A stretch of 64,000 nucleotides of DNA from Clostridium cylindrosporum DSM 605 (GTDB lineage: Bacteria > Bacillota > Clostridia > Clostridiales > Caloramatoraceae). Below are positions 1 through 64,000 of the stretch, piece by piece; the stretch's first letter is position 1; every line of letters begins with the position of its first letter. The translations under genes were made by a program, and so were the position numbers. The stretch spans positions 310,001 through 374,000 of the forward strand of contig NZ_LFVU01000028.1 in assembly GCF_001047375.1 (NCBI RefSeq), read 5' to 3'. The notes under the pieces were generated by a model that was not told where the DNA came from, made no database searches, and saw only the letters and a list, made by a program, of their open reading frames with translations.

Positions 1-185
1 ATCATCTTAGACTTCTTAGTAAAAATCGCTCTAGCTAAAGAATTTGGTCTATATGAAAGTTCCTCCATTGCTTCTTGAATTCTTTCTCCGACTTCTTTAC
101 TTACATACCCGTCGTTATTAATATATCTAGAAACCGTTGCAATACCTACTCCTACTTTTTTTGCAACGTCTCTCATATTGGCCAT
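1..185 (-). CDS. LacI-family transcriptional regulator, N-terminal part (cut by window edge)
   Basis: About 61 codons of the N-terminus are visible before the window ends. They form the DNA-binding headpiece of a LacI/GalR repressor: a helix-turn-helix starting MRDVAKKVGVGIATVSRYIN, then the hinge-helix segment YRPNSLARA. The ATG at 183-185 follows an AGAGGTG ribosome binding site. Ligand-binding domain and target are outside the window, so the sugar or nucleoside it senses cannot be given. The family call is secure; the specific role is unknown. Confidence 0.9.
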   Translation of the reverse strand, partial: MANMRDVAKKVGVGIATVSRYINNDGYVSKEVGERIQEAMEELSYRPNSLARAIFTKKSKM

Positions 186-544
186 TTAAACACCTCTTAT
201 GAAACATATTTCAGCAACTTTATTTTAACGTATAGGCTATTTATTGTCTAGATTTTTTAGAAGTAGCGCCCTTTCCTTATTATGGAATTAACTCTACTAT
301 AAATCTAAGTTTACAAAAGATTAAACCACCTTCTGTACATATAGAGGAAAAAGTTACACAAAACTCACTTTGCAATTATGTATTATAACATAATTATTAA
401 ATAGACTATAATAATAAGATAAATTGTAACTTTTACGGATAAAAGTTTAGCACATATAGGATAGATGTGCAAGTAGTATATTATATTTATACTAAAGTAT
501 ATAAGAAATTTAACTTCTAACATTCTTGTTTTTTCCATTATACA

Positions 545-593
545 TAAAAATACCTTATAGGGTAGACTTTTTATTGTATAATCTATAAGGTAT
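545..593 (-). terminator. Second terminator-like hairpin
   Basis: The perfect 11-bp inverted repeat ATACCTTATAG/CTATAAGGTAT (550-560 with 583-593) is followed on the minus strand by TTTTTA. It lies after another terminator on the same strand, so it is a back-up terminator or the end of a short RNA. Confidence 0.5.
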
Positions 594-639
594 ATTTTAT
601 ATTATATCCATGGCCTCATCAATCGCTAATTTAATGCAC

Positions 640-682
640 AAAAAGGGACTAAGCAAACTCAATACTACTCTTGCTTAATCCC
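640..682 (-). terminator. Rho-independent terminator
   Basis: On the minus strand GGGATTAAGCAA pairs with TTGCTTAGTCCC (one mismatch) and is followed by TTTTTG. It ends the gene at 718-1698. Confidence 0.8.
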
Positions 683-717
683 GGCTAAACTCCTTATTTA
701 GAGCCATTTTCAGTTCT

Positions 718-1698
718 TTAATCCTCGTAATGTTTTTTCTTTAAAACAATGATACCAAATAAATCTCCAAATTCATTTTGAAAGCTCAATTCCTTTTGTT
801 CAAAATGAGAGTCTATGTATTCCTTGAATTTTCTATTCTTTTTCTTGTTCTTATTTAGTAGAAAGCCAGTAGAAGTTTCTGCATACCATGAAACATATCC
901 AAATAAATAGTAAATACAAAATGAAAGAAAACTCTTTTTTGAATTATCTATAATAATGAGCCCATCATCCTTCAACACACTATAGAACTTCTTGAAAAGT
1001 ATCCTTTGATCAATATCACTTCTAAGTGAATACCACAAACTTCCCTTTACGTCGAAGATTACATCTGCTTTTGTTTCTCCTACTTCTAACAGGTACTCTC
1101 CTATTTTCAAGGCCTCTTTTCCATGGAAAATTCGTAGATTTTCGTCGTTAATTTCTTTTGCAGCATGGTTTTCAATTTCATCTATGTCCGCAATTACAAA
1201 TTTTATTGAAATGCCCTTTTGTTTTAGATAATCGTATAGGAACTTTTCATAAACTCCTTTATTTGCTGCTGGGCTCACAAAGGTTAGTCCTGATTTTTTA
1301 GGGACAAAGTTTTCTTGTTCGATGGCTCTATACATATGTACAAACCAATCGTTTCCTAAAAACCTTCGTGTCGTATCATACCACTTCTCCAATTGAAAAT
1401 TCTTTTTAGAATTTGGATTTACCTGATTTCTTCTAAAAAGTAACCTTTCACCGATACTAAATCTTCCTAACAAAAAAATATATAATAATGATATGGGGAA
1501 CAGAATAATCAACAAGGAATTAAATATTAGTAACTTATTCACAGCAATATTCTGCATTACAACTTCTGACATAGGATTTGATGCCACTAAATAAGGTAAT
1601 ACTTCCAACAAACAATTACGAACATAAAGCGGATAAAAAAGCGAAAAAAGTATTGCAATAGCAAATATAAATAAACGTAAATACCTAGCTCGATTCAT
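718..1698 (-). CDS. Membrane-anchored methyltransferase-like protein of unknown function
   Basis: A protein of 326 residues. The N-terminus has two hydrophobic segments (about residues 8-28 and 54-78), which would place the rest in the cytoplasm. The C-terminal half (about 135-320) looks like a class I SAM-dependent methyltransferase fold: a first strand and turn TFVSPAANKGVYEK, an acidic strand end FVIADIDEIE, a DVIFDVKGSLWY segment, and KKFYSVLKDDGLIIIDN, which resembles the post-motif region where the product is built. The glycine-rich SAM loop is not canonical, so activity is uncertain. The ATG follows GGAGAAGGG. It is a single-gene unit with its own terminator. I do not recognise a named family. 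Confidence 0.55.
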   Translation of the reverse strand: MNRARYLRLFIFAIAILFSLFYPLYVRNCLLEVLPYLVASNPMSEVVMQNIAVNKLLIFNSLLIILFPISLLYIFLLGRFSIGERLLFRRNQVNPNSKKNFQLEKWYDTTRRFLGNDWFVHMYRAIEQENFVPKKSGLTFVSPAANKGVYEKFLYDYLKQKGISIKFVIADIDEIENHAAKEINDENLRIFHGKEALKIGEYLLEVGETKADVIFDVKGSLWYSLRSDIDQRILFKKFYSVLKDDGLIIIDNSKKSFLSFCIYYLFGYVSWYAETSTGFLLNKNKKKNRKFKEYIDSHFEQKELSFQNEFGDLFGIIVLKKKHYED

Positions 1699-2001
1699 AG
1701 TAACCCTTCTCCTTCTCTTTTCTTTATTTTAGGGTGCTCACCTTTGTGGGTCTACAATATTATACTAACACCCTAATAAGTTGAGTTCATCATAGATTTC
1801 TTCATCCCTCAAAACTGCTACACCCTATTATAAATTATAATAGAAATATCATCCATACATTTAATACATACAAAGAATTTTTGACGGTTACCCAATAACT
1901 ATTAAACTGAATACAGCAATCTAAAAATATAGCCTTATCGCAACCCTTAAAATTTAACGCAAACCTCATTAGTTCTGTGTATTTGTTAGACCCTCTAAAG
2001 C
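1699..2001. other. Intergenic region upstream of the membrane methyltransferase-like gene
   Basis: A TATAAT-like -10 element is readable on the minus strand at 1759-1764, a plausible promoter for the gene ending at 718; no good -35 is seen. Nothing else is recognisable. Confidence 0.4.
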
Positions 2002-2033
2002 AAAAATTCCCTCAAACCACAAGTTTGAGGGAA
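2002..2033 (-). terminator. Rho-independent terminator of rlmD
   Basis: On the minus strand TTCCCTCAAAC pairs perfectly with GTTTGAGGGAA around a 5-nt loop, followed by a T run. Confidence 0.85.
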
Positions 2034-2087
2034 CATAGAACACACTCCAATATTTATTTAAAAACCTTCAAAGCCTTTTATACCAAC

Positions 2088-3449
2088 CTATTTCTTCTCT
2101 ATTCTAACAACTGTCTCCACGTGGGCTGTCATTGGGAACATATCTACTGGTTGTACTTCCTTAACTTCATATCCCATATCCCTAAGAATCTTTAAGTCCC
2201 TAGCTAGGGTTGCACAGTCACAGGACACATATACTATTCTTCTAGGCTCAGCCTTTGCTATAGCTTCAAGTAGTTTTTCATCGCATCCCTTTCTAGGTGG
2301 GTCTACTACTACTACCTCTGCCTTTACTCCCTCTTTTATCATCTTAGGGATCACCTTTTCCGCTTCACCTACGAAGAACTCTGCATTATCTATTCCATTT
2401 ACATTAGCATTTTCATTTGCATTTTCTATAGCTTCAGGTACTATCTCAACTCCATATACCTTTTTAGCCTTTTTTGCTAGGAATAGTGATATTGTTCCTG
2501 TTCCACAGTATGCATCGAATACTGTTTCCTCCCCAGTAAGTCCCGCATATTCTAGCGCCTTTCCGTATAACACCTCTGTTTGTACAGGATTCACTTGGAA
2601 GAATGATAATGGTGATATTGAGAACTTTAAGTCCCCTATATAATCCTCTATAGTCTCTTTTCCCCATAGAGTTTTGCACTTTTTGCCTAGTACTACATTT
2701 GTCTTCTTGGGGTTTACGTTTTGAATTATACTTTTCACCTCAGGTAGACTTTCTCTAATCTCACTAATTAGTTTATCTGCACCTTTAAGTCCTACTTCCT
2801 TAGTTACAAGCACCACCATAGCTTCACCTGTTTTGAAACCGAATCTTACCATTATATTTCTTAAGTTACCGCTATCTGTTTCTTCATTATATACAGATAT
2901 ATTATTTTCCTTTACCCACTTTCGAACTATATATGATACTTTGTCAGCTACTATATGCTGAATATCACATACTTCCATGTCTATTATCCTATGACTTCTT
3001 GGTGCATAGAAGCCTATCTTTACCTCTTCTGCTTCCTTGCCTACTGGTAGTATTACTTTATTTCTATATCTATAGGGATTATCCATTCCAAGTGTTTCAT
3101 TTACATGAACATCCTCTATTTTTCCTATTCTCTTTAATGCATCTTCTACCTTTTGTCTTTTTATCTCTAGCTGCTTTTCATAGCTTATGTGCTGCATATT
3201 GCATCCACCACAGTACTTATAAATACTGCATTTAGGCTCTATTCTAGCTTCAGATGGAGTTACTACTTCTTCTATTTTCCCAACTGCATAGTTTTTCGTA
3301 AGTTTAATTATTTTAACATTTACTGTTTCCCCGATTATTGCTCCCTTAACGAACACAGTAAAACCTTCTATCTTACCTACTCCTTCACCATCTGCTCCCA
3401 TTCCAGTTATGTCTAATGTATATTCTAATCCCTTTTCTATTGGTACCAT
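2088..3449 (-). CDS. rlmD: 23S rRNA (uracil-5-)-methyltransferase, RlmD/RumA family
   Basis: It transfers a methyl group from SAM to C5 of a uridine in 23S rRNA. Seen in order: an N-terminal TRAM domain (about residues 1-60), the iron-sulfur cysteines CSIYKYCGGC, the middle domain, and a Rossmann methyltransferase with FDAYCGTGTISLFLAKKA as SAM loop and VVVDPPRKGCDEKLL. The catalytic cysteine lies in YVSCDCATLARD, where the family usually has SC(N/D)P; the proline is a cysteine here. An upstream TTG at 3500 would add 17 residues, but the ATG at 3449 has an AAAGGATG ribosome binding site at good spacing and gives the usual length (453 residues). Monocistronic with its own terminator. Whether it modifies U1939 or another uridine cannot be told. 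Confidence 0.92.
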   Translation of the reverse strand: MVPIEKGLEYTLDITGMGADGEGVGKIEGFTVFVKGAIIGETVNVKIIKLTKNYAVGKIEEVVTPSEARIEPKCSIYKYCGGCNMQHISYEKQLEIKRQKVEDALKRIGKIEDVHVNETLGMDNPYRYRNKVILPVGKEAEEVKIGFYAPRSHRIIDMEVCDIQHIVADKVSYIVRKWVKENNISVYNEETDSGNLRNIMVRFGFKTGEAMVVLVTKEVGLKGADKLISEIRESLPEVKSIIQNVNPKKTNVVLGKKCKTLWGKETIEDYIGDLKFSISPLSFFQVNPVQTEVLYGKALEYAGLTGEETVFDAYCGTGTISLFLAKKAKKVYGVEIVPEAIENANENANVNGIDNAEFFVGEAEKVIPKMIKEGVKAEVVVVDPPRKGCDEKLLEAIAKAEPRRIVYVSCDCATLARDLKILRDMGYEVKEVQPVDMFPMTAHVETVVRIEKK

Positions 3450-3558
3450 TTTCTCATCATCCTTTAAGTTTAATATCTTAGTAATTGTATCAGAAATCAA
3501 ATAAATTTAAAACATATAGATGAACTAACTTCTTTATATGCTTGTACTATTAAAACTA

Positions 3559-3592
3559 GAAAATAGGACTACCGCAAAAACGGCAGTCCTAT
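3559..3592 (-). terminator. Rho-independent terminator of the DUF378 gene
   Basis: On the minus strand ATAGGACTGCCG pairs with CGGTAGTCCTAT around TTTTTG, followed by TTTC. Confidence 0.8.
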
Positions 3593-3597
3593 ATTTA

Positions 3598-3822
3598 TTA
3601 TCTACATTCTGTAACGTCGTCTCTTGAAGAAACCTTTGTAGATGTGTATATAAGTATAAGTGCACCTATACCTACAAGGATATATACAATCCTAGATAAT
3701 AGAGTATTATCACCAAATAGGAAACTTACTAGGTTAAAGTTAAATAGTCCTATAAGACCCCAGTTAAGACCGCCGATTATAGTAAGTATAATACCAGTCC
3801 AATCAAGTCCATTTAGTCTCAT
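3598..3822 (-). CDS. DUF378 family small membrane protein
   Basis: A protein of 74 residues with the hallmarks of DUF378 (YuzA-like) proteins: LDWTGIILTIIGGLNWGLIG in the first membrane helix, an LVSFLFG turn, and a second helix RIVYILVGIGALILIY. Two transmembrane helices are expected. The ATG at 3822 is chosen because AAGGAG lies 8 nt upstream; a GTG three codons earlier would overlap that site. The family is common in Firmicutes and has no established function. It stands alone between rlmD and pyk with its own terminator. Confidence 0.85.
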   Translation of the reverse strand: MRLNGLDWTGIILTIIGGLNWGLIGLFNFNLVSFLFGDNTLLSRIVYILVGIGALILIYTSTKVSSRDDVTECR

Positions 3823-4140
3823 TAAAATCACTCCTTATTAAGATATTTGTAATTAATATCCCACAAACCTTAGAGTTTTATACTTAAATTTTAGTGTTAC
3901 TAAATATTAGGATAAAAAAAAGCACACCTACTTAAATGATGTGCGTAAAGAATCAGTTACCCTCTTTTTCTGTTAACTTATGGATATTATGATTATTTGC
4001 TATAAGTAACAAATTTATTCATTGGGTTCTTTTATTTTACCATATAAATTTGTTTTTTTGTTTAATTTATTTTACGAATATGTAAATTTTAAAATAAAAA
4101 AATCAACAATATTCGTGTATTTATCAAAACTTTTGGCGAA
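3823..4140. other. Intergenic region between DUF378 gene and pyk
   Basis: It holds the promoter side of the DUF378 gene and the pyk terminator hairpin at 3914-3945. No other gene or motif is recognised. Confidence 0.5.
3914..3945 (-). terminator. Probable terminator of pyk
   Basis: On the minus strand GCACA pairs with TGTGC, followed by a run of eight T. It lies about 200 nt after the pyk stop codon. Confidence 0.65.
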
Positions 4141-5895
4141 TTACATTACATTTGCTTTTCCGCTGTATACTAAACCATTAATTGTATCTATAGTAATCAG
4201 TGAACCTGTTTTAATTATATCTGTAGAACCCTTTGCACCTACTATTATAGGAATGTTCATACTTATACATTCTATAGCTATATGGGAAGTTAGTCCTCCA
4301 TTTTCAAGTATAACTCCTCCTGCTCTATCTAATACAAAGTGCATTGCTTTTTTGCTTAGTGTTTTTGCAACTAATATATCCCCTGTATTTAGGTTATTTT
4401 CTATTTCACCTTCATTTTTCACAACACAAGCATAACCATATGTAGATGAACCCATACCTGATCCATTAGCTAGTATATCACCAACTACATGTATTCTCAT
4501 CATATTTGTTGTTCCTGTATAACCTACAGGTACTCCTGCTGCAAAAACTATAAGATCTCCTTTCTTTAGAAGTTCACGATTTAAGCTCTCTTCTATTGAA
4601 GAATCTAGTAGTTCATCTACTGAGTCAGATTCAGGAACTATTATAGGTATAACTCCAGAAACAAGTGAAAGCTGTCTTGCTACCTTATCATATGGAGTAG
4701 TAGCTATTATTGGACATTTGGGTCTATATTTAGATATCATTTTTGCAGTATGCCCTGATTGTGTAGCTGCAATAATTGCTGCAGCACCAAGCTCACCTGA
4801 TGCAGTAGCACAGCCAAAGCTTATGGCGTTTGTTGTGTTTGCTACTGCCTTTTTCTTTCTTACTTGGTGAACTTCATCGTATTTAAGTGCAGTTTCTGCC
4901 TTTTCAGCTATGGTTCTCATAGTAATAAATGATTCAAGTGGATACTTACCATTTGCAGTTTCCCCACTTAGCATTATTGCATCTGTTCCATCGAATATAG
5001 CATTAGCAATGTCACTTGCCTCTGCCCTTGTTGGTCTTGGATTTCTAATCATAGAATCAAGCATCTGAGTAGCTGTTATAACGAATTTTCCTTCAAAGTT
5101 GCACTTTTCTATAATCATTTTTTGAACAAGAGGAACTTCCTCTGGAGGTATTCCAACCCCAAGGTCTCCTCTTGCTATCATTATTCCATCTGAAAGCTTA
5201 ATAATCTCATCTATATTCTTAACCGCTTCTCTATTCTCTATCTTTGATATTAAAGAGATGTTTGTGCCTGAGTTTCTCTCTAGTACCTTTCTGATTTCAA
5301 GTATGTCAGATGCTTTTCTGATAAATGATGCAGCTATAAAATCCACATCATTTTCGATACCAAACTTAATATCTTCTTCATCTCTTTCCGTAAGTGCTGG
5401 AAGATTTATCTTAACATCGGGAATACTAACTCCCTTATTATTACTAAGGGTTCCAGAGTTATTTATTTTGCACTCTATGTCCTGATCATTTATAGCTTCA
5501 ACAGTTAGCCCTACTAAACCATCATCTATAAGAACAGTATCACCTACAGAAATATCTTTATGAAGATCCTTATAGCTTACACTACATATTTTATTCGTAC
5601 CTTCTACATCTCTTGTAGTTAAAGTGAACTTATCACCCTTTGTAATCTGTACCTTATCTTCTTTAAATTTTCCGGTTCTTATTTCAGGTCCCTTAGTATC
5701 AAGAAGTATTGCAACTTGTTTTCCTAGTTCCCCTCTTACCTTCTTTATAGTATCTATTTTTTTCTGATGATTTTCATGACTTCCGTGTGAAAAATTAAGT
5801 CTTGCAGTATTCATTCCATTACTTATAAGACTTGCTAACATACCTTGGTCTTCACTTGTAGGACCTATAGTACATATTATCTTGGTTTTTCTCAT
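4141..5895 (-). CDS. pyk: Pyruvate kinase with C-terminal PEP-utilizer-like domain
   Basis: It converts phosphoenolpyruvate and ADP to pyruvate and ATP in glycolysis. A protein of 584 residues, the long Firmicute form: catalytic TIM barrel with inserted B domain (about 1-350; MRKTKIICTIGPTS, IARGDLGVGIPPEEVP, FVITATQMLDSM), an alpha/beta regulatory domain (to about 470), and an extra C-terminal domain like the swivelling domain of PEP-utilizing enzymes, including GGLTSHIAIE. The ATG follows AAGGAG. It starts 11 nt after pfkA ends, so both are very probably one glycolytic operon. Confidence 0.97.
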   Translation of the reverse strand: MRKTKIICTIGPTSEDQGMLASLISNGMNTARLNFSHGSHENHQKKIDTIKKVRGELGKQVAILLDTKGPEIRTGKFKEDKVQITKGDKFTLTTRDVEGTNKICSVSYKDLHKDISVGDTVLIDDGLVGLTVEAINDQDIECKINNSGTLSNNKGVSIPDVKINLPALTERDEEDIKFGIENDVDFIAASFIRKASDILEIRKVLERNSGTNISLISKIENREAVKNIDEIIKLSDGIMIARGDLGVGIPPEEVPLVQKMIIEKCNFEGKFVITATQMLDSMIRNPRPTRAEASDIANAIFDGTDAIMLSGETANGKYPLESFITMRTIAEKAETALKYDEVHQVRKKKAVANTTNAISFGCATASGELGAAAIIAATQSGHTAKMISKYRPKCPIIATTPYDKVARQLSLVSGVIPIIVPESDSVDELLDSSIEESLNRELLKKGDLIVFAAGVPVGYTGTTNMMRIHVVGDILANGSGMGSSTYGYACVVKNEGEIENNLNTGDILVAKTLSKKAMHFVLDRAGGVILENGGLTSHIAIECISMNIPIIVGAKGSTDIIKTGSLITIDTINGLVYSGKANVM

Positions 5896-5906
5896 ATAAT
5901 CACTCC

Positions 5907-6869
5907 TTAGATAGAAAGATTATTTGCTAGATGATATAAATCTTTATCTACCGTTTTTTTGATACTTAGAGCTTCATTCATATCTATGTCTATTATTTTG
6001 CTGTCCTTAATACCTATTACTCTTTGACTTTTGCCTTCTACTAACACTTCTACTGCGGTAGCACCAAACTTAGTAGCAATAAGCCTATCAAATGCGCTAG
6101 GCATTCCTCCTCTTTGAATATGTCCTGGAACAGTTGCCCTTGCCTGAACTCCTGTACACTTTTCTATTCTTTCTGCTATGTCTTGAGCTTTTCCTGCTCC
6201 CTCAGCTACAACAACTATGTAATGAAGTTTTCCAAGTACCTTTGTTTCTATTATGCTTCTACATAGGGAATCAAATTCAAAATTCATCTCTGGAATAATT
6301 ACACATTCTGCTCCTCCTGCAATTCCTGCATGAAGAGCTATATCTCCACATCTTCTTCCCATAACTTCGATTATACTAACTCTTTCATGTGATGCAGATG
6401 TGTCACGTAGCTTATTAATAACCTCTACTACTGTATTAATTGCAGTATCAAATCCTATAGTAAAGTCGGTATAAGCTATATCATTATCTATTGTACAAGG
6501 AATACCAATTGTTTTAATTCCATGCTCATTAGATAGTAATTGCGCCCCACTAAAAGAACCATCACCACCAAGTACTATAAGACCCTCTATTCCGAATATT
6601 CTAAGCATATTTGCTGCTTTTTCTCTTCCCTCAGGAGTTCTAAACTCTTCACTTCTTGCTGTTTTAAGAACTGTTCCTCCACGTTGAATTATATCTGAAA
6701 CTGAGTCACGGCCCATCTCAAAAATTTCTCCATTAATTAGACCATTATACCCTCTTTGTATTCCCATAACCTTAATTCCCTTAGCTAATGCAACACGAGT
6801 TATAGCTCTAATCGCTGCATTCATTCCAGGAGCATCTCCGCCACTTGTTAAAATTCCTATGGTATTCAT
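5907..6869 (-). CDS. pfkA: ATP-dependent 6-phosphofructokinase
   Basis: It phosphorylates fructose 6-phosphate to fructose 1,6-bisphosphate, the committed step of glycolysis. A protein of 320 residues, the standard bacterial length. Visible motifs: GILTSGGDAPGMNAAIRA at the N-terminus, GGDGSFSGA for ATP, PCTIDNDIAYTDFTIGFDTA with the catalytic aspartate region, and GHIQRGGMPSAFDR for sugar phosphate binding. The ATG follows AAGGAGG. It is the first gene of the pfkA-pyk operon. Family membership predicts control by PEP and ADP; the sequence shows no separate regulatory element. Confidence 0.97.
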   Translation of the reverse strand: MNTIGILTSGGDAPGMNAAIRAITRVALAKGIKVMGIQRGYNGLINGEIFEMGRDSVSDIIQRGGTVLKTARSEEFRTPEGREKAANMLRIFGIEGLIVLGGDGSFSGAQLLSNEHGIKTIGIPCTIDNDIAYTDFTIGFDTAINTVVEVINKLRDTSASHERVSIIEVMGRRCGDIALHAGIAGGAECVIIPEMNFEFDSLCRSIIETKVLGKLHYIVVVAEGAGKAQDIAERIEKCTGVQARATVPGHIQRGGMPSAFDRLIATKFGATAVEVLVEGKSQRVIGIKDSKIIDIDMNEALSIKKTVDKDLYHLANNLSI

Positions 6870-6950
6870 AACTATTTCCTCCTTATAATTAAGAAAATTA
6901 CTACATATATTACCTATACTTTATAAGTTCTATATACCGAATCCTATATA

Positions 6951-7139
6951 TTACATAGAACTTATAATCTCATATGCATCTTCAATATCATCTTCTTCAA
7001 CAATAATCTCTATCAGTCCATCACTGTTATTACTCTTTAGAACTTGTCGCCTTCTTGCAATTATACCATTATCCTCTAAATTCTCTATTATCTTTTCCGC
7101 TTGACTGATATAATGTGCAACGTATATTACTCCCCACAT
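6951..7139 (-). CDS. Small DUF2007-like protein
   Basis: A protein of 62 residues with a GAGG ribosome binding site 8 nt before the ATG. It resembles the DUF2007 'putative signal transducing protein' fold: an early helix in which a sequence element moves between neighbours (SQAEKIIENLEDNGIIAR), a strand with charged turn, and a C-terminal EEDDIEDAYEII helix. No catalytic residues are evident. It lies 81 nt upstream of pfkA on the same strand and may share its transcript. The family call is tentative and the function unknown. Confidence 0.6.
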   Translation of the reverse strand: MWGVIYVAHYISQAEKIIENLEDNGIIARRRQVLKSNNSDGLIEIIVEEDDIEDAYEIISSM

Positions 7140-7337
7140 TTATTTACCCTCTTTCCATTCCAATTATATCCATTAATTCTATATTCTAATTCTAAAAAAC
7201 TTCATGCTAAAAAGCAATAAAAGTTAATATTTATTAACTTTATCAATTAAAGAATAAACAGATTCTTAAATAACAAGGAGTTTTCACTCCCATTTTATTG
7301 ATAAATATCTTATAATCAGTTGTGGAGGGGATTAATT

Positions 7338-8210
7338 TTGAAAAGATTATTATTATGCTTAATATATTATTTGTCATTTATCCTATTATTAGTATCCTGT
7401 AGCAATAAAATTGATACTAATAATACTGCTACCACTGATATTAAACAGGATTTGCATCCTATTATAAATGAAAAAGGTAGTACAACACAAGAAAGATTTA
7501 ACACTCCTGTAGGATATAGGAGAACTAAGGTAGAAGATGGATCCTTTCAGGAATACCTTAGAAATTTCCCACTTAAACCAAATAAAACGGAAGTTAAATA
7601 TTTTGATGGAAGAGTGAAGAAAAATTATAATGTTTATGAAGCAGTTATGAACATAGATGTTGGAGATAAAGACCTTCAACAATGTGCAGATGCTGTAATG
7701 AGACTTCGTGCAGAATATCTTTATAATAAGAAAATGTATGAAGATATTCACTTTAATTTTGTTAGTGGATTCAATGCTAAGTACTCTAAGTGGATGGAGG
7801 GTTATAGAATATCTATGATTGGTGATAATGCCTCATGGATAAAAAAGACTAATCCATCTACGGACTATAAGAGCTTTAGAAAATACCTAGATATAGTTTT
7901 TTCATATGCCGGTACAGCTTCACTACATAAGGAGCTAAAAACTGTAAAACTTAATGATATGAAGATAGGTGATATCCTTATCCAAACTGGTAACCCCTAT
8001 GGCCATGCTGTAATAGTAGTAGATATGGCAGAAAACAATAAAGGAGAAAAGGTTTTTATGTTAGCACAAAGTTATATGCCTGCCCAGGACATTCAAATCC
8101 TTTGTAATAGAAATAATAAAAAATTAAGTCCTTGGTATAAACTTGACTCAAATGAATTTATATCTACTCCTCAATGGAAATTTACTAGAAATGATTTAAA
8201 AAGGTTTTAA
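7338..8210 (+). CDS. DUF4846-like lipoprotein
   Basis: A protein of 290 residues starting at a TTG with GGAGGGG seven nt upstream (an in-frame TTG at 7320 lies before that site). The N-terminus is a lipoprotein signal: MKR, a hydrophobic stretch and the lipobox LLVSC. The mature part has VGYRRTKVEDGSFQEYLRNFPL near the start and KIGDILIQTGNPYGHAVIVVDM near the end, the pattern of DUF4846 proteins, which look related to papain-like/NlpC-like folds. The conserved GHAVIVVD could hold a catalytic His, but no function is established. It faces away from its neighbours and has a perfect terminator behind it. Confidence 0.75.
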   Translation: MKRLLLCLIYYLSFILLLVSCSNKIDTNNTATTDIKQDLHPIINEKGSTTQERFNTPVGYRRTKVEDGSFQEYLRNFPLKPNKTEVKYFDGRVKKNYNVYEAVMNIDVGDKDLQQCADAVMRLRAEYLYNKKMYEDIHFNFVSGFNAKYSKWMEGYRISMIGDNASWIKKTNPSTDYKSFRKYLDIVFSYAGTASLHKELKTVKLNDMKIGDILIQTGNPYGHAVIVVDMAENNKGEKVFMLAQSYMPAQDIQILCNRNNKKLSPWYKLDSNEFISTPQWKFTRNDLKRF

Positions 8211-8251
8211 AAAATCGCTTTATATGAATAATTCATATAAAGCGATTTTTC
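8211..8251 (+). terminator. Terminator after the DUF4846 lipoprotein gene
   Basis: A perfect 18-bp stem (AAAATCGCTTTATATGAA with its complement) and a TAA loop, ending in TTTTT. It starts directly after the stop codon and could also work on the other strand. Confidence 0.85.
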
Positions 8252-8284
8252 GTAAATTGATGTTTTCTTATTATGTCTAATTGG

Positions 8285-8731
8285 TTACTTATTATTAATA
8301 TCTTTTTCTTTTACACTAAAGCTAGCAAAATTTTTGTTTTCATTCTCATTATATTCTTTTTGAATCTTATCTCTTAGATCATTTACTTCTTTTTCTTCTA
8401 TTTTTCTGTCACCTATAATTTCTAGTCTTATTAAGTATTCTTTTCTAATTTTAAAACTTTCAAAGATACATAACCCCATACTTATCAAAACTATAATTAC
8501 AAAAATGTCCCCTACTATACCATCTGTAATCTTAGTTGGTAATGAGCCTATGATAAACATGGATACCCAGAATGTTATCAAATGAATTATTCCATGTTTT
8601 TTCCACTTATTAACCCTAGCTTTTCTTCCTGCTATATATAACCCTAATCCATAAAATAAAAATGTAAAACAAAATAATATCCAATATGAATTTTTCAGTT
8701 CCCACATTGGGCCTTTTTTAGTTATCCCCAT
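8285..8731 (-). CDS. Hypothetical membrane protein
   Basis: A protein of 148 residues. Three to four hydrophobic segments lie between residues 17 and 100 (YWILFCFTFLFYGLGLYIAG, HLITFWVSMFIIGSL, IFVIIVLISMGLCIF), followed by a charged, probably coiled cytoplasmic tail rich in E and K. The ATG at 8731 is preferred because AGGTGG lies just upstream, while a GTG six codons earlier overlaps that site. I do not recognise the family. It follows dnaE on the same strand but is separated by a hairpin at 8812-8847. Confidence 0.6.
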   Translation of the reverse strand: MGITKKGPMWELKNSYWILFCFTFLFYGLGLYIAGRKARVNKWKKHGIIHLITFWVSMFIIGSLPTKITDGIVGDIFVIIVLISMGLCIFESFKIRKEYLIRLEIIGDRKIEEKEVNDLRDKIQKEYNENENKNFASFSVKEKDINNK

Positions 8732-8811
8732 TACATATCCACCTTTCACTTATATATATCTTCCTATTAAGAATCTTCTACTACCGCAGTAATCCATTTC
8801 TATATTTTAAT

Positions 8812-8847
8812 AAGGCTAGTGATAATATATTCATATCACTAGCCTTA
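8812..8847 (-). terminator. Hairpin terminator of dnaE
   Basis: On the minus strand AAGGCTAGTGATA pairs with TATCACTAGCCTT; the following T tract is weak (ATT, then A-rich). Confidence 0.7.
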
Positions 8848-8860
8848 AAGATTAATTTAT

Positions 8861-10128
8861 TTATATATTTACTTTGAATCTATCCTTTTCATAAGGGACA
8901 GCTTTAACATTATCTTCACCTAGTTCTATATTAAGTTCATTTAGAAGTTCACCTGTTATGTTTACTTTCAAATCATCCTTAGCCTTAAGTGGTGTTTTCT
9001 TTCCTGTTTCTTTATTCTCCACAACAATTGTAACTGAACTTAGTCCTTTATACTTTCTAAGTATTGGTTTTATATTGTCTTTTGTTGTTTTCCAGCTAGT
9101 CTCATCTACCCTTACAAATAGCTTTCCGTGAATAGCCTCAGGTGATATAGGTGACACATCATCTATTAGTATCTTTGCTGCTTCTTCCTCTCTAACTGCA
9201 AGCTTTCCACTAACCAGAACTATATTATCTTCAAATACATATCTAGATATTTTTTGGTAAACCTTAGGGAATACAACCCCTTCAATTGTACCATACTTGT
9301 CCTCTAGTTGGATAAATGCCATAATATCATTTTTTCTAGTTGTCTTAATGTTCACACCTGATATGATTGCTCCAAGAGATATACTAGTTCCATCTTTTAG
9401 CTTAGTTTCAAATTCTTCATCATCACCTGTTACATGAATAATGTCTGAAACCTTAGCACTTGCATAGTAGTCTACTACTTCTTGACATTCATCAATTGGA
9501 TGTCCACTAATATATAGTCCTGTCATTTCCTTCTCCATAGATAAAATGTCTCTTTTGCTAAATTCTCTAGCTTCCCTAAATTCATCTCTGTATAGATCCT
9601 CTTCACTTTGACCTGACTGCACAGCAAAAAGTGATATTTGTCCTTCTATATTATTCTTTCTATCATTTACAGAGCCTTCAATAACTCTTTCATAAACCTC
9701 AAGTAATGTAGAGCGTGATGATTTAAATGAATCAAAGGCACCTGCCTTAATCATACTTTCTACTGCCCTTTTGTTAATATGAGTAAAGTCAGCTTTTCTA
9801 CAAAAATGAGTAAATGATATAAAGTTACCTATCTTCTCTCTGGTTTCTATGATAGATTCTATTGCATTTTTGCCTACATTTTTCACCGCTGCAAGTCCAA
9901 ATCTTATCTTGTCTCCTGAAACTGAGAAATTAACATAACTTTCATTAACATCAGGTGGAAGAACTTCTATACCCATTTTCCTACAAGCATCAATATAAAA
10001 GGCAACTTTTTCGTTGCTTCCCATAACACTTGTTAGTAGGGCACTAAAATATTCCACAGGATAGTACCTTCTAAGGTATGCTGTTTGATAACCAACTACC
10101 GCATAGGCAGCTGCATGGGATTTATTGA
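8861..10128 (-). CDS. dnaE: dnaE exon 4 (residues 750-1171)
   Basis: It begins with the last two bases of a Phe codon, then [20 protein letters not shown], the conserved fingers segment, followed by helix-hairpin-helix ([16 protein letters not shown]), the zinc-less linker ISGHPID and an OB fold ([20 protein letters not shown]). It ends at a TAA before the hairpin at 8812-8847. Confidence 0.92.
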
Positions 10129-13100
10129 CATTTAGTTTATGTAGGGTTCTTTATCCCTACTCTTTATATTTCTATAAAGTATCGGACTATATCATTACCC
10201 ATAGATATGGGTACAGGGCACTCGTGGAAAAATTTATTGATAGGCTTCTCATTTTTCTAGTCTCTGAACCTTCTTCCATACTTTTATGCCATTTTGGAAG
10301 CTTGGCTGCGGATTAACCAATTCTTAGAATTTTTACTACCATCAGAATTACCCTTTGCCCTTATTTTATTACTAAAATAAGTTAGTATCTAAGACTCTAA
10401 GGTCTTCCCCGCAATTCACCCTGTTTACTTTATGAATTACTTCATAAAGGCACTCTTTATTTCTAGCCATAGTTTAAACGAATGCATAACTTGCAAAATC
10501 CATCATTAAATCAAACAGCTTATTAGCAACATCTTCAGATACACCACGTCTTATAGCACCTTCTATTATGATGTTGCCACTTTCATCTTCTAATCCATAA
10601 ATAAAGTTTTTTCTTTCCTCTTCCATTACATCATGCTTTTTCTTAGACATTGCACGACGTACAAGGTCAGATCTCCCTAGTGAATACCCACCTATATCTC
10701 TAACTATTTGCATTACCTGTTCTTGGTAAACCATTACTATTTTTTTAAAATTATACATAATTGCATCTATTCCAACATCTTACACTTATGTTATTTTTAA
10801 AGTGTTCAATTAGGTTCGTTACTCCTAACCAGTTCTCAGACTACTTAATCATGAACTTCTTATGCTTTCACATAAGTACAGACTATATCACCATCCATAC
10901 TGGATGCTCCCCATTTCCCTAGACTTCTAGGTACTCTCTTTCGAGATAGTCGTTGAAGGTTCTCCTATTCGGAGCTTCCCTGCTGATTATCCATTGTTTT
11001 AGCACTTAGGATTTAACCCTATGCAATCCTAACTATTTTTTCTACTTTCGTAACCATCACACTCAACTTTATTTCATGATCATGTTGTGGTTAGTTAGGC
11101 TTTAGGAACTTCCAGCAATTAAAGGAGTTTTGGATGAATTTAATTCATCCTTCTGTACTCTTTATGAATACAGGGAGCTTTTGTATTAACAAAAATACAC
11201 TTAATTAAATTGTGACTTAATATATTTTTGACAACTATTTAGTTGCTCCATAGGTAACTTCTAATATAGGCTTTAGTTTTTCATCTAGATATTCAACTTT
11301 ATCTGGATTATTCTTATTCTTAATATAGGTTGGAATTTCATCCATAGGGCCTGGTCTATAAAGTGATATTCCCGCGATTACGTCTTCTAGTGAGTCTGGC
11401 TTTAGTTCTTTCATGAAGCTTGTCATACCTCTAGATTCTAGCTGGAATATCCCTTCAGTTTGCCCTTGACTTATCATCTCATATACGCTTTTATCTTCAT
11501 AGTCTATATTATCAAGATCAATGTCTATTCCCTTACTTTTCTTAATAAGATCTACTGCATCCCTTAGAACTGTTAATGTTCTAAGACCAAGGAAGTCCAT
11601 CTTAAGAAGACCTAACTCCTCTAGAGTTCCCATTGGAAACTGAGTTACTATTGTGTTATCATTTTTAGCAACTGGAACATGATCTGTTAAATCTTCTTTA
11701 GATATAACTACACCTGCAGCGTGGGTAGATGAATGTCTAGGAAGTCCCTCTAGAGATTTTGATATATCTATTAAGGTTCTTACTCTTTCATTTATTTCAT
11801 ATTCCTCTTTAAGCTCTTTATTAGCACTTAGCGCCTTATCTATTGTCATATATAGCTCAGTTGGAATCATCTTTGCTATTTTATCCACCTCTGCGTATGA
11901 ATAATTTAGTGCACGTCCAACATCTCTTATAGCAGCCTTTGCTGCCATAGTTCCAAAGGTAACAATTTGCGCTACTCTTTCAGATCCATATTTCTCAACT
12001 ACATAATCGATTACTTCTTGACGTCTTTCATAACAAAAGTCAGAATCAATATCTGGCATGGAAATTCTTTCTGGATTTAAGAACATTTGTTATTATCCAT
12101 AGGCTCTTTATCCTATGTTCTGGAGGTTTCCCTCATTTTCATCAGTTAGTTAATTCTAACTCAGATTGGACTATATCATCTCAACAAACAATTAGTCTAT
12201 TGAGCTGGGCACTCGTGGAGGAAGTTATTGTTTGGCTACTCATCCCTCTAGTCTCTGAACCTTTCTAGTAACTTTATGCCATTCCCAGACTTGGCTGCTG
12301 ATTAGCATACTTATTTTAAGCTTAGCTTTCCAGCAATTCACCCAGTTTAACGAGCGCATCTTAATTCACGCTCAAATATTAGATTATATTTGATAGGGTC
12401 TATTTTCGTTATACCAAGTGTATAAGCAACAATAGATCCCGCACCTGACCCTCTTCCAGGGCCTGTTACTATGCCTTTTTCGTTTGCAAATCTTATGAAA
12501 TCCCATACAATTAAGAAATAATCAACATACCCCATTTGTTCAATTACTGATAATTCATAGTTAAGTCTTTCTTCTTCTACCTCAGTAACATCTTCATATA
12601 GTCTATGAAGTCCTTCTCTACATAAATGTCTCAGATATTCATCTGAAGTGAAGCCTTCAGGTGTATCGAACTTAGGTAAATGTGTTACATTAAAGTCAAA
12701 TTCAACATTGCACATATCTGCGATCTTCTGTGTGTTTTCGATTGCTTCACTTGCTTCTGGAAATAAACTTCTCATTTCCTCCTCTGACTTTAGGTAGAAT
12801 TCATTACTTTCAAATTCTAACCTATCAGGGTCATCTATAGTCTTTCCTGTCTGGATACACACAAGTATTTCATGTGCCTTTGAATCATCCTTTTCTATAT
12901 AGTGAACATCATTAGTTGCAACTAATGGGATTCCTGTTTCCTGAGATAGCTTTATAAGTATTTTATTTACCTTTTTCTGCTCCTCCATACCATGGTCTTG
13001 AAGTTCTAGATAAAAGTTCCCTTTGCCGAAGATTTCTTCATATAGCAGAGCCTTTTTCTTAGCCTCTTCATAATTATCTTTCAGAAGATGCTGCTGAACC

Positions 13101-13522
13101 TCTCCTCCAAGGCAAGCACTTAGGGCTATAATATCCTTAGAGTATTTTCTTAGATTCTCATAATCTATTCTTGGCTTATAGTAGAAACCATCAACATATG
13201 CCATTGAATCTATTTTCATTAGATTCTTATATCCTTCGTTATTTTTAGCAAGAAGTATTAGATGATAGTTCGCGGCATCCTGCTTACCCTCTTTTAAGGT
13301 TAACTCCCTTGGTGCCACATATATCTCACATCCAAGTACAGGCTTAATTCCTTCTTTTTTACACGCTTTATAAAAATCTATAATCCCAAACATAACTCCA
13401 TGGTCAGTTAATGCTAGTGAATTCATCCCAAGTTCCTTCGCCTTTTTTGGAAGAACTTTAACCCTTGATGATCCATCTAGTAGACTGTATTCACTATGAA
13501 CATGAAGATGTACAAAACTCAT
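8861..13522 (-). CDS. dnaE: DNA polymerase III subunit alpha, split by three group I introns
   Basis: The gene reads as four exons on the minus strand: 13522-12368, 12083-11246, 10736-10482 and 10128-8861. Joined they give 3516 nt and 1171 residues, the normal clostridial DnaE length, with no frameshift or internal stop. Seen in the joined protein: a PHP domain (about 1-210, [15 protein letters not shown]), the polymerase core with aspartates D396 and D398 in MPDIDSDF and D548 in [10 protein letters not shown], then fingers, helix-hairpin-helix and an OB fold in exon 4. The intervening sequences have group I cores and in-frame stops, so DnaE needs RNA splicing. ATG follows AGGTGATG; it starts 8 nt after the ytoI-like gene, implying cotranscription. 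Low-GC Firmicutes usually also carry PolC, which is not in this window. Confidence 0.93.
10129..10481 (-). ncRNA. Group I intron 3 in dnaE (353 nt, no ORF)
   Basis: Core elements: P (GGGTGAATTGCGGGGAA, 10421-10405), Q (AATCCGCAGCCAAGC, 10314-10300), R (GGTTCAGAGACTA, 10270-10258) and S (GATATAGTCC, 10193-10184). The exon end GCAT (10485-10482) pairs with GTGC (10453-10450), with the U-G wobble at the cleavage site and P1 extending into the intron (TC with GA). A P2 hairpin CTTTATGAA/TTCATAAAG follows. The intron ends ...AAATG with G at 10129, and splicing joins GCA-T to TC-AAT as A-F-N, restoring [13 protein letters not shown]. It shares R, S, CCACGAGTGCCC and other core blocks with intron 1. 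Confidence 0.92.
10482..10736 (-). CDS. dnaE: dnaE exon 3 (residues 665-750)
   Basis: It encodes [29 protein letters not shown] and DFASYA, the fingers region that binds the incoming nucleotide in DnaE. It ends with T at 10482, the first base of a Phe codon completed by exon 4. An ATG at 10758 in frame comes from intron sequence and is not thought to be used as a start. Confidence 0.88.
10737..11245 (-). ncRNA. Group I intron 2 in dnaE (about 509 nt, no ORF, different lineage)
   Basis: Core elements: P (AATTGCTGGAAG, 11120-11109), Q (AATCAGCAGGGAAGC, 10988-10974), R (AACCTTCAACGACTA, 10961-10947) and S (GATATAGTCT, 10889-10880). The R form TTCAACGACTA and the hairpin TCTCGAAAGAGA after it differ from introns 1 and 3 and resemble IA-type introns. 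Several hairpins precede P, including GGATGAAT/ATTCATCC. Boundaries come from protein homology: TAT-GGA-G joins TA-ATG-GTT to give Y-G-V-M-V. The intron then ends in G, but the base before the 5' site is G instead of U; GGAG plus the first intron C could pair with GCTCC at 11178-11174. Alternative sites are possible, so the exact ends are uncertain. Confidence 0.8.
11246..12083 (-). CDS. dnaE: dnaE exon 2 (residues 386 to first base of 665)
   Basis: It encodes the catalytic palm of the polymerase: MPDIDSDF with the two metal-binding aspartates right at the exon start, [10 protein letters not shown] with the third, and [10 protein letters not shown]. The last recognisable homology is ILEVTYG, where family members continue with (V/I)MVYQEQVM. 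The 3' end is set at 11246 so that the frame and the expected Gly-Val-Met-Val join. Confidence 0.85.
12084..12367 (-). ncRNA. Group I intron 1 in dnaE (284 nt, no ORF)
   Basis: Self-splicing intron of group I type. Core elements in transcript order: P (GGGTGAATTGCTGGAAA, 12343-12327), Q (AATCAGCAGCCAAGTC, 12303-12288), R (GGTTCAGAGACTA, 12261-12249) and S (GATATAGTCC, 12177-12168); R GACTA pairs with S TAGTC to form P7. The exon end GAGCGT (12373-12368) pairs with the internal guide GCGCTC (12357-12352), five Watson-Crick pairs plus the U-G wobble at the cleavage site. The intron ends in G (12084). The next exon bases TCTTAA can pair with TTAAGA just before the guide (P10). Exons join in frame as FER-FLN. 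No homing endonuclease is encoded. The junctions are inferred, not measured. Confidence 0.93.
12368..13522 (-). CDS. dnaE: dnaE exon 1 (residues 1-385)
   Basis: It encodes the PHP domain and the start of the palm, ending at IFER, where DnaE homologues continue with [13 protein letters not shown]. The exon ends in T at 12368, in phase 0. If intron 1 is not removed, translation adds only six residues (ELRCAR) before a TAA, giving a 391-residue protein without polymerase active site. Confidence 0.92.
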
Positions 13523-13530
13523 AGCATCAC

Positions 13531-14829
13531 CTACTTTCCTAGCATCTTAGTTACTAAGTATGCTTTTCCTATAAGTTCATTATCCTTTGTTAGAGAAATT
13601 TCAACCTTGGCACTATTTCTTCCAAGGTCTATTATTTCTGCCTGTGCCTCAATGTAAACATCCATTTCTAGTGGTTTTATGAAAATAACGTTAAATGCTT
13701 CAACCACTATATTATAGATTTTGTGTGCCTTAAGTGCTGATATTCCCGTAATAGAGATTATAAAATTAAGTATGCTCCAGCTTGCAACCCCAAGTTTATT
13801 AAGCATCTCTGGTAGTATCTTTCCTCTATATATTATCCCCTTATCTATCTTCTCTTTTTCAAAGCTTCTAGTTAATAAGTCCTCTATGGTTTGGTTGGTG
13901 GTAGCCCTAGTTCCTATACTTCTTAGGGCCTTTTCTATGTCCTTCTTTAAAAGTATACCTACCATTCTCCTTCCCTCTAAAACAGGAAGTCTATCTAAGT
14001 CATCCTTTAGTATCAGATGTCCAGCATAGGAAACTGAAGTTTTCGTATTAACACATATTAGATTCTTATCTATGTATGAAGTTACTAAATCCTCATCACT
14101 TTTAAATTTATCCTGTTCATAGACAACAGAACCTACAAGCTTTCCTTTTTCATCAATTATATAAAAATACCTTTCACCTGTAATTGAACTTGCTTTTTTA
14201 AGCTCTCCAACTCTCGATGTGTTATCAAGAAATAAAAAGTTAGTCTTCATTATATCCTCAGCAAGTATAATGTCACTTTTTATTTGTCTTTGACTTATAG
14301 CATTATTTATTAGTGTTGCTGTTGTAAATGTATCATACTGACATGATATAATTGGAAGCTGCTTTCGATCTGCAAGTCTTTTTACATAATCAGAACAACC
14401 AAATCCCCCAGTAATTAGAACAGCACACTGATTTTCAAGTGCAAGCTTATGACTTTCATCCCTATTTCCCGCTATTAAAAGGTCATTGGGGCCTAGGTAT
14501 CTGCCCATTGCGTCAATTGTCATGGCACCTATTACAAAGTTATTAATAGACTTATATAATCCTGCCTTACCACCTAAAACATTTCCCATAACAATATTTA
14601 CTACCTCATTACATGTTAGGTTTTCTAAACTTCTTTTATCTATTCTCTCTACCCTAACCGTTCCAACTCTTGGTATAGTAGTTACTATTCCAAGCTTCTC
14701 TGCATCCTTTATAGCTTTATAAGCTGTTCCTTCACTAACCCCAATTTCTTCAGCTACACTTCTAACTGATATTCTATTTCCTTCTTTTAGTCCCCTAATA
14801 TAATCTATTACTTCTTGATGCTTAGACAT
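13531..14829 (-). CDS. YtoI-like regulator: HTH, DRTGG, CBS pair and hotdog domain
   Basis: A protein of 432 residues with four modules. A GntR-like winged helix (about 1-60; [23 protein letters not shown]), a DRTGG domain (about 70-185), two CBS motifs (about 190-305; [15 protein letters not shown] and [20 protein letters not shown]) and a C-terminal hotdog thioesterase-like domain (about 310-432). B. subtilis YtoI has the same architecture. CBS domains usually bind adenine nucleotides, so a nucleotide-sensing DNA-binding protein is likely, but the target is unknown. The ATG follows GGGGGG. It ends 8 nt before dnaE and probably shares its transcript. Confidence 0.85.
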
Positions 14830-14869
14830 CGACTCCCCCCTTTACGCTAGCATTACATTTAATTATAAC

Positions 14870-14897
14870 AAAAAAAGCAGGTTCAATGCACCTGCTT
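14870..14897 (-). terminator. Terminator of the rapZ-yvcK-whiA operon
   Basis: On the minus strand GCAGGTG and its complement CACCTGC-like arm (GCAGGT/ACCTGC) form a hairpin followed by seven T. It overlaps the whiA stop codon and separates whiA from the ytoI-like gene. Confidence 0.85.
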
Positions 14898-15843
14898 AAT
14901 CCCTTAGTTCCTCTGCAATTTTTTCTATTTTACGTAGTCTATGGTTTACACCTGACTTTCCTATAGGTGGCTTTAGCATCTCTCCCATTTCCTTAAGTGA
15001 AATATCTGGGTAGTTTATCCTAAGTTCTGCCACCTCTCGTAGACTTGGTGATAATTTTCTAAGTCCACACTTTTCTTTAATGAACTTAATTGATTCAATT
15101 TGCCTAACCGCTGCATCAACAGTTTTATTAAGGTTTGCTGTTTCACAGTTAACTAATCTATTAACGTTATTTCTAACTTCTTTATATATCCTAACATTTT
15201 CAAGCTCTAGTAAAGCTGTATGCGCTCCTATAACACTTAAAATGTCTATTATCTGATTTCCTTCCTTAAGGTATACAACAAAACTATTCTTTCTTTGTAT
15301 TACCTTAGCATTTGGGCTAAATGAATTAATAAGCTTCATTAAGTCCTCAGCCTGCTCAAGTGAGCTTGATACAAACTCCATATGATAGGTTTTTTCAGGA
15401 TTACTAATTGACCCCCCTCCAAGGAATGCTCCCCTTAAATATGCCATTTTGCAGCATTGACCCTTTAGTATGCTTGGACTGATTTTACTAATAAACCCTA
15501 GGGCACCTTCCTTACTTTCCTTAATAATCCCTGTTTTAATTAATATATCCTTTGCTCCGATTTCAGGAGTAATTGAAAGTATATAAACATTATTCTTTTT
15601 AAGGGAGTTGTTTTTCTTTACCATTATTTCTGTATGCTTACCAAATATATTTTTGATAAGGGTAAATCCACGTCTAGCTATTGCAGGGTTTTCTGTTGAT
15701 ATTTTAAACCCAATACCAGCTTTACTCCCTATGTGTATGGTCCCGCTCATTTTCATTATTCCTGAAAGTTCCGCTATTTGACAACACTCTTCCTGAAGTG
15801 GTAGCCTACAAAGCTCATTTTTTGCTACTTGTGAAAATGACAC
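14896..15843 (-). CDS. whiA: WhiA sporulation/cell-division regulator
   Basis: A protein of 315 residues. The N-terminal part is a LAGLIDADG homing-endonuclease-like fold that has lost nuclease function in this family (GLCRLPLQEECC-like start, LRGAFLGGGSISNPEKTYHMEF). The C-terminal HTH is clear: LREVAELRINYPDISLKEMG and KSGVNHRLRKIEKIAEEL. WhiA binds DNA and affects sporulation in actinobacteria and division in Firmicutes. Start is GTG, overlapping the yvcK stop by one base (TAGTG), so the two are translationally coupled. It is the last gene of the rapZ-yvcK-whiA operon. Confidence 0.95.
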   Translation of the reverse strand: MSFSQVAKNELCRLPLQEECCQIAELSGIMKMSGTIHIGSKAGIGFKISTENPAIARRGFTLIKNIFGKHTEIMVKKNNSLKKNNVYILSITPEIGAKDILIKTGIIKESKEGALGFISKISPSILKGQCCKMAYLRGAFLGGGSISNPEKTYHMEFVSSSLEQAEDLMKLINSFSPNAKVIQRKNSFVVYLKEGNQIIDILSVIGAHTALLELENVRIYKEVRNNVNRLVNCETANLNKTVDAAVRQIESIKFIKEKCGLRKLSPSLREVAELRINYPDISLKEMGEMLKPPIGKSGVNHRLRKIEKIAEELRD

Positions 15844-17171
15844 TAATTCTCCTCCCTTCTCTTTTCCTTTATTCTCTCTGCTAAATAATAATAATCTAAA
15901 AGCCTTTTTCTACTTTTAGGAAGCGTATGCTTTAAAATAAGTTCCATAATAACCTTAGATAACTTTTCTGTACTATGTCTAACGAATCCCTTAGTAAGAT
16001 CTACAAGGTTATCATTAACAACCATAATATGTCTTGGTATATTTTCTCTATCTATTTCTACTTTTTCTTGACCATCATCTTTATATTTTGCAAAATGACT
16101 TTCTGGTACAAAACCATCATTTGCAACAACAATATTTATAATCCCTTTTCCACATGCTTTTTCAATCGCATCTATATGATGAGATAATTTAAAGCCTGTG
16201 GTTTCACCTGGCTGTGTCATAATATTAGATACATATACTTTCATCGCAGTAGACTCTTTAACTTCATTTGATATTTCATCTATAATAAGATTTGGAAGTA
16301 TACTGGTGTATAAGCTTCCAGGCCCAATAATAATACAATCCGCATCTCTTATTGCAAAAAGTGCGTCTTCAAGGGCCTTTGGCTGACTTGGCTCTAAAAA
16401 TATATTATCTATTTTCAAGTTCTTTTCTATACATTCTTCAGGAATTCTTGATTCTCCTTTAACTATACTACCATCTGATAGTTTTGCATGAAGCATTACA
16501 TCCTCAAGTGTAACTGGATATACTCTCCCCTTAACTGCTAATACATCACTCATTTTCTTAATAGCATCTTCAAAATTAACAGATATACCGTTCATTGCAG
16601 CTATAAAAAGGTTACCAAAGTTTTGACCCTTAAGGTCTCCTTCACTAAACCTATACTGCATAAGTTCCTCCATAAGAGGTTCTGTATGAGCAAGTGCAAC
16701 TAAACAGTTTCTAATATCCCCAGGTGGTAGCATTCCAAGGGATTGCCTTAGCATTCCACTACCTCCACCGTCATCTGCAACAGTTACTATTGCGGTTATA
16801 TTAGATGTATATTCCTTAAGTCCTCTGAGCATAGTAGAAAGTCCTGTTCCCCCACCTATAGCAACTACTCTAGGCCCTCTTAGAAGAGCTCTTTGTTCAT
16901 AGAAAATATCCTTTATACTTTGCTTCCTTTTTCCATATGCTGCATCAGCTACAAGAGTTAACATACTTGTAATACCATATCTTACAGATACATACATCAT
17001 AACTATACCAAGGAAGGTAATATAAAGATAAAGTAAAAATGCTCTATCAAAAACAGGTGATCTATCTAGTACCTTGGCAATGCCTAGAGCGAAAACGGTG
17101 ATTCCTACAACACCCATGAGAATCCATCTTTTTATTCTCATACCAGGCTTTAACCAATCCCAAAACAACAT
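15843..17171 (-). CDS. yvcK: YvcK/GlmR (CofD-like) cell-wall metabolism factor
   Basis: A protein of 442 residues. Two N-terminal membrane helices (WILMGVVGITVFALGIAKVL and FLLYLYITFLGIVMMY) precede a CofD-like domain with VAIGGGTGLSTMLRGLKEYT and VTVADDGGGSGMLRQ, the nucleotide-sugar binding motifs. In B. subtilis the homologue binds UDP-GlcNAc and stimulates GlmS, needed on gluconeogenic carbon sources. Its start overlaps the rapZ stop (TAATG). The membrane anchor is usual in clostridial members and absent in the Bacillus protein. Confidence 0.95.
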   Translation of the reverse strand: MLFWDWLKPGMRIKRWILMGVVGITVFALGIAKVLDRSPVFDRAFLLYLYITFLGIVMMYVSVRYGITSMLTLVADAAYGKRKQSIKDIFYEQRALLRGPRVVAIGGGTGLSTMLRGLKEYTSNITAIVTVADDGGGSGMLRQSLGMLPPGDIRNCLVALAHTEPLMEELMQYRFSEGDLKGQNFGNLFIAAMNGISVNFEDAIKKMSDVLAVKGRVYPVTLEDVMLHAKLSDGSIVKGESRIPEECIEKNLKIDNIFLEPSQPKALEDALFAIRDADCIIIGPGSLYTSILPNLIIDEISNEVKESTAMKVYVSNIMTQPGETTGFKLSHHIDAIEKACGKGIINIVVANDGFVPESHFAKYKDDGQEKVEIDRENIPRHIMVVNDNLVDLTKGFVRHSTEKLSKVIMELILKHTLPKSRKRLLDYYYLAERIKEKRREEN

Positions 17172-18043
17172 TATCTAACACCCCTTGATACGTCATGTGT
17201 TATATCCCTATGAATAACCTCTGAAGAATGGCCTTTCTTTAAAAAATCATTTATAGCATTAGCAATTACAACTGACCTGTGTCTTCCCCCTGTACAGCCT
17301 ATGCCAATTACAAGTTGCGTTTTGCCTTCTTCAATATAGTATGGTATTAGAAAATCAAGCATATCTGTAACCTTATTTATAAATTCACGTGTTACATCAT
17401 AGGATGTTACATAATCCATAATGCTTTTATCATTTCCTGAAAGACTTCTTAATTCCTCAATATAATAAGGGTTAGGAAGAAATCTTACATCGAAGATAAG
17501 GTCTGCATCTATTGGTACTCCATATTTAAATCCGAATGACATTACATTAATTATAAATCCATTTTCTCTCTCATAATGACCATATATACTTTTTATTTTA
17601 TCCTTTAAGTTCTTAGTTGAAAAACTTGTAGTGTCAATTACATGGTGTGCTCTTCTTCTAACTTCAGCAAGCCTTTCTCTTTCTTCTTGAATGCCAGTAA
17701 CTATTCTACCTTTCTTAGATAGAGGGTGACTTCTTCTACTTTCCTTAAATCTCTTAACTAAGGTCTCGTCTGATGCATCTAAGAAAAGTATCTCATACTT
17801 ATATCCCATTTTATTTAAGTCTTGAAGTCCATTAAATAGCTCATCAAAGAATTTTCCACCTCTAACATCAATAACTATAGCTATTTTTTCCACGCTATCA
17901 TTAACCTTATATGAAAGTTCTGCGAACTTTGGTATAAGTGATGGTGGTATATTTTCTATACAAAAATAGTTAAGGTCTTCTAAGCACCTTATAGCTTGGG
18001 TTTTTCCCGCTCCTGATAGTCCTGTAACTATTACAAATCTCAT
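17171..18043 (-). CDS. rapZ: RapZ/YvcJ nucleotide-binding protein
   Basis: A protein of 290 residues. A P-loop GLSGAGKTQ is at residues 8-16, the middle holds the kinase-like domain, and the C-terminal domain has the conserved [18 protein letters not shown]. In E. coli RapZ is an RNA adaptor that controls glmS through small RNAs; the Firmicute YvcJ is a GTPase/ATPase whose role is less clear. Adjacency to yvcK suggests both act on amino-sugar supply. The ATG follows AAGGAG. Confidence 0.95.
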
Positions 18044-18061
18044 ACTATCTTCTCCTTAAGT

Positions 18062-18793
18062 TTATTCTTCTACATTAACGATTCTATCTATTGGTATACC
18101 CGCTTCAATAGCTATATTAATAGCTCTGTCTACATTGCCTACATCTGAAGGTTTATGTGCGTCACTATTAATAATGAAGTTAGCCCCTTCATTTAAAGCA
18201 ATTTTAGCATCATCTACAGTTAAATGCCCATGTCCTGCATTTATCTCTAAAAATGTTCCATATTTTTTTGCTGCATTTGCAATAGGAGAAATGCATACTG
18301 GAGTTTTATCCCCTGGATGAGTTAAAATATCTATCTTATATCTTTCAATAGAATTTACTACAGCTCTTGTTACATTAATAATGTTGGAATTTTTTAGTCC
18401 TTTTAGCAACTTGCCTATTCTAGGTCTTATAAAAAGTGCATGGTTATCTAATATTGTTTTCCCAAAGGCTCCGTAGTGGAATCCTACTAGGAGTTTATCG
18501 AGAAGTTTTAAATCCTCATTACTTACGTCTATATCTCCATCAAGACTAATAATATTAGCCTCAACTCCAAGCATTATATTAATATCTTTGTATTTCTTTT
18601 GAAGTCTATCTATTTCCTTTCTCATAATAGGAAGATTAGATGACTTAACCCCAAAGAGAAAATGTCCTGGTCCATGATCTGAAATTACAATTTCTCTTAA
18701 CCCCTTAGATATAGCCACTTTAACATTATCTTCTATAGTTCCCTTTCCATGGCTATATATAGTATGGGTATGATAATCTCCAAATATCCTCAT
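18062..18793 (-). CDS. PHP domain metal-dependent phosphoesterase
   Basis: A protein of 243 residues, a single PHP domain: DYHTHTIYSHG at the N-terminus supplies metal-binding histidines, then ISDHGPGHF, GVEANIIS, LLVGFHYGAF, THPGDKTPV and NSDAHKPSDVG. This set fits the YcdX/histidinol-phosphatase-like group. The substrate is unknown; being upstream of rapZ by 18 nt in the same operon suggests sugar phosphate or nucleotide metabolism, but this is only context. Confidence 0.85.
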   Translation of the reverse strand: MRIFGDYHTHTIYSHGKGTIEDNVKVAISKGLREIVISDHGPGHFLFGVKSSNLPIMRKEIDRLQKKYKDINIMLGVEANIISLDGDIDVSNEDLKLLDKLLVGFHYGAFGKTILDNHALFIRPRIGKLLKGLKNSNIINVTRAVVNSIERYKIDILTHPGDKTPVCISPIANAAKKYGTFLEINAGHGHLTVDDAKIALNEGANFIINSDAHKPSDVGNVDRAINIAIEAGIPIDRIVNVEE

Positions 18794-18869
18794 TCGTCTT
18801 CCTCCATATATACAGTATTGTACCTATACTATATTATCATAATGGACTAAAGTTTTCAGTTTAATAAAA

Positions 18870-18902
18870 TTAAAAAGATATAAGGATAAACCCTATATCT
18901 TT
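18870..18902 (-). terminator. Terminator of murB
   Basis: On the minus strand AGATATAGGG pairs with CCTTATATCT (bulged) and is followed by TTTTTAATTTT. Confidence 0.75.
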
Positions 18903-18907
18903 AGTTG

Positions 18908-19819
18908 TTAATCTTCTCCTATTATCTTTACCTCTGTTTCAAGTAATATTCCATATTCTTCATTGATCTTTTCCTGAACCTTACTTATAAGTGCAATAAC
19001 ATCATTTGCAGAAGCATTGTCATAATTAATAACAAATCCTGCATGCTTCTCAGAAACCTTTGCTCCACCTATACCAAACCCCTTAAGACCAGCATCTTCT
19101 ATAAGTTTGCCTGCAAAATGTCCAGGTGGTCTTTTAAATGTACTTCCTGCACTAGGATAATTAAGTGGCTGCTTGTCTCTTCTTCTACCATTAAAATCAT
19201 CCATTAAAGCTTTTATCTCTTCTTTTTCACCATCTTCAAGTGAAAATGTAGCTTCTAGCACAATGTAATTATTTCTTTGTATAACACTTGATCTATATGA
19301 AAGATCTAATTCATCCTTAGTAAGTTCAATAATATCCCCATCAAGTGTTACTACCTTAGCACTTTCAATTATGTCTTTGATTTCTCCACCATATGCTCCT
19401 GCGTTCATAGTGATCGCACCACCTACTGTTCCTGGAATTCCAGATGCAAACTCCATTCCCTTAAGGCAATTCTTTAGGGCAAAATTCGCCGTCATGGCAA
19501 GTGTAGCCCCAGACTCTACTGTTATCTTCTTATTGTCAAGTGATATGTTCTTAAGAGAAGTTAATTGAATTATAATTCCCTTAAATCCACCATCTTTAAC
19601 TATTAAATTTGATCCATTTCCAAGAATGAAAAATGGAACTTTAAACTCTCTACACAGCTTTATTAAAACTACTACCTCATCCTTAGTTGTTGGTGAGATT
19701 AGCGCGCTGCAAGGTCCCCCAAGTTTAAATGATGTATGATGCTTTAATGGTTCTTCATACTTAACAATATCTTTATTTAAACGCTTTTCTAGTTCAACTT
19801 TAAATTCATTAATGTTCAT
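18908..19819 (-). CDS. murB: UDP-N-acetylenolpyruvoylglucosamine reductase
   Basis: It reduces UDP-GlcNAc-enolpyruvate to UDP-MurNAc with NADPH and FAD in peptidoglycan precursor synthesis. A protein of 303 residues, type II MurB. FAD-binding motifs FILGNGSNLIVKDGGFKG and GIPGTVGGAITMNAGAYG are clear; the catalytic serine lies in SAGSTFKRP and the C-terminal glutamate in LETEVKII. The ATG follows GGGAGAGGG. It sits between uvrC and the PHP gene with its own terminator. Confidence 0.97.
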   Translation of the reverse strand: MNINEFKVELEKRLNKDIVKYEEPLKHHTSFKLGGPCSALISPTTKDEVVVLIKLCREFKVPFFILGNGSNLIVKDGGFKGIIIQLTSLKNISLDNKKITVESGATLAMTANFALKNCLKGMEFASGIPGTVGGAITMNAGAYGGEIKDIIESAKVVTLDGDIIELTKDELDLSYRSSVIQRNNYIVLEATFSLEDGEKEEIKALMDDFNGRRRDKQPLNYPSAGSTFKRPPGHFAGKLIEDAGLKGFGIGGAKVSEKHAGFVINYDNASANDVIALISKVQEKINEEYGILLETEVKIIGED

Positions 19820-20003
19820 AAATCCCTCTCCCTACTATTACTTACGTAACACATAGAAAATTGTAATCATATACTATAAAATGCAATTAATATATATTTT
19901 GACACTATCTTTTCTATATATCTAAAATTTTAGCCTTGTTTAAAATCATACAAACAATTATACCAAAACTTATTTATATAATAAAGAACAGAAAGATTAA
20001 AAT

Positions 20004-21842
20004 TTAATTTGAAAAATAATTAACTACAACTTCAGCTGCTGGTCTATTCATACCATTTACAGATAATATCTCTTCTAAACTCGCCTTCTTTATATTTTCA
20101 ATACTTCCAAAGTGAGCTAGAAGTGCTTTTTTTCTTTTATCTCCGATTCCCTTTATATTATCAAGTTCTGATGTAGTTAAGGATTTACTTCTTAAACTTC
20201 TATGATATGTTATTGCTACTCTATGGACTTCATCTTGGATTCTAGTTATAAGCTTAAATGCATTTGAATCCTTTAGTATATCTATTTCGCATCCATCATA
20301 TATAAGTCCCCTAGTTCTGTGTCTTGAATCCTTAACCATTCCTGAAACAGGAATATTAATTCCAAGTTTTTTCAAAACATCAAGTGCTATGTTTACTTGT
20401 CCTGTTCCACCATCCATAAGGATTAAATCTGGAAATCTACTAAACCTTCCACCTTTTTCTCCGCTTCTTATCTCACTTAATCCTCTTTCAAACCTTCTTG
20501 TTAAAATTTCTCTAATACTTCCATAGTCATCAGGACCTACAACAGTTTTTATTTTGAATCTTCTATAGTCCTTTGAAGATGGCTTACCATCTTCGAATAC
20601 TACCATAGAACCTACTGGATCCGTCCCCTGTATATTTGATATGTCATAGGACTCAATTCTTCTTGGAAGGTTCTCAAGTGACAATATAGCTTGAATCTCT
20701 TCAATTGCGCCTATTGTGCTTTGTTTTTCCTTTATTATCCTGTATTTTACTTGGTCAAGATATGCCTCAGCATTTTTTCTTGCCATCTCTAATATTTCAC
20801 TTTTATCTCCTCTTTTAGGAATTTTAATTTTAACCTTATTCCCCTTTTTACTACTTAAAAAAGATTCTATAATATTAACCTCTGATATCTCATCTTGAAG
20901 TAAAATTTCACGAGGGATATATTCTCTATTAGAATAGAACTGTGTAATAAAGCTATATAATAATGTGCTTTCCTCCTCTATATCCTCAAAGTAAAAGTTT
21001 TCTCTCCCTAAAAGTTTACCTCCCCTAACGAAAAACACCTCAATACAGGCATTATTATCCCTTCTAGAAAATGCTATAACATCTTCATCCTCAAGAGCTG
21101 ATGAGATTATCTTTTGCTTCTCTCTTATTTTCTTAATAGACATAATCTCATCTCTTATCTCCATTGCCTTTTCAAAATCAAGAATAGATGATGCTCTTTT
21201 CATTTCTTCCTCTAGGGAATTTAATAATATATTATCCTTTCCAGATAGGAAATATAAAACTTCCTCTATCATCTTCATATATTCTTCTCTAGTAACTTTT
21301 CCTGTGCAAGGCGCTATGCATCTATCTATATGAAAGTTAAGGCAAGGTCTTCCTTGCACTTGTCCAAATGCAACTGCTCTTTTACAGTTTCTAAGTTTGA
21401 AATGCTTTTCTATTATTAAAAGAGTTTCCTTGACTGCAGATACATCTGTGTATGGTCCAAAGTACTTAGAACCATCTTTTTGATACCTTCTAGTCATTAA
21501 AACTTTTGGATATTCTTCCTTTGTAGTTACCTTTATATATGGATAATGCTTATCATCCTTTAGTAGTATGTTGTATTTAGGCTTGTGTTTCTTTATTAAA
21601 TTACACTCAAGTATAAGAGCCTCAAGCTCTGAATCGGTTAGTATATATTCAAACTCTGCAATATTTCTCACCATTGCAACAACCTTAGGTGGGTGATTCT
21701 TATTAGATCTAAAGTATTGTCTCACTCTGTTCTTTAAAGACACTGCTTTACCTATATAAATAATTTCCCCTTCTTCGTCCTTCATAATATATACCCCTGG
21801 ACTAGAGGGAAGTCCCTTTAACGCTTCTTCTAAATCAAACAT
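20004..21842 (-). CDS. uvrC: Excinuclease ABC subunit C
   Basis: The nuclease of nucleotide excision repair that cuts on both sides of a lesion marked by UvrAB. A protein of 612 residues, normal length. A GIY-YIG domain at the N-terminus (SPGVYIMKDEEGEIIYIGKA) makes the 3' cut, a UVR motif lies near 205-240 (FEKAMEIRDEIMSIKK), the RNase-H-like domain makes the 5' cut (IESYDISNIQGTDPVGSMVV and LILMDGGTGQVN), and two helix-hairpin-helix motifs close the protein (DNIKGIGDKRKKALLAHFGS). The gene precedes murB by 184 nt. Unlike uvrB, no LexA box was found at its start. Confidence 0.97.
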   Translation of the reverse strand: MFDLEEALKGLPSSPGVYIMKDEEGEIIYIGKAVSLKNRVRQYFRSNKNHPPKVVAMVRNIAEFEYILTDSELEALILECNLIKKHKPKYNILLKDDKHYPYIKVTTKEEYPKVLMTRRYQKDGSKYFGPYTDVSAVKETLLIIEKHFKLRNCKRAVAFGQVQGRPCLNFHIDRCIAPCTGKVTREEYMKMIEEVLYFLSGKDNILLNSLEEEMKRASSILDFEKAMEIRDEIMSIKKIREKQKIISSALEDEDVIAFSRRDNNACIEVFFVRGGKLLGRENFYFEDIEEESTLLYSFITQFYSNREYIPREILLQDEISEVNIIESFLSSKKGNKVKIKIPKRGDKSEILEMARKNAEAYLDQVKYRIIKEKQSTIGAIEEIQAILSLENLPRRIESYDISNIQGTDPVGSMVVFEDGKPSSKDYRRFKIKTVVGPDDYGSIREILTRRFERGLSEIRSGEKGGRFSRFPDLILMDGGTGQVNIALDVLKKLGINIPVSGMVKDSRHRTRGLIYDGCEIDILKDSNAFKLITRIQDEVHRVAITYHRSLRSKSLTTSELDNIKGIGDKRKKALLAHFGSIENIKKASLEEILSVNGMNRPAAEVVVNYFSN

Positions 21843-21860
21843 AACTCACCTCAAAATTAA

Positions 21861-22484
21861 CTAGTTCATATTTATTACCATCATAGGTATTTTAAAAGTT
21901 AGATATATAATCCCTAGGGCAATTATTATACCTTCTATAAGGTTTCCAACCCCAGAACCTACCTTAAATGTTGCAGGCATTTTAAATTTCTTCTTGTTAA
22001 ATGGATAAAAAAGTGGAACACCTCTATTTGTAAACATATCCCCTAAAAGATGGCTTCCATATCCCGCTATCAGAGAAACTATAATCCTTTTCCTCTCTAG
22101 AGCATCAATACCTTGACTTCCATATCCAACAATATAAACAATAGCTATAAATCCAATAAGGGAATGGGTTATACCCTCCCTATGGGAAGATACCCCTATC
22201 ATTATAAGTACAGTTCCTAAACCATATAAATATGGTTTTGAAAAATAAAGATAATTCATCCCGATAATAGTAGCTCCAAGACCAAGGTAAATAGCTAACT
22301 TAACCGTCTTATTCCTAACTGGAAGCAAGTATTTATTAAAAACTCCCTTAGGATGGTCAGCATCCGGAAGTATAGATGCAAATATACATATAAGTATCGA
22401 TAATGGAGTTATACCTATCCCCTGCTTATCCATTATAACCACAGCTGTTAAAAGTCCTACACCAATGTGGGTTTTACCTGTCAT
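21861..22484 (-). CDS. YdjM-type membrane protein (DUF457, metal-dependent hydrolase-like)
   Basis: A protein of 207 residues with about six hydrophobic segments. The family pattern is the conserved THIGVGLL near the start, FASILPDADHPKG, EGITHSLIGF and GYGSHLLGDMFTNRGVPLFYP. Histidines and aspartates in these loops suggest a metal site, as in E. coli YdjM, a LexA-controlled inner membrane protein. No enzymatic activity is established. The ATG at 22484 is chosen for its AAAGGAG site; it ends 18 nt before uvrC. Confidence 0.85.
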   Translation of the reverse strand: MTGKTHIGVGLLTAVVIMDKQGIGITPLSILICIFASILPDADHPKGVFNKYLLPVRNKTVKLAIYLGLGATIIGMNYLYFSKPYLYGLGTVLIMIGVSSHREGITHSLIGFIAIVYIVGYGSQGIDALERKRIIVSLIAGYGSHLLGDMFTNRGVPLFYPFNKKKFKMPATFKVGSGVGNLIEGIIIALGIIYLTFKIPMMVINMN

Positions 22485-22599
22485 TTGTATTTCTCCTTTG
22501 CAAGGCTTATTTATCATTGCTTAAATAAACTATATATTAATACGAATAGTTTACCATAAAAAGCTTTAAAAAGGTGAACAATAGTTCTAATTTTTTTAT

Positions 22600-22822
22600 G
22601 TGAGGTTTGTGTGATTCAAGCAGTGGTATTAATAGCTAAAACGACGAGACGTCGAAGAGAGCTTCTTATCTATAAAAATACCCCTAGGCTTAGCAAAGCA
22701 GCCTGTTTGAGCTGAAAGCGAGTTTGCGCTTTGCTTAGTCTAGGGGTATTTTTGTAGATAAGAATGTCTTCTTGAAGATCTCATCGTTTTCGGTAGATAC
22801 ATCGCTACTTGCATAACCTCAC
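22600..22822. repeat. 223-bp imperfect palindrome, MITE-like
   Basis: The ends are perfect inverted repeats (GTGAGGTT at 22600, AACCTCAC at 22815-22822), and the arms pair imperfectly along most of their length. The inner arms are nearly perfect: 22664-22699 against 22728-22764, about 36 nt with a few mismatches, around a 28-nt loop. The outer arms (around 22634-22660 with 22765-22792) match less well. It has no ORF and is richer in GC than its flanks. It lies just after the stop codon of the NapH-like gene, so a transcript would fold into one long hairpin. A miniature inverted-repeat element or an RNA stability/termination element both fit. Confidence 0.75.
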
Positions 22823-22836
22823 TCTTACTAGAGAAG

Positions 22837-23475
22837 TTAATATTTTATCGCCTTAGTTGGACATACACTAGCGCATTTCCCACATTGTATACAATCAGGA
22901 TGACTTAGAAGATCTCCCTTATATTCATATGGAACTATTCCAAGTGAGCATTTCTTCTCACATACTTTACATGATACACAACTTGATGATACATGAAGTA
23001 CCTTATCACTTTTTCTAAATCTTGATACAAAGGATGCTATACTTCCCATTGGGCAAAAATTACACCATACCCTGTGGTTATAGAAAAAGGATAAAACTAT
23101 TGCTATTACAGTAGTTATAAAAATTATTCTATAAAAAACCATTCCGATTCCATATAGGTCTCCCCAATTTCTAATAACTCCTAGAGTAAATACTGTAAAC
23201 ATTACAATCATTACTAGAATTCTAAAAAAGTTAGATTTTAAAAACTTAGGTGTTTTTCTTTTATTGCTAAATTTATATAGGATATTATCATAAAAGTTTC
23301 CTCTAGGACAGAGATTTCCACACCAGAATCTACCTTTAAATAAAGACACTACTATAGGAGCAATCATACAAACAACTGCCACTAATGCAAATCTTAAATC
23401 TACTAAACCAACAAACATAAAAGCTATTAATAGTGTAAATGAATACTTCTTCCATATCTTCAAAAACTTATCCAT
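22837..23475 (-). CDS. NapH-like membrane 4Fe-4S ferredoxin
   Basis: A protein of 212 residues. Four membrane helices carry two CxxxCP motifs on loops (WCGNLCPRG and WCNFCPMG), as in NapH/NosR/CcoG-like electron-transfer proteins. The C-terminus has two 4Fe-4S ferredoxin motifs: CVSCKVCEKKC and CIQCGKCASVCP. It would pass electrons across or along the membrane. The ATG follows GGAGGGG. It is divergent from the ArsR/CoA-disulfide reductase operon and shares a promoter region with it, which suggests joint control and a role in sulfur redox, but the partner enzyme is not known. Confidence 0.85.
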   Translation of the reverse strand: MDKFLKIWKKYSFTLLIAFMFVGLVDLRFALVAVVCMIAPIVVSLFKGRFWCGNLCPRGNFYDNILYKFSNKRKTPKFLKSNFFRILVMIVMFTVFTLGVIRNWGDLYGIGMVFYRIIFITTVIAIVLSFFYNHRVWCNFCPMGSIASFVSRFRKSDKVLHVSSSCVSCKVCEKKCSLGIVPYEYKGDLLSHPDCIQCGKCASVCPTKAIKY

Positions 23476-23514
23476 AAAAATCCCCTCCATAATTATTTAA
23501 TCTTGTTAATTTGA

Positions 23515-23640
23515 TTAAATCATAATATCATAATATCATAATATTACAATATATAAATATAGAGATTTGTATTTTTTATTTAAATCTATTGAATATCTCA
23601 ACGTTATATCGTAATATATAAATATAATAATATAAACAAA
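23515..23640. promoter_or_regulatory. Divergent control region with repeated AT-rich operator-like boxes
   Basis: The box AATATATAAATATA occurs twice in the same orientation, at about 23550 and 23610, and short CATAATAT units are repeated three times at 23520-23545. Placed between an ArsR-type regulator and a divergent gene, these are good candidates for ArsR operators. The assignment rests on position and repetition only. Confidence 0.5.
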
Positions 23641-23664
23641 TATGGATTTAAGAGAGGTAAACCT

Positions 23665-23955
23665 ATGGATAAAGATTTTATGAAATACAATGAAAAAGCT
23701 GAACTCCTTAAGGTATTAGCACACCCTGTAAGACTATGTATTGTTATGGGGTTATCAGAGGTTGGAACCTGCAATGTTAGTCATATGCAAGATTGTCTTA
23801 AAATACCTCAGTCTACTCTATCACAGCATATACAAAAATTAAGAACTGCAGGAATTATTGAAGGAACAAGAAATGGCCTTGAAATTAACTATAAAGTTTG
23901 TAATCCAATAGTTCCTAAATTAATTGAGGCTCTATTTGACTTAAATAATCTTTAA
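23665..23955 (+). CDS. ArsR-family regulator with four cysteines
   Basis: A protein of 96 residues, a single winged helix: KAELLKVLAHPVRLCIVMGL, then LKIPQSTLSQHIQKLRTAGI as recognition helix, and a wing TRNGLEINYKV. Cysteines are at 25, 36, 44 and 79. The usual metal motif of ArsR (ELCVCDL) is absent. With a sulfur-transfer enzyme next to it, a persulfide- or thiol-sensing role like that of SqrR/BigR is reasonable, though the cysteine positions do not obviously match. It starts after AGAGAGG and precedes the fusion enzyme by 60 nt. Confidence 0.85.
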   Translation: MDKDFMKYNEKAELLKVLAHPVRLCIVMGLSEVGTCNVSHMQDCLKIPQSTLSQHIQKLRTAGIIEGTRNGLEINYKVCNPIVPKLIEALFDLNNL

Positions 23956-24015
23956 AAATAAATTCATTCTATTATACAAATAATACTATTAGATAATTAC
24001 AAGGAGGACTTTTTT

Positions 24016-26490
24016 ATGGGTAAGAAGGTATTAATTGTCGGGGGAATTGCAGGAGGAGCGTCTACTGCTGCAAGACTAAGAAGACTAGATGAAAATGCTG
24101 AAATAATAATGTTCGAAAGAGATGAATATATCTCCTTTGCAAACTGTGGACTTCCTTACTACATAGGTGAAACAATTAAGGAAAGACAAAAACTCCTAAT
24201 TCAAACACCTGAAAGCATGAGCAAAAGATTTAACATAGATGTAAGAATTAATAGCGAAGTTATAGGTATTGATCCAAATAAAAAAGTAGTTAAAGTAAAA
24301 AGTAAAGATAATGGGACTTATGAGGAAAGCTATGATTATATAGTATTATCTCCTGGTGCAAAGGCTATAAAGCCAAATATTGAAGGTATAGATAGTAATA
24401 AGATTTTCACATTAAGAAATATACCTGATACAGATAGAATCAAGTCATATGTTGATCAAAAGGATGTAAACTCTGCTATCGTTATTGGTGGTGGTTATGT
24501 AGGTGTTGAAATGGCTGAAAACCTAAAGGAAAAGGGACTAAATGTTACCTTAGTTGAAGCTGCACCGCATATTCTTTCACCATTTGATTCAGATATTATA
24601 GTTACAGCTGAAAAGGAACTTGAAGACAATGGAGTAAGTTTAATTCTAAATGATGGAGTTAAATCCTTTAATGATGCTAACAATAGCATCGAGGTGACTC
24701 TTAACAGTAACAAAAAAATTACTGCTGACTTAGTGATTCTTGCAATTGGTGTAACCCCTGATACTAGCTTTATAAAGGATAGCGGCATAAAACTTGGTGC
24801 TAAAGGCCATATACTAGTTAATGATAAAATGGAAACAAACATTGAAAATATATATGCTGTAGGAGATGCTATTGAAGTTGTTGACTTTGTTAACAAACAG
24901 AATACAGCAATACCATTAGCAGGACCTGCTAATAAGCAAGGAAGAATTGCTGCTGATAATATATGTGGACTAAATACTACATATAAAGGTACTCAAGGAA
25001 CTTCTATAATTAAAGTTTTCGGTTTAACAGCTGCAAGTACAGGAAATAATGAAAGAACTCTAAAGAGACTTAATGTGCCTTACAAGGTTATTTATGTTCA
25101 TCCTGCATCACATGCAACATACTATCCTGGTGCTATGCCTCTAACATTAAAGCTTATATTTAATGACAAAGGCAAGATTTTAGGCGCTCAATCCATAGGA
25201 TATGATGGTGTAGATAAAAGAATTGATGTTATCGCGACTACTATGAGACTAGGTGGTACAGTACAGGACCTTACAGAACTTGAACTTTCCTATGCACCAC
25301 CATTCTCCTCAGCTAAAGATCCTGTAAATATGGCTGGTTATGTAGCTGAAAATGTTCTTTCTGGAAAAACAGATATACTTACTCCAGAGGAATATCTAGA
25401 ATATGATAAAGAAAATACTATTTTATTAGATGTACGTACAGAAATGGAATTTAATAATGGTCATATTGAGGGAGCTGTAAATATTCCTGTAGATGATTTA
25501 AGAAATCGTATTAATGAATTAGACAAGAATAAGGAAATTATTGAATACTGTCAGGTTGGTCTTAGAGGCCATGTTGCATCACGTATACTTTCTCAACATG
25601 GATTTAAGGTTAGGAATATAACTGGAGGTTATAAAAGTGCTTTGAGCTTAGACTCTATTCCTAAGAAATCTAACAATAACACTGATTCTAAAAAGCCAGT
25701 AATAAATCCAGATACTCAAACAGTAGAATCTGAAGTAGCTTTAGACAGTATAACCTTCGATAAATCTCTAGATGCCTGTGGACTTTGTTGCCCTGGTCCA
25801 CTTGTACAGGTAAAATCATCTATGGATTCCCTTAATGAAGGTGAGGTTCTTAAGGTATCTGCAACTGACCCTGGATTTTATGAAGATATAAAATCATGGT
25901 GCCACCATACAGATTCTGAACTTATTAATGTAAGTAAGGATAAGGGAACAATTACAGCTTTCATAAAAAAAAACAATAACAACTCTAAACTAGATAACAC
26001 TAATGCTAATCTAACTACTAAGGACAACAAAACCATGGTTGTATTTAGTGGTGACCTCGATAAAGCCATAGCTTCATTTATAATAGCAAATGGTGCTGCT
26101 TCAATGGGTAAGAAAGTTACTATGTTCTTTACATTTTGGGGGTTAAATATTCTTAGAAAACACGAGAAAGTATCTGTTAAAAAAGGCTTTATGGACTCTA
26201 TGTTTGGCCTTATGATGCCAAGAGGAAGTAAGAAACTTAAGCTATCCAACATGAATATGATGGGTATGGGTGCTAAAATGATAAGAATGGTTATGAAAAA
26301 TAAAAACGTAACTTCCCTTGAAGACCTAATTAAACTTGCCATGAATAATGGAGTGGAAATTGTTGCTTGCCAAATGTCAATGGACGTTATGGGACTAAAG
26401 AAGGATGAACTTATTGACGGAGTTAAAATAGGTGGAGTTGGCTACTATTTAGGTGAGGCTGAGGACTCTAACGTAAACCTATTTATATAA
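24016..26490 (+). CDS. CoA-disulfide reductase fused to rhodanese, TusA and DsrE-like domains
   Basis: A protein of 824 residues with four modules. (1) A flavin CoA-disulfide/persulfide reductase (1-450): GGIAGGASTAARLRR for FAD, catalytic C44 in FANCGLPYY, GGGYVGVEMAENL for NAD(P)H and VGDAIEVVDF. (2) A rhodanese (about 455-545) with active cysteine in EYCQVGLRGH. (3) A TusA sulfur carrier (about 585-655) with ACGLCCPGPLVQVK. (4) A DsrE-family domain (about 670-824) with VVFSGDLDKAIASFIIANGA and a possible active cysteine in EIVACQMSM. Together these can take a persulfide, hand the sulfur between cysteines and reduce it with NAD(P)H, acting in the cytosol. Similar fusions are known in Firmicutes. 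It is probably controlled by the adjoining ArsR protein. Confidence 0.92.
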   Translation: MGKKVLIVGGIAGGASTAARLRRLDENAEIIMFERDEYISFANCGLPYYIGETIKERQKLLIQTPESMSKRFNIDVRINSEVIGIDPNKKVVKVKSKDNGTYEESYDYIVLSPGAKAIKPNIEGIDSNKIFTLRNIPDTDRIKSYVDQKDVNSAIVIGGGYVGVEMAENLKEKGLNVTLVEAAPHILSPFDSDIIVTAEKELEDNGVSLILNDGVKSFNDANNSIEVTLNSNKKITADLVILAIGVTPDTSFIKDSGIKLGAKGHILVNDKMETNIENIYAVGDAIEVVDFVNKQNTAIPLAGPANKQGRIAADNICGLNTTYKGTQGTSIIKVFGLTAASTGNNERTLKRLNVPYKVIYVHPASHATYYPGAMPLTLKLIFNDKGKILGAQSIGYDGVDKRIDVIATTMRLGGTVQDLTELELSYAPPFSSAKDPVNMAGYVAENVLSGKTDILTPEEYLEYDKENTILLDVRTEMEFNNGHIEGAVNIPVDDLRNRINELDKNKEIIEYCQVGLRGHVASRILSQHGFKVRNITGGYKSALSLDSIPKKSNNNTDSKKPVINPDTQTVESEVALDSITFDKSLDACGLCCPGPLVQVKSSMDSLNEGEVLKVSATDPGFYEDIKSWCHHTDSELINVSKDKGTITAFIKKNNNNSKLDNTNANLTTKDNKTMVVFSGDLDKAIASFIIANGAASMGKKVTMFFTFWGLNILRKHEKVSVKKGFMDSMFGLMMPRGSKKLKLSNMNMMGMGAKMIRMVMKNKNVTSLEDLIKLAMNNGVEIVACQMSMDVMGLKKDELIDGVKIGGVGYYLGEAEDSNVNLFI

Positions 26491-26517
26491 GTTTATTCAG
26501 GTGTGCATGTATAATTA

Positions 26518-26556
26518 AAAAGGGTTAGAGATATCATCTTATCTCTAACCCTTTGT
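26518..26556. terminator. Bidirectional terminator between the fusion gene and trmB
   Basis: AAAGGGTTAGAGATA pairs perfectly with TATCTCTAACCCTTT, with A and T runs on both sides. It serves two convergent genes. Confidence 0.85.
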
Positions 26557-26574
26557 TTTAAATCAATAGTATTA

Positions 26575-27231
26575 TTAATATCTACATATTAATAACATTA
26601 TGTTCATATCCATGTTTGAAAACTTTTCTTCATATTCTGTAACTATATTTCCTTCAAAATCACTAGTGTGAAGATCATATGTTACATACTCTAATGTAAA
26701 TCCACATTCCTTAAAATACTCAACTGAATCATTGAAAAATTCCTCATTGTCTGTTTTTAGCCAAATCTCTGATCCTTTTTTAAGAAACTTCTTATACTTT
26801 TCTAAAAATCTTGGATGTGAAAGTCTTCTTTTATTGTGCTTTGACTTTGGCCAAGGAGTTGAAAAGTTAAGATGTATTCTATCTACTTCATTTTCATCAA
26901 AGACTTCATCTATAAAGGATATATCCATAGGAATTAATCTAACGTGCATCTCATCCTTTGATATTCCTTGCTCTTCAAATTCAGTTTCAACAGTTCTTTT
27001 AGCTGAAATCAAAACTTCATCCTTAAGATCTACCCCAATATAGTTTACTTCTCTATCTTTAGCTGCACTTCTAGAAATGAATCTTCCCTTTCCACAGCCT
27101 AATTCTAAATATATTGGCTTATCATTATTAAATTCCTTGTTCCATTTCCCCTTAAAATCCCTTGGATTGGTTATCACAAATTTTGTTTCTTCAAGTTCTG
27201 GCCTTGCCCACCATTTTTTCCTAAGTCTCAT
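26575..27231 (-). CDS. trmB: tRNA (guanine-N7-)-methyltransferase
   Basis: It methylates N7 of G46 in tRNA using SAM. A protein of 218 residues. The SAM loop is YLELGCGKGRFISRSA, followed by NYIGVDLKDEVLISA. The signature usually written FSDPWPKxRHxKRRL reads FSTPWPKSKHNKRRL here, with Thr for the Asp. TDNEEFF near the end is the conserved substrate-binding segment. The ATG at 27231 is taken because GGAGGATATA lies directly before it; a TTG four codons upstream is part of that site. It follows the DUF5050 gene by 20 nt. Confidence 0.93.
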   Translation of the reverse strand: MRLRKKWWARPELEETKFVITNPRDFKGKWNKEFNNDKPIYLELGCGKGRFISRSAAKDREVNYIGVDLKDEVLISAKRTVETEFEEQGISKDEMHVRLIPMDISFIDEVFDENEVDRIHLNFSTPWPKSKHNKRRLSHPRFLEKYKKFLKKGSEIWLKTDNEEFFNDSVEYFKECGFTLEYVTYDLHTSDFEGNIVTEYEEKFSNMDMNIMLLICRY

Positions 27232-27251
27232 TATATCCTCCAATTTATCCT

Positions 27252-28109
27252 TTATACAATTTGTTTTTCTTCACCATTAAGCTTCATTCTGTATAATCTA
27301 TATGGGTATCCATATGCAGCATTAGCAAAGTATAAGTATTCTCCTACTATATTTATATTCTCAGGAATATCATCACTAATCTTAGTATTATCACCACTAT
27401 CAACTAACTTCTTATATAATTTTCCCTCATCAGAAATATTAGCATAGTAAATAGAATCCCCTAAAATATTAAAACTTCCAACCTTTAACTCAATAACATC
27501 TTCTATTTTGTTATTAAGAATATTTAATCTACAAAGCTTATAATTATATTCATCTGAAGTAAAGTATACATAATTTTTATCTACAATAATATTACTTGTT
27601 AACATATCTGAAAGCATTTCACTATTTTCACCAGAAGTATCAACTCGGTACATACTACCTGAACCATACCAATCTAAGTCCTCAGAACACTTAATATAAT
27701 ATATATATCCATCTACTAGATTTATTTTATCACATATATGTGAAGATATTTTTTTAATTTCAGAATTCCTTAAATCATACCTATATATACTATAATTATC
27801 AAGAAGGTTTATATAGAATATATACTCATCTGTTACAATAATATTTTCAACAGGACCATCTAATATCTTCTTTACATTTTCTCCATTGACATCAACACAC
27901 TTTAATTCTCCAAGTAGTGTTACATAGTATATAGTGTCATTTATTATGTTAAGATATTTAACCTTATCATCAGTAATTTGAGAATACATCTTCCCACACA
28001 CTTTATATAGGTCTTCACCTCTATAAACATTTACAAAGTATATATCCTCATTATACATAGCAGCTAAACCATTATTACATATATTTGATAAAGTATTACC
28101 AAGAATCAT
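27252..28109 (-). CDS. DUF5050 beta-propeller-like protein
   Basis: A protein of 285 residues built of about six repeats of roughly 40 residues with the pattern (N/V)IxxDxYIYYxNxxDxxxLYRxxxxG, for example IIVTDEYIFYINLLDN, INLVDGYIYYIKCSED and INIVGEYLYFANAAYG. This is the DUF5050 repeat, which is thought to fold as a beta-propeller. No signal peptide is visible, so it is probably cytoplasmic. The ATG at 28109 follows GGAGGGG. Function unknown; it shares a transcript with trmB by position. Confidence 0.8.
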   Translation of the reverse strand: MILGNTLSNICNNGLAAMYNEDIYFVNVYRGEDLYKVCGKMYSQITDDKVKYLNIINDTIYYVTLLGELKCVDVNGENVKKILDGPVENIIVTDEYIFYINLLDNYSIYRYDLRNSEIKKISSHICDKINLVDGYIYYIKCSEDLDWYGSGSMYRVDTSGENSEMLSDMLTSNIIVDKNYVYFTSDEYNYKLCRLNILNNKIEDVIELKVGSFNILGDSIYYANISDEGKLYKKLVDSGDNTKISDDIPENINIVGEYLYFANAAYGYPYRLYRMKLNGEEKQIV

Positions 28110-28273
28110 AACTTTCCCCTCCAAAATTGAATTTTGTTAAAGTCTGAAATAATCATTAAACTATCCACAGCTCGTGGGTAAGTATGTAATTATACATTTT
28201 CACATAGGCTTTAATTAAATACGAACTATAATCATATATATCATTTTAAAATATATGTATATATAAAATCAAG

Positions 28274-28320
28274 TTTTAAAAGGCTACCCTAAAGCTTTAT
28301 ACTAAAGTTTAAGGTAGCCT
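28274..28320 (-). terminator. Terminator of the FHA-FtsW-PBP operon
   Basis: On the minus strand AGGCTACCTTAAACTTTAG pairs with a nearly perfect complement ending GGTAGCCT, followed by TTTT. Confidence 0.85.
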
Positions 28321-28334
28321 AATTATAACTTTAA

Positions 28335-29792
28335 CTACTTATTAAAGTAAGTTTCTAATACCTTTTTAGCAGCGCTAGCTGCTCTTTTTCCTCCAACTCC
28401 ACCATTTTCAACAACAATTGCTATTGCAATTTGTGGATCATTTGCAGGTGCAAATCCTATAAACCAAGCATGGGTTGCATTTTTACTAGCATCCTCTGCA
28501 CTTCCAGTCTTACCTGCGATTTCAATTCCTCTTATCTTGGCGTTTGTGCCTGTACCATCATCTACAACACCAACCATGTAATTACTTAGTTTACTTGCTA
28601 CATTCTCTGGCATTGCCTCAGATAGAACCTTAGGTGTCGGTTTATCTACAACTTTACCATATCTATCTTTAACTTCCTTTACAACGTAAGGAGTCATTAC
28701 CTTTCCCTTGTTTGCTACAGCTGATGCTACCATAACCATTTGCATTGGATTCGCTGCAACATTATGTTGCCCTATTGCATCCTGTGCCATATATGATTTA
28801 CTTTTTGGGTCATCAACCTTTATACTACCTGTTTTGATTGGAATCGAATACCTTAACATATCCTCGGATACGCTTTTATTAAACATAAACTTTTCCGCTG
28901 TTGAAATCAGGTTATCAAATCCAAGCTTCATTCCAAGGGTCCCGAAGAAGTAGTTACAGGATTTTTTTATAGCCTCAGCCATAGAAATTGCACCATGTGC
29001 TGTACCATGATAATCCTTTAATGTATAATTACCGATAGTTAGTCTACCATCACAATCAATTGAGGAGTTTGCGATATTGGGTATATGTTCATATGCAGCA
29101 GCCGCAGTTACTATCTTAAAAACAGAACCAGGTGGATAATACCCCTGTGATGCTCTATTAATAAGAGGTGTATCTTTTTCATCCTTATTATAGGTTTTGA
29201 ACTTCTTATCAATATTTTGAGGGTCAAAGATAGGTGCTGACACCATTGATAGAATTTCTCCTGTTTTAGGGTTCATAGTAACTATAGCCCCCTTATCATC
29301 CCCTAGAGCACTAAGAGATGTTTTTTGCAAGGAATCATCAAGTGTTAAAACAACATCATTTCCTTTTTTATCATCCTTTTTAATACTTTCTTTAAGACTT
29401 CTGAATATACTACCAAATATATCATGTCCTGAGGACTTTCCCTGTAGATTATCATTAAAGGTATTTTCTATACCAGATTTTCCATATACATAACTGTTAT
29501 ATCCAACTATATGTGAAAATAATTCTCCTTGATCATATATTCTTTTTTGCGAACCATTACTTGTCCTTTCACTGTGGGCAATGACATTACCGTTTTTATC
29601 TAGTATGGACCCTCTTAGAACCTTATTTTCTTCTGCCCTTATTCTTTTATTACTTGGATCATCTAGTATTTTGTCTCCTACATATAGATTAAAATAGGTA
29701 AGATAAACAATAATACTAAAAAAACATAAAGTAAAAAAGAAAACTAGGGATTTTATATTCTTAGTAAGATTCATATTATCTTGATTCTTCAT
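28335..29792 (-). CDS. Penicillin-binding transpeptidase, PbpA/FtsI type
   Basis: A class B penicillin-binding protein of 485 residues. It has one N-terminal membrane anchor (SLVFFFTLCFFSIIVYLTY) and a transpeptidase domain with the three active-site motifs: PPGSVFKIVTAA with the serine nucleophile, KKSCNYFFG (SxN) and IAGKTGSAED (KTG). It cross-links peptidoglycan outside the membrane. The start overlaps the end of the ftsW/rodA-like gene by 17 nt, so the SEDS glycosyltransferase and the PBP are made together, as expected for a working pair. The short N-terminal part is typical of PbpA from clostridia and actinobacteria. Whether it serves division, elongation or sporulation is not visible. 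Confidence 0.93.
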   Translation of the reverse strand: MKNQDNMNLTKNIKSLVFFFTLCFFSIIVYLTYFNLYVGDKILDDPSNKRIRAEENKVLRGSILDKNGNVIAHSERTSNGSQKRIYDQGELFSHIVGYNSYVYGKSGIENTFNDNLQGKSSGHDIFGSIFRSLKESIKKDDKKGNDVVLTLDDSLQKTSLSALGDDKGAIVTMNPKTGEILSMVSAPIFDPQNIDKKFKTYNKDEKDTPLINRASQGYYPPGSVFKIVTAAAAYEHIPNIANSSIDCDGRLTIGNYTLKDYHGTAHGAISMAEAIKKSCNYFFGTLGMKLGFDNLISTAEKFMFNKSVSEDMLRYSIPIKTGSIKVDDPKSKSYMAQDAIGQHNVAANPMQMVMVASAVANKGKVMTPYVVKEVKDRYGKVVDKPTPKVLSEAMPENVASKLSNYMVGVVDDGTGTNAKIRGIEIAGKTGSAEDASKNATHAWFIGFAPANDPQIAIAIVVENGGVGGKRAASAAKKVLETYFNK

Positions 29793-30993
29793 CGTCTATA
29801 TCCCTTCCCATTTGAGAAATCTTTTGAAGTACTCCAAGTGCAACAAATGTAATAAGCATTGAGGTACCTCCATAACTAATTAGAGGCAGTGTAATTCCTG
29901 TTAAAGGTATCATCTTAGTTACTCCTCCAATTATTACGAACACCTGAAAAGCCACCATACTTGTAATACCAACTGCTACAAGTCTTGCATAACCATCCCT
30001 TGCATAAAGTGCTACTCTAAGTCCTCTATAAACTAAAATTAGGTATAAAAGTATTATTGCTAGTGCACCTATCATACCCATTTCCTCACATATAGCAGCA
30101 AAAATAAAGTCAGACTCAACTACTGCTACAAACTCAGGATTTCCAAGTCCAAGACCTGTACCGAATAGTCCTCCCGTTCCTATTGCAAACATAGACTGAA
30201 CTATTTGATGACCTGCACCATATTTATCCTTCCATGGATCAATCCATATATCTACTCTTCTTTTAACGTGGTTAAATATAAAGTAGCTTAAAGTTCCTCC
30301 AATTGAAAAGAAGCCTATAGCTCCCCATATGTACTTTAGATTAGAAGTTCCTATATATAAAACTGTTGTAAAAATACCGAATATTATAAGTACACCTCCA
30401 AGGTCCTTTTCAACTACAAGAATCCCAAGGCCTATAAATATAGGTATTGCAAATTTTAATATATCTTTTTTATCTTTTATTTTATATATATTTGCAAGAT
30501 ACATTATTATAAAGAGTTTTGCAATTTCCGATGGTTGAAAACCAAACCCACCAATGGAAACCCAGTTTCTCGCTCCCATTTTCTCTTTACCAATCAAAAG
30601 AGGAAGCACAAGAAAAATTACCGCTCCTATAATAAACCATCTATCAAATTTCTCAAACCTTTTAATATCAGGCATAAATATCAAAATAATTATGTATATT
30701 GCCATACCTGCCACAATCCATGATAACTGCTTCATAGCAATGGATGGATTTAACCTATATAGCATAACAAGGCCAAATTGAGTTAAAAATGCAGGAACAA
30801 TTAGAAGAAATTTATCTCCCTTAGGATAAAACTTCTTAACTATAAAATGAGCAACTAACATTAGTATTGAGGATAGTGCTCCTACAATTATAGCTTTAAA
30901 ATCAAACTCTCCCTTAGATATGGAAAGTATGAAAAACATCAACATTGTTACTAATACAATACTTGCCATAACGGATTTTTCGCTTTTTATCAT
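29776..30993 (-). CDS. SEDS-family peptidoglycan polymerase (FtsW/RodA/SpoVE)
   Basis: An integral membrane protein of 405 residues with about ten helices. SEDS signatures are present: GARNWVSIGGFGFQPSEIAK, the conserved HQIVQSMFAIGTGGLFGTGL, and the C-terminal MIPLTGITLPLISYGGTSML. It polymerises lipid II into glycan strands. It lies between an FHA protein and a class B PBP, the arrangement also seen in actinobacteria and clostridia. The name FtsW or RodA cannot be chosen from sequence alone. Confidence 0.95.
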   Translation of the reverse strand: MIKSEKSVMASIVLVTMLMFFILSISKGEFDFKAIIVGALSSILMLVAHFIVKKFYPKGDKFLLIVPAFLTQFGLVMLYRLNPSIAMKQLSWIVAGMAIYIIILIFMPDIKRFEKFDRWFIIGAVIFLVLPLLIGKEKMGARNWVSIGGFGFQPSEIAKLFIIMYLANIYKIKDKKDILKFAIPIFIGLGILVVEKDLGGVLIIFGIFTTVLYIGTSNLKYIWGAIGFFSIGGTLSYFIFNHVKRRVDIWIDPWKDKYGAGHQIVQSMFAIGTGGLFGTGLGLGNPEFVAVVESDFIFAAICEEMGMIGALAIILLYLILVYRGLRVALYARDGYARLVAVGITSMVAFQVFVIIGGVTKMIPLTGITLPLISYGGTSMLITFVALGVLQKISQMGRDIDDEESR

Positions 30994-31004
30994 ACCTCTA
31001 CCTC

Positions 31005-31436
31005 TTATCCGATAACTTTAAAGATAACTCTACCTATCTCTATAAAATCCCCAATATATACTTCTTGAAATCCCTTTACAGGATCACCATTTCTTCTAGT
31101 ACCATTGGTACTTTCTAAATCCTTAAGATATACTTTTCCATCCTTTAATATTATCTTAGCATGATAGCCAGACACAAATGGGTCATCTATAGAAATAGTA
31201 TTAGTATCCTTTCGTCCTATTGTAATGGCTGAATGAATTGGGAAAACACTCCCCTTATTAATTCCTATATTCTCAGGTGAGTCTTCTACCTCAAGTGCGT
31301 AATTTAATTTTGGTTTCTTTTTTCTTTTAGGCTTTGTTCCTTTTACGTCTATATACATAACTTTTATTATTTTAAACAAAACTATATATATAAGACCCAG
31401 TACAACAAATCTAAGAATTAGTGAAAATTGCTCCAT
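31005..31436 (-). CDS. Membrane-anchored FHA domain protein
   Basis: A protein of 143 residues: one N-terminal membrane helix (ILRFVVLGLIYIVLFKIIKV), a basic linker KPKRKKKPK, and an FHA domain (about 65-143) with ITIGRKDTNTISIDDPFVSG and LEDLESTNGTRRNG, the phosphothreonine-binding loops. It probably recruits a phosphorylated partner (for example of a PrkC-type kinase) to the SEDS/PBP pair encoded downstream. The ATG at 31436 has the AAGGGTGG site; the upstream in-frame ATG lacks one. It is the first gene of the three-gene operon. Confidence 0.88.
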   Translation of the reverse strand: MEQFSLILRFVVLGLIYIVLFKIIKVMYIDVKGTKPKRKKKPKLNYALEVEDSPENIGINKGSVFPIHSAITIGRKDTNTISIDDPFVSGYHAKIILKDGKVYLKDLESTNGTRRNGDPVKGFQEVYIGDFIEIGRVIFKVIG

Positions 31437-31651
31437 AAAACCACCCTTCTTATATGTTAATTTATCATAATACATTATAACACAAAACGACACATTTTAG
31501 ATTACACTAAAGATAACATTATAAATTATAACCATTAAAATGATATTTTAAAATAGATTATCTAAATTAATAAATATATTGTATTTCATTACGTATTATG
31601 TTAGTATATTTCTTGGTCTGACATAAAAATCAAAAGGAGTGGATTGATACC

Positions 31652-32047
31652 ATGGAAAAAACACTAGTACTTATTAAACCAGATGCAGTTGAAAGAAATT
31701 TTGTAGGAAAAATTCTTGCACTATATGAAGAAAATGGACTTAAAATAACTGAACTTAAGATGCTTAATGCTACAGAAGAATTAGCTAAGACTCACTATGC
31801 AGAACACGTTGAAAAGCCATTCTTCCCAGAAATTCTTGCTTATATTACGAGAAGCCCAATCGTAGCACTTATTCTTGAAGGAGAAGATGCTATTGCTAAG
31901 GTTCGTGCTATAAATGGTTCAACAGATCCTAAGGAAGCTGCTGAAGGAACAGTTAGAAACCTATACGCTGTTTCAAAGTCAGAAAACTCTGTTCATGCTT
32001 CAGATAGCGTAGAAAGTGCTGAAAGAGAAATTAAGATTTGGTTCTAA
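31652..32047 (+). CDS. ndk: Nucleoside diphosphate kinase
   Basis: It transfers the gamma phosphate of ATP to NDPs, balancing NTP and dNTP pools. A protein of 131 residues, a little shorter than the usual 135-150. LVLIKPDAVERN is the N-terminal signature, and the phosphorylated histidine is H115 in NSVHASDSVESAE. It is divergent from the FHA operon and monocistronic with a strong terminator. The ATG follows AAAAGGAG. Confidence 0.97.
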   Translation: MEKTLVLIKPDAVERNFVGKILALYEENGLKITELKMLNATEELAKTHYAEHVEKPFFPEILAYITRSPIVALILEGEDAIAKVRAINGSTDPKEAAEGTVRNLYAVSKSENSVHASDSVESAEREIKIWF

Positions 32048-32056
32048 TCTTATAAA

Positions 32057-32093
32057 AATAAAAGCTATCCATTAAATTGGATAGCTTTTTTTG
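32057..32093 (+). terminator. Terminator of ndk
   Basis: AAAGCTATCC pairs with GGATAGCTTT around ATTAAATT, followed by a T run. Confidence 0.88.
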
Positions 32094-32116
32094 TTAATTT
32101 ATGATTTATTATAAAA

Positions 32117-32192
32117 AGAAAAGTTAGGAATTAGGATTAATACGTAGTTTTCCGTTCATTCTTTAGTATTAATCCATTATCCTAACTTTTTA
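32117..32192 (-). terminator. Long hairpin after argH
   Basis: Arms 32119-32143 and 32165-32190 pair with a few mismatches (outer AAAAGTTAGGA/TCCTAACTTTT, inner GGATTAATAC/GTATTAATCC), loop about 21 nt. On the minus strand the outer arm ends in CTTTTCTTTTT. It is probably the argGH terminator but is longer than usual. Confidence 0.7.
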
Positions 32193-32194
32193 TA

Positions 32195-33511
32195 TTATAA
32201 TATTTCTTTCTTTATTCCCTTTTTAAGGATATTATCATAGTCAATAAATTCGAATATATCCTCTTCAAATAAACTGCTATATATCTTAAACTCTTCTAGA
32301 GTAATATCTTCAATAGCACAGTCCTTCTTCTCACAGTGAAGAACTATTTGACCTGATACTTTATGAGCATCTCTAAATGGCATTCCCTTATTAACAAGAT
32401 AATCTGCTACCTCTGTTGCATTAAGGAATCCAGCCTTTACAGCCTTTCTCATATTATCTTTGTTAACCTTCATAGTAGAAATAACTCCGCACATTATTTC
32501 TAATGAAGCTGAAACAGTATCAAGTGCATCGAAAAACTGTTCCTTATCTTCTTGCATATCCTTATTGTATGCAAGAGGAATCCCCTTCATAGTAGTTAGC
32601 ATTGACATTAAAGCCCCATATACTCTTCCTGTCTTTCCTCTAACTAGTTCCGCTGCATCTGGGTTTTTCTTTTGTGGCATTATACTACTTCCTGTTGAGA
32701 ATTCATCGTCCATTGTAACGAATTTAAATTCTTGACTACTCCATAGTATAAGCTCCTCTGATAATCTACTTAGGTGCATCATTATAATTGAGAAAGCACT
32801 TAAAAGTTCAAGTACAAAGTCTCTATCTGATACTCCATCCATAAAATTATCTACAGGCTTTTTAAATCCAAGTTCCTTAGCTGTAAGTTCTCTTTGTATA
32901 TCATAAGTTGTTCCAGCAAGTGCACCACAGCCTAGTGGACTTTCATTTAATATATCAATAGCATTTAAAAGACGCTTCTTATCTCTTTGAAGCATATTAT
33001 AATATGCCATCATGTGGAATTTAAAAGTTACAACTTGGGCTCTTTGAAGATGAGTATATCCTGGCATTAGATAGTTATTATCTTCACCTTTAGTTTTTAG
33101 TACTTCTTGAAGACTTTCTACAAGAGCTGCTACTTCTCCCGCAGCGTTTCTTGCAAACATCTTAAGATCTACTGCAACTTGGTCATTTCTACTTCTTCCA
33201 GTGTGAAGTTTCTTACCAGTATCCCCTATTCTCTTTATAAGGTTTGCTTCTATAAATGTGTGAATATCCTCATATGAATCATCTATAACAAGTTCTCCAC
33301 TTTCAATATCACCTAGTATTGAAGAAAGTCCCTTTAAGATATCATCCTTTTCCACTTCATTTAAAATACCTGACGCAGATAGCATGTTAACATGGGCTGA
33401 GCTTCCCTTAACATCTTCCTTATAAAGTCTTTTATCAAATCTAATAGAGCTATTAAAGTCCTCCATTATTTTGTTTTCTTTCTTTTCAAATCTTCCGCCC
33501 CAGAGCTTCAT
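32195..33511 (-). CDS. argH: Argininosuccinate lyase
   Basis: It splits argininosuccinate into arginine and fumarate, the last step of arginine synthesis. A protein of 438 residues of the fumarase/aspartase superfamily. Visible: MKLWGGRFEKK, TGRSRNDQVAVDL, YTHLQRAQVVTFKFH, and the catalytic serine loop GSSIMPQKKNPDAAEL. It lies 26 nt after argG and is cotranscribed with it. Confidence 0.97.
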   Translation of the reverse strand: MKLWGGRFEKKENKIMEDFNSSIRFDKRLYKEDVKGSSAHVNMLSASGILNEVEKDDILKGLSSILGDIESGELVIDDSYEDIHTFIEANLIKRIGDTGKKLHTGRSRNDQVAVDLKMFARNAAGEVAALVESLQEVLKTKGEDNNYLMPGYTHLQRAQVVTFKFHMMAYYNMLQRDKKRLLNAIDILNESPLGCGALAGTTYDIQRELTAKELGFKKPVDNFMDGVSDRDFVLELLSAFSIIMMHLSRLSEELILWSSQEFKFVTMDDEFSTGSSIMPQKKNPDAAELVRGKTGRVYGALMSMLTTMKGIPLAYNKDMQEDKEQFFDALDTVSASLEIMCGVISTMKVNKDNMRKAVKAGFLNATEVADYLVNKGMPFRDAHKVSGQIVLHCEKKDCAIEDITLEEFKIYSSLFEEDIFEFIDYDNILKKGIKKEIL

Positions 33512-33537
33512 TTAAAATCCACATCCTTTTGTATCAA

Positions 33538-34743
33538 TTATTTTTGGTTCTTAAGTTTCATTAGAGCCTTAGTCTTAACAGGCAGACCAAATAGGTTTAT
33601 AAATCCTTCAGCATCCTTATGGTCATATAGTTCGCTTGCTCCAAATGATGATATTTCTTCATCGTATAGTGCATTTGGTGAGTCAATTCCTGCAACAAGT
33701 AGGTTACCCTTGTAAACCTTTAGTCTAACCTTTCCTGAAACTTCTTCTTGAGTCTTATCTATAAATGCATCAAGAGCTTCCTTAAGTGGTGTAAACCATT
33801 GACCATTGTAAACAAGTTCAGCATACTTCATTGAAACTTGTTGCTTAAATCCAAATGTTTGTCTATCTATTGTAACTCTTTCAAGTTCATCATGTGCTGT
33901 TAATAGTATTGTCCCAGCTGGAGTTTCATATACACCTCTTGACTTCATTCCAACTAGTCTATTTTCAACTATATCAACTATACCAATTCCATTTTCTCCA
34001 CCGATTTTGTTAAGTTCCTTAACAAGTTCAACTGGTGAGTATGCTACATCATTAAGCTTTACTGGAATTCCCTTTTCGAATTCTATAGTAATGTAAGATA
34101 CTTCATCCTTAGCCATTTCTGGTGGTACAGTCATTTGGTACATTTCTGTCTTGTGCTCATTTCTAAGATCTTCAAGATCTCCACCTTCGTGGCTTAGATG
34201 CCATAGGTTCTTATCTCTTGAGTAAATCTTTTCCTTAGTTACTGCAACTTCTATCCCTTTTGCGTTAGCATAATCAATTGCGTCTTCTCTTGATTTAATA
34301 TCCCATATTCTCCATGGAGCTATTATCTTTATAGTTGGGTCGATTGATGCGATACCAACTTCAAAACGTACTTGGTCATTTCCCTTTCCTGTACATCCGT
34401 GACAAATGAATTTAGCTCCTTCTTTATGAGCGATTTCAACTAGCTTCTTAGCTATTAGTGGTCTTGCATATGCTGTTCCCATAGCATACTTACCTTCGTA
34501 TAATGCTCCTGACTTTATAGCATAGTAAAGGTATTCTGTAACGAACTCTTCTTGTACATTTTCACAGTAAGCCTTTGCAGCACCAGATGCTATTGCCTTC
34601 TTTTCAACTTCCGCCATGTTATCTCCTTGGCCAACATCTACACACACTGCAATAATTTCTGCATTGTAGTTTTCCTTAAGCCATGGAATAACTATTGATG
34701 TATCTAATCCTCCTGAATATGCTAAAACAACTTTATCTTTCAT
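33538..34743 (-). CDS. argG: Argininosuccinate synthase
   Basis: It joins citrulline and aspartate with ATP to argininosuccinate. A protein of 401 residues. The N-terminal PP-loop [18 protein letters not shown] binds ATP, and [15 protein letters not shown] and [17 protein letters not shown] ([14 protein letters not shown]) segments bind substrate. The ATG at 34743 follows GGGAGG; a start 11 codons upstream has no such site. The remaining arginine genes are not in the window, so citrulline may come from elsewhere, for example from ornithine and the carAB product. Confidence 0.97.
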
Positions 34744-34805
34744 AATCTTTTCCTCCCTAATCATATATATAAACAACTCTATGAATTTCTAACGTTTCAA
34801 ACTCT

Positions 34806-34842
34806 ATAAGCTAATTATACAACTCTATTTATATTTATTCAA
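34806..34842 (-). promoter_or_regulatory. Promoter of argGH
   Basis: On the minus strand TTGAAT (34842-34837) and TATAAT (34819-34814) are separated by exactly 17 nt, a near-consensus sigma-A promoter about 65 nt before the argG start. TGAATAAATAT overlapping the -35 resembles half of an ARG box, so ArgR control is possible. Confidence 0.75.
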
Positions 34843-35157
34843 CACTTTTTGTAAAATTATTAGTATAATTTTTTCTATATAATGCTGTATATTAGATTTA
34901 TCAAGCTATAGTAGTCATAGTCAACTTAAATATAAATTCATAATTCTCTAATATTTTTCAACATTTACATTATATTAAAATCTTTATGCAGGTTTTATGT
35001 ATATATTCTATGATTATTTTTAATAATTACTTTTTATTTAATAATATATGTATGAATAATAATGCATATATAAATCAATATAAATACTTATATATATGTA
35101 TTTATATATGTGAATAATCTAAAATCTTAAAATTCTAAGATTATAAAAACCTTACAT
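34843..35157. other. Very AT-rich intergenic region
   Basis: No gene is recognised. ATGAATAATAATGCAT at about 35050 resembles an ARG box. The region must also supply the promoter for whatever transcript ends at the plus-strand terminator at 35158-35212. Confidence 0.4.
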
Positions 35158-35212
35158 ACACAAATATCTTTATAAAATTTATTTTTTACGAAGATATTTG
35201 TGTTGTTTTTTT
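35158..35212 (+). terminator. Orphan plus-strand terminator
   Basis: ACACAAATATCTT pairs perfectly with AAGATATTTGTGT (13 bp, 20-nt loop), followed after TG by seven T. No protein gene lies upstream on this strand; the nearest upstream gene, argG, runs the other way. It could end a small RNA or attenuate the GntR operon leader. Confidence 0.7.
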
Positions 35213-35291
35213 GTATTCATAGCATATAATAATCCTAAGTTTATATGATAAGGTCATCAGATGACTTTACAAATATATTTTCTTATCATCT

Positions 35292-35335
35292 ATTATCAGA
35301 TAATTTGTTTTCATAGAAGATAAATTTAGTATAAT
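35292..35335 (+). promoter_or_regulatory. Promoter and palindromic operator of the GntR operon
   Basis: A -10 TATAAT is at 35330-35335, with TTGTTT at 35305-35310 as a weak -35 (19-nt spacer). The palindrome ATTATCAGATAAT (35292-35304) lies directly upstream and is a fit candidate for the GntR operator. Another palindrome, TCATCAGATGA, is about 35 nt further upstream and shares the core ATCAGAT. Confidence 0.55.
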
Positions 35336-35370
35336 TAAGTATGAATTATACTTTAAATAAGGAGATAAAA

Positions 35371-36120
35371 ATGGATAATAAGAAGATAAAAAGAATAAAT
35401 AAAATTTCTGCTGTACAAAAGGGCCTAGAAAGTCTTAGGGAATATATAAAAACTACTGACAATCTACTTCTTCCTTCTGAGGATTATTTGTCACAATCCT
35501 TAGGGGTTAGTAGATTGACTGTAAGAGAAGCTGTAACAGTGTTAGAAAGAGAAGGAATAGTCTCAAGAATTCAGGGAAAAGGTACCCTAATAAATTCTTT
35601 TATTAAAAAGCTTGAAAATCGAATTGACCTAGGAAGTGATATTGAAGGATGTCTTAGGGAAAACGGTCTTGAAGTTGAATTTAAAGTAGTTTCCATAGAA
35701 TCAAGACTAGCTACTACTAGTGAAATCCTTAAGTTAGAACTTGAGGAGGGAGATAGTATATTAGAAATTAAGAAAATCCTTCTTGGTAACAATGAAGCTG
35801 AAGCAATCTATATAGATAGAATACCTGAAAAACATTTAAAATCCACTAATTTTACTATTGAAGATTTTAAGCCTAGTATTTTTCCGGTTGTAGAAAGCTT
35901 ATGTGAATGTACCATAACACACGACGTAGTTCATATTTATCCCTACAGTGCTGATAAGGAAATTTCTGAAATATTCAATATTCCAGAAAAAACCCCAATA
36001 CAAAGCTATGAAGTTTTAGAGTATACTTCTGATGGCCTTCCTATTATGTATATTACTGAGTATTATAGTGGTAAATTTATAAGATTCACTCTTTGTAGAA
36101 ATGTAAACTATAAAGCCTAA
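35371..36120 (+). CDS. GntR/HutC-family regulator with UTRA domain
   Basis: A protein of 249 residues. The N-terminal winged helix contains LLPSEDYLSQSLGVSRLTVREAVTVLEREGIV and IQGKGTLIN; the C-terminal UTRA domain (about 85-245) binds a small-molecule effector, with EAIYIDRIPE and MYITEYYSGKFIRFTL conserved. The ATG at 35371 follows AAGGAG. It starts an operon with a YczE-type membrane protein and an 8-oxoguanine-deaminase-like enzyme, so the effector is probably a purine or related base; this is inference from context. Confidence 0.9.
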   Translation: MDNKKIKRINKISAVQKGLESLREYIKTTDNLLLPSEDYLSQSLGVSRLTVREAVTVLEREGIVSRIQGKGTLINSFIKKLENRIDLGSDIEGCLRENGLEVEFKVVSIESRLATTSEILKLELEEGDSILEIKKILLGNNEAEAIYIDRIPEKHLKSTNFTIEDFKPSIFPVVESLCECTITHDVVHIYPYSADKEISEIFNIPEKTPIQSYEVLEYTSDGLPIMYITEYYSGKFIRFTLCRNVNYKA

Positions 36121-36196
36121 TATCATATAAACTTAAGACGTATTAGCAAAAATGGACATTCTCTATTGGAAAACGTATCTTAAGGGGGGCTTTTAA

Positions 36197-36892
36197 ATGA
36201 AAAAAACAAAACTTACTACTGTTCAATGGTTGTACAAAATAGCTTTGAACATTTTTGGTCTATTTTTATGTGGCTTTGGAATAGTTTTAACTGTTCAATG
36301 TGGACTTGGCGCAAGTCCATGGGATGTATTTCAAATCGGTATGACAAAATACTTGCCAATAACACTAGGCCAAGCATCTCAAATTATTGCCTTAATTCTT
36401 TTAGCATTTACTTGGTATAAAGGGGTAATTCCCGGAGTTGGCACTATTTTAAATGCTATCTTCATTGGTTACTTTATTGACTTATCATTTAAGTTCGGAA
36501 TAAAAACACCAGAAACTATTTTAATGCAATCAGTAATGTTAATAGTTAGTATAGTTATCTTCGCCTTTGGAATAGTGTTATCACTTAAGGCGATGATAGG
36601 TGTTGGTACAAGAGATGCCTTAATGGAATACCTAATCGGTTCTATGAAAGTATCTGTAACCTATATTAGAGCTGGTATAGAACTTTTTGCTTTAGTTGGT
36701 GGTATTCTTTTAAACGGGAACTTTGGAAGTCCATTTGGAATTGGAACGGTAGTTGTTACAATTACCCTTGGCTATGTTATTAACTTTGCTGCAAAGGTTT
36801 TAAAATACGACTTTGATATTACAAATCATTATACCTTTAAGGATATGATTTCTAAAAATAAAAATGTAGTAGAAAATGAAACTACTATTTAA
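36197..36892 (+). CDS. YczE/YitT-like integral membrane protein
   Basis: A protein of 231 residues with five to six membrane helices. The motif GFGIVLTVQCGLGASPWDVFQIG is typical of the YczE (DUF6198) group, and a second GIVLSLKAMIGVGTRDALMEYL repeats the same pattern, which suggests an internal duplication. The function of the family is not established; position between a GntR regulator and a purine deaminase suggests transport of a purine. The ATG follows AAGGGGGG. Confidence 0.8.
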   Translation: MKKTKLTTVQWLYKIALNIFGLFLCGFGIVLTVQCGLGASPWDVFQIGMTKYLPITLGQASQIIALILLAFTWYKGVIPGVGTILNAIFIGYFIDLSFKFGIKTPETILMQSVMLIVSIVIFAFGIVLSLKAMIGVGTRDALMEYLIGSMKVSVTYIRAGIELFALVGGILLNGNFGSPFGIGTVVVTITLGYVINFAAKVLKYDFDITNHYTFKDMISKNKNVVENETTI

Positions 36893-36920
36893 GTAAACTT
36901 AATAATAAGGGGGATTTAAA

Positions 36921-38279
36921 ATGAAAAAGCTGCTTATAAAAAATATCCAAAACTTAGTGACTTGCGATTCAAAGGACGCTGTTTTAAAAAATGTTAACCT
37001 TTACGCTGAAGATGGAGTTATAAAGTATATTGGTACTGATACATTTGAAGCTGACGAAGTAATTAATGGACAAGATATGATTGTATATCCTGGTCTAATT
37101 AATACACATCACCATTTATATCAAACCTTCACTAGAAACTTACCAGAGGTTCAAAATATGGAGTTATTTGATTGGCTTATAACTTTATATGAAATATGGA
37201 AGGGCATAAATCCAGATATTATAAGATATAGCTCATTAGTAGGTATGGGAGAACTAGCTAAAAGTGGATGTACTACATGCTTCGATCATCACTATGTATT
37301 CCCTAAAAATGAAAGTGATCAATTTATCGATGTACAGTTTTCAGCTGCCACTGATCTTGGAATCAGAATGCATGCCTCTAGAGGTAGTATGGACCTTAGT
37401 AAAAAGGATGGGGGACTTCCACCTGATTCTGTTGTCCAAACAATTGATAAAATTCTTTATGACTCTGAAAGACTTGTTAAGAAATACCATGATAATAGCG
37501 AATTTTCAATGAGACAAATTGCACTTGCACCTTGCTCTCCTTTTAGTGTTACAGGGGATTTAATGAAAGAATCTGCAATACTTGCAAGAAAATTAGGAGT
37601 TAGACTTCACACTCACCTTGCAGAAACTCTAGATGAAGAAAACTTTACTTTAGAAAAATTCAAAATGAGACCACTTGAATATATGGAAAGTCTTGGCTGG
37701 ATAGGTAAAGATGTATGGTATGCCCATGGAATTCACTTTAATGATGAAGAATTAAAAATACTTGCTAAAACTAAAACTGGTGTTGCCCACTGCCCTATTT
37801 CTAACATGAAACTTTCCTCTGGTATAGCTAGAATACCTGAAATGTTAGAATATGACGTACCTGTTGGACTAGCTGTTGATGGAAGTGCTAGTAATGATGG
37901 TTCTAATCTTCTTGAAGAATTAAGAGTTGCATATTTACTTCATAGACTAAATGCTAGTAATCAAGCACCTACTGGATATGATATTTTAAAGATAGCTACT
38001 AAAGGAAGCGCTAGAATTCTTGGTAGAAATGATATTGGTGAACTTTCTGTAGGCAAGGCTGCGGACCTTTTTATGATAAACATTAATAGACTTGAACTTG
38101 TTGGAACTCAATTCGACCCTAAATCACTACTTGGAACTGTTGGAATAAAGGGTCCTGTTGATTACACAGTTGTTGCTGGAAAAATAGTTGTGAAAGAAGG
38201 TAAATTAGTTACTATTGATGAAGAAAAAGTTGCAAGTGAAGCCAATAACCTTGTAGAAAAATTAATTAAAAATAGATAA
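36921..38279 (+). CDS. Amidohydrolase, 8-oxoguanine deaminase-like (TrzA/ATZ group)
   Basis: A protein of 452 residues of the amidohydrolase superfamily. Metal and substrate ligands are visible: NTHHHLYQTFTRNLPEVQN, CFDHHYVFP, LHTHLAETLDEE, YAHGIHFNDEE and DGSASNDGSNLLEELR. QTFTRN after HHH, and the HAS segment, match proteins shown to deaminate 8-oxoguanine to urate; hydroxyatrazine and guanine hydrolases are close relatives, so the substrate is not certain. It is cytoplasmic and the last gene of the GntR operon. Confidence 0.85.
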   Translation: MKKLLIKNIQNLVTCDSKDAVLKNVNLYAEDGVIKYIGTDTFEADEVINGQDMIVYPGLINTHHHLYQTFTRNLPEVQNMELFDWLITLYEIWKGINPDIIRYSSLVGMGELAKSGCTTCFDHHYVFPKNESDQFIDVQFSAATDLGIRMHASRGSMDLSKKDGGLPPDSVVQTIDKILYDSERLVKKYHDNSEFSMRQIALAPCSPFSVTGDLMKESAILARKLGVRLHTHLAETLDEENFTLEKFKMRPLEYMESLGWIGKDVWYAHGIHFNDEELKILAKTKTGVAHCPISNMKLSSGIARIPEMLEYDVPVGLAVDGSASNDGSNLLEELRVAYLLHRLNASNQAPTGYDILKIATKGSARILGRNDIGELSVGKAADLFMININRLELVGTQFDPKSLLGTVGIKGPVDYTVVAGKIVVKEGKLVTIDEEKVASEANNLVEKLIKNR

Positions 38280-38286
38280 ACAATAA

Positions 38287-38323
38287 AAAGCTAAGATGTA
38301 TTAAAAAATACATCTTAGCTTTC
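38287..38323. terminator. Terminator shared by two convergent genes
   Basis: AAAGCTAAGATGTATT pairs perfectly with AATACATCTTAGCTTT, flanked by A and T tracts. It overlaps the stop codon of the minus-strand gene. Confidence 0.85.
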
Positions 38324-38827
38324 TTCTTCTACGACTTCTCCATCATTTCCACTTAACCTAAGGGCTGCACCTGCAAATGCACCTATAATCCCAATGCCTG
38401 TTCCACCACGTTCTTTAAGATATATACCACTTCTTAGGGCTAGTGAAAATAGTTCTGTCTTTGTTACTACTTGACTTTTAACCTTTAGTCCATATTCTAT
38501 TATTTCATCCTTATTTATTAACTTATCCTCCATAATTACGCATATACCAGGATTTGAATACTCTGATGCATTTTCCTTTATTATGTCCTCTGCATCCTTT
38601 ATAACATCCATGTAGTTATCTTCTATAACATCTGCCTTTATACATGTTGAAGTATTAGATGAATCGTATGTAATGGACTTATTAACAAAAAGCTTATGTC
38701 TTGTTATTTCCTCAGATGTTCCATACTTATTATACATAATATTTTTTACTATATATCTTGCAATTTTTTCTGTAATACTTTTATTAGATGAATTTTTTAT
38801 ATCGTCAATACATAGTAGAATCTTCAT
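38315..38827 (-). CDS. TiaS-like domain protein of unknown function
   Basis: A protein of 170 residues. The start MKILLCIDDIKNSSNKSITEKIAR and the end GTGIGIIGAFAGAALRLSGNDG resemble the first domain of archaeal tRNA(Ile2) agmatinylcytidine synthetase (TiaS), where IDDTD and SGNDG-type segments occur. The IDD aspartates are kept but the following TD is not, and the catalytic OB and zinc domains of TiaS are absent, so the archaeal reaction is not expected. The ATG at 38827 follows AGGAGG. Monocistronic. The relationship is tentative. Confidence 0.55.
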   Translation of the reverse strand: MKILLCIDDIKNSSNKSITEKIARYIVKNIMYNKYGTSEEITRHKLFVNKSITYDSSNTSTCIKADVIEDNYMDVIKDAEDIIKENASEYSNPGICVIMEDKLINKDEIIEYGLKVKSQVVTKTELFSLALRSGIYLKERGGTGIGIIGAFAGAALRLSGNDGEVVEEES

Positions 38828-38940
38828 TTTAATTCCTCCTAAATATTTATATTCAAATAACATTTTACCCTATTCACCCTAATCTTTCATTATAAATTTT
38901 TATATAATAGCCATTAAAAATGTTTTTTCATATAATAGGG

Positions 38941-38975
38941 TGGCCCCTGTAGCATTTCTTGCTACAGGGGCCTTT
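38941..38975. terminator. GC-rich hairpin downstream of carB
   Basis: GGCCCCTGTAGCA pairs perfectly with TGCTACAGGGGCC around a short loop. The T tract after it is weak on both strands; by position it ends the carAB transcript. Confidence 0.7.
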
Positions 38976-39009
38976 GAATATTGTTATATAAAGTAATAGT
39001 TACCTTTAA

Positions 39010-42000
39010 TTATAGACTTAAGTAGTCTTTCATTGTGTTGTATGTTATTTCATTATTTGAAGCTTCGATTGCCTTAATAAATGCCTTTGCAGTATCTATA
39101 GAAGTAAATACTGGCACCTTAAATTCAGCAGCCTTTCTTCTTATCTTAAATCCTTCCTTCGCATTGTTGTTACCTTGCGTTGGAGTGTTTATGATAATAT
39201 CTATTTCTTCATTTGATATACTCTTCATAAATCCATCAAAGTCTACTACTTGACAGTCAATTCCATTTTCCTTTAGTACGCTTCCTGTTCCTTCAGATGA
39301 AATAACCTTGAAGCCTTTATTTACATATGATTTAATTACATCTATACCTTCAGTTTTATCTACGTTTCTTAGTGATACGTATACAGTTCCTTCCTTAGGT
39401 ATCTTGATTCCTGATCCTATGAAGCCCTTAAGTAGTGCCATATCAAGATCTGTATCAAGTCCTAGCACTTCTCCTGTTGACTTCATTTCTGGTCCTAGGA
39501 ATGTATCAACATCTGATAACTTTTCTGTTGAGAATACCGGAACCTTAACTGCATAGAAATTCTTATGTGGAAGAGTTCCTGTACCATACTCTGATTCAGT
39601 TAACTTCTTTCCAAGCATTGCGTTTAGTGCAAGCTTAACCATTGGAACTCCTGTTACCTTACTTAGTATTGGAACTGTTCTTGATGCTCTTGGATTAACT
39701 TCTATTACATATATATCCTTACCATCAAACACATACTGAATATTTACAAGACCTATTACATTTAGTCCCTTTGCAATCTTTTCAGTACTTTCAACAAGCT
39801 TTTTAACAACTTCATCTGATAGAGTTATTGGTGGATAAACTGTAATACTATCACCAGAGTGTATACCTGTTCTTTCAATGTGCTCCATTATACCAGGTAT
39901 TAGTATATTTTCTCCATCACATATAGCATCTACTTCGATTTCTGTTCCTTGAATATACTTATCTACTATTAATTCATGCTCTGTTAGGATATTTGCAATT
40001 TCACTTAAGTATCCATCAAGTTCTTCACCTGAGTGAATAACTCTCATTGCACGCCCACCTATTACGTATGAAGGTCTAACAACTACTGGATATCCAATTT
40101 TTTCAGCGATTTCTGCTACCTTATCAGCATTATCTACTGCTATTCCATTTGGAACTGCTATATTAATTTCCTCTAAGAAGTTTCTAAATCTATCTCTATC
40201 CTCAGCCATATCTATTGAATCAACTGAAGTTCCAAGTATCTTAACTCCTGCATCTTCAAGCTTAGAAGCTAGGTTAATTGATGTTTGTCCTCCGAACTGT
40301 ACAATAACACCTTCTGGCTTTTCTTTTCTAACGATGTTAAGGACTTCATCTATAAATAGTGTTTCGAAGTATAGCTTATCAGCTGTGTCAAAGTCTGTAC
40401 TTACTGTTTCTGGATTGTTGTTAATGATGATTGATTCATATCCTGCATCCTTAATAGCCCATACTCCATGTACACAGCAGTAGTCAAATTCTACCCCTTG
40501 ACCTATCTTAATAGGACCTGATCCTATAACTATTATCTTCTTCTTATCAGTTATAACATTTTCGTCTTCTTTTTCATAACATGAGTAGTAGTATGGAGTT
40601 TTAGCTTCAAATTCATTTGCACATGTATCAACCATTTTGTATACTGGGTAAATTCCATGTTCATCACGAATTGCCTTTAATTCTTCCTTGCTACTTCCTG
40701 TTAGAGCCACTATTTCATCATCTGAGAATCCCATTCTTTCAGCTTCAGCAATAATGTCCTTATCTTTCTTTCCTTCGATTAGCTTATTTTCAAGTTCTAC
40801 TATATTCTTGATTCCGTTTATGAACCATTTATCTATCTTAGTTATTTGGAATATTTCATCTATGCTTACGCCAAGTCTTAATCCTTGTGCTATTGCAAAT
40901 ATTCTTTCATCATCACAAAGCTTAATCTTTTCAATTACTTCTTCTTTATTAAGCTTTATTATTGCTGGGTTTCTAAGTCCAGTAAATTTTACATCTAGGC
41001 ATGATATTGACTTTAGAAGTGCTGACTCGAAAGTTCTATCCATAGCCATAACTTCACCAGTTGCCTTCATTTGAGTTCCAAGTGTTCTCTTTGCATATGC
41101 AAACTTTTCAAATGGCCACTTTGGAATCTTTAGAACTATATAGTCAAGTGTTGGTTCAGCAAATGCACTTGAAGTTTCAGTTACATAGTTTTTAAGTTCA
41201 TCAAGACTATATCCTATAGCTATTTTAGCTGCAATCTTAGCGATTGGGTATCCAGCTGCTTTTGATGCTAGTGCGCTTGAACGACTAACTCTTGGGTTAA
41301 CTTCTATTACAATATAGTTGTGACTTTCAGGATCTAATGCAAACTGTACGTTACATCCACCTTGTACATCTAGTGCTCTTACTATCTTAATAGCTGAGTT
41401 TCTAAGCATTTGGTGTTCCATTTTTGTCATTGTTTGACATGGTGCAATAACTATACTATCTCCAGTATGAACTCCAACTGGGTCGATGTTTTCCATGTTA
41501 CAAACAACCATACAGTTATCCTTTGAGTCTCTGATTATTTCGTACTCAATTTCCTTCCATCCTGCAACACTTCTTTCAAGAAGTACTTGGTGTATTGGGC
41601 TTAGTGATAGACCTCTTTCACAGATTTCTTCAAGCTGTTCCATAGTCTCAGCTATACCACCACCTGTTCCTCCAAGTGTGTATGCAGGTCTTACAATTAG
41701 TGGAAGTCCAGCTTCTTCTCCAAACGCTAGACACTCTTCTAATGAGTTAGCTATAGTACTTACTGGAATTGGTTCACCAATTTCAATCATAAGGTCCTTA
41801 AATGCTTCTCTATCTTCCGCCTTCTTTATTGTTTCACTGTTTACTCCAAGAAGTTCAACATTGTACTTGTCTAGTATTCCTTCTTCCTTTAGCTTCATTG
41901 CAAGGTTAAGACCTGTTTGCCCACCAAATCCTGCACAAACTCCTTCTGGTCTTTCCTTAGCTATAATCTTTTCAACTGATTCAACATTTAGAGGTTCAAT

Positions 42001-42189
42001 ATAAACCTTATCAGCAATGTGTTCATCAGTCATTATTGTTGCAGGGTTTGAGTTAACAAGAACTATTTCTATTCCTTCTTCTTTAAGTGACTTACAAGCC
42101 TGTGTTCCAGAATAATCAAATTCTGCTGCTTGCCCTATAATTATTGGACCTGATCCTAATATCATTAACTTCTTATAATTCTTTTTCAT
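39010..42189 (-). CDS. carB: Carbamoyl-phosphate synthase large chain
   Basis: It makes carbamoyl phosphate from bicarbonate, two ATP and ammonia, for pyrimidines and arginine. A protein of 1059 residues, full length. Two ATP-grasp halves are clear (LGGTGGGIAE and CNVQFALDPES in the first; PVVVRPSYVIGGRAM and EVNPRASRTVP in the second), and a C-terminal MGS-like allosteric domain (about 935-1059; GTVYVSLRNVDK, IDIIINTPTQGNN). No key residue loss was noticed. It starts 5 nt after carA. Because the CarA glutaminase looks inactive, this subunit probably uses free ammonia. Confidence 0.97.
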   Translation of the reverse strand: MKKNYKKLMILGSGPIIIGQAAEFDYSGTQACKSLKEEGIEIVLVNSNPATIMTDEHIADKVYIEPLNVESVEKIIAKERPEGVCAGFGGQTGLNLAMKLKEEGILDKYNVELLGVNSETIKKAEDREAFKDLMIEIGEPIPVSTIANSLEECLAFGEEAGLPLIVRPAYTLGGTGGGIAETMEQLEEICERGLSLSPIHQVLLERSVAGWKEIEYEIIRDSKDNCMVVCNMENIDPVGVHTGDSIVIAPCQTMTKMEHQMLRNSAIKIVRALDVQGGCNVQFALDPESHNYIVIEVNPRVSRSSALASKAAGYPIAKIAAKIAIGYSLDELKNYVTETSSAFAEPTLDYIVLKIPKWPFEKFAYAKRTLGTQMKATGEVMAMDRTFESALLKSISCLDVKFTGLRNPAIIKLNKEEVIEKIKLCDDERIFAIAQGLRLGVSIDEIFQITKIDKWFINGIKNIVELENKLIEGKKDKDIIAEAERMGFSDDEIVALTGSSKEELKAIRDEHGIYPVYKMVDTCANEFEAKTPYYYSCYEKEDENVITDKKKIIVIGSGPIKIGQGVEFDYCCVHGVWAIKDAGYESIIINNNPETVSTDFDTADKLYFETLFIDEVLNIVRKEKPEGVIVQFGGQTSINLASKLEDAGVKILGTSVDSIDMAEDRDRFRNFLEEINIAVPNGIAVDNADKVAEIAEKIGYPVVVRPSYVIGGRAMRVIHSGEELDGYLSEIANILTEHELIVDKYIQGTEIEVDAICDGENILIPGIMEHIERTGIHSGDSITVYPPITLSDEVVKKLVESTEKIAKGLNVIGLVNIQYVFDGKDIYVIEVNPRASRTVPILSKVTGVPMVKLALNAMLGKKLTESEYGTGTLPHKNFYAVKVPVFSTEKLSDVDTFLGPEMKSTGEVLGLDTDLDMALLKGFIGSGIKIPKEGTVYVSLRNVDKTEGIDVIKSYVNKGFKVISSEGTGSVLKENGIDCQVVDFDGFMKSISNEEIDIIINTPTQGNNNAKEGFKIRRKAAEFKVPVFTSIDTAKAFIKAIEASNNEITYNTMKDYLSL

Positions 42190-42194
42190 AAAGC

Positions 42195-43268
42195 CTAACC
42201 CTCCACACTCATAAGATTAATAAATTTGTTTAGTAGGTAATCTGTATCTGATGGACCTGGTTCTCCTTCAGGAATAAATTGCACTGCAAATACTGGTTTT
42301 GTAGCGTTTTTAATTCCTTCTACTGTTCCATCATTTAGGTTGATGTGTGTAACTTCAATTTCTGTTTCTTTTATGCTGTTTTCATCTACTGCATATGCGT
42401 GTGATTGTGATGTTATAAAACACTTTCCAGCATCTACATCACGAACTCCGTGGTTTGACCCTCTGTGTCCATAACTTAATTTATATGTTTTAGCACCTTG
42501 CGCTAGTGCTACAATATTACATCCTAAACTTACTCCAAATACTGGCTTTCCAGCTTCAATAAATTTCTTAGTAAGTTCTATTACTTCAACTGCTTCCTCA
42601 GGGTTTCCTGGGCCATCAGTTAGGAATATTCCTTGTGGGTTAACGCTCATAATTTCATCAAAACTTGCACCGTATGGGAATACTGTAACTTTACATCCTT
42701 TTTGGTTAAGAGCCTTAAGAACGCTTCCCTTTGTTCCAAGGTCAATTGCTGCTACGTGGCATCCGCTTCCTTCTACTGTATAAACCTTATCAGTTCCAAG
42801 TTTTTTCATGCTATCTACTGCTGGAGTATACTCATCCATTAGCTTCATAGCTTCTTCCTTTGATATATCTTCAGTTGTTATAACACACTTTTGTGTTCCA
42901 TTTTCTCTGATTATTCTAGTTATGCTTCTTGTATCTATATCTTCAACAACTACTACTTTATTTTCTGAAAGCATGTTGTTAAGTTCTTCAATACCCATGA
43001 AATTTGAAGGTACTCTACAAATAGTCTTAACTATTAGACCCTTAACATAAACTCCCTTTGACTCATTGAATTCTGAGTTTACACCATAGTTTCCTATTAG
43101 AGGATATGTCATTGTTATAATTTGTCCTGCTGCTGATGGATCTGTGATTATTTCTTGATATCCTGCCATTGAAGTATTAAATACTATTTCTCCAACACTT
43201 GTTCCTTTATGACCAAGACCTTTTCCTTCGAATACGCTACCGTCTTGTAGATATATAATACCCTTCAT
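42195..43268 (-). CDS. carA: Carbamoyl-phosphate synthase small chain with degenerate glutaminase site
   Basis: A protein of 357 residues with the two CarA domains: the N-terminal one (LQDGSVFEGKGLG, FNTSMAGYQEIITDPS) and a class I glutamine amidotransferase fold. The fold is intact (TDGPGNPEEA, YGHRGSNHGV, TSQSHAYAVD) but the active site is not. The nucleophile motif normally reads G-(I/V)-C-L-G-H-Q; here it is GVSLGCN, with S247 for Cys, C250 for His and N251 for Gln. The HPE motif is IPE (I332 for the catalytic His). Vertebrate ammonia-dependent CPS I has a similar Cys-to-Ser change. It should be unable to hydrolyse glutamine while still supporting CarB. The ATG follows AGAGGTG. Confidence 0.95.
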   Translation of the reverse strand: MKGIIYLQDGSVFEGKGLGHKGTSVGEIVFNTSMAGYQEIITDPSAAGQIITMTYPLIGNYGVNSEFNESKGVYVKGLIVKTICRVPSNFMGIEELNNMLSENKVVVVEDIDTRSITRIIRENGTQKCVITTEDISKEEAMKLMDEYTPAVDSMKKLGTDKVYTVEGSGCHVAAIDLGTKGSVLKALNQKGCKVTVFPYGASFDEIMSVNPQGIFLTDGPGNPEEAVEVIELTKKFIEAGKPVFGVSLGCNIVALAQGAKTYKLSYGHRGSNHGVRDVDAGKCFITSQSHAYAVDENSIKETEIEVTHINLNDGTVEGIKNATKPVFAVQFIPEGEPGPSDTDYLLNKFINLMSVEG

Positions 43269-43429
43269 TAAATCTCACCTCTTATATTTATTGTAATCTT
43301 TCTTTATTTTTCGTTCTTATTGTAAGTAATTATACATTATGACTTATAACTATGCAAGAGATGTTTTTTGATTTTTTTCATTTTTTCCAAGGATATTCCC
43401 CCTTTGCTAGTTTTAAACTAGTACCTAGC

Positions 43430-43463
43430 AAAAAAACCTCTTTGCCAACTGACAAAGAGGTTA
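43430..43463 (-). terminator. Attenuator terminator of carAB
   Basis: On the minus strand AACCTCTTTG pairs with CAAAGAGGTT, followed by seven T. Its 5' arm (CTTTGTCAG, 43458-43450) can instead pair with CTGACAAAG in the PyrR site, which makes it a conditional terminator. Confidence 0.9.
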
Positions 43464-43560
43464 CACTCCACCTTATATCTAGAGATAGACCCACCACCCC
43501 TAGAGTATAGATTTTATTACTTTGTCAGCCTCTCTGGACTGAATTAAAAGCACTAGTTTT
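43464..43560 (-). promoter_or_regulatory. PyrR-binding leader of carAB
   Basis: On the minus strand AGTCCAGAGAGGCTGACAAA (43540-43521) contains the TCCAGAGAGGCT loop known to be bound by PyrR, closed by a TCAG/CTGA stem. CTGACAAAG (43528-43520) is complementary over nine bases to the terminator arm. When PyrR with UMP holds this hairpin, the terminator can form; otherwise the antiterminator wins. This is the B. subtilis pyr mechanism. pyrR itself is outside the window. Confidence 0.9.
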
Positions 43561-43764
43561 TAATTTTTCTATCGTTATGTTACCACATTTATCTTGGTAA
43601 TTCAACAAAATTATTTTATATCTTGATATATTTTTATAATATTAAATATGAATAATATTTAGTATTATCCTATATAATAATCTCTATATTAAATTATCAT
43701 TCTAATAAGTTATTAAACATTATAATATTAGTGTTATAAATATTCATTTATAAACATCAATTTC

Positions 43765-44340
43765 CTATTTACCAATTAATACATATTTATATGTAGCTAT
43801 TATTTCTCTAAGTATTCCCTTCAATTCTATGAATATATGGTCACTAAGTATAAATCCTTTGTAACTTGCATTTATATTAAACTTACTTGCTATACTTGCT
43901 GCTCTTCTTAAATGATATCCGTTAGATACTACAACTAGGCTCTTGATATTAGATTTCCCCATTAACACTTTACTATACTTAAAATTTTCATATGTAGAGG
44001 TAGATTTATCTTCTAAAATTAGATTATTAGAATCCACACCCTTTTTTATAAAAAACCTTCTCATAGCTTCAGCTTCACTAATATCTTCCCCTTTACCTTT
44101 TCCTCCAGATAATATTATCTTTTCACCATATCCATTATTATAGAGCGCAAGCGCTGTCTCCATTCGTCTCTCAAGTGACAGTGATGGCTCCTCTCCCTTT
44201 ACTCTACAGCCAAGTACCATAATTGCATCGCTTTTCTTTACTTCCTTATTTGCAAATGAATATATTTGATATCCTGTATACATCATTAATATTGAAAATA
44301 AACATAATAAAACAATAAAAACCTTTACTACTTTTTTCAT
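43765..44340 (-). CDS. YdcF/SanA-family membrane protein (DUF218)
   Basis: A protein of 191 residues. One N-terminal membrane helix (VFIVLLCLFSILMMYTGYQIY) is followed by a DUF218 domain facing outside: DAIMVLGCRVKGEEPSLSLERR, GYGEKIILSGGKG, EDISEAEAMRRFF, STSTYENF and VVVSNGYHLRRAA. E. coli SanA/YdcF relatives affect envelope permeability; the biochemical activity is not settled. It is monocistronic between the carAB leader and brnQ. Confidence 0.88.
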   Translation of the reverse strand: MKKVVKVFIVLLCLFSILMMYTGYQIYSFANKEVKKSDAIMVLGCRVKGEEPSLSLERRMETALALYNNGYGEKIILSGGKGKGEDISEAEAMRRFFIKKGVDSNNLILEDKSTSTYENFKYSKVLMGKSNIKSLVVVSNGYHLRRAASIASKFNINASYKGFILSDHIFIELKGILREIIATYKYVLIGK

Positions 44341-44404
44341 AATTATCTCCTTATATTACTTATAAAACAAATTATACCACATTAAATTTACTTTATAAGT
44401 AATA

Positions 44405-44431
44405 TAGCCACTCTTTTTACAGAGTGGCTAA
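44405..44431 (-). terminator. Hairpin after brnQ
   Basis: TAGCCACTCT pairs with AGAGTGGCTA around TTTTTAC, right after the brnQ stop. The minus-strand T tract is weak. Confidence 0.6.
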
Positions 44432-44435
44432 AAAA

Positions 44436-45731
44436 CTATGCTTGTTTCTTATTATACTTAAATAGAAGTCCAATTAACATACCAACTATACTTGGAATAA
44501 TCCATCCAAGACCAAAACCTGCTAATGGAATCTTTGAAATCATAGTATTAACAGATTCAATTGGTAATTTTGCTATAGTTAAAGCATCAAATAAACTAAC
44601 CACAAATGCACCTATAACAGCGCCTTTGTATACGTTTTTATTTCTAATGAATTTATCAAATACAGTTAATACCATAAGTACAGCAGCTACTGGATAAAGT
44701 AGTACAAGTACAGGTACTGAAATCTTAACTATAGTGCTTACACCAACTACAGACATAACACAACTGAATACAGAAACTATTATAACCATAGCTTTGTAAC
44801 TTACTTTTCCCTTAGTAAGGTTACTAAAGTATTCTCCACATGTAGCTGTTAATCCAACTGCTGTTGTTAAGCAAGCTAAAGCAACTGCTACTGAAAGAAC
44901 TGACTGTCCAGTTGTTCCAAGTAGAGACCTAGCTATATTTATTGTTAAAGCAGTTTGGTCCATACCCGCTTTATATACGCCACTAGTTGTAGCACCTATA
45001 TATGTTAATCCACCGTAAACGATTATAAAACCAATAGAAGAAACGATACCAGCTTTAATAGTTAAGCTAACTTGACTCTTAATATCTGAATATCCTTTAT
45101 CTACAAAGTACTTTATTACGATACCTGCAAATACTAGAGATGCAAGTGCGTCCATTGTATTATAACCTTCTATAAAACCTTTTCCAAATGATCCTGTAAC
45201 ACCTGTATTAATAGGTGTTCCAATTGGTGTTATAATACCCTTTACTATAATAACAAGTAGTGCGATTAATAAAAATGGTGTTAGTATCTTACCAACCTTA
45301 TCTACAACAGTAGTAGGATTTATAGTAAAGTATACAGTTATTAAAAAGAAAATAATTGAACAAATAGTAATCATTAAAGTTGAACTTGTTCCAACGAATG
45401 GTTTAATCCCAACTTCAAATGTAGTAGCAGCAGTTCTTGGAATAGCAAATAGTGGTCCTATTGCAAGTAAAATCGCTATAGCAAACACCTTACTAAATCC
45501 TTTACTTACCTTATCTCCTACATCTCTAACTGATCCTCCTGCCTTAGAAGCAGCTATAATTCCTAGTAGTGGTAGTCCTATACCTGTAATTATAAATCCA
45601 ATCATGCCTGGTAACCAAGCGTCCCCTACTGAAAGCCCTAGTGAAGGTGGAAATATTAGATTTCCTGCTCCAAAGAACATAGCAAATAGAGCAAACCCAA
45701 CAATAATTATGTCTTTAAATGACTTATTCAT
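44436..45731 (-). CDS. brnQ: Branched-chain amino acid carrier BrnQ
   Basis: A cation-coupled importer of leucine, isoleucine and valine in the cytoplasmic membrane. A protein of 431 residues with about twelve helices. The start DIIIVGFALFAMFFGAGNLI and PPSLGLSVGDAWLPGMIGFI are the LIVCS family signature. The ATG follows AAAGGGG. Upstream, AATTATTAGAAATT is a weak match to a CodY box; no T-box was found. Monocistronic. Confidence 0.95.
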   Translation of the reverse strand: MNKSFKDIIIVGFALFAMFFGAGNLIFPPSLGLSVGDAWLPGMIGFIITGIGLPLLGIIAASKAGGSVRDVGDKVSKGFSKVFAIAILLAIGPLFAIPRTAATTFEVGIKPFVGTSSTLMITICSIIFFLITVYFTINPTTVVDKVGKILTPFLLIALLVIIVKGIITPIGTPINTGVTGSFGKGFIEGYNTMDALASLVFAGIVIKYFVDKGYSDIKSQVSLTIKAGIVSSIGFIIVYGGLTYIGATTSGVYKAGMDQTALTINIARSLLGTTGQSVLSVAVALACLTTAVGLTATCGEYFSNLTKGKVSYKAMVIIVSVFSCVMSVVGVSTIVKISVPVLVLLYPVAAVLMVLTVFDKFIRNKNVYKGAVIGAFVVSLFDALTIAKLPIESVNTMISKIPLAGFGLGWIIPSIVGMLIGLLFKYNKKQA

Positions 45732-46345
45732 TTTTCTTCCCCTTTCTTAATTTCTAATAATTTGTTTAGATTTTTACAATATGCAACTTAAAAATTAGTT
45801 AAATTATAAGGCCTTAAATAAAAATAACTAACAAAGATACAAAATGCCTTAATCTATAGTTTATATAATTAATACATTTTTATCCTAAACTTCTAAAGCA
45901 CTATATTATCAAAATAATCATGCAATACGTTTTCTTAATTTTACCAAAAACATGATAACATTACCTATTGCAACAAAAAAATTGTTTTTTCATAAAAGTA
46001 TTATCATGTAATGTATATTTTTGTTTAATTTTGCATAGTGTTGATTATAACTATAAAATTATTAAATGTAAACCCTTTTACTTTTTCATTATTATTTTAT
46101 AATCACACATTAACACTTTTCTTAATATTTATCTCTAATAACTAATATATTTTTCGCATTATAACAAAACATAATCCCTTAGCATTATTTTTCATTCGCA
46201 ATACTAAGGGATTATCACTTTTGGGGATAATTATACTGTGGAATTTTATAGGTAATTACTTTCCATTTTTAAACTTATATTTGAATTTTATTACAAAGCA
46301 ATCGTTTTCTTTTAAATTCTCTAGTACATTTATAACATGAATATT
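45732..46345. other. 614-bp AT-rich intergenic region
   Basis: It holds the brnQ promoter side and, at 46171-46215, a hairpin that probably ends uvrA. No T-box, riboswitch or gene is recognised in the rest. Confidence 0.5.
46171..46215 (-). terminator. Probable terminator of uvrBA
   Basis: ATAATCCCTTAG pairs perfectly with CTAAGGGATTAT around a 21-nt loop, followed on the minus strand by GTTTTGTT. It lies about 130 nt after the uvrA stop. Confidence 0.65.
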
Positions 46346-49159
46346 TTATAAAATTTTTCTTAAGTATTTAGCTGTATATGATTTTTCAGACTTTGAAACC
46401 TCCTCAGGAGTTCCATAGGCAACTATTTCTCCTCCTTTATCTCCCCCTTCTGGTCCAAGGTCTACTAAATAATCAGCACATTTAATAACATCAAGGTTAT
46501 GCTCAATTATTACTACGGTATTTCCTCCCTGTGCTAACCTTTGAATAATTCCAATAAGTCTACTAACATCTTCTATATGAAGTCCAGTTGTAGGTTCATC
46601 AAGTATATAAAGTGTTTTTCCCGTGCTTCTCTTTGATAGTTCTGTTGCTAGTTTTACTCTTTGCGCTTCTCCACCTGATAGTTGAGTAGATGGCTGCCCT
46701 AGCTTTATATAGGATAATCCTACATCATTTAATGTTTGTAATTTATTTTTTATTTTAGGTATGTTTTCGAAAAACTCTAATGCTTCTTCAATTGTCATGT
46801 TTAACACATCAGAAATAGTTTTTCCTTTATATTTAACCTCTAAAGTCTCTCTATTATATCTACTTCCTTTGCAAACTTCACATGGTATATACACATCAGA
46901 TAAAAACTGCATTTCTATCTTTATTATTCCATCACCTGAACAGGCTTCGCATCTTCCACCTTTAACATTGAAACTAAATCTTCCTGGTTTATAACCCTTC
47001 ATCTTTGACTCTGATGTTTGAGAAAATATCTCTCTAATTGAATCAAATACACCTGTATAGGTAGCTGAATTAGACCTTGGTGTTCTTCCTATAGGTGACT
47101 GATCTATATCCACAACTTTATCAATATATTCAAGTCCTAAAATTTCCTTATGAATACCTGGATTATCCTTTATTCTATTAATTTTCTTTGCTGCACCTTT
47201 ATAAAGAATATCATTAACAAGTGTACTTTTTCCTGAACCTGAAACCCCTGTTACACATGTAAATAACCCAATCGGAAGCTTTACATTGACATTCTTTAAG
47301 TTATTTTCCTTTGCGCCTTTTATTTCTATATATTCATTCTCAGCCTTACGTCTTTCCTCTGGAACTTCTATTTTCTTTCTTCCAGACAAATATTGACCTG
47401 TTAAAGAATTCTCATTTAACATTATTTCCTCTGGAGTTCCCTTAGCCATTATCTCTCCCCCATGTGCCCCTGCACCGGGTCCTATATCTATAATGTAATC
47501 CGCTTCCCTCATTGTATCCTCGTCATGTTCAACAACTATTAATGTATTTCCAATATCACGAAGATTCTTTAATGTTGCAAGTAATCTATCATTATCCCTT
47601 TGATGAAGTCCAATACTTGGTTCATCAAGAATATATAAAACTCCAACAAGACTAGAACCTATTTGAGTTGCAAGTCTTATTCTTTGTGACTCTCCTCCTG
47701 ATAGTGTCGATGCTGCTCTTGAAAGATCAAGATAATCAAGTCCTACATCAGCAAGAAACGAGAGCCTTTCTTTAATTTCCTTTAAAATTTGTTCCGAAAT
47801 CTTTTTATTTTTGTCACTAAGGTCTAAGGATTGGAAAAACTTAATTTCTTCTCTAATTGGCATACTGCACACTTTATCTATTGAAAGTCCACCAATCTTG
47901 ACTGAAAGACTTTCAGGTCTTAATCTTGCACCTTTGCACTTAGAACATTTCTTGTCTGACATATAAGATTCTATTTCTCCCCTCATATAATCAGATGCTG
48001 TTTCAAGATATCTTCTTTTAAGATTTGGTATAAGCCCTTCAAAGTGATACATAATTGTTGACTTTTCTCCATCTCTAACAAAGTTAACCTGAAACTTTTC
48101 TCCTCTATTTCCATAAAGAATAAGATCTATTATATCTTCCCCAAGCTCTTCTAGTGGTGTATCAAGATCAAAGTCATATTTATTGGATAGTCCCTCAACC
48201 AAAGACCTACTCCATGATTCTTCCTTAAGATTCTTCCAAGACTTAATCGCTCCCTGATTTATAGAAAGCGTTGTATCGAGAACAAGTTCCCTTGATATCT
48301 CCATTAGATTTCCAAGTCCATCACACTTTTCGCATTTACCAAAGGGACTATTAAAGGAGAACATTCTAGGAGTTATCTCTTCTATACTTAAGTTACAATC
48401 AGGGCATGCGAAGTTTTCACTGAAAAGGCTTTCTTCCCCATCTATCTCCTGAATTATAACAAGACCCTCTGCGAGTTTAAGTGATGTTTCTATAGAATCT
48501 GAAAGTCTTCCCTCTATCCCTTCCTTAATAATAAGTCTATCAACTATAATTTCTATATTATGCTTTATATTCTTTTGAAGTTTTATTTCTTCTTCAAGTT
48601 CATGTATTTCTCCATCAATTCGAACCCTAACGAATCCATCTTTTTTAATCTTCTCTAATAACTTTGCATGTTCTCCTTTTCTTCCTCTTATAACAGGAGC
48701 TAGAACCTGTAGTTTTGTTCTTTCTGGAAAAGTCATAATTTTATCTACCATTTGATCAACACTTTGTTTCTCGATTTCTTTTCCACATGAAGGACAATAA
48801 ACAGTACCTACTCTAGCATATAAAAGTCTCAAGTAATCATATATTTCTGTTACTGTTCCAACAGTTGATCGTGGATTTTTATTAGTTGTTTTTTGATCTA
48901 TTGATATTGCAGGAGATAATCCTTCTATATAATCAACATCTGGTTTATCCATTTGTCCAAGAAACTGCCTTGCATATGCTGATAGTGATTCCACATATCT
49001 TCTTTGTCCCTCTGCGTATATTGTGTCAAATGCAAGTGATGATTTACCAGATCCTGATAATCCAGTTAAGACAACAAACTTATTTCTAGGTATCTCAATA
49101 TCTATATTTTTTAGGTTATTTTCTCTTGCACCTTTTATTATAATTTTATCCCTCTCCAT
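46346..49159 (-). CDS. uvrA: Excinuclease ABC subunit A
   Basis: The damage-sensing ATPase of nucleotide excision repair. A protein of 937 residues, standard length. Two ABC ATPase halves: Walker [21 protein letters not shown] and [15 protein letters not shown], signatures [16 protein letters not shown] and [16 protein letters not shown]. Zinc-binding cysteines CPSCGKE, CPDCN...CEKCDGLG and CEACSGDG...CEVCKGSR are intact. It starts 11 nt after uvrB and shares its SOS promoter. Confidence 0.98.
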
Positions 49160-49170
49160 ATAGTCACCTC

Positions 49171-51129
49171 TTAGTTCTCTTTTCCTTTTAGTGCCTTTAT
49201 CTTATCACGAAGAGCAGCAGCTCTTTCGAAATCAAGCTCCTCAGCAGCTTTTAACATCTCTTCTTCTATAATTCTAATTACATCATTTAAATTTTCATCG
49301 TCTATTGAAGGAATATCTTCTTCTTTAATTTCCTTACTTACTTCAATAACGTCATGAATAGGCTTTATTATAGTAGTAGGAATTATTCCATTCTCTTCAT
49401 TATAATCCTTTTGTATTTTTCTTCTTCTTTCTGTTTCATCTATTGCAGTTTTCATTGATCTTGTTATAACATCAGCATACATTATTACTTTACTTTCTGA
49501 ATTTCTAGCTGCCCTACCTATTGTTTGTATAAGTGAGGTTTCCGATCTTAAAAAACCTTCCTTATCTGCATCAAGTATAGCAACCAATGCTACTTCTGGT
49601 ATATCAAGTCCCTCTCTTAAAAGGTTAATACCAATTAAAACATCACATTCTCCAAGTCTTAGTTCCTTTATAATTTTCATTCTTTCTATAGTATTTATAT
49701 CTGAATGAAGATATCTAACTTTAATTCCTATTTCCTTTAAATAATCAGTAAGATCCTCAGACATTTTCTTAGTTAGTGTAGTAACAAGTATTCTAAAGCC
49801 TTTGTCAATAGTATTTCTGATTTCGCCAATTAAATCATCAATCTGACCTTTAATAGGTCTAACTTCAATCTCAGGATCAAGTAATCCTGTAGGTCTTATT
49901 ACTTGTTCTACTATATTTTCTGAATGTTCCACTTCGTATTTAGATGGAGTTGCACTAACAAATACTGTTTGACCCATTTTCTTCTCAAACTCTTCAAACT
50001 TTAAAGGCCTATTGTCATATGCACTTTTCAATCTAAAGCCAAAATCAACAAGATTATCCTTACGGGATCTATCCCCGCCATACATAGCTTTAACCTGGGG
50101 AAGTGTAACATGTGATTCATCTATAAATAGAAGATAATCATCTGGGAAATAATCAATTAAGGTAAATGGAGGCTCTCCTGGATTTCTTCCATCAAATAAT
50201 CTTGAATAGTTTTCAACCCCTGAACAATACCCTACTTCCTTGAGCATTTCTATATCGTAATTAGTTCTTTGTCTAATTCTTTGAGCTTCAAGCAATTTAT
50301 CTTCTTCTATTAACTCTTTGTGTCTTTCTTCTAATTCTTCCTCTATTATTGAGATTGTATTTTCTATTTTTTCCTTTGAAGCAGCATAGTGTGAAGCCGG
50401 AAATATAACTATGTGACTTCTTCTACCTAAAATTTCACCGGTTAAAACATCAATTTCACATAATCTATCTATTTCATCACCAAACATTTCAACTCTAATT
50501 GCTTTATCTGAGGATGAAGCTGGAAAAATCTCAATAACATCTCCTCTAACCCTAAACGTTCCTCTAGTAAAATTAATATCATTTCTTTCATATTGAATAT
50601 CAACTAACCTTTTTAGAATATCATCCCTATCCTTCTCCATACCTTCTCTAAGGGATAACATAAGACTTTTATATTCATTAGGATTACCAAGACCATATAT
50701 ACAAGATACACTTGCAACAACTATAACATCTCGTCTTTCTAATAATGCTGAGGTTGCTGAATGACGAAGTTTGTCTATTTCATCATTGATAGATGCATCT
50801 TTCTCTATGTATGTATCTGTATGAGGTACATATGCCTCAGGTTGATAATAATCATAGTAACTTACAAAGTACTCTACTGAGTTACTTGGAAAGAACTCCT
50901 TAAACTCACTACAAAGTTGTGCTGCAAGTGTCTTGTTATGGGCAAGAACCAATGCTGGCCTTTGACATCTTTCAATAATATTTGCCATAGTAAATGTTTT
51001 TCCAGACCCTGTAACTCCAAGTAAGGTTTCTGCAGCATCTCCATTATTAATTCCTTTTACTATTTTATCTATTGCCTCAGGTTGATCCCCTGTAGGCTTA
51101 AACTTTGAAACAATTTTAAACTCATTCAT
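49171..51129 (-). CDS. uvrB: Excinuclease ABC subunit B
   Basis: A helicase-like protein loaded on damaged DNA by UvrA that then recruits UvrC. A protein of 652 residues. Walker [18 protein letters not shown], the beta-hairpin region [20 protein letters not shown], the DESH box [13 protein letters not shown], helicase motif [11 protein letters not shown], and a C-terminal UVR motif [20 protein letters not shown]. It heads the uvrB-uvrA operon; a LexA box lies just before it. Confidence 0.98.
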
Positions 51130-51141
51130 AATCCAACCCCC

Positions 51142-51168
51142 AGAACATTAGTTCGTATATACATTATA
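51142..51168 (-). promoter_or_regulatory. LexA box and -10 of the uvrBA operon
   Basis: On the minus strand CGAACTAATGTTCT (51155-51142) matches the Gram-positive LexA consensus CGAAC-N4-GTTCG except at the last base. TATAAT (51168-51163) is 7 nt upstream, so bound LexA would cover the start of transcription. SOS control of uvrBA is expected. Confidence 0.85.
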
Positions 51169-51279
51169 ACATCATTTTTCTAATTCACAATAAGTAAAAT
51201 AATAGTTTATTAATAATTATTATATCTCATTTAAAGTGTTTTTAAATATTAATATTGTTATTACTGTATTTTTTGTAAA

Positions 51280-51322
51280 AATCAAGAGGCTATCTAAATA
51301 TTCTTAAGATAGCCTCTTGATT
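51280..51322 (-). terminator. Terminator of the tandem ATPase gene
   Basis: AATCAAGAGGCTATCT and its perfect complement form a long stem, followed on the minus strand by TTTTTA. Confidence 0.88.
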
Positions 51323-51326
51323 ATTC

Positions 51327-52403
51327 TTACATATTTAATATGTCATCTAATACCTTATCATATACCTTATCAACCTTGGAAAAATCTATAGCTTTAACAT
51401 ATATACCTTCTAATTTTTCATGAAGAGATTTAATGTCTTTAAAAATACTCTTAGCCTTTTCAATTTCTTTTCTATATTCTTCCCCTACAGATACAAGTAT
51501 CCCCTCTTCTTCATCAACAATATTCTTATCTATACACTCAACATACATGTCTATTACCTTGTCATTTTCAGAAGGTTCAACAACATGCGGTGCTGTTCCA
51601 TCAAGAATTGCAACTGAAAGGTCTCGTATAATTATCATATCTAGACTTTTAGGATCTAGTCCACAGTGATATACCTCTACTTCATATCCCTTTGAAAGTG
51701 CTGCGGTTGCAACCTTTCTCATAAGAGTTGACTTACCAGAGCCTGCTCTTCCTTTAATAATATATTTTGACTTAATATCAGATGTTAAATCATCATAGAA
51801 TATTGCCTGCCCTTGAGGAGTTAGTGCTCCAGAAAATCTTTGAATTTCTTTACCTACTTTCTCTTCTCCCTCAGGTACTATTTCCTCAACTAGAAAATTT
51901 GCTATCTCATTTGCTCTTTCAAAATTCATTCCAATTAAATACTCTTTTTCAATCTTATCATGTATAACCTTAGCATTTTTAAGAACCTCATATAACTTTT
52001 TATACTCATTAGATTTAGTATCTATAATATTCTTTATTTCTTCTCCTTTTTTTCTTAAGTGTTCCTCATCAAAGTACTCTCCAAAATTCAGTATACTATC
52101 TACAACACCTGGATACTTAGGATCTATTACATGTGGTGCTGTACCATCAACTATTATTAAATCTATACCATGCACAAATATTGCATCTAAAGAATCACTA
52201 TCAGATGCACAGTAAATAAAGTCTACGCTATATCCCTTATCTAGTAAGTTTTTACCTACTTTCTTCATAAATGTGGACTTTCCACATCCAGGGCCTCCCT
52301 TTAGTATAAGTATTCTTTTAGCCTCTTTTAGAAAGTCATCAAAGTATGACACAAACCCTTCACAGGTATTTGCTGCAACTAAATAAGATTTACATTTACT
52401 CAT
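51327..52403 (-). CDS. Tandem P-loop ATPase (PRK06851-like)
   Basis: A protein of 358 residues made of two similar halves, each with a P-loop and the same downstream motif: LKGGPGCGKSTFMKKVGKNL with IIVDGTAPHVIDPKYPG in the first, IKGRAGSGKSTLMRKVATAA with AILDGTAPHVVEPSEND in the second. CASDSDSLDAI and CGLDPKSLDMI are also parallel. An internal duplication is evident. The family is frequent in clostridia and related Firmicutes, without known function. The ATG at 52403 fits the GGAGG site; the ATG two codons before is too close to it. Confidence 0.8.
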   Translation of the reverse strand: MSKCKSYLVAANTCEGFVSYFDDFLKEAKRILILKGGPGCGKSTFMKKVGKNLLDKGYSVDFIYCASDSDSLDAIFVHGIDLIIVDGTAPHVIDPKYPGVVDSILNFGEYFDEEHLRKKGEEIKNIIDTKSNEYKKLYEVLKNAKVIHDKIEKEYLIGMNFERANEIANFLVEEIVPEGEEKVGKEIQRFSGALTPQGQAIFYDDLTSDIKSKYIIKGRAGSGKSTLMRKVATAALSKGYEVEVYHCGLDPKSLDMIIIRDLSVAILDGTAPHVVEPSENDKVIDMYVECIDKNIVDEEEGILVSVGEEYRKEIEKAKSIFKDIKSLHEKLEGIYVKAIDFSKVDKVYDKVLDDILNM

Positions 52404-52490
52404 AACCATCCTCCAAACAGTATTTACAATAAGTTACTTCCTATCTATATAATATGAAAAAATAAAAAAAAGGTTACATTTGAAGGTATA

Positions 52491-52517
52491 AAAAAAGAAG
52501 CTACAATTAGCTTCTTA
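52491..52517 (-). terminator. Terminator of the small membrane protein gene
   Basis: AAGAAGCTA pairs with TAGCTTCTT around a short loop, followed on the minus strand by seven T. It overlaps the last codons of the gene. Confidence 0.85.
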
Positions 52518-52797
52518 ACTCATTATCTGATGACTCTTCTTTTGGATTATCTTTTAATTTTGTTGCCTCTTTAAATGCATCATTTTTACTTTTCAAATAA
52601 GATAAAACAGCTATTATAGCAAGTCCCAGAGAAATAGTAACATATAAAGACTTTGGTATATCCTGTCCTATTGGAAGCCTTATTAATATGCAAATCAAAA
52701 GTACCAAAAATACTGCAATATCATGTACTTTTTTATTTTTTATTATTCTAAAAACAAAAAGAGCCATTAAAACACTTAATAATACCATTTCTATCAT
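52507..52797 (-). CDS. Small hypothetical membrane protein
   Basis: A protein of 96 residues with three hydrophobic segments (MVLLSVLMALFVFRII, IAVFLVLLICILIRL, LYVTISLGLAIIAVLSYL) and a charged tail ending in ELRS. The layout recalls small cation-antiporter subunits of the MrpF type, but no partner subunit is near and the resemblance is weak. The ATG at 52797 follows GGAGGG. Function unknown. Confidence 0.55.
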   Translation of the reverse strand: MIEMVLLSVLMALFVFRIIKNKKVHDIAVFLVLLICILIRLPIGQDIPKSLYVTISLGLAIIAVLSYLKSKNDAFKEATKLKDNPKEESSDNELRS

Positions 52798-52979
52798 TAC
52801 AACATCCCTCCATAGACCTATAGTAACATAAAACATCTTATACTCTAATAATATATTAGAAAACTTACCTTTACTAGTATATTTTGTTTTAAAATTAATA
52901 CTATTTTACTACACAATATGTTAATATATAAGCATATTAAGGTATTTTGTCTAATTAGTACTAAAAAGGGGGGGAATCT

Positions 52980-54632
52980 TTGTTTACTATTCCGTTTAAA
53001 AAACTATTTAATAAAAAATTAGTAGCCTCTGTGCTTTGCAGTACGCTACTACTAGGAACAGTTTCAATTAAACTATCATCAAACAAGGAAGTATCTTCAT
53101 TTGGTGATACAAAAGTAGTACATGCTGAAACAAAACCTAATGCTGAGTTTAGAAGTGCTTGGGTATCTACAATTTGGAATTTGGACTTTAAACAAACAAA
53201 TGGGAGTGCAAGTGCATTTAAATCTGAATATACAAGGGTATTAAATGCCTTTAATTCTATGAATATGAATGCTGTAACTTTCCAAGTTAGACCAGCTAAT
53301 GATGCCTTTTATCCATCTACTTTAAATCCATGGTCAAAGTATCTTACTGGAACTCAAGGTAAATCACCTGAGGCAGGATTCGACCCACTAGCATATATGG
53401 TATCTGAAACTCATAAAAAGGGCATGGAATTTCATGCATGGTTTAATCCATATAGGGTCACAGAATCAGCACAAACTGGGAAAACAAAGGAGCAAATTTT
53501 AGCTACTTTAAGTTCTAATAACTTTGCTAGAAAAAACCCTGATGCTGTAATGCTTTATAATGGAAAACTGTATTTAAACCCTGGAGAACCTAAAGCTCAA
53601 CAATTTGTTATAGATACAGTTATGGAAGTTGTAAAAAAATATGACATAGATGCAGTACATTTTGATGATTATTTTTATCCATATGGTGGATTTAAAACTA
53701 CAAATCCTGATATAGCAACATATAAAAAATATGGAACTGGATTTAGCTCAATTGAAAATTGGAGAAGAAACAATATTGATAATCTAATCAAAAACCTTAA
53801 TACACAAATAAAAAGTGCTAAATCAGATGTTAAGTTTGGAATAAGTCCATTTGGAATATGGGGAAGCAAATCTAAGCATCCATCTGGAAGTCCTGAAGGC
53901 GAAGGTTCCGCTGTGTCTTCTGGCTCCCTATCAAGTTATGATGATATATTTGCAGACACTAGAAAATGGGTTAAAAATAACTGGATAGACTACATAACTC
54001 CACAATTATATTGGTCAATGAATAACAGTATTTCTTCATATAAAGTTCTAGTTGATTGGTGGGGAAATGTCGTTCAAGGAACTAAGTGTAATTTATACAT
54101 AGGACATGCGGTATATAAATATAGGGATGGTGAAGCAAATACTAATGAAGTAGCTGACTGGAAAAATCCATCTGAAATACCAAACCAAATAACTTATAGC
54201 AGAAATAACGCTAATGTTAAGGGAAGTTCATTTTTCAGCTTAAGGGATTTAGAATCTAATATAGTTGGATTTAAAACTACTCTAGTTTCTAGTTTCTATA
54301 CTAGTAAAGTATCTATTCCCGGCAGTGTATCGGTAACTCCTAGCTACCCTACTGAAAAGTTAAGAGTATATTCCACTGGAGTAAGTAATAGACTTGTTTG
54401 GATTGATAGTAAGACTAGTACATCAAAATCTTATAATATATATAGATTTACAGGTTCAGAGGCTGTTAATACACAAAGTACTACTCACTTACTTAAAACA
54501 GTTAATAGAAGCGGTAGTGCAACTTACCTAGCATATAACGATACTACTATAAAATTATCTACTAAGTATACTTATATAATAGAAGCATTAGATTCATCTG
54601 GAAACATAATTAAACAATTTAAAATTAATTAG
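52980..54632 (+). CDS. Secreted GHL10-family glycoside hydrolase-like protein
   Basis: A protein of 550 residues starting at TTG after AAGGGGGGG. The N-terminus is a secretion signal or anchor (KLVASVLCSTLLLGTVSI). The main domain (about 55-430) is of the glycosyl-hydrolase-like 10 (DUF187) type: EFRSAWVSTIWNLDF, AVTFQVRPANDAFYPS, EFHAWFNPYRVT, IDAVHFDDYFYP and FGISPFGIWGS. The acidic residues in VHFDDYFYP are the likely catalytic site. A fibronectin III-like domain follows (about 455-550). It probably acts on cell-wall glycan outside the cell; the substrate is unproven. Monocistronic. Confidence 0.88.
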   Translation: MFTIPFKKLFNKKLVASVLCSTLLLGTVSIKLSSNKEVSSFGDTKVVHAETKPNAEFRSAWVSTIWNLDFKQTNGSASAFKSEYTRVLNAFNSMNMNAVTFQVRPANDAFYPSTLNPWSKYLTGTQGKSPEAGFDPLAYMVSETHKKGMEFHAWFNPYRVTESAQTGKTKEQILATLSSNNFARKNPDAVMLYNGKLYLNPGEPKAQQFVIDTVMEVVKKYDIDAVHFDDYFYPYGGFKTTNPDIATYKKYGTGFSSIENWRRNNIDNLIKNLNTQIKSAKSDVKFGISPFGIWGSKSKHPSGSPEGEGSAVSSGSLSSYDDIFADTRKWVKNNWIDYITPQLYWSMNNSISSYKVLVDWWGNVVQGTKCNLYIGHAVYKYRDGEANTNEVADWKNPSEIPNQITYSRNNANVKGSSFFSLRDLESNIVGFKTTLVSSFYTSKVSIPGSVSVTPSYPTEKLRVYSTGVSNRLVWIDSKTSTSKSYNIYRFTGSEAVNTQSTTHLLKTVNRSGSATYLAYNDTTIKLSTKYTYIIEALDSSGNIIKQFKIN

Positions 54633-54634
54633 TT

Positions 54635-54662
54635 AAAGTCCCTGCTAATGCAGGGGCTTTAT
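54635..54662 (+). terminator. Terminator of the GHL10 gene
   Basis: AAAGTCCCTGC pairs with GCAGGGGCTTT around TAAT (one G-T pair), followed by ATTT. Confidence 0.75.
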
Positions 54663-54833
54663 TTCATGTTAATATACAGTATATTTTCATCAAAATAATC
54701 TAATAATATTCATATGAAATTACATTTATTAATATAATTTACCAAATAATATTGACATTACTTTATTTTATCAATATTATATATTTAAAGATAATAATTA
54801 TTAAGTAATATCAAATTATGAAGAGGTGTTTTT

Positions 54834-55772
54834 ATGTCAAAGGACATTGTAAATAAAGATATAATTATAATTGGGTCAGGTCCTGCTGGTCTTACAGCAG
54901 GAATATATGCAGGGAGAAGTAAGCTTGATACCCTTATACTTGAAGATGAAATCGTAGGTGGTCAAATTATAGGGACCTATGCAATTGAAAATTATCCTGG
55001 GTTTCACAGAATTGGTGGTAGCGACTTCGCAGGGAGACTTGCATCTCAAGCTGCAGACTCTGGTGCTAGAATAGAAGAATTTGATACTATAGTTTCAGTT
55101 AATCTTACAGATAATGAAAAGAAAATTGAAACTTCAGGTAAGATATATAACCCACTTGCTGTTATAATAGCTACAGGTTCTAAACATCGTCCACTTCCTA
55201 TTCCTGAAGAGCAAAAGTTTCATGGAAAGGGAATTCACTACTGTGAGTTATGTGATGGGGAAATGTATACTGATAAACATGTGCTAGTAGTTGGTGGAGG
55301 CAATTCAGGTGTAGAAGCTGCTATTTACTTATCTAAGTATGCTTCTCAGCTAACACTTATACACTGGAGAGATTCTCTAACAGCTGAAAAATCATCAATA
55401 GAAGATTTAACGAATAATCCTAAAATTAAAGTTTTGTATAATACAGAAATTCTATCAGCAAATGGAGAGGATTCAATTAATTCTGTAATGCTTAAAAACA
55501 ACAAGACTAATGAAGAATATGAATACGAAGTTGATGGTATTTTTACCTATGTAGGAATGGTTCCTAGAACAGAACTATTTAAAGAATATATTGAATTAAA
55601 TAAAGATGGATACATTAAAGCAAATGAAAATACAGAAACTAATATAAAGGGAGTTTTTGCTGCAGGTGATGTACGCGAAAAATCTGTTAGACAATTAACT
55701 ACAGCAGTTGCTGATGGCACAGTATCTGCACTTATGGCTGAAAAATACATCTTACAATTAAGGAGGAAATAA
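54834..55772 (+). CDS. trxB: Thioredoxin reductase-like flavoprotein
   Basis: A protein of 312 residues. FAD motif IIGSGPAGLTAGIYAGRS, redox pair CELC in HYCELCDGEM, second nucleotide loop VVGGGNSGVEAAIYLSKY, and C-terminal FAAGDVREKSVRQLTTAV. The NADPH-recognition motif HRRxxxR is replaced by HWRDSLT, and GGGNSGVEAA is as in AhpF, so a preference for NADH or both cofactors is possible. It is followed after 2 nt by a glutaredoxin-like protein, as in the Clostridium pasteurianum Cp34/Cp9 pair, which suggests that the two form one electron chain. The ATG follows GAAGAGG. Confidence 0.9.
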   Translation: MSKDIVNKDIIIIGSGPAGLTAGIYAGRSKLDTLILEDEIVGGQIIGTYAIENYPGFHRIGGSDFAGRLASQAADSGARIEEFDTIVSVNLTDNEKKIETSGKIYNPLAVIIATGSKHRPLPIPEEQKFHGKGIHYCELCDGEMYTDKHVLVVGGGNSGVEAAIYLSKYASQLTLIHWRDSLTAEKSSIEDLTNNPKIKVLYNTEILSANGEDSINSVMLKNNKTNEEYEYEVDGIFTYVGMVPRTELFKEYIELNKDGYIKANENTETNIKGVFAAGDVREKSVRQLTTAVADGTVSALMAEKYILQLRRK

Positions 55773-55774
55773 TT

Positions 55775-56002
55775 ATGATAAAAGTTTATTCTACCCCAAC
55801 CTGCCCATGGTGTACAAAGGTAAAATCATACCTTCAATCTAAAAATGTTGAATTTATTGATATTAATGTTGCAAAGGATGTTAAAGAAAGAAATGAAATG
55901 ATGAGTTTATCAGGACAAACAGGCGTTCCAGTTATAAATATAGATGGAAAGATTATTGTTGGATTTAATAAAGATGAAATAGATTCTACACTTAATATTT
56001 AA
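55775..56002 (+). CDS. Glutaredoxin-like/NrdH-type protein
   Basis: A protein of 75 residues with a thioredoxin fold: redox motif CPWC in STPTCPWCTKVKSYL, the cis-proline in TGVPVINIDG and a C-terminal GFNKDEI. It would take electrons from the flavoprotein encoded just upstream and reduce disulfides or peroxidases. AAGGAGG lies inside the end of the preceding gene, so translation is linked. The NrdH or Grx name cannot be fixed by sequence alone. Confidence 0.9.
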   Translation: MIKVYSTPTCPWCTKVKSYLQSKNVEFIDINVAKDVKERNEMMSLSGQTGVPVINIDGKIIVGFNKDEIDSTLNI

Positions 56003-56011
56003 TAACTATTT

Positions 56012-56043
56012 AATAGACTACCAAATTGGTAGTCTATTTTTTA
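56012..56043 (+). terminator. Terminator of the trxB-grx operon
   Basis: AATAGACTACC pairs perfectly with GGTAGTCTATT around AAATT, followed by TTTT. Confidence 0.88.
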
Positions 56044-56145
56044 ATACTAAAGTTAATCCCCTCAAAATTAATCAATTATTTAAGAAAAGTATTTTATCTG
56101 CTACAATTATACTGTCGGTATTCATATGAAACTGAACATTAATTT

Positions 56146-56180
56146 AGGATTATATAATTTGGAATCCGAATTATATCCTT
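56146..56180 (+). promoter_or_regulatory. Structured leader hairpin before the ECF S gene
   Basis: AGGATTATATAATT pairs with AATTATATCCT (one bulge) around TGGAATCCG, 25 nt before the start codon. It may be an operator or an RNA element; it matches no riboswitch class I know. Confidence 0.4.
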
Positions 56181-56204
56181 ATGGAATAAAAACGGAGGGA
56201 TCTT

Positions 56205-56798
56205 ATGCAAAGGACAAAATTAGAATATCATAATCACTTTACGGTTAGAAAAATGGTAATAGCAGCTATGTTTTCATCTATTTCTATTTTTCTTGGTATT
56301 ACAGGTCTCGGATTTATCAAAATACCGCCTGTAAATGCAACAATAATGCATGTACCTGTTATAATTGCTGCAATCCTCGAAGGGCCACTAGTTGGAGCTA
56401 TTGTTGGATTTATTTTTGGTCTATTTAGTATTTATCAGGCAGTTACTATGCCTACTATAACTTCATTTATATTTCTTAATCCTATTATTGCTATTTTACC
56501 TAGGGTATTAATAGCTTTATCAGCTTACTATGTATATTATTTTATATCAATAAAATATCCAAGGGTTAGTATTGCTTTTTCATCAATAATAGGTACATTT
56601 ATTAATACATTTTTAGTTCTTTTACTTGCTTATATATTTTATGCTGAAAGATTGGCATATGTTTTTAAGATAAATTCTTCAACAATTGGTATGTTTTTAG
56701 CAGGAATAGGATTTACTAACGGAATTCCAGAAATAATAGTTTCTACATTAATTACACTTCCTGTAGTATTAGCCATAAATAAAATAAAAAAACACTAA
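56205..56798 (+). CDS. ECF transporter substrate-binding (S) component
   Basis: A membrane protein of 197 residues with about six helices. The N-terminal KMVIAAMFSSISIFL carries the family's AxxxA-type contact helix, and GLGFIKIPPVNATIMHVPVI and GPLVGAIVGFIFGLFS are typical of ECF S subunits of the vitamin-uptake type. It needs the shared ECF module (two ATPases and EcfT), which is not in the window. The vitamin is not evident; pantothenate- and folate-type proteins share this pattern. The ATG follows CGGAGGG. Confidence 0.85.
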   Translation: MQRTKLEYHNHFTVRKMVIAAMFSSISIFLGITGLGFIKIPPVNATIMHVPVIIAAILEGPLVGAIVGFIFGLFSIYQAVTMPTITSFIFLNPIIAILPRVLIALSAYYVYYFISIKYPRVSIAFSSIIGTFINTFLVLLLAYIFYAERLAYVFKINSSTIGMFLAGIGFTNGIPEIIVSTLITLPVVLAINKIKKH

Positions 56799-56875
56799 GA
56801 TTATAATCGAATCTTAAAAATAACAAAATTTTCCGGGAAATAAAGTAGAATTATAGCTTATTATAAATTAAAACT

Positions 56876-56927
56876 AAAGAGCCTTCAGTTAATTGTTTAT
56901 AAACAAACTTTAAACTGAAAGCTCTTT
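56876..56927 (-). terminator. Terminator of the TPR protein gene
   Basis: On the minus strand AAAGAGCTTTCAGTT pairs with AACTGAAGGCTCTTT (one mismatch), followed by a short T-rich stretch. Confidence 0.8.
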
Positions 56928-56933
56928 ATATTA

Positions 56934-58352
56934 TTAAGAAAGTATATTCTTTATCTTTTCATTATTATACATAGACTTTGGAAATTTATTCTTTAATGTT
57001 CTACTATATTTTTTAGCTTCTGTTTTATTATTTAAGTCCCAGTTAATAATCGCAAGATTGTATAGGGCTTCTTCATAGTATGACTTATCAGCTTTTCTAT
57101 ACTTTTGTATGTATTCTTTGTAATACTTTAAAGAATCCTTTGCATTCTTTTTATTAATTGCACTTGCAAGATAGTAAACAATATGAGGTTCTAAATATAC
57201 TCCTATTTTATCACTATATGCTAATCTTAGTTCACTAATCGCCTTATCTATACTTCCTGACTTAAAACTTTGTCTGCCTTGATTATAGTAATATACTTGT
57301 CTTTTTTCTATATATTCCTTCTTAATACTTTGATATTCTTTACTATTTCTTAATTTATCATCAACTTCTAATATTTTAAGCTGCTTATTAATATCTTCTA
57401 TATTCTTATTGTTAGTAATACTACCTACCATAGCCTTTAAAGTTTTTATATCAACTGATTTCTCTTTATTTTCCAATGACTTATTTGATTTAATTTCAGT
57501 TTTAACTACATTACTACCTTTATCTACCTTTTCCTGCACCACTGCTGGAATTGACTTCTTTGTATTAGTCTTCTTTGGTAATAACTTTGAATATACTGCA
57601 CCGGTTCCAATAAATAGTAAAAGAACGATTCCAACGACTACTTGGAGTTTATTTTTATTATAAATTTTCTTCTTTCCTATTTCATAATGGAATAACGCAT
57701 TATTGCATATATTATAAATACTATCTAAAACCTGCTTACTTTTTCTAGATTGTTTTAAACTATCATAAAGTATAATTAATAGTTGATCTCCTCTTTCAAG
57801 TCTAATATTATTTTGATAGTAAGATTCTAATATCTCACATGCTTCTTTATAATTTTCTAGCTTTGTAATATCTACTGATAAATTATACTTAAAAATAAAT
57901 TCATTTAAAATTTCAACATTTGTTATTATTGAGTCCTTGTCCTTATCTTCTATATCTCTAGCTAGATTAATTAAAGATAGGCCCTGAGTAAACTTTCCTT
58001 GATACATGTAGTAACAAGCAGTTAGTTTAAAAATATTTGATATTTTATTTTCCTTGTTTAGACTTATTATATCTTCTTTTAAGCATTCTAAATCATTTGT
58101 TACTTTTCTTTTATTTATTAAATCATTTTTCAAAGTAATTATTGTTTCCATAGAACTATTAATATCCAAAGAACAATCATATCCAAAAATATTATTCTCT
58201 ACTATGAAATAACTTATATTAATATTAATTTTGTCTATTATTTCTAGACATATCCCTAGTACTTCATCACAACTTTTTATCTCTTTAATATCTTGAAGCT
58301 TTATTGTCTCTATTCTTTTTATACTCTGTGCTTCTTCCTTAGGATTTAACAT
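56934..58352 (-). CDS. Membrane-anchored tetratricopeptide-repeat protein
   Basis: A protein of 472 residues. The first 240 residues are helical and cytoplasmic (IFKLTACYYMYQGKFTQGLS is TPR-like). One membrane helix (VVVGIVLLLFIGTGAVY) leads to an extracellular part with a lysine-rich linker and TPR units: YYNQGRQSFKSGSIDKAISE, HIVYYLASAINKKNAKDSL and EEALYNLAIINWDLNN. This suggests a scaffold, but the partner is unknown. The ATG at 58352 has TAGGTGAG before it; the longer in-frame start does not. Monocistronic. Confidence 0.75.
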   Translation of the reverse strand: MLNPKEEAQSIKRIETIKLQDIKEIKSCDEVLGICLEIIDKININISYFIVENNIFGYDCSLDINSSMETIITLKNDLINKRKVTNDLECLKEDIISLNKENKISNIFKLTACYYMYQGKFTQGLSLINLARDIEDKDKDSIITNVEILNEFIFKYNLSVDITKLENYKEACEILESYYQNNIRLERGDQLLIILYDSLKQSRKSKQVLDSIYNICNNALFHYEIGKKKIYNKNKLQVVVGIVLLLFIGTGAVYSKLLPKKTNTKKSIPAVVQEKVDKGSNVVKTEIKSNKSLENKEKSVDIKTLKAMVGSITNNKNIEDINKQLKILEVDDKLRNSKEYQSIKKEYIEKRQVYYYNQGRQSFKSGSIDKAISELRLAYSDKIGVYLEPHIVYYLASAINKKNAKDSLKYYKEYIQKYRKADKSYYEEALYNLAIINWDLNNKTEAKKYSRTLKNKFPKSMYNNEKIKNILS

Positions 58353-58445
58353 TTTCTCACCTACCAAATTATAATTACAAAATTCAACACTAAATATTAA
58401 TTTATATATAAGTTTGAAATATCCTCTTTTTATTTTAAAAAAATA

Positions 58446-58490
58446 CAAAAGTATAGAGACCTAGAAAAAAATATCTTCTAGGTCTCTAAT
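58446..58490 (-). terminator. Terminator of the coat protein gene
   Basis: TAGAGACCTAG pairs perfectly with CTAGGTCTCTA; a T-rich tail follows on the minus strand. Confidence 0.8.
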
Positions 58491-58497
58491 AAATAAT

Positions 58498-58758
58498 TTA
58501 CTTTAAACTATTTAGTAATTGATTAGCATTATCCTTAACTTGTTGAACATCAGATGCTTGTGCATCCTTAACTTCATACCAACCTCTTTTACTCATTGCA
58601 TTAAAAATTTCATATTGTACTCTTTGAGCTGATTCAAAGTTTTGTACAAGTGTATCTCTTAAATTTGTACATGAAGATTCTGTAATACCTGTGCTATATG
58701 CTGAAATTGTTAACTTTTCTGAATTTAACATGTCGTTTAATCTTTCTTTATCTTGCAT
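58498..58758 (-). CDS. CotF-like spore coat protein
   Basis: A protein of 86 residues with the coat-protein F pattern: DMLNSEKLTISAYSTGITESSC, TNLRDTLVQNFESAQRVQYE, IFNAMSKRGWYEVKDA. It has two to three helices like half of a ferritin-like bundle. The ATG follows GGAGGG. It lies 81 nt after a partner of similar type; both are probably made late in sporulation in the mother cell. Confidence 0.85.
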   Translation of the reverse strand: MQDKERLNDMLNSEKLTISAYSTGITESSCTNLRDTLVQNFESAQRVQYEIFNAMSKRGWYEVKDAQASDVQQVKDNANQLLNSLK

Positions 58759-58839
58759 TCTTATTCCCTCCATTTGTTTATCTATATTAGATAATCTTAA
58801 ACCATTTTCTATTAGTATTTAATATACCTTAGCTTGTAA

Positions 58840-59055
58840 CTATTGGTGGCTGTCTAGATAGCTCTTAAGCTTAACAAAGTTATCCTTATGAACACTAGAT
58901 GCAGAGCTAAAAATTGATTTTATTTCAGGATCTGTTGCTTGATTCGCATATTCATTATATTTAATGTTTAATAGTGACTCTTGTGCAAGTTGTTCTTTAA
59001 TAACGCTAAGATTCTTATCTTTTATTTGTTTTTGTGAATTGTTTTGCATTTCCAT
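58840..59055 (-). CDS. Small CotF-like/ferritin-like coat protein
   Basis: A protein of 71 residues with QLAQESLLNIKYNEYANQATD and KSIFSSASSVHKDNFVKLKSYL. It looks like the first half of a CotF-type four-helix bundle, completed in many clostridia by a second small protein like the one encoded downstream. The ATG follows GAGGAGG. The pairing with the next gene is inferred from position and size. Confidence 0.75.
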   Translation of the reverse strand: MEMQNNSQKQIKDKNLSVIKEQLAQESLLNIKYNEYANQATDPEIKSIFSSASSVHKDNFVKLKSYLDSHQ

Positions 59056-59269
59056 TTTAAATTACCTCCTCAAATGGTTATATCATTATCATCTGCAAAA
59101 AACTTTTTATTATTAGTGGGATATTAAGTAAATTAGAATTTTATCTTACATAAATAATTTTGTTAGTCTTACAGTAACTTGATATATATTTACTTATTTG
59201 ATATAATTATATATATACTAATCAATAATTTAGTTATAATTCTATTTATTTCAATTTTTTTAAATTTAA

Positions 59270-59390
59270 TAATGAAATTCCGGTTGGGCTTTTTTAAGCT
59301 TTCAAGTTTTATTAGAACTTTCAGGGGGGAAGGTTCACCTTTGGTGAACACTTCTACCCCTTTTTTGTATTTATTTTTAAGGAGGTTTTT
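59270..59390 (+). promoter_or_regulatory. Attenuator-like leader of the cation:proton antiporter
   Basis: A strong terminator (59324-59366; GGGG/CCCC, GAAG/CTTC, GTTCACC/GGTGAAC, then TTTTTT) lies 24 nt before the start codon of the antiporter gene, with no gene upstream on this strand. It is preceded by CCGGTTGGGC and the hairpin AAGTT/AACTT. Such an arrangement is expected for a riboswitch or other conditional terminator. The class is not identified. Confidence 0.6.
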
Positions 59391-60587
59391 ATGGAAAATA
59401 TAATGGATTTTGTACTTCAGGTAGGTATAATCTTAGTAGTTGGAGAAGTTCTTGGTGTAATAAGTCAAAAACTTAAAATGCCAAAGGTATTAGGATTTTT
59501 ACTTTCGGGTATAGTAATAGGCCCATCGATGTTTAATATTGTTCATGAAAATGAGCCTATAAAAGTTTTAGCTCAAATAGGAGTTATCTTCCTAATGTTT
59601 ATGGCTGGACTTGAGACAGACATTGAAAAATTTAAAACAGCTGGTATGTCATCCTTTATAATTGCAATTGGAGGAATTGTTGTTCCATTTTTATTAGGAA
59701 CTGTTGCAACATACCTTTTTACAGGTAGCTTAACAGAAAGTATATTCGTTGGTGTAATATTAACTGCTACAAGCGTTGCTATTACTGTTCAAACTCTAAA
59801 TGAACTTGGCAAGTTAAATACTAGGGCAAGTATTAATATAATAGGAGCTGCAATTATTGATGATATTTTAGGTATTATCATCCTTTCAGTGGCAATTATG
59901 CTAGTAGCACCTAGCGCTTCAGACGCTGCAAGTGCTACTGGATTACTTTTAATACTTGGTAAAATACTTATTTTTATTATTTTATCAGGAATATTATTAA
60001 AATTTCTTCCTGGCATTATCGAAAAATCAATGGAAAATGGAAATAAGAAAAGTAAAACTGAAACCCTTATTTTAATTATAGCTGGTTTAACAATCCTCTT
60101 TTCAATTTTTGTTGAGGAGGCCCTTGGAATCGCAGCAATTACAGGTGCATATGTAATAGGACTTGTAATTGCACTTACTAAGTACAATCATACATTTGAG
60201 GATAAGTTTTCAAATGTATCTACTTACCTAGTTTCACCTATATTCTTTAGTAGTATAGGACTTACACTTAACATTAAAACACTAGGTCCAGAGGTTATAC
60301 TACCAATTATAGTTATATCTATAGCAGCAATTCTAGGTAAAATAATTGGTTGCTCTGGTGCGGCAAAACTCTATGGACTTTCAAGTAAAGAGTGTACTCA
60401 AATTGGTGTAGGTATGATTTCCCGTGGTGAAGTTGCCATTATAACAGCTACCTTAGGGCTTAGTAAAGGTATAATAACTAAGGATATGTATCCAACCTTG
60501 CTTGTAGTTATTATAATTACAACTATTGTCACCCCGCTTCTTCTAAAGATAGTATTCTCAGAAAAAGATTTAAATAAGTCAGTATAA
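59391..60587 (+). CDS. Cation:proton antiporter, CPA2/Kef type
   Basis: A membrane protein of 398 residues with about twelve helices. VGIILVVGEVLGVISQKL, MPKVLGFLLSGIVIGP, the ion-site region IIGAAIIDDILGIIILS with the two adjacent aspartates, and IGVGMISRGEVAIITATLGL are family hallmarks. It exchanges Na+ or K+ for protons at the cytoplasmic membrane; the DD pair suggests electrogenic exchange. No C-terminal TrkA-N domain is present. The ATG follows AAGGAGG. Probably controlled by the attenuator directly upstream. Confidence 0.92.
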   Translation: MENIMDFVLQVGIILVVGEVLGVISQKLKMPKVLGFLLSGIVIGPSMFNIVHENEPIKVLAQIGVIFLMFMAGLETDIEKFKTAGMSSFIIAIGGIVVPFLLGTVATYLFTGSLTESIFVGVILTATSVAITVQTLNELGKLNTRASINIIGAAIIDDILGIIILSVAIMLVAPSASDAASATGLLLILGKILIFIILSGILLKFLPGIIEKSMENGNKKSKTETLILIIAGLTILFSIFVEEALGIAAITGAYVIGLVIALTKYNHTFEDKFSNVSTYLVSPIFFSSIGLTLNIKTLGPEVILPIIVISIAAILGKIIGCSGAAKLYGLSSKECTQIGVGMISRGEVAIITATLGLSKGIITKDMYPTLLVVIIITTIVTPLLLKIVFSEKDLNKSV

Positions 60588-60595
60588 TTCCATTT

Positions 60596-60641
60596 AGAAT
60601 CCCCCTATTAACAATTAATTGCTAATAGGGGGATTCTTTAA
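60596..60641. terminator. Terminator between antiporter and Nudix genes
   Basis: AGAATCCCCCTATTA pairs perfectly with TAATAGGGGGATTCT, with a T run on the plus strand. It serves two convergent genes. Confidence 0.88.
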
Positions 60642-60650
60642 ATATATTAC

Positions 60651-61109
60651 TTAGTAAAATATCACTTTATAATCTTTAAATTCTTTATTTTCATATATAA
60701 ATTTTGCAGAGAATATTTTATCACCATTAATCCAATTAAGAAAAACTCTATCTCCATCCCAAAGATTTAAATCCATTATTTTTTCGTCTTCTATCCAATG
60801 AAGTTCTCCCTCTGAGCATTCTTTTATATTCCCTGAAAACTCCTCTGCTGTAAATATAAAAGTATACCAATCATCTTCCCCATCAAACATAGGAAAGGTA
60901 ATCATACCTCTAAGTCTTGGGTTTATAATATTAAGCCCTGTCTCTTCAAGAACTTCTCTTTTAACACAATCTTCAGGAGATTCTAAGGGTTCAAACTTTC
61001 CTCCAACTCCATTCCATTTACCCTTATGGTAATCTTTTTCTTTCTTTATTCTATGAAGCATTAGTGTCTTACCATCTTTTTTTATGTAACAAAGTGTTGC
61101 TAGTTTCAT
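60651..61109 (-). CDS. Nudix hydrolase, MutT/8-oxo-dGTPase-like
   Basis: A protein of 152 residues. The Nudix box reads GGKFEPLESPEDCVKREVLEE followed by TGL, with all glutamates in place. GKWNGVGGKFE and the N-terminal LATLCYIKKDGKTLMLHRIKK fit the 8-oxo-dGTP diphosphatase group, so cleaning of oxidised nucleotides is likely. The ATG at 61109 follows AAGGAG. It is 49 nt downstream of ctpA. Confidence 0.88.
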   Translation of the reverse strand: MKLATLCYIKKDGKTLMLHRIKKEKDYHKGKWNGVGGKFEPLESPEDCVKREVLEETGLNIINPRLRGMITFPMFDGEDDWYTFIFTAEEFSGNIKECSEGELHWIEDEKIMDLNLWDGDRVFLNWINGDKIFSAKFIYENKEFKDYKVIFY

Positions 61110-61129
61110 AACCTTCTCCTTTTTCATAA

Positions 61130-61159
61130 TTAAAGGGAGGGTTATTCCCTCCCTTTAAT
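61130..61159 (-). terminator. Hairpin between ctpA and the Nudix gene
   Basis: TTAAAGGGAGGG pairs perfectly with CCCTCCCTTTAA around 5 nt. No T tract follows, so it may protect the ctpA message or reduce read-through. Confidence 0.6.
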
Positions 61160-62364
61160 TATTGTATCTTTGACTTTACAACTTCAAAAGCCTTTTTAAA
61201 TTGTGGGTCATCACTTAATGATGTTATACGCTTATCCTTAGGAAGCTCTACAACTATATTCGGTTCTATACCCTTTCCTTGGATAGATATCCCAGATGGA
61301 GTATAGTATCTTGCTATAGTAAACTTTAGTGCAGTGTTGTCTTGAAGATCCTTAGTTGCTTGAACAAGACCTTTTCCATATGTTGTTGTACCTATTAAAG
61401 TTCCAGCATTAAGATCTTTGATTGCACCTGATACAATTTCACTTGCACTGGCACTTCCTTTATTAACAAGAACAGCTATAGGAACATCTACCTTACCCTT
61501 GTTTGTTTTATATTCTGTCTTCCTTCCACCATTATCAACGGTAGATAATACAACCTTTTCATCTAAAAGTACATCTAATACTTTTATTGATTCATCAAGT
61601 ATTCCACCTGGATTCTCTCTAAGATCTAGTATAAGTCCCTTTATACCCTTTGCCTTAAGAGAATCTACTTCTTTCTCAAACTCTTTCCCTGTTATTTCAT
61701 CAAAACTAGATATTCTAACATATCCTATTCCATCTACTATTTGCCCTTTTACAGTTTTCATTTGAATGATTTCTCTTTTAATTTTTATATTCTTAGCTCC
61801 AACTCCAGACCTATCTACTGTAATTGTAACCTCTGTTCCCTCGTCACCTTTCATCATTTCAACAGCTTTTGTATTATCCTTACCACTTACAGATGTTCCA
61901 TCTACCTTTGTTATTATATCTCCTGATTTTACACCTGCTTTAAGTGCTGGACCTCCTTCAATTGGCTCGACAACTACTAATTTTTCATCCTTAACAGTTA
62001 GTAATATTCCAACTCCAGCATATGAACCCGAGGTTTGAGTAATAAAACTTTCATAATCTTTTTTATTCATATATGTAGTATAGGGATCCCCTAGGGAATT
62101 TGCCATTCCATTAATAGCACCTTCAAGCATTTTTTCCTCTTTTTCAGGAGTTATTTCATCTACATATTTTTTTTCTAGTATATTATGTACTCTTACTAGC
62201 TTCCTATAATCTAATAAAAAATTATAGTCAGAATTACTCACTAGCTTCATTCCAAAAATAGGTATTGGAAAAAATAACAACAATGATACAGTTACTAGGT
62301 TAGTGATTATAACCCATAGAACTATCTTTGTTATGGAGCTGTTTTTCTTATTATTTTCCTTCAT
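61159..62364 (-). CDS. ctpA: S41-family carboxy-terminal processing protease
   Basis: A protein of 401 residues with an N-terminal membrane anchor (IVLWVIITNLVTVSLLLFFP), a PDZ domain (about 100-185; SYAGVGILLTVKDEKLVVVE, GPALKAGVKSGDIITKVDG) and the S41 domain with catalytic serine in NKGSASASEIVSGAIKDL and lysine in TTYGKGLVQ. It cleaves proteins outside the membrane; in spore formers a relative acts in the SpoIVB/SigK pathway. The ATG follows GAGGTG. It lies downstream of ftsEX on the same strand. Confidence 0.93.
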   Translation of the reverse strand: MKENNKKNSSITKIVLWVIITNLVTVSLLLFFPIPIFGMKLVSNSDYNFLLDYRKLVRVHNILEKKYVDEITPEKEEKMLEGAINGMANSLGDPYTTYMNKKDYESFITQTSGSYAGVGILLTVKDEKLVVVEPIEGGPALKAGVKSGDIITKVDGTSVSGKDNTKAVEMMKGDEGTEVTITVDRSGVGAKNIKIKREIIQMKTVKGQIVDGIGYVRISSFDEITGKEFEKEVDSLKAKGIKGLILDLRENPGGILDESIKVLDVLLDEKVVLSTVDNGGRKTEYKTNKGKVDVPIAVLVNKGSASASEIVSGAIKDLNAGTLIGTTTYGKGLVQATKDLQDNTALKFTIARYYTPSGISIQGKGIEPNIVVELPKDKRITSLSDDPQFKKAFEVVKSKIQ

Positions 62365-62480
62365 TTAAACACCTCGATAATATATTGTTTTCTTAATAAT
62401 GTATTATATGTAAAATCTAATTATAACATTTAACAATAATAATAATAAATGTAACAATCTTTATTATTTTAACATAAAAT

Positions 62481-62512
62481 TAGACACTTATACATATTGT
62501 ATAAGTGTCTTT
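62481..62512 (-). terminator. Terminator of ftsEX
   Basis: AGACACTTATAC pairs perfectly with GTATAAGTGTCT around a 6-nt loop, followed on the minus strand by AATTTT. Confidence 0.75.
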
Positions 62513-62530
62513 AAAATTCTATCACTTTAA

Positions 62531-63424
62531 TTATACTTGTAGGAACTTTCTTAAGGAAATAATACTTCCTATTCCCCCAATTCCTATTCCTACCAATATA
62601 AACTTCCAGCTAAGTCCACCAATCATTTCTCCAAATGGTACAGGATTAAACATCATAAGTAGTCCAGTTATAGTATCAGACATATACTTATATGATATAG
62701 CAAGAAGTATAAGCGAAATTAACGCACCTACAAGTCCTAATATGATACCCTCCATAACAAAAGGCCATCTAATGAACCAGTCGGTAGCTCCAATATATTT
62801 CATTATACCTATTTCTTTTTTTCTAGCATATACTGTAAGCTTAATTGTATTAGCTATTAAAAATAATGCTACTACTCCAAATACTCCCATTAAAATTACA
62901 CTAGATGTTTTTACTACTTTATTTATATGTAATATTTTATCTACTGTACTTTTACCATCATTTACTTTATTAACGCCTTCAATTTTACTAAGCTTACTTG
63001 AAACACTTTTTACGTTCTCAGGTCTGTCTACCCTAACAACGTATGATTCAGGAAGTGGATTGTTTTTCTCCATACCACTTGCTAGATCTGCTTGATCTCC
63101 TAATTGGCTTTTCATTTTTTCCAGTGCCTGTTCCTTTGTTTCATACCCAATTTCCTTAATGTGAGGAATATTTTTTATTATAGGCTCAATTGCTTTAGCT
63201 GCCTCTTCCTTAATACCTTTATTTAAGTAAACTTTAATTTCTATTTGGTCTCCAACAGACTTAACCATATTATTTAAATTAAGAGCCATCATCATAAAGG
63301 CACCAAATATAAATAATGTTGCAGCAACAGTTCCTATTGATGCTATACTCATTATTCTATTTCTAACAATCCCTTTAAAACTATCTAAAAAGAACTGCTT
63401 CATTGTTCTAATCTTCATAGCCAT
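62531..63424 (-). CDS. ftsX: Cell-division ABC transporter permease FtsX
   Basis: A membrane protein of 297 residues with four helices: one near the N-terminus (IASIGTVAATLFIFGAFMMM), a large extracellular loop (about 55-165) that contacts a peptidoglycan hydrolase, and three at the C-terminus (TSSVILMGVFGVVALFLIA, MEGIILGLVGALISLILLA, FILVGIGIGGIGSII). FtsEX activates hydrolases outside the membrane. It overlaps the end of ftsE by 17 nt. Confidence 0.95.
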   Translation of the reverse strand: MAMKIRTMKQFFLDSFKGIVRNRIMSIASIGTVAATLFIFGAFMMMALNLNNMVKSVGDQIEIKVYLNKGIKEEAAKAIEPIIKNIPHIKEIGYETKEQALEKMKSQLGDQADLASGMEKNNPLPESYVVRVDRPENVKSVSSKLSKIEGVNKVNDGKSTVDKILHINKVVKTSSVILMGVFGVVALFLIANTIKLTVYARKKEIGIMKYIGATDWFIRWPFVMEGIILGLVGALISLILLAISYKYMSDTITGLLMMFNPVPFGEMIGGLSWKFILVGIGIGGIGSIISLRKFLQV

Positions 63425-64000
63425 ATACCCCCCTTTGTTGGTCTCTAACTACTACTCCTTTTTCAATGGCAATAACTCTTTTCTTCATCCTATCTACTAT
63501 ATCCTTAGCATGAGTTGCCATAACTATCGTAGTTCCTGATTTATTTATTTCCTTCAGTATATCCATAATTTCCCATGAAGTTTCTGGATCAAGGTTTCCT
63601 GTAGGCTCATCACAAATTAGTATCTTTGGATTGTTAGCAAGAGCTCTTGCAAGGGCTATTCTTTGTTGTTCTCCACCTGATAACTGGTCAGGATATTGAT
63701 TAGCCTTAGATGAAAGTCCGACCTGTGATAGTACCTGTGGAACCCTTTTCTTAATATCCTTTGGATTTGATTCAATTATTTGCATAGCAAATGCTACATT
63801 TTCAAAAACTGTTTTATCTGATAATAGTCTAAAGTCTTGAAATACTACTCCTATACCTCTTCTATAGTATGGTATCTCTTTTCTTTTTAATAGATTTGTT
63901 TCCTGATTATTTACAAAAATCTGACCACTAGTTAAATCTACTTCCTTCATTAAAAGCTTAATAAAAGTAGATTTACCTGCCCCACTTGGTCCTACTAAAA
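63408..64000 (-). CDS. ftsE: Cell-division ABC transporter ATPase FtsE (N-terminus cut by window edge)
   Basis: The reading frame is open to the window edge and includes the Walker A motif GPSGAGKSTFIKLL at 63985-63950, so the gene starts beyond 64000. Also present: the Q-loop VFQDFRLLSDKTVFENVAFA, signature LSGGEQQRIALARALA, Walker B LICDEPTGNLDPETS and the switch His in MATHAKDIV. About 197 codons are visible of an expected 228. It powers FtsX during division. Confidence 0.95.
   Translation of the reverse strand, partial: LVGPSGAGKSTFIKLLMKEVDLTSGQIFVNNQETNLLKRKEIPYYRRGIGVVFQDFRLLSDKTVFENVAFAMQIIESNPKDIKKRVPQVLSQVGLSSKANQYPDQLSGGEQQRIALARALANNPKILICDEPTGNLDPETSWEIMDILKEINKSGTTIVMATHAKDIVDRMKKRVIAIEKGVVVRDQQRGVYGYED

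Follow-up and report, generated by a model that had tools for sequence, protein, structure and literature searches.

An ArsR-type regulator that stands between a multidomain sulfur enzyme and a divergently transcribed membrane ferredoxin raises two questions, namely which signal the regulator answers and whether the ferredoxin belongs to the same response. Such a locus is found in Clostridium cylindrosporum DSM 605 (Caloramatoraceae) and was analyzed here within a window of 64,000 nt (assembly GCF_001047375.1, contig NZ_LFVU01000028.1, positions 310,001-374,000, forward strand). Open reading frame calling in the window shows that all three genes are real: a NapH-like gene on the minus strand, a divergent arsR-type gene on the plus strand and, 60 bp behind the latter and on the same strand, a gene for a large fusion enzyme. 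The fusion gene is followed by a terminator-like hairpin of 15 pairs (26519..26554, both strands). A literature search found no description of this ArsR switch, of its regulon or of its link to the NapH-like carrier.

The four-domain fusion enzyme

The fusion (24016..26490, plus strand) is a protein of 824 amino acids in which a CoA-disulfide/persulfide reductase (CoADR), a rhodanese, a TusA and a DsrE2 module are joined in one polypeptide. This architecture, proposed in the original prediction, is borne out by domain, profile and structure-database matches, with Pfam E-values of 2.4e-64 for Pyr_redox_2, 7.8e-18 for Rhodanese, 3.8e-20 for TusA and 1.2e-65 for DrsE_2, and by the presence of all four catalytic cysteines. 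These are the flavin-proximal C44 of the CoADR domain (SFANCGLPYY, 24145..24147), C512 of the rhodanese domain (YCQVGLRG, 25549..25551), C592 of the TusA domain (CPGP, 25789..25791) and C785 of the DsrE2 domain (ACQMSMDVMG, 26368..26370), all encoded on the plus strand and each invariant in 20 homologues. The closest solved relatives of the fusion are CoADR-rhodanese enzymes, including a CoA-persulfide reductase (PDB 3icr, 3nta, 8a56). In agreement with this, the protein combines a CoADR domain bearing a flavin-proximal cysteine with a rhodanese domain bearing an active-site cysteine, the combination that defines persulfide reductases of the Npsr/CoAPR type. The Enterococcus faecalis CoAPR, itself a CoADR-rhodanese enzyme, reduces CoA-persulfide via cysteines of its flavin and rhodanese domains (PMC9405070).

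The fusion is common and of a known type. It is present in 158 of the 225 genomes of the window's order, and a scan of genome contigs located at least 80 fusion loci, distributed over Clostridium, Desulfosporosinus, Sporomusa, Pelosinus, Lachnospiraceae and Paenibacillus. BF638R_0572 of Bacteroides fragilis, a protein with these four domains in identical order, has already been described (PMC6158253). BF638R_0572 is controlled by the MarR-type regulator BmoR, and no link to an ArsR or a NapH-like protein is described there (PMC6158253).

The ArsR-type repressor and its predicted operators

The regulator (23665..23955, plus strand) is a predicted ArsR-family repressor of 96 amino acids, recognized by profiles, orthologue alignment and a predicted winged helix. 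In 67 of 95 other loci, an orthologue is encoded no more than 1.2 kb upstream of the fusion and in the same orientation, and the idea that a sulfane-sulfur handling enzyme is provided here with its own ArsR-type regulator is supported. Among these 95 loci, the fusion relatives from the window's own family have no ArsR orthologue at the upstream position. The pairing of ArsR and fusion spans Clostridium to Paenibacillus, Sporomusa and Lachnospiraceae.

The regulator had been described as a four-cysteine ArsR lacking the metal motif. It does contain four cysteines (positions 25, 36, 44 and 79), and the classical ELCVCDLC motif of helix 3 is absent from the window protein, which reads CNVSHMQDC; however, only three of the four are conserved. 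C25 is kept in 66, C36 in 65 and C44 in 67 of 68 sequences, against 17 of 68 for C79, leaving C25/C36/C44 as a conserved triad. The AlphaFold model is a winged helix with a mean pLDDT of 93.4, and structure comparison gives PagR as its nearest fold, with SqrR, HlyU and BigR, among others, next; SqrR aligns with a TMq of 0.79-0.87, as expected of an ArsR winged-helix fold. PagR (2zkz) is the nearest solved protein in sequence as well as in fold, but the triad cysteines are all missing from its aligned part. An assignment as PagR was rejected on this ground and because the match stays far below the PagR equivalog cut-off. TsoR gave a weak profile match, and no paper dealing with both TsoR and ArsR was found.

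SqrR, BigR, SoxR, sHdrR, YgaV and HlyU are ArsR-type persulfide sensors that share two other cysteines (PMC12423496). The window protein resembles this group in its ArsR fold, its thiol-based character, its link to sulfur genes and its close structural matches. However, the SqrR/BigR pair consists of one cysteine in helix 2 and one near the C-terminus, and the window ArsR has neither: M28 occupies the first position, with C25 three residues before it, and no cysteine follows C79. An assignment as BigR/SqrR was rejected since both defining cysteines are absent and the score is 66.2 bits against a BigR cut-off of 155. As the cysteine positions are unlike the SqrR/BigR dithiol, its sensing chemistry is not transferable to the window protein; matches to the ArsR-type fold together with other cysteine positions instead indicate an ArsR repressor whose cysteines form another set. 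The gene partners suggest that what it senses is probably sulfane sulfur.

Repeated AATATATAAATATA boxes had been pointed out between the two divergent genes. This 14-mer indeed occurs exactly twice in the 64 kb, at 23548 and 23613, where 0.03 copies are expected and no shuffled sequence had two. It is not the functional unit, however, as a longer palindrome of 34 bp, likewise present twice, was found instead. This palindrome, which reads approximately ATCGTTATATCGTAATATTRCGATATAACGAT, emerged when the sequences that precede ArsR in distant loci were aligned. A 34-position matrix with 43 bits of information, built without the window, recovers this element in front of ArsR in 62 of the 67 other loci. 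In the window it detects one operator on the NapH side, TATCATAATATCATAATATTACAATATATAAATA (23526..23559, unstranded, score 30.4), which lies 36-69 bp upstream of the NapH-like start codon, and one on the ArsR side, CAACGTTATATCGTAATATATAAATATAATAATA (23599..23632, unstranded, score 30.1). The 14-mer is part of this operator and overlaps both copies. Elsewhere in the 64-kb window, no site scores above the null maximum of 11.6 obtained with Markov sequences of 64 kb. The operator at 23526-23559 is flanked by weaker matches shifted by 8 bp.

The ArsR-side operator overlaps the -10 element of the predicted ArsR-fusion promoter, which consists of a -35 hexamer TTGAAT (23589..23594, plus strand) and, 17 nt further on, a -10 hexamer TAATAT (23612..23617). 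The distance between the two elements is retained in homologous loci: at the -35 position, 41 of 61 have at least four of six matches to TTGACA, with 24 exact, and the control positions of the same 61 loci contain no exact TTGACA.

Across genomes, the exact operator pattern was matched in 58 of 218, compared with 2 matches in all for a reversed control pattern. Most matches stand before ArsR-fusion or NapH-like genes. The remaining targets are single rhodaneses, a CoADR-rhodanese, a CcdA-like membrane protein, copies of ArsR and C_GCAxxG_C_C-like genes, where the names CcdA-like and C_GCAxxG_C_C-like, as well as thioredoxin-like below, come from reading the sequences and not from a profile search. 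One operator cluster contains a small thioredoxin-like gene. In the genome of C. cylindrosporum itself, a pattern search allowing 3 mismatches recovered candidate sites, of which only the two in the window scored when the matrix was applied.

The NapH-like membrane ferredoxin

The third gene (22837..23490, minus strand) encodes a NapH-like membrane ferredoxin of 217 amino acids. It contains two Fer4_5 segments; the hydrophobic N-terminal part carries a CX3CP and a CX2CP motif, and a domain with 2x[4Fe-4S] forms the C-terminal part. Each of the 12 ligand cysteines is conserved in 60 or 61 of 61 homologues. In this respect the protein resembles membrane polyferredoxins of the NapH/MauN type, which have CX3CP-type membrane motifs and a C-terminal 2x[4Fe-4S] domain, with the difference that its second motif is CX2CP. 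Its TIGR02163 score of 54.9 lies far below the cut-off of 213.05 bits, so that 'NapH-like' is the right wording. No nap genes were recognized near the gene in the window.

That the three genes form a standing unit, as had been envisaged, is not supported. The NapH-like gene and the fusion are adjacent in 2-3 among the 80 fusion loci listed, and at the threshold used the NapH-like gene is missing from 104 of the 158 fusion-bearing genomes. The rare cases of adjacency were seen in Clostridium paridis, in Pelosinus fermentans JBW45 (approximately 740 bp from ArsR) and in C. ragsdalei (several kb away).

Adjacency alone would lead to rejection of the link between the NapH-like gene and the regulator, an outcome that the operator test reversed. 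An operator with a score of at least 18 lies upstream of 15 of 61 NapH-like genes including that of the window, i.e. in 14 of 60 other loci. By comparison, it lies upstream of 10 of 859 other genes in the NapH-like loci, several of which share those same sites or are themselves ArsR, fusion or rhodanese genes. The nearest NapH-like homologues (G110 and G111, 76-77% identical) bear the operator though they are unlinked to a fusion. Counted by genome, the operator is found at a NapH-like gene in 14 of 41 ArsR-bearing versus 0 of 21 ArsR-less genomes (p=0.0013), a co-occurrence that is partly phylogenetic, with one genus (g10) supplying most of the ArsR-less genomes. The tree forces at least five changes of operator state. 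The suggested regulatory link to the membrane ferredoxin is upheld by this recurrence at NapH-like genes elsewhere, which is restricted to genomes with this ArsR, and provides a regulatory handle on a widespread membrane ferredoxin. We know of no earlier such handle.

Approximately three quarters of the NapH-like upstream regions are without the operator. Some of the operator-less genes occur in clusters that also hold genes for CoADR, rhodanese and TauE-like proteins, and a regulator of the CRP/FNR type is frequently found next to them. In raw counts, a rhodanese-domain gene lies within 4.5 kb of the NapH-like gene in 15 of 61 loci and a CoADR gene in 11 of 61. The NapH-like protein thus appears to take part in sulfur handling under more than one regulator.

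A proposed switch, its alternatives and the origin of the block

Taken from the sequences, the likely reading of this locus is that of a thiol-based regulon under a repressor that probably responds to sulfane sulfur, with the membrane ferredoxin as one of its members. In the proposed mechanism, the ArsR repressor would bind the 34-bp palindrome over its own promoter and the further copy that precedes the NapH-like gene. An accumulation of sulfane sulfur, as persulfide or polysulfide, may lead to modification or bridging of C25, C36 and C44; the modified ArsR would then dissociate from its sites, allowing expression of the fusion and of the NapH-like gene. By analogy with CoAPR, sulfane sulfur could be relayed by the DsrE2, TusA and rhodanese domains to the CoADR domain, where NAD(P)H and FAD would serve to reduce the (CoA-)persulfide to a thiol and sulfide. 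The NapH-like protein, for its part, might either supply or drain electrons at the membrane for the sulfur response, and this electron path is the weakest part of the model.

Could the triad serve another signal? Were ArsR a metal or metalloid sensor, C25/C36/C44 would provide a site of three thiolates, and both the fusion and the NapH-like protein would respond to metal-induced thiol damage. In the ArsR family, a set of three conserved cysteines could plausibly coordinate As(III), Sb(III) or Cd(II), and the 'metalloregulator ArsR/SmtB' family profile matches at 69 bits, above its cut-off. However, the absence of the canonical metal motif and the persulfide sensors among the near structural matches make this quite improbable, as do the operator-linked genes, which are rhodaneses, CoADR, CcdA-like and NapH-like genes; no genes for arsenic, antimony or cadmium export or reduction were recognized among those inspected. 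It is also unlikely, though the CoADR domain strongly matches CoA-disulfide reductase models in profile searches, that the sensor answers mainly disulfide or oxidant stress (O2, H2O2, CoA disulfide) and that the fusion is chiefly a CoA-disulfide reductase. CcdA-like and thioredoxin-like genes near operators would fit such a role, as would the MarR regulator over the B. fragilis fusion, which is tied to oxidative stress (PMC6158253), but sulfane sulfur is indicated by the rhodanese, TusA and DsrE2 parts of the fusion and by the rhodaneses that the regulon contains as separate proteins, and the E. faecalis CoADR-rhodanese enzyme acts on CoA-persulfide (PMC9405070).

A further objection concerns the ferredoxin, which might be a chance neighbor beside an operator-like site that is coincidental or serves only ArsR. 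The rarity of adjacency noted above and the frequent location of NapH-like genes elsewhere are in line with this. It nevertheless deserves little credence in view of the strength of the second operator, its short distance from the NapH-like start and the operators at unlinked NapH-like genes, including the G110 and G111 homologues, in ArsR-bearing genomes only.

For the proposed sulfane-sulfur-responsive repressor, one of the closest known parallels is the CstR/cst-like operon. In Gram-positive bacteria, most persulfide sensing has been attributed to CstR-type repressors, and CstR is a CsoR-type dithiol repressor with C31 and C62, unlike the window ArsR. In E. faecalis, such a cysteine-based repressor controls a CoADR-rhodanese enzyme together with rhodaneses, as proposed here; however, CoAPR is without the TusA and DsrE2 parts, and the operon is described without a NapH-like gene (PMC9405070). 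Should ArsR indeed sense persulfide, a substantial share of the Clostridia and Paenibacilli would rely on a sensor of another kind and, as the operator is readable, the regulon would be predictable genome by genome. Tentatively, and with slightly less than even confidence, C25/C36/C44 may be a third ArsR-family cysteine arrangement for sulfane-sulfur sensing. On this wider reading it would define a Firmicutes-wide regulon with its own operator, which recruits a membrane ferredoxin and thereby allows fermenting anaerobes to link the reduction or export of persulfide with an electron carrier in the membrane.

The block itself appears to have been acquired horizontally from Clostridiaceae, the simplest reading of the sequence comparisons. 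The closest relatives of the UvrC encoded in the window belong to its own family (66%). The fusion shares 54-60% identity with own-family copies versus 83% with a Clostridiaceae copy, and its tree places the window copy inside Clostridium sequences and the own-family copies outside, which rules out the latter as the source of the locus. The best matches of ArsR (82%, C. oryzae) and of the NapH-like protein (77%) are found in Clostridiaceae as well.

NapH-like genes lacking the operator

The NapH-like genes (predicted membrane ferredoxins) that lack the operator, the palindromic putative ArsR binding site, (loci L142, L145, L107, L114 and L119) often adjoin a gene for a CRP/FNR-type regulator, or have CoA-disulfide reductase (CoADR), rhodanese, TauE-like or Lgt-like genes close by, which suggests a second regulatory route for these genes.

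A repeat beside the NapH-like gene

Between the NapH-like gene of the window and its neighbour lies a palindromic element of ~150 bp (22640-22790) that resembles a short repeat of mobile or MITE-like type. About ten diverged copies are found elsewhere in the genome.

Introns and RNA elements in the window

The dnaE gene (8861-13522, minus strand) is split by three group I introns (12146-12397, 10859-11177 and 10162-10491; Rfam RF00028, 75-91 bits), with the exons still readable in the stretches separating them. It seems uncommon for a single housekeeping gene to carry three introns of this kind. A PyrR binding site (43428-43554, minus strand; RF00515 match) precedes carbamoyl-phosphate synthase genes, and a Na+ riboswitch (59282-59335; RF03071 match) is directly followed by a cation/proton antiporter-like gene (59391-60587).
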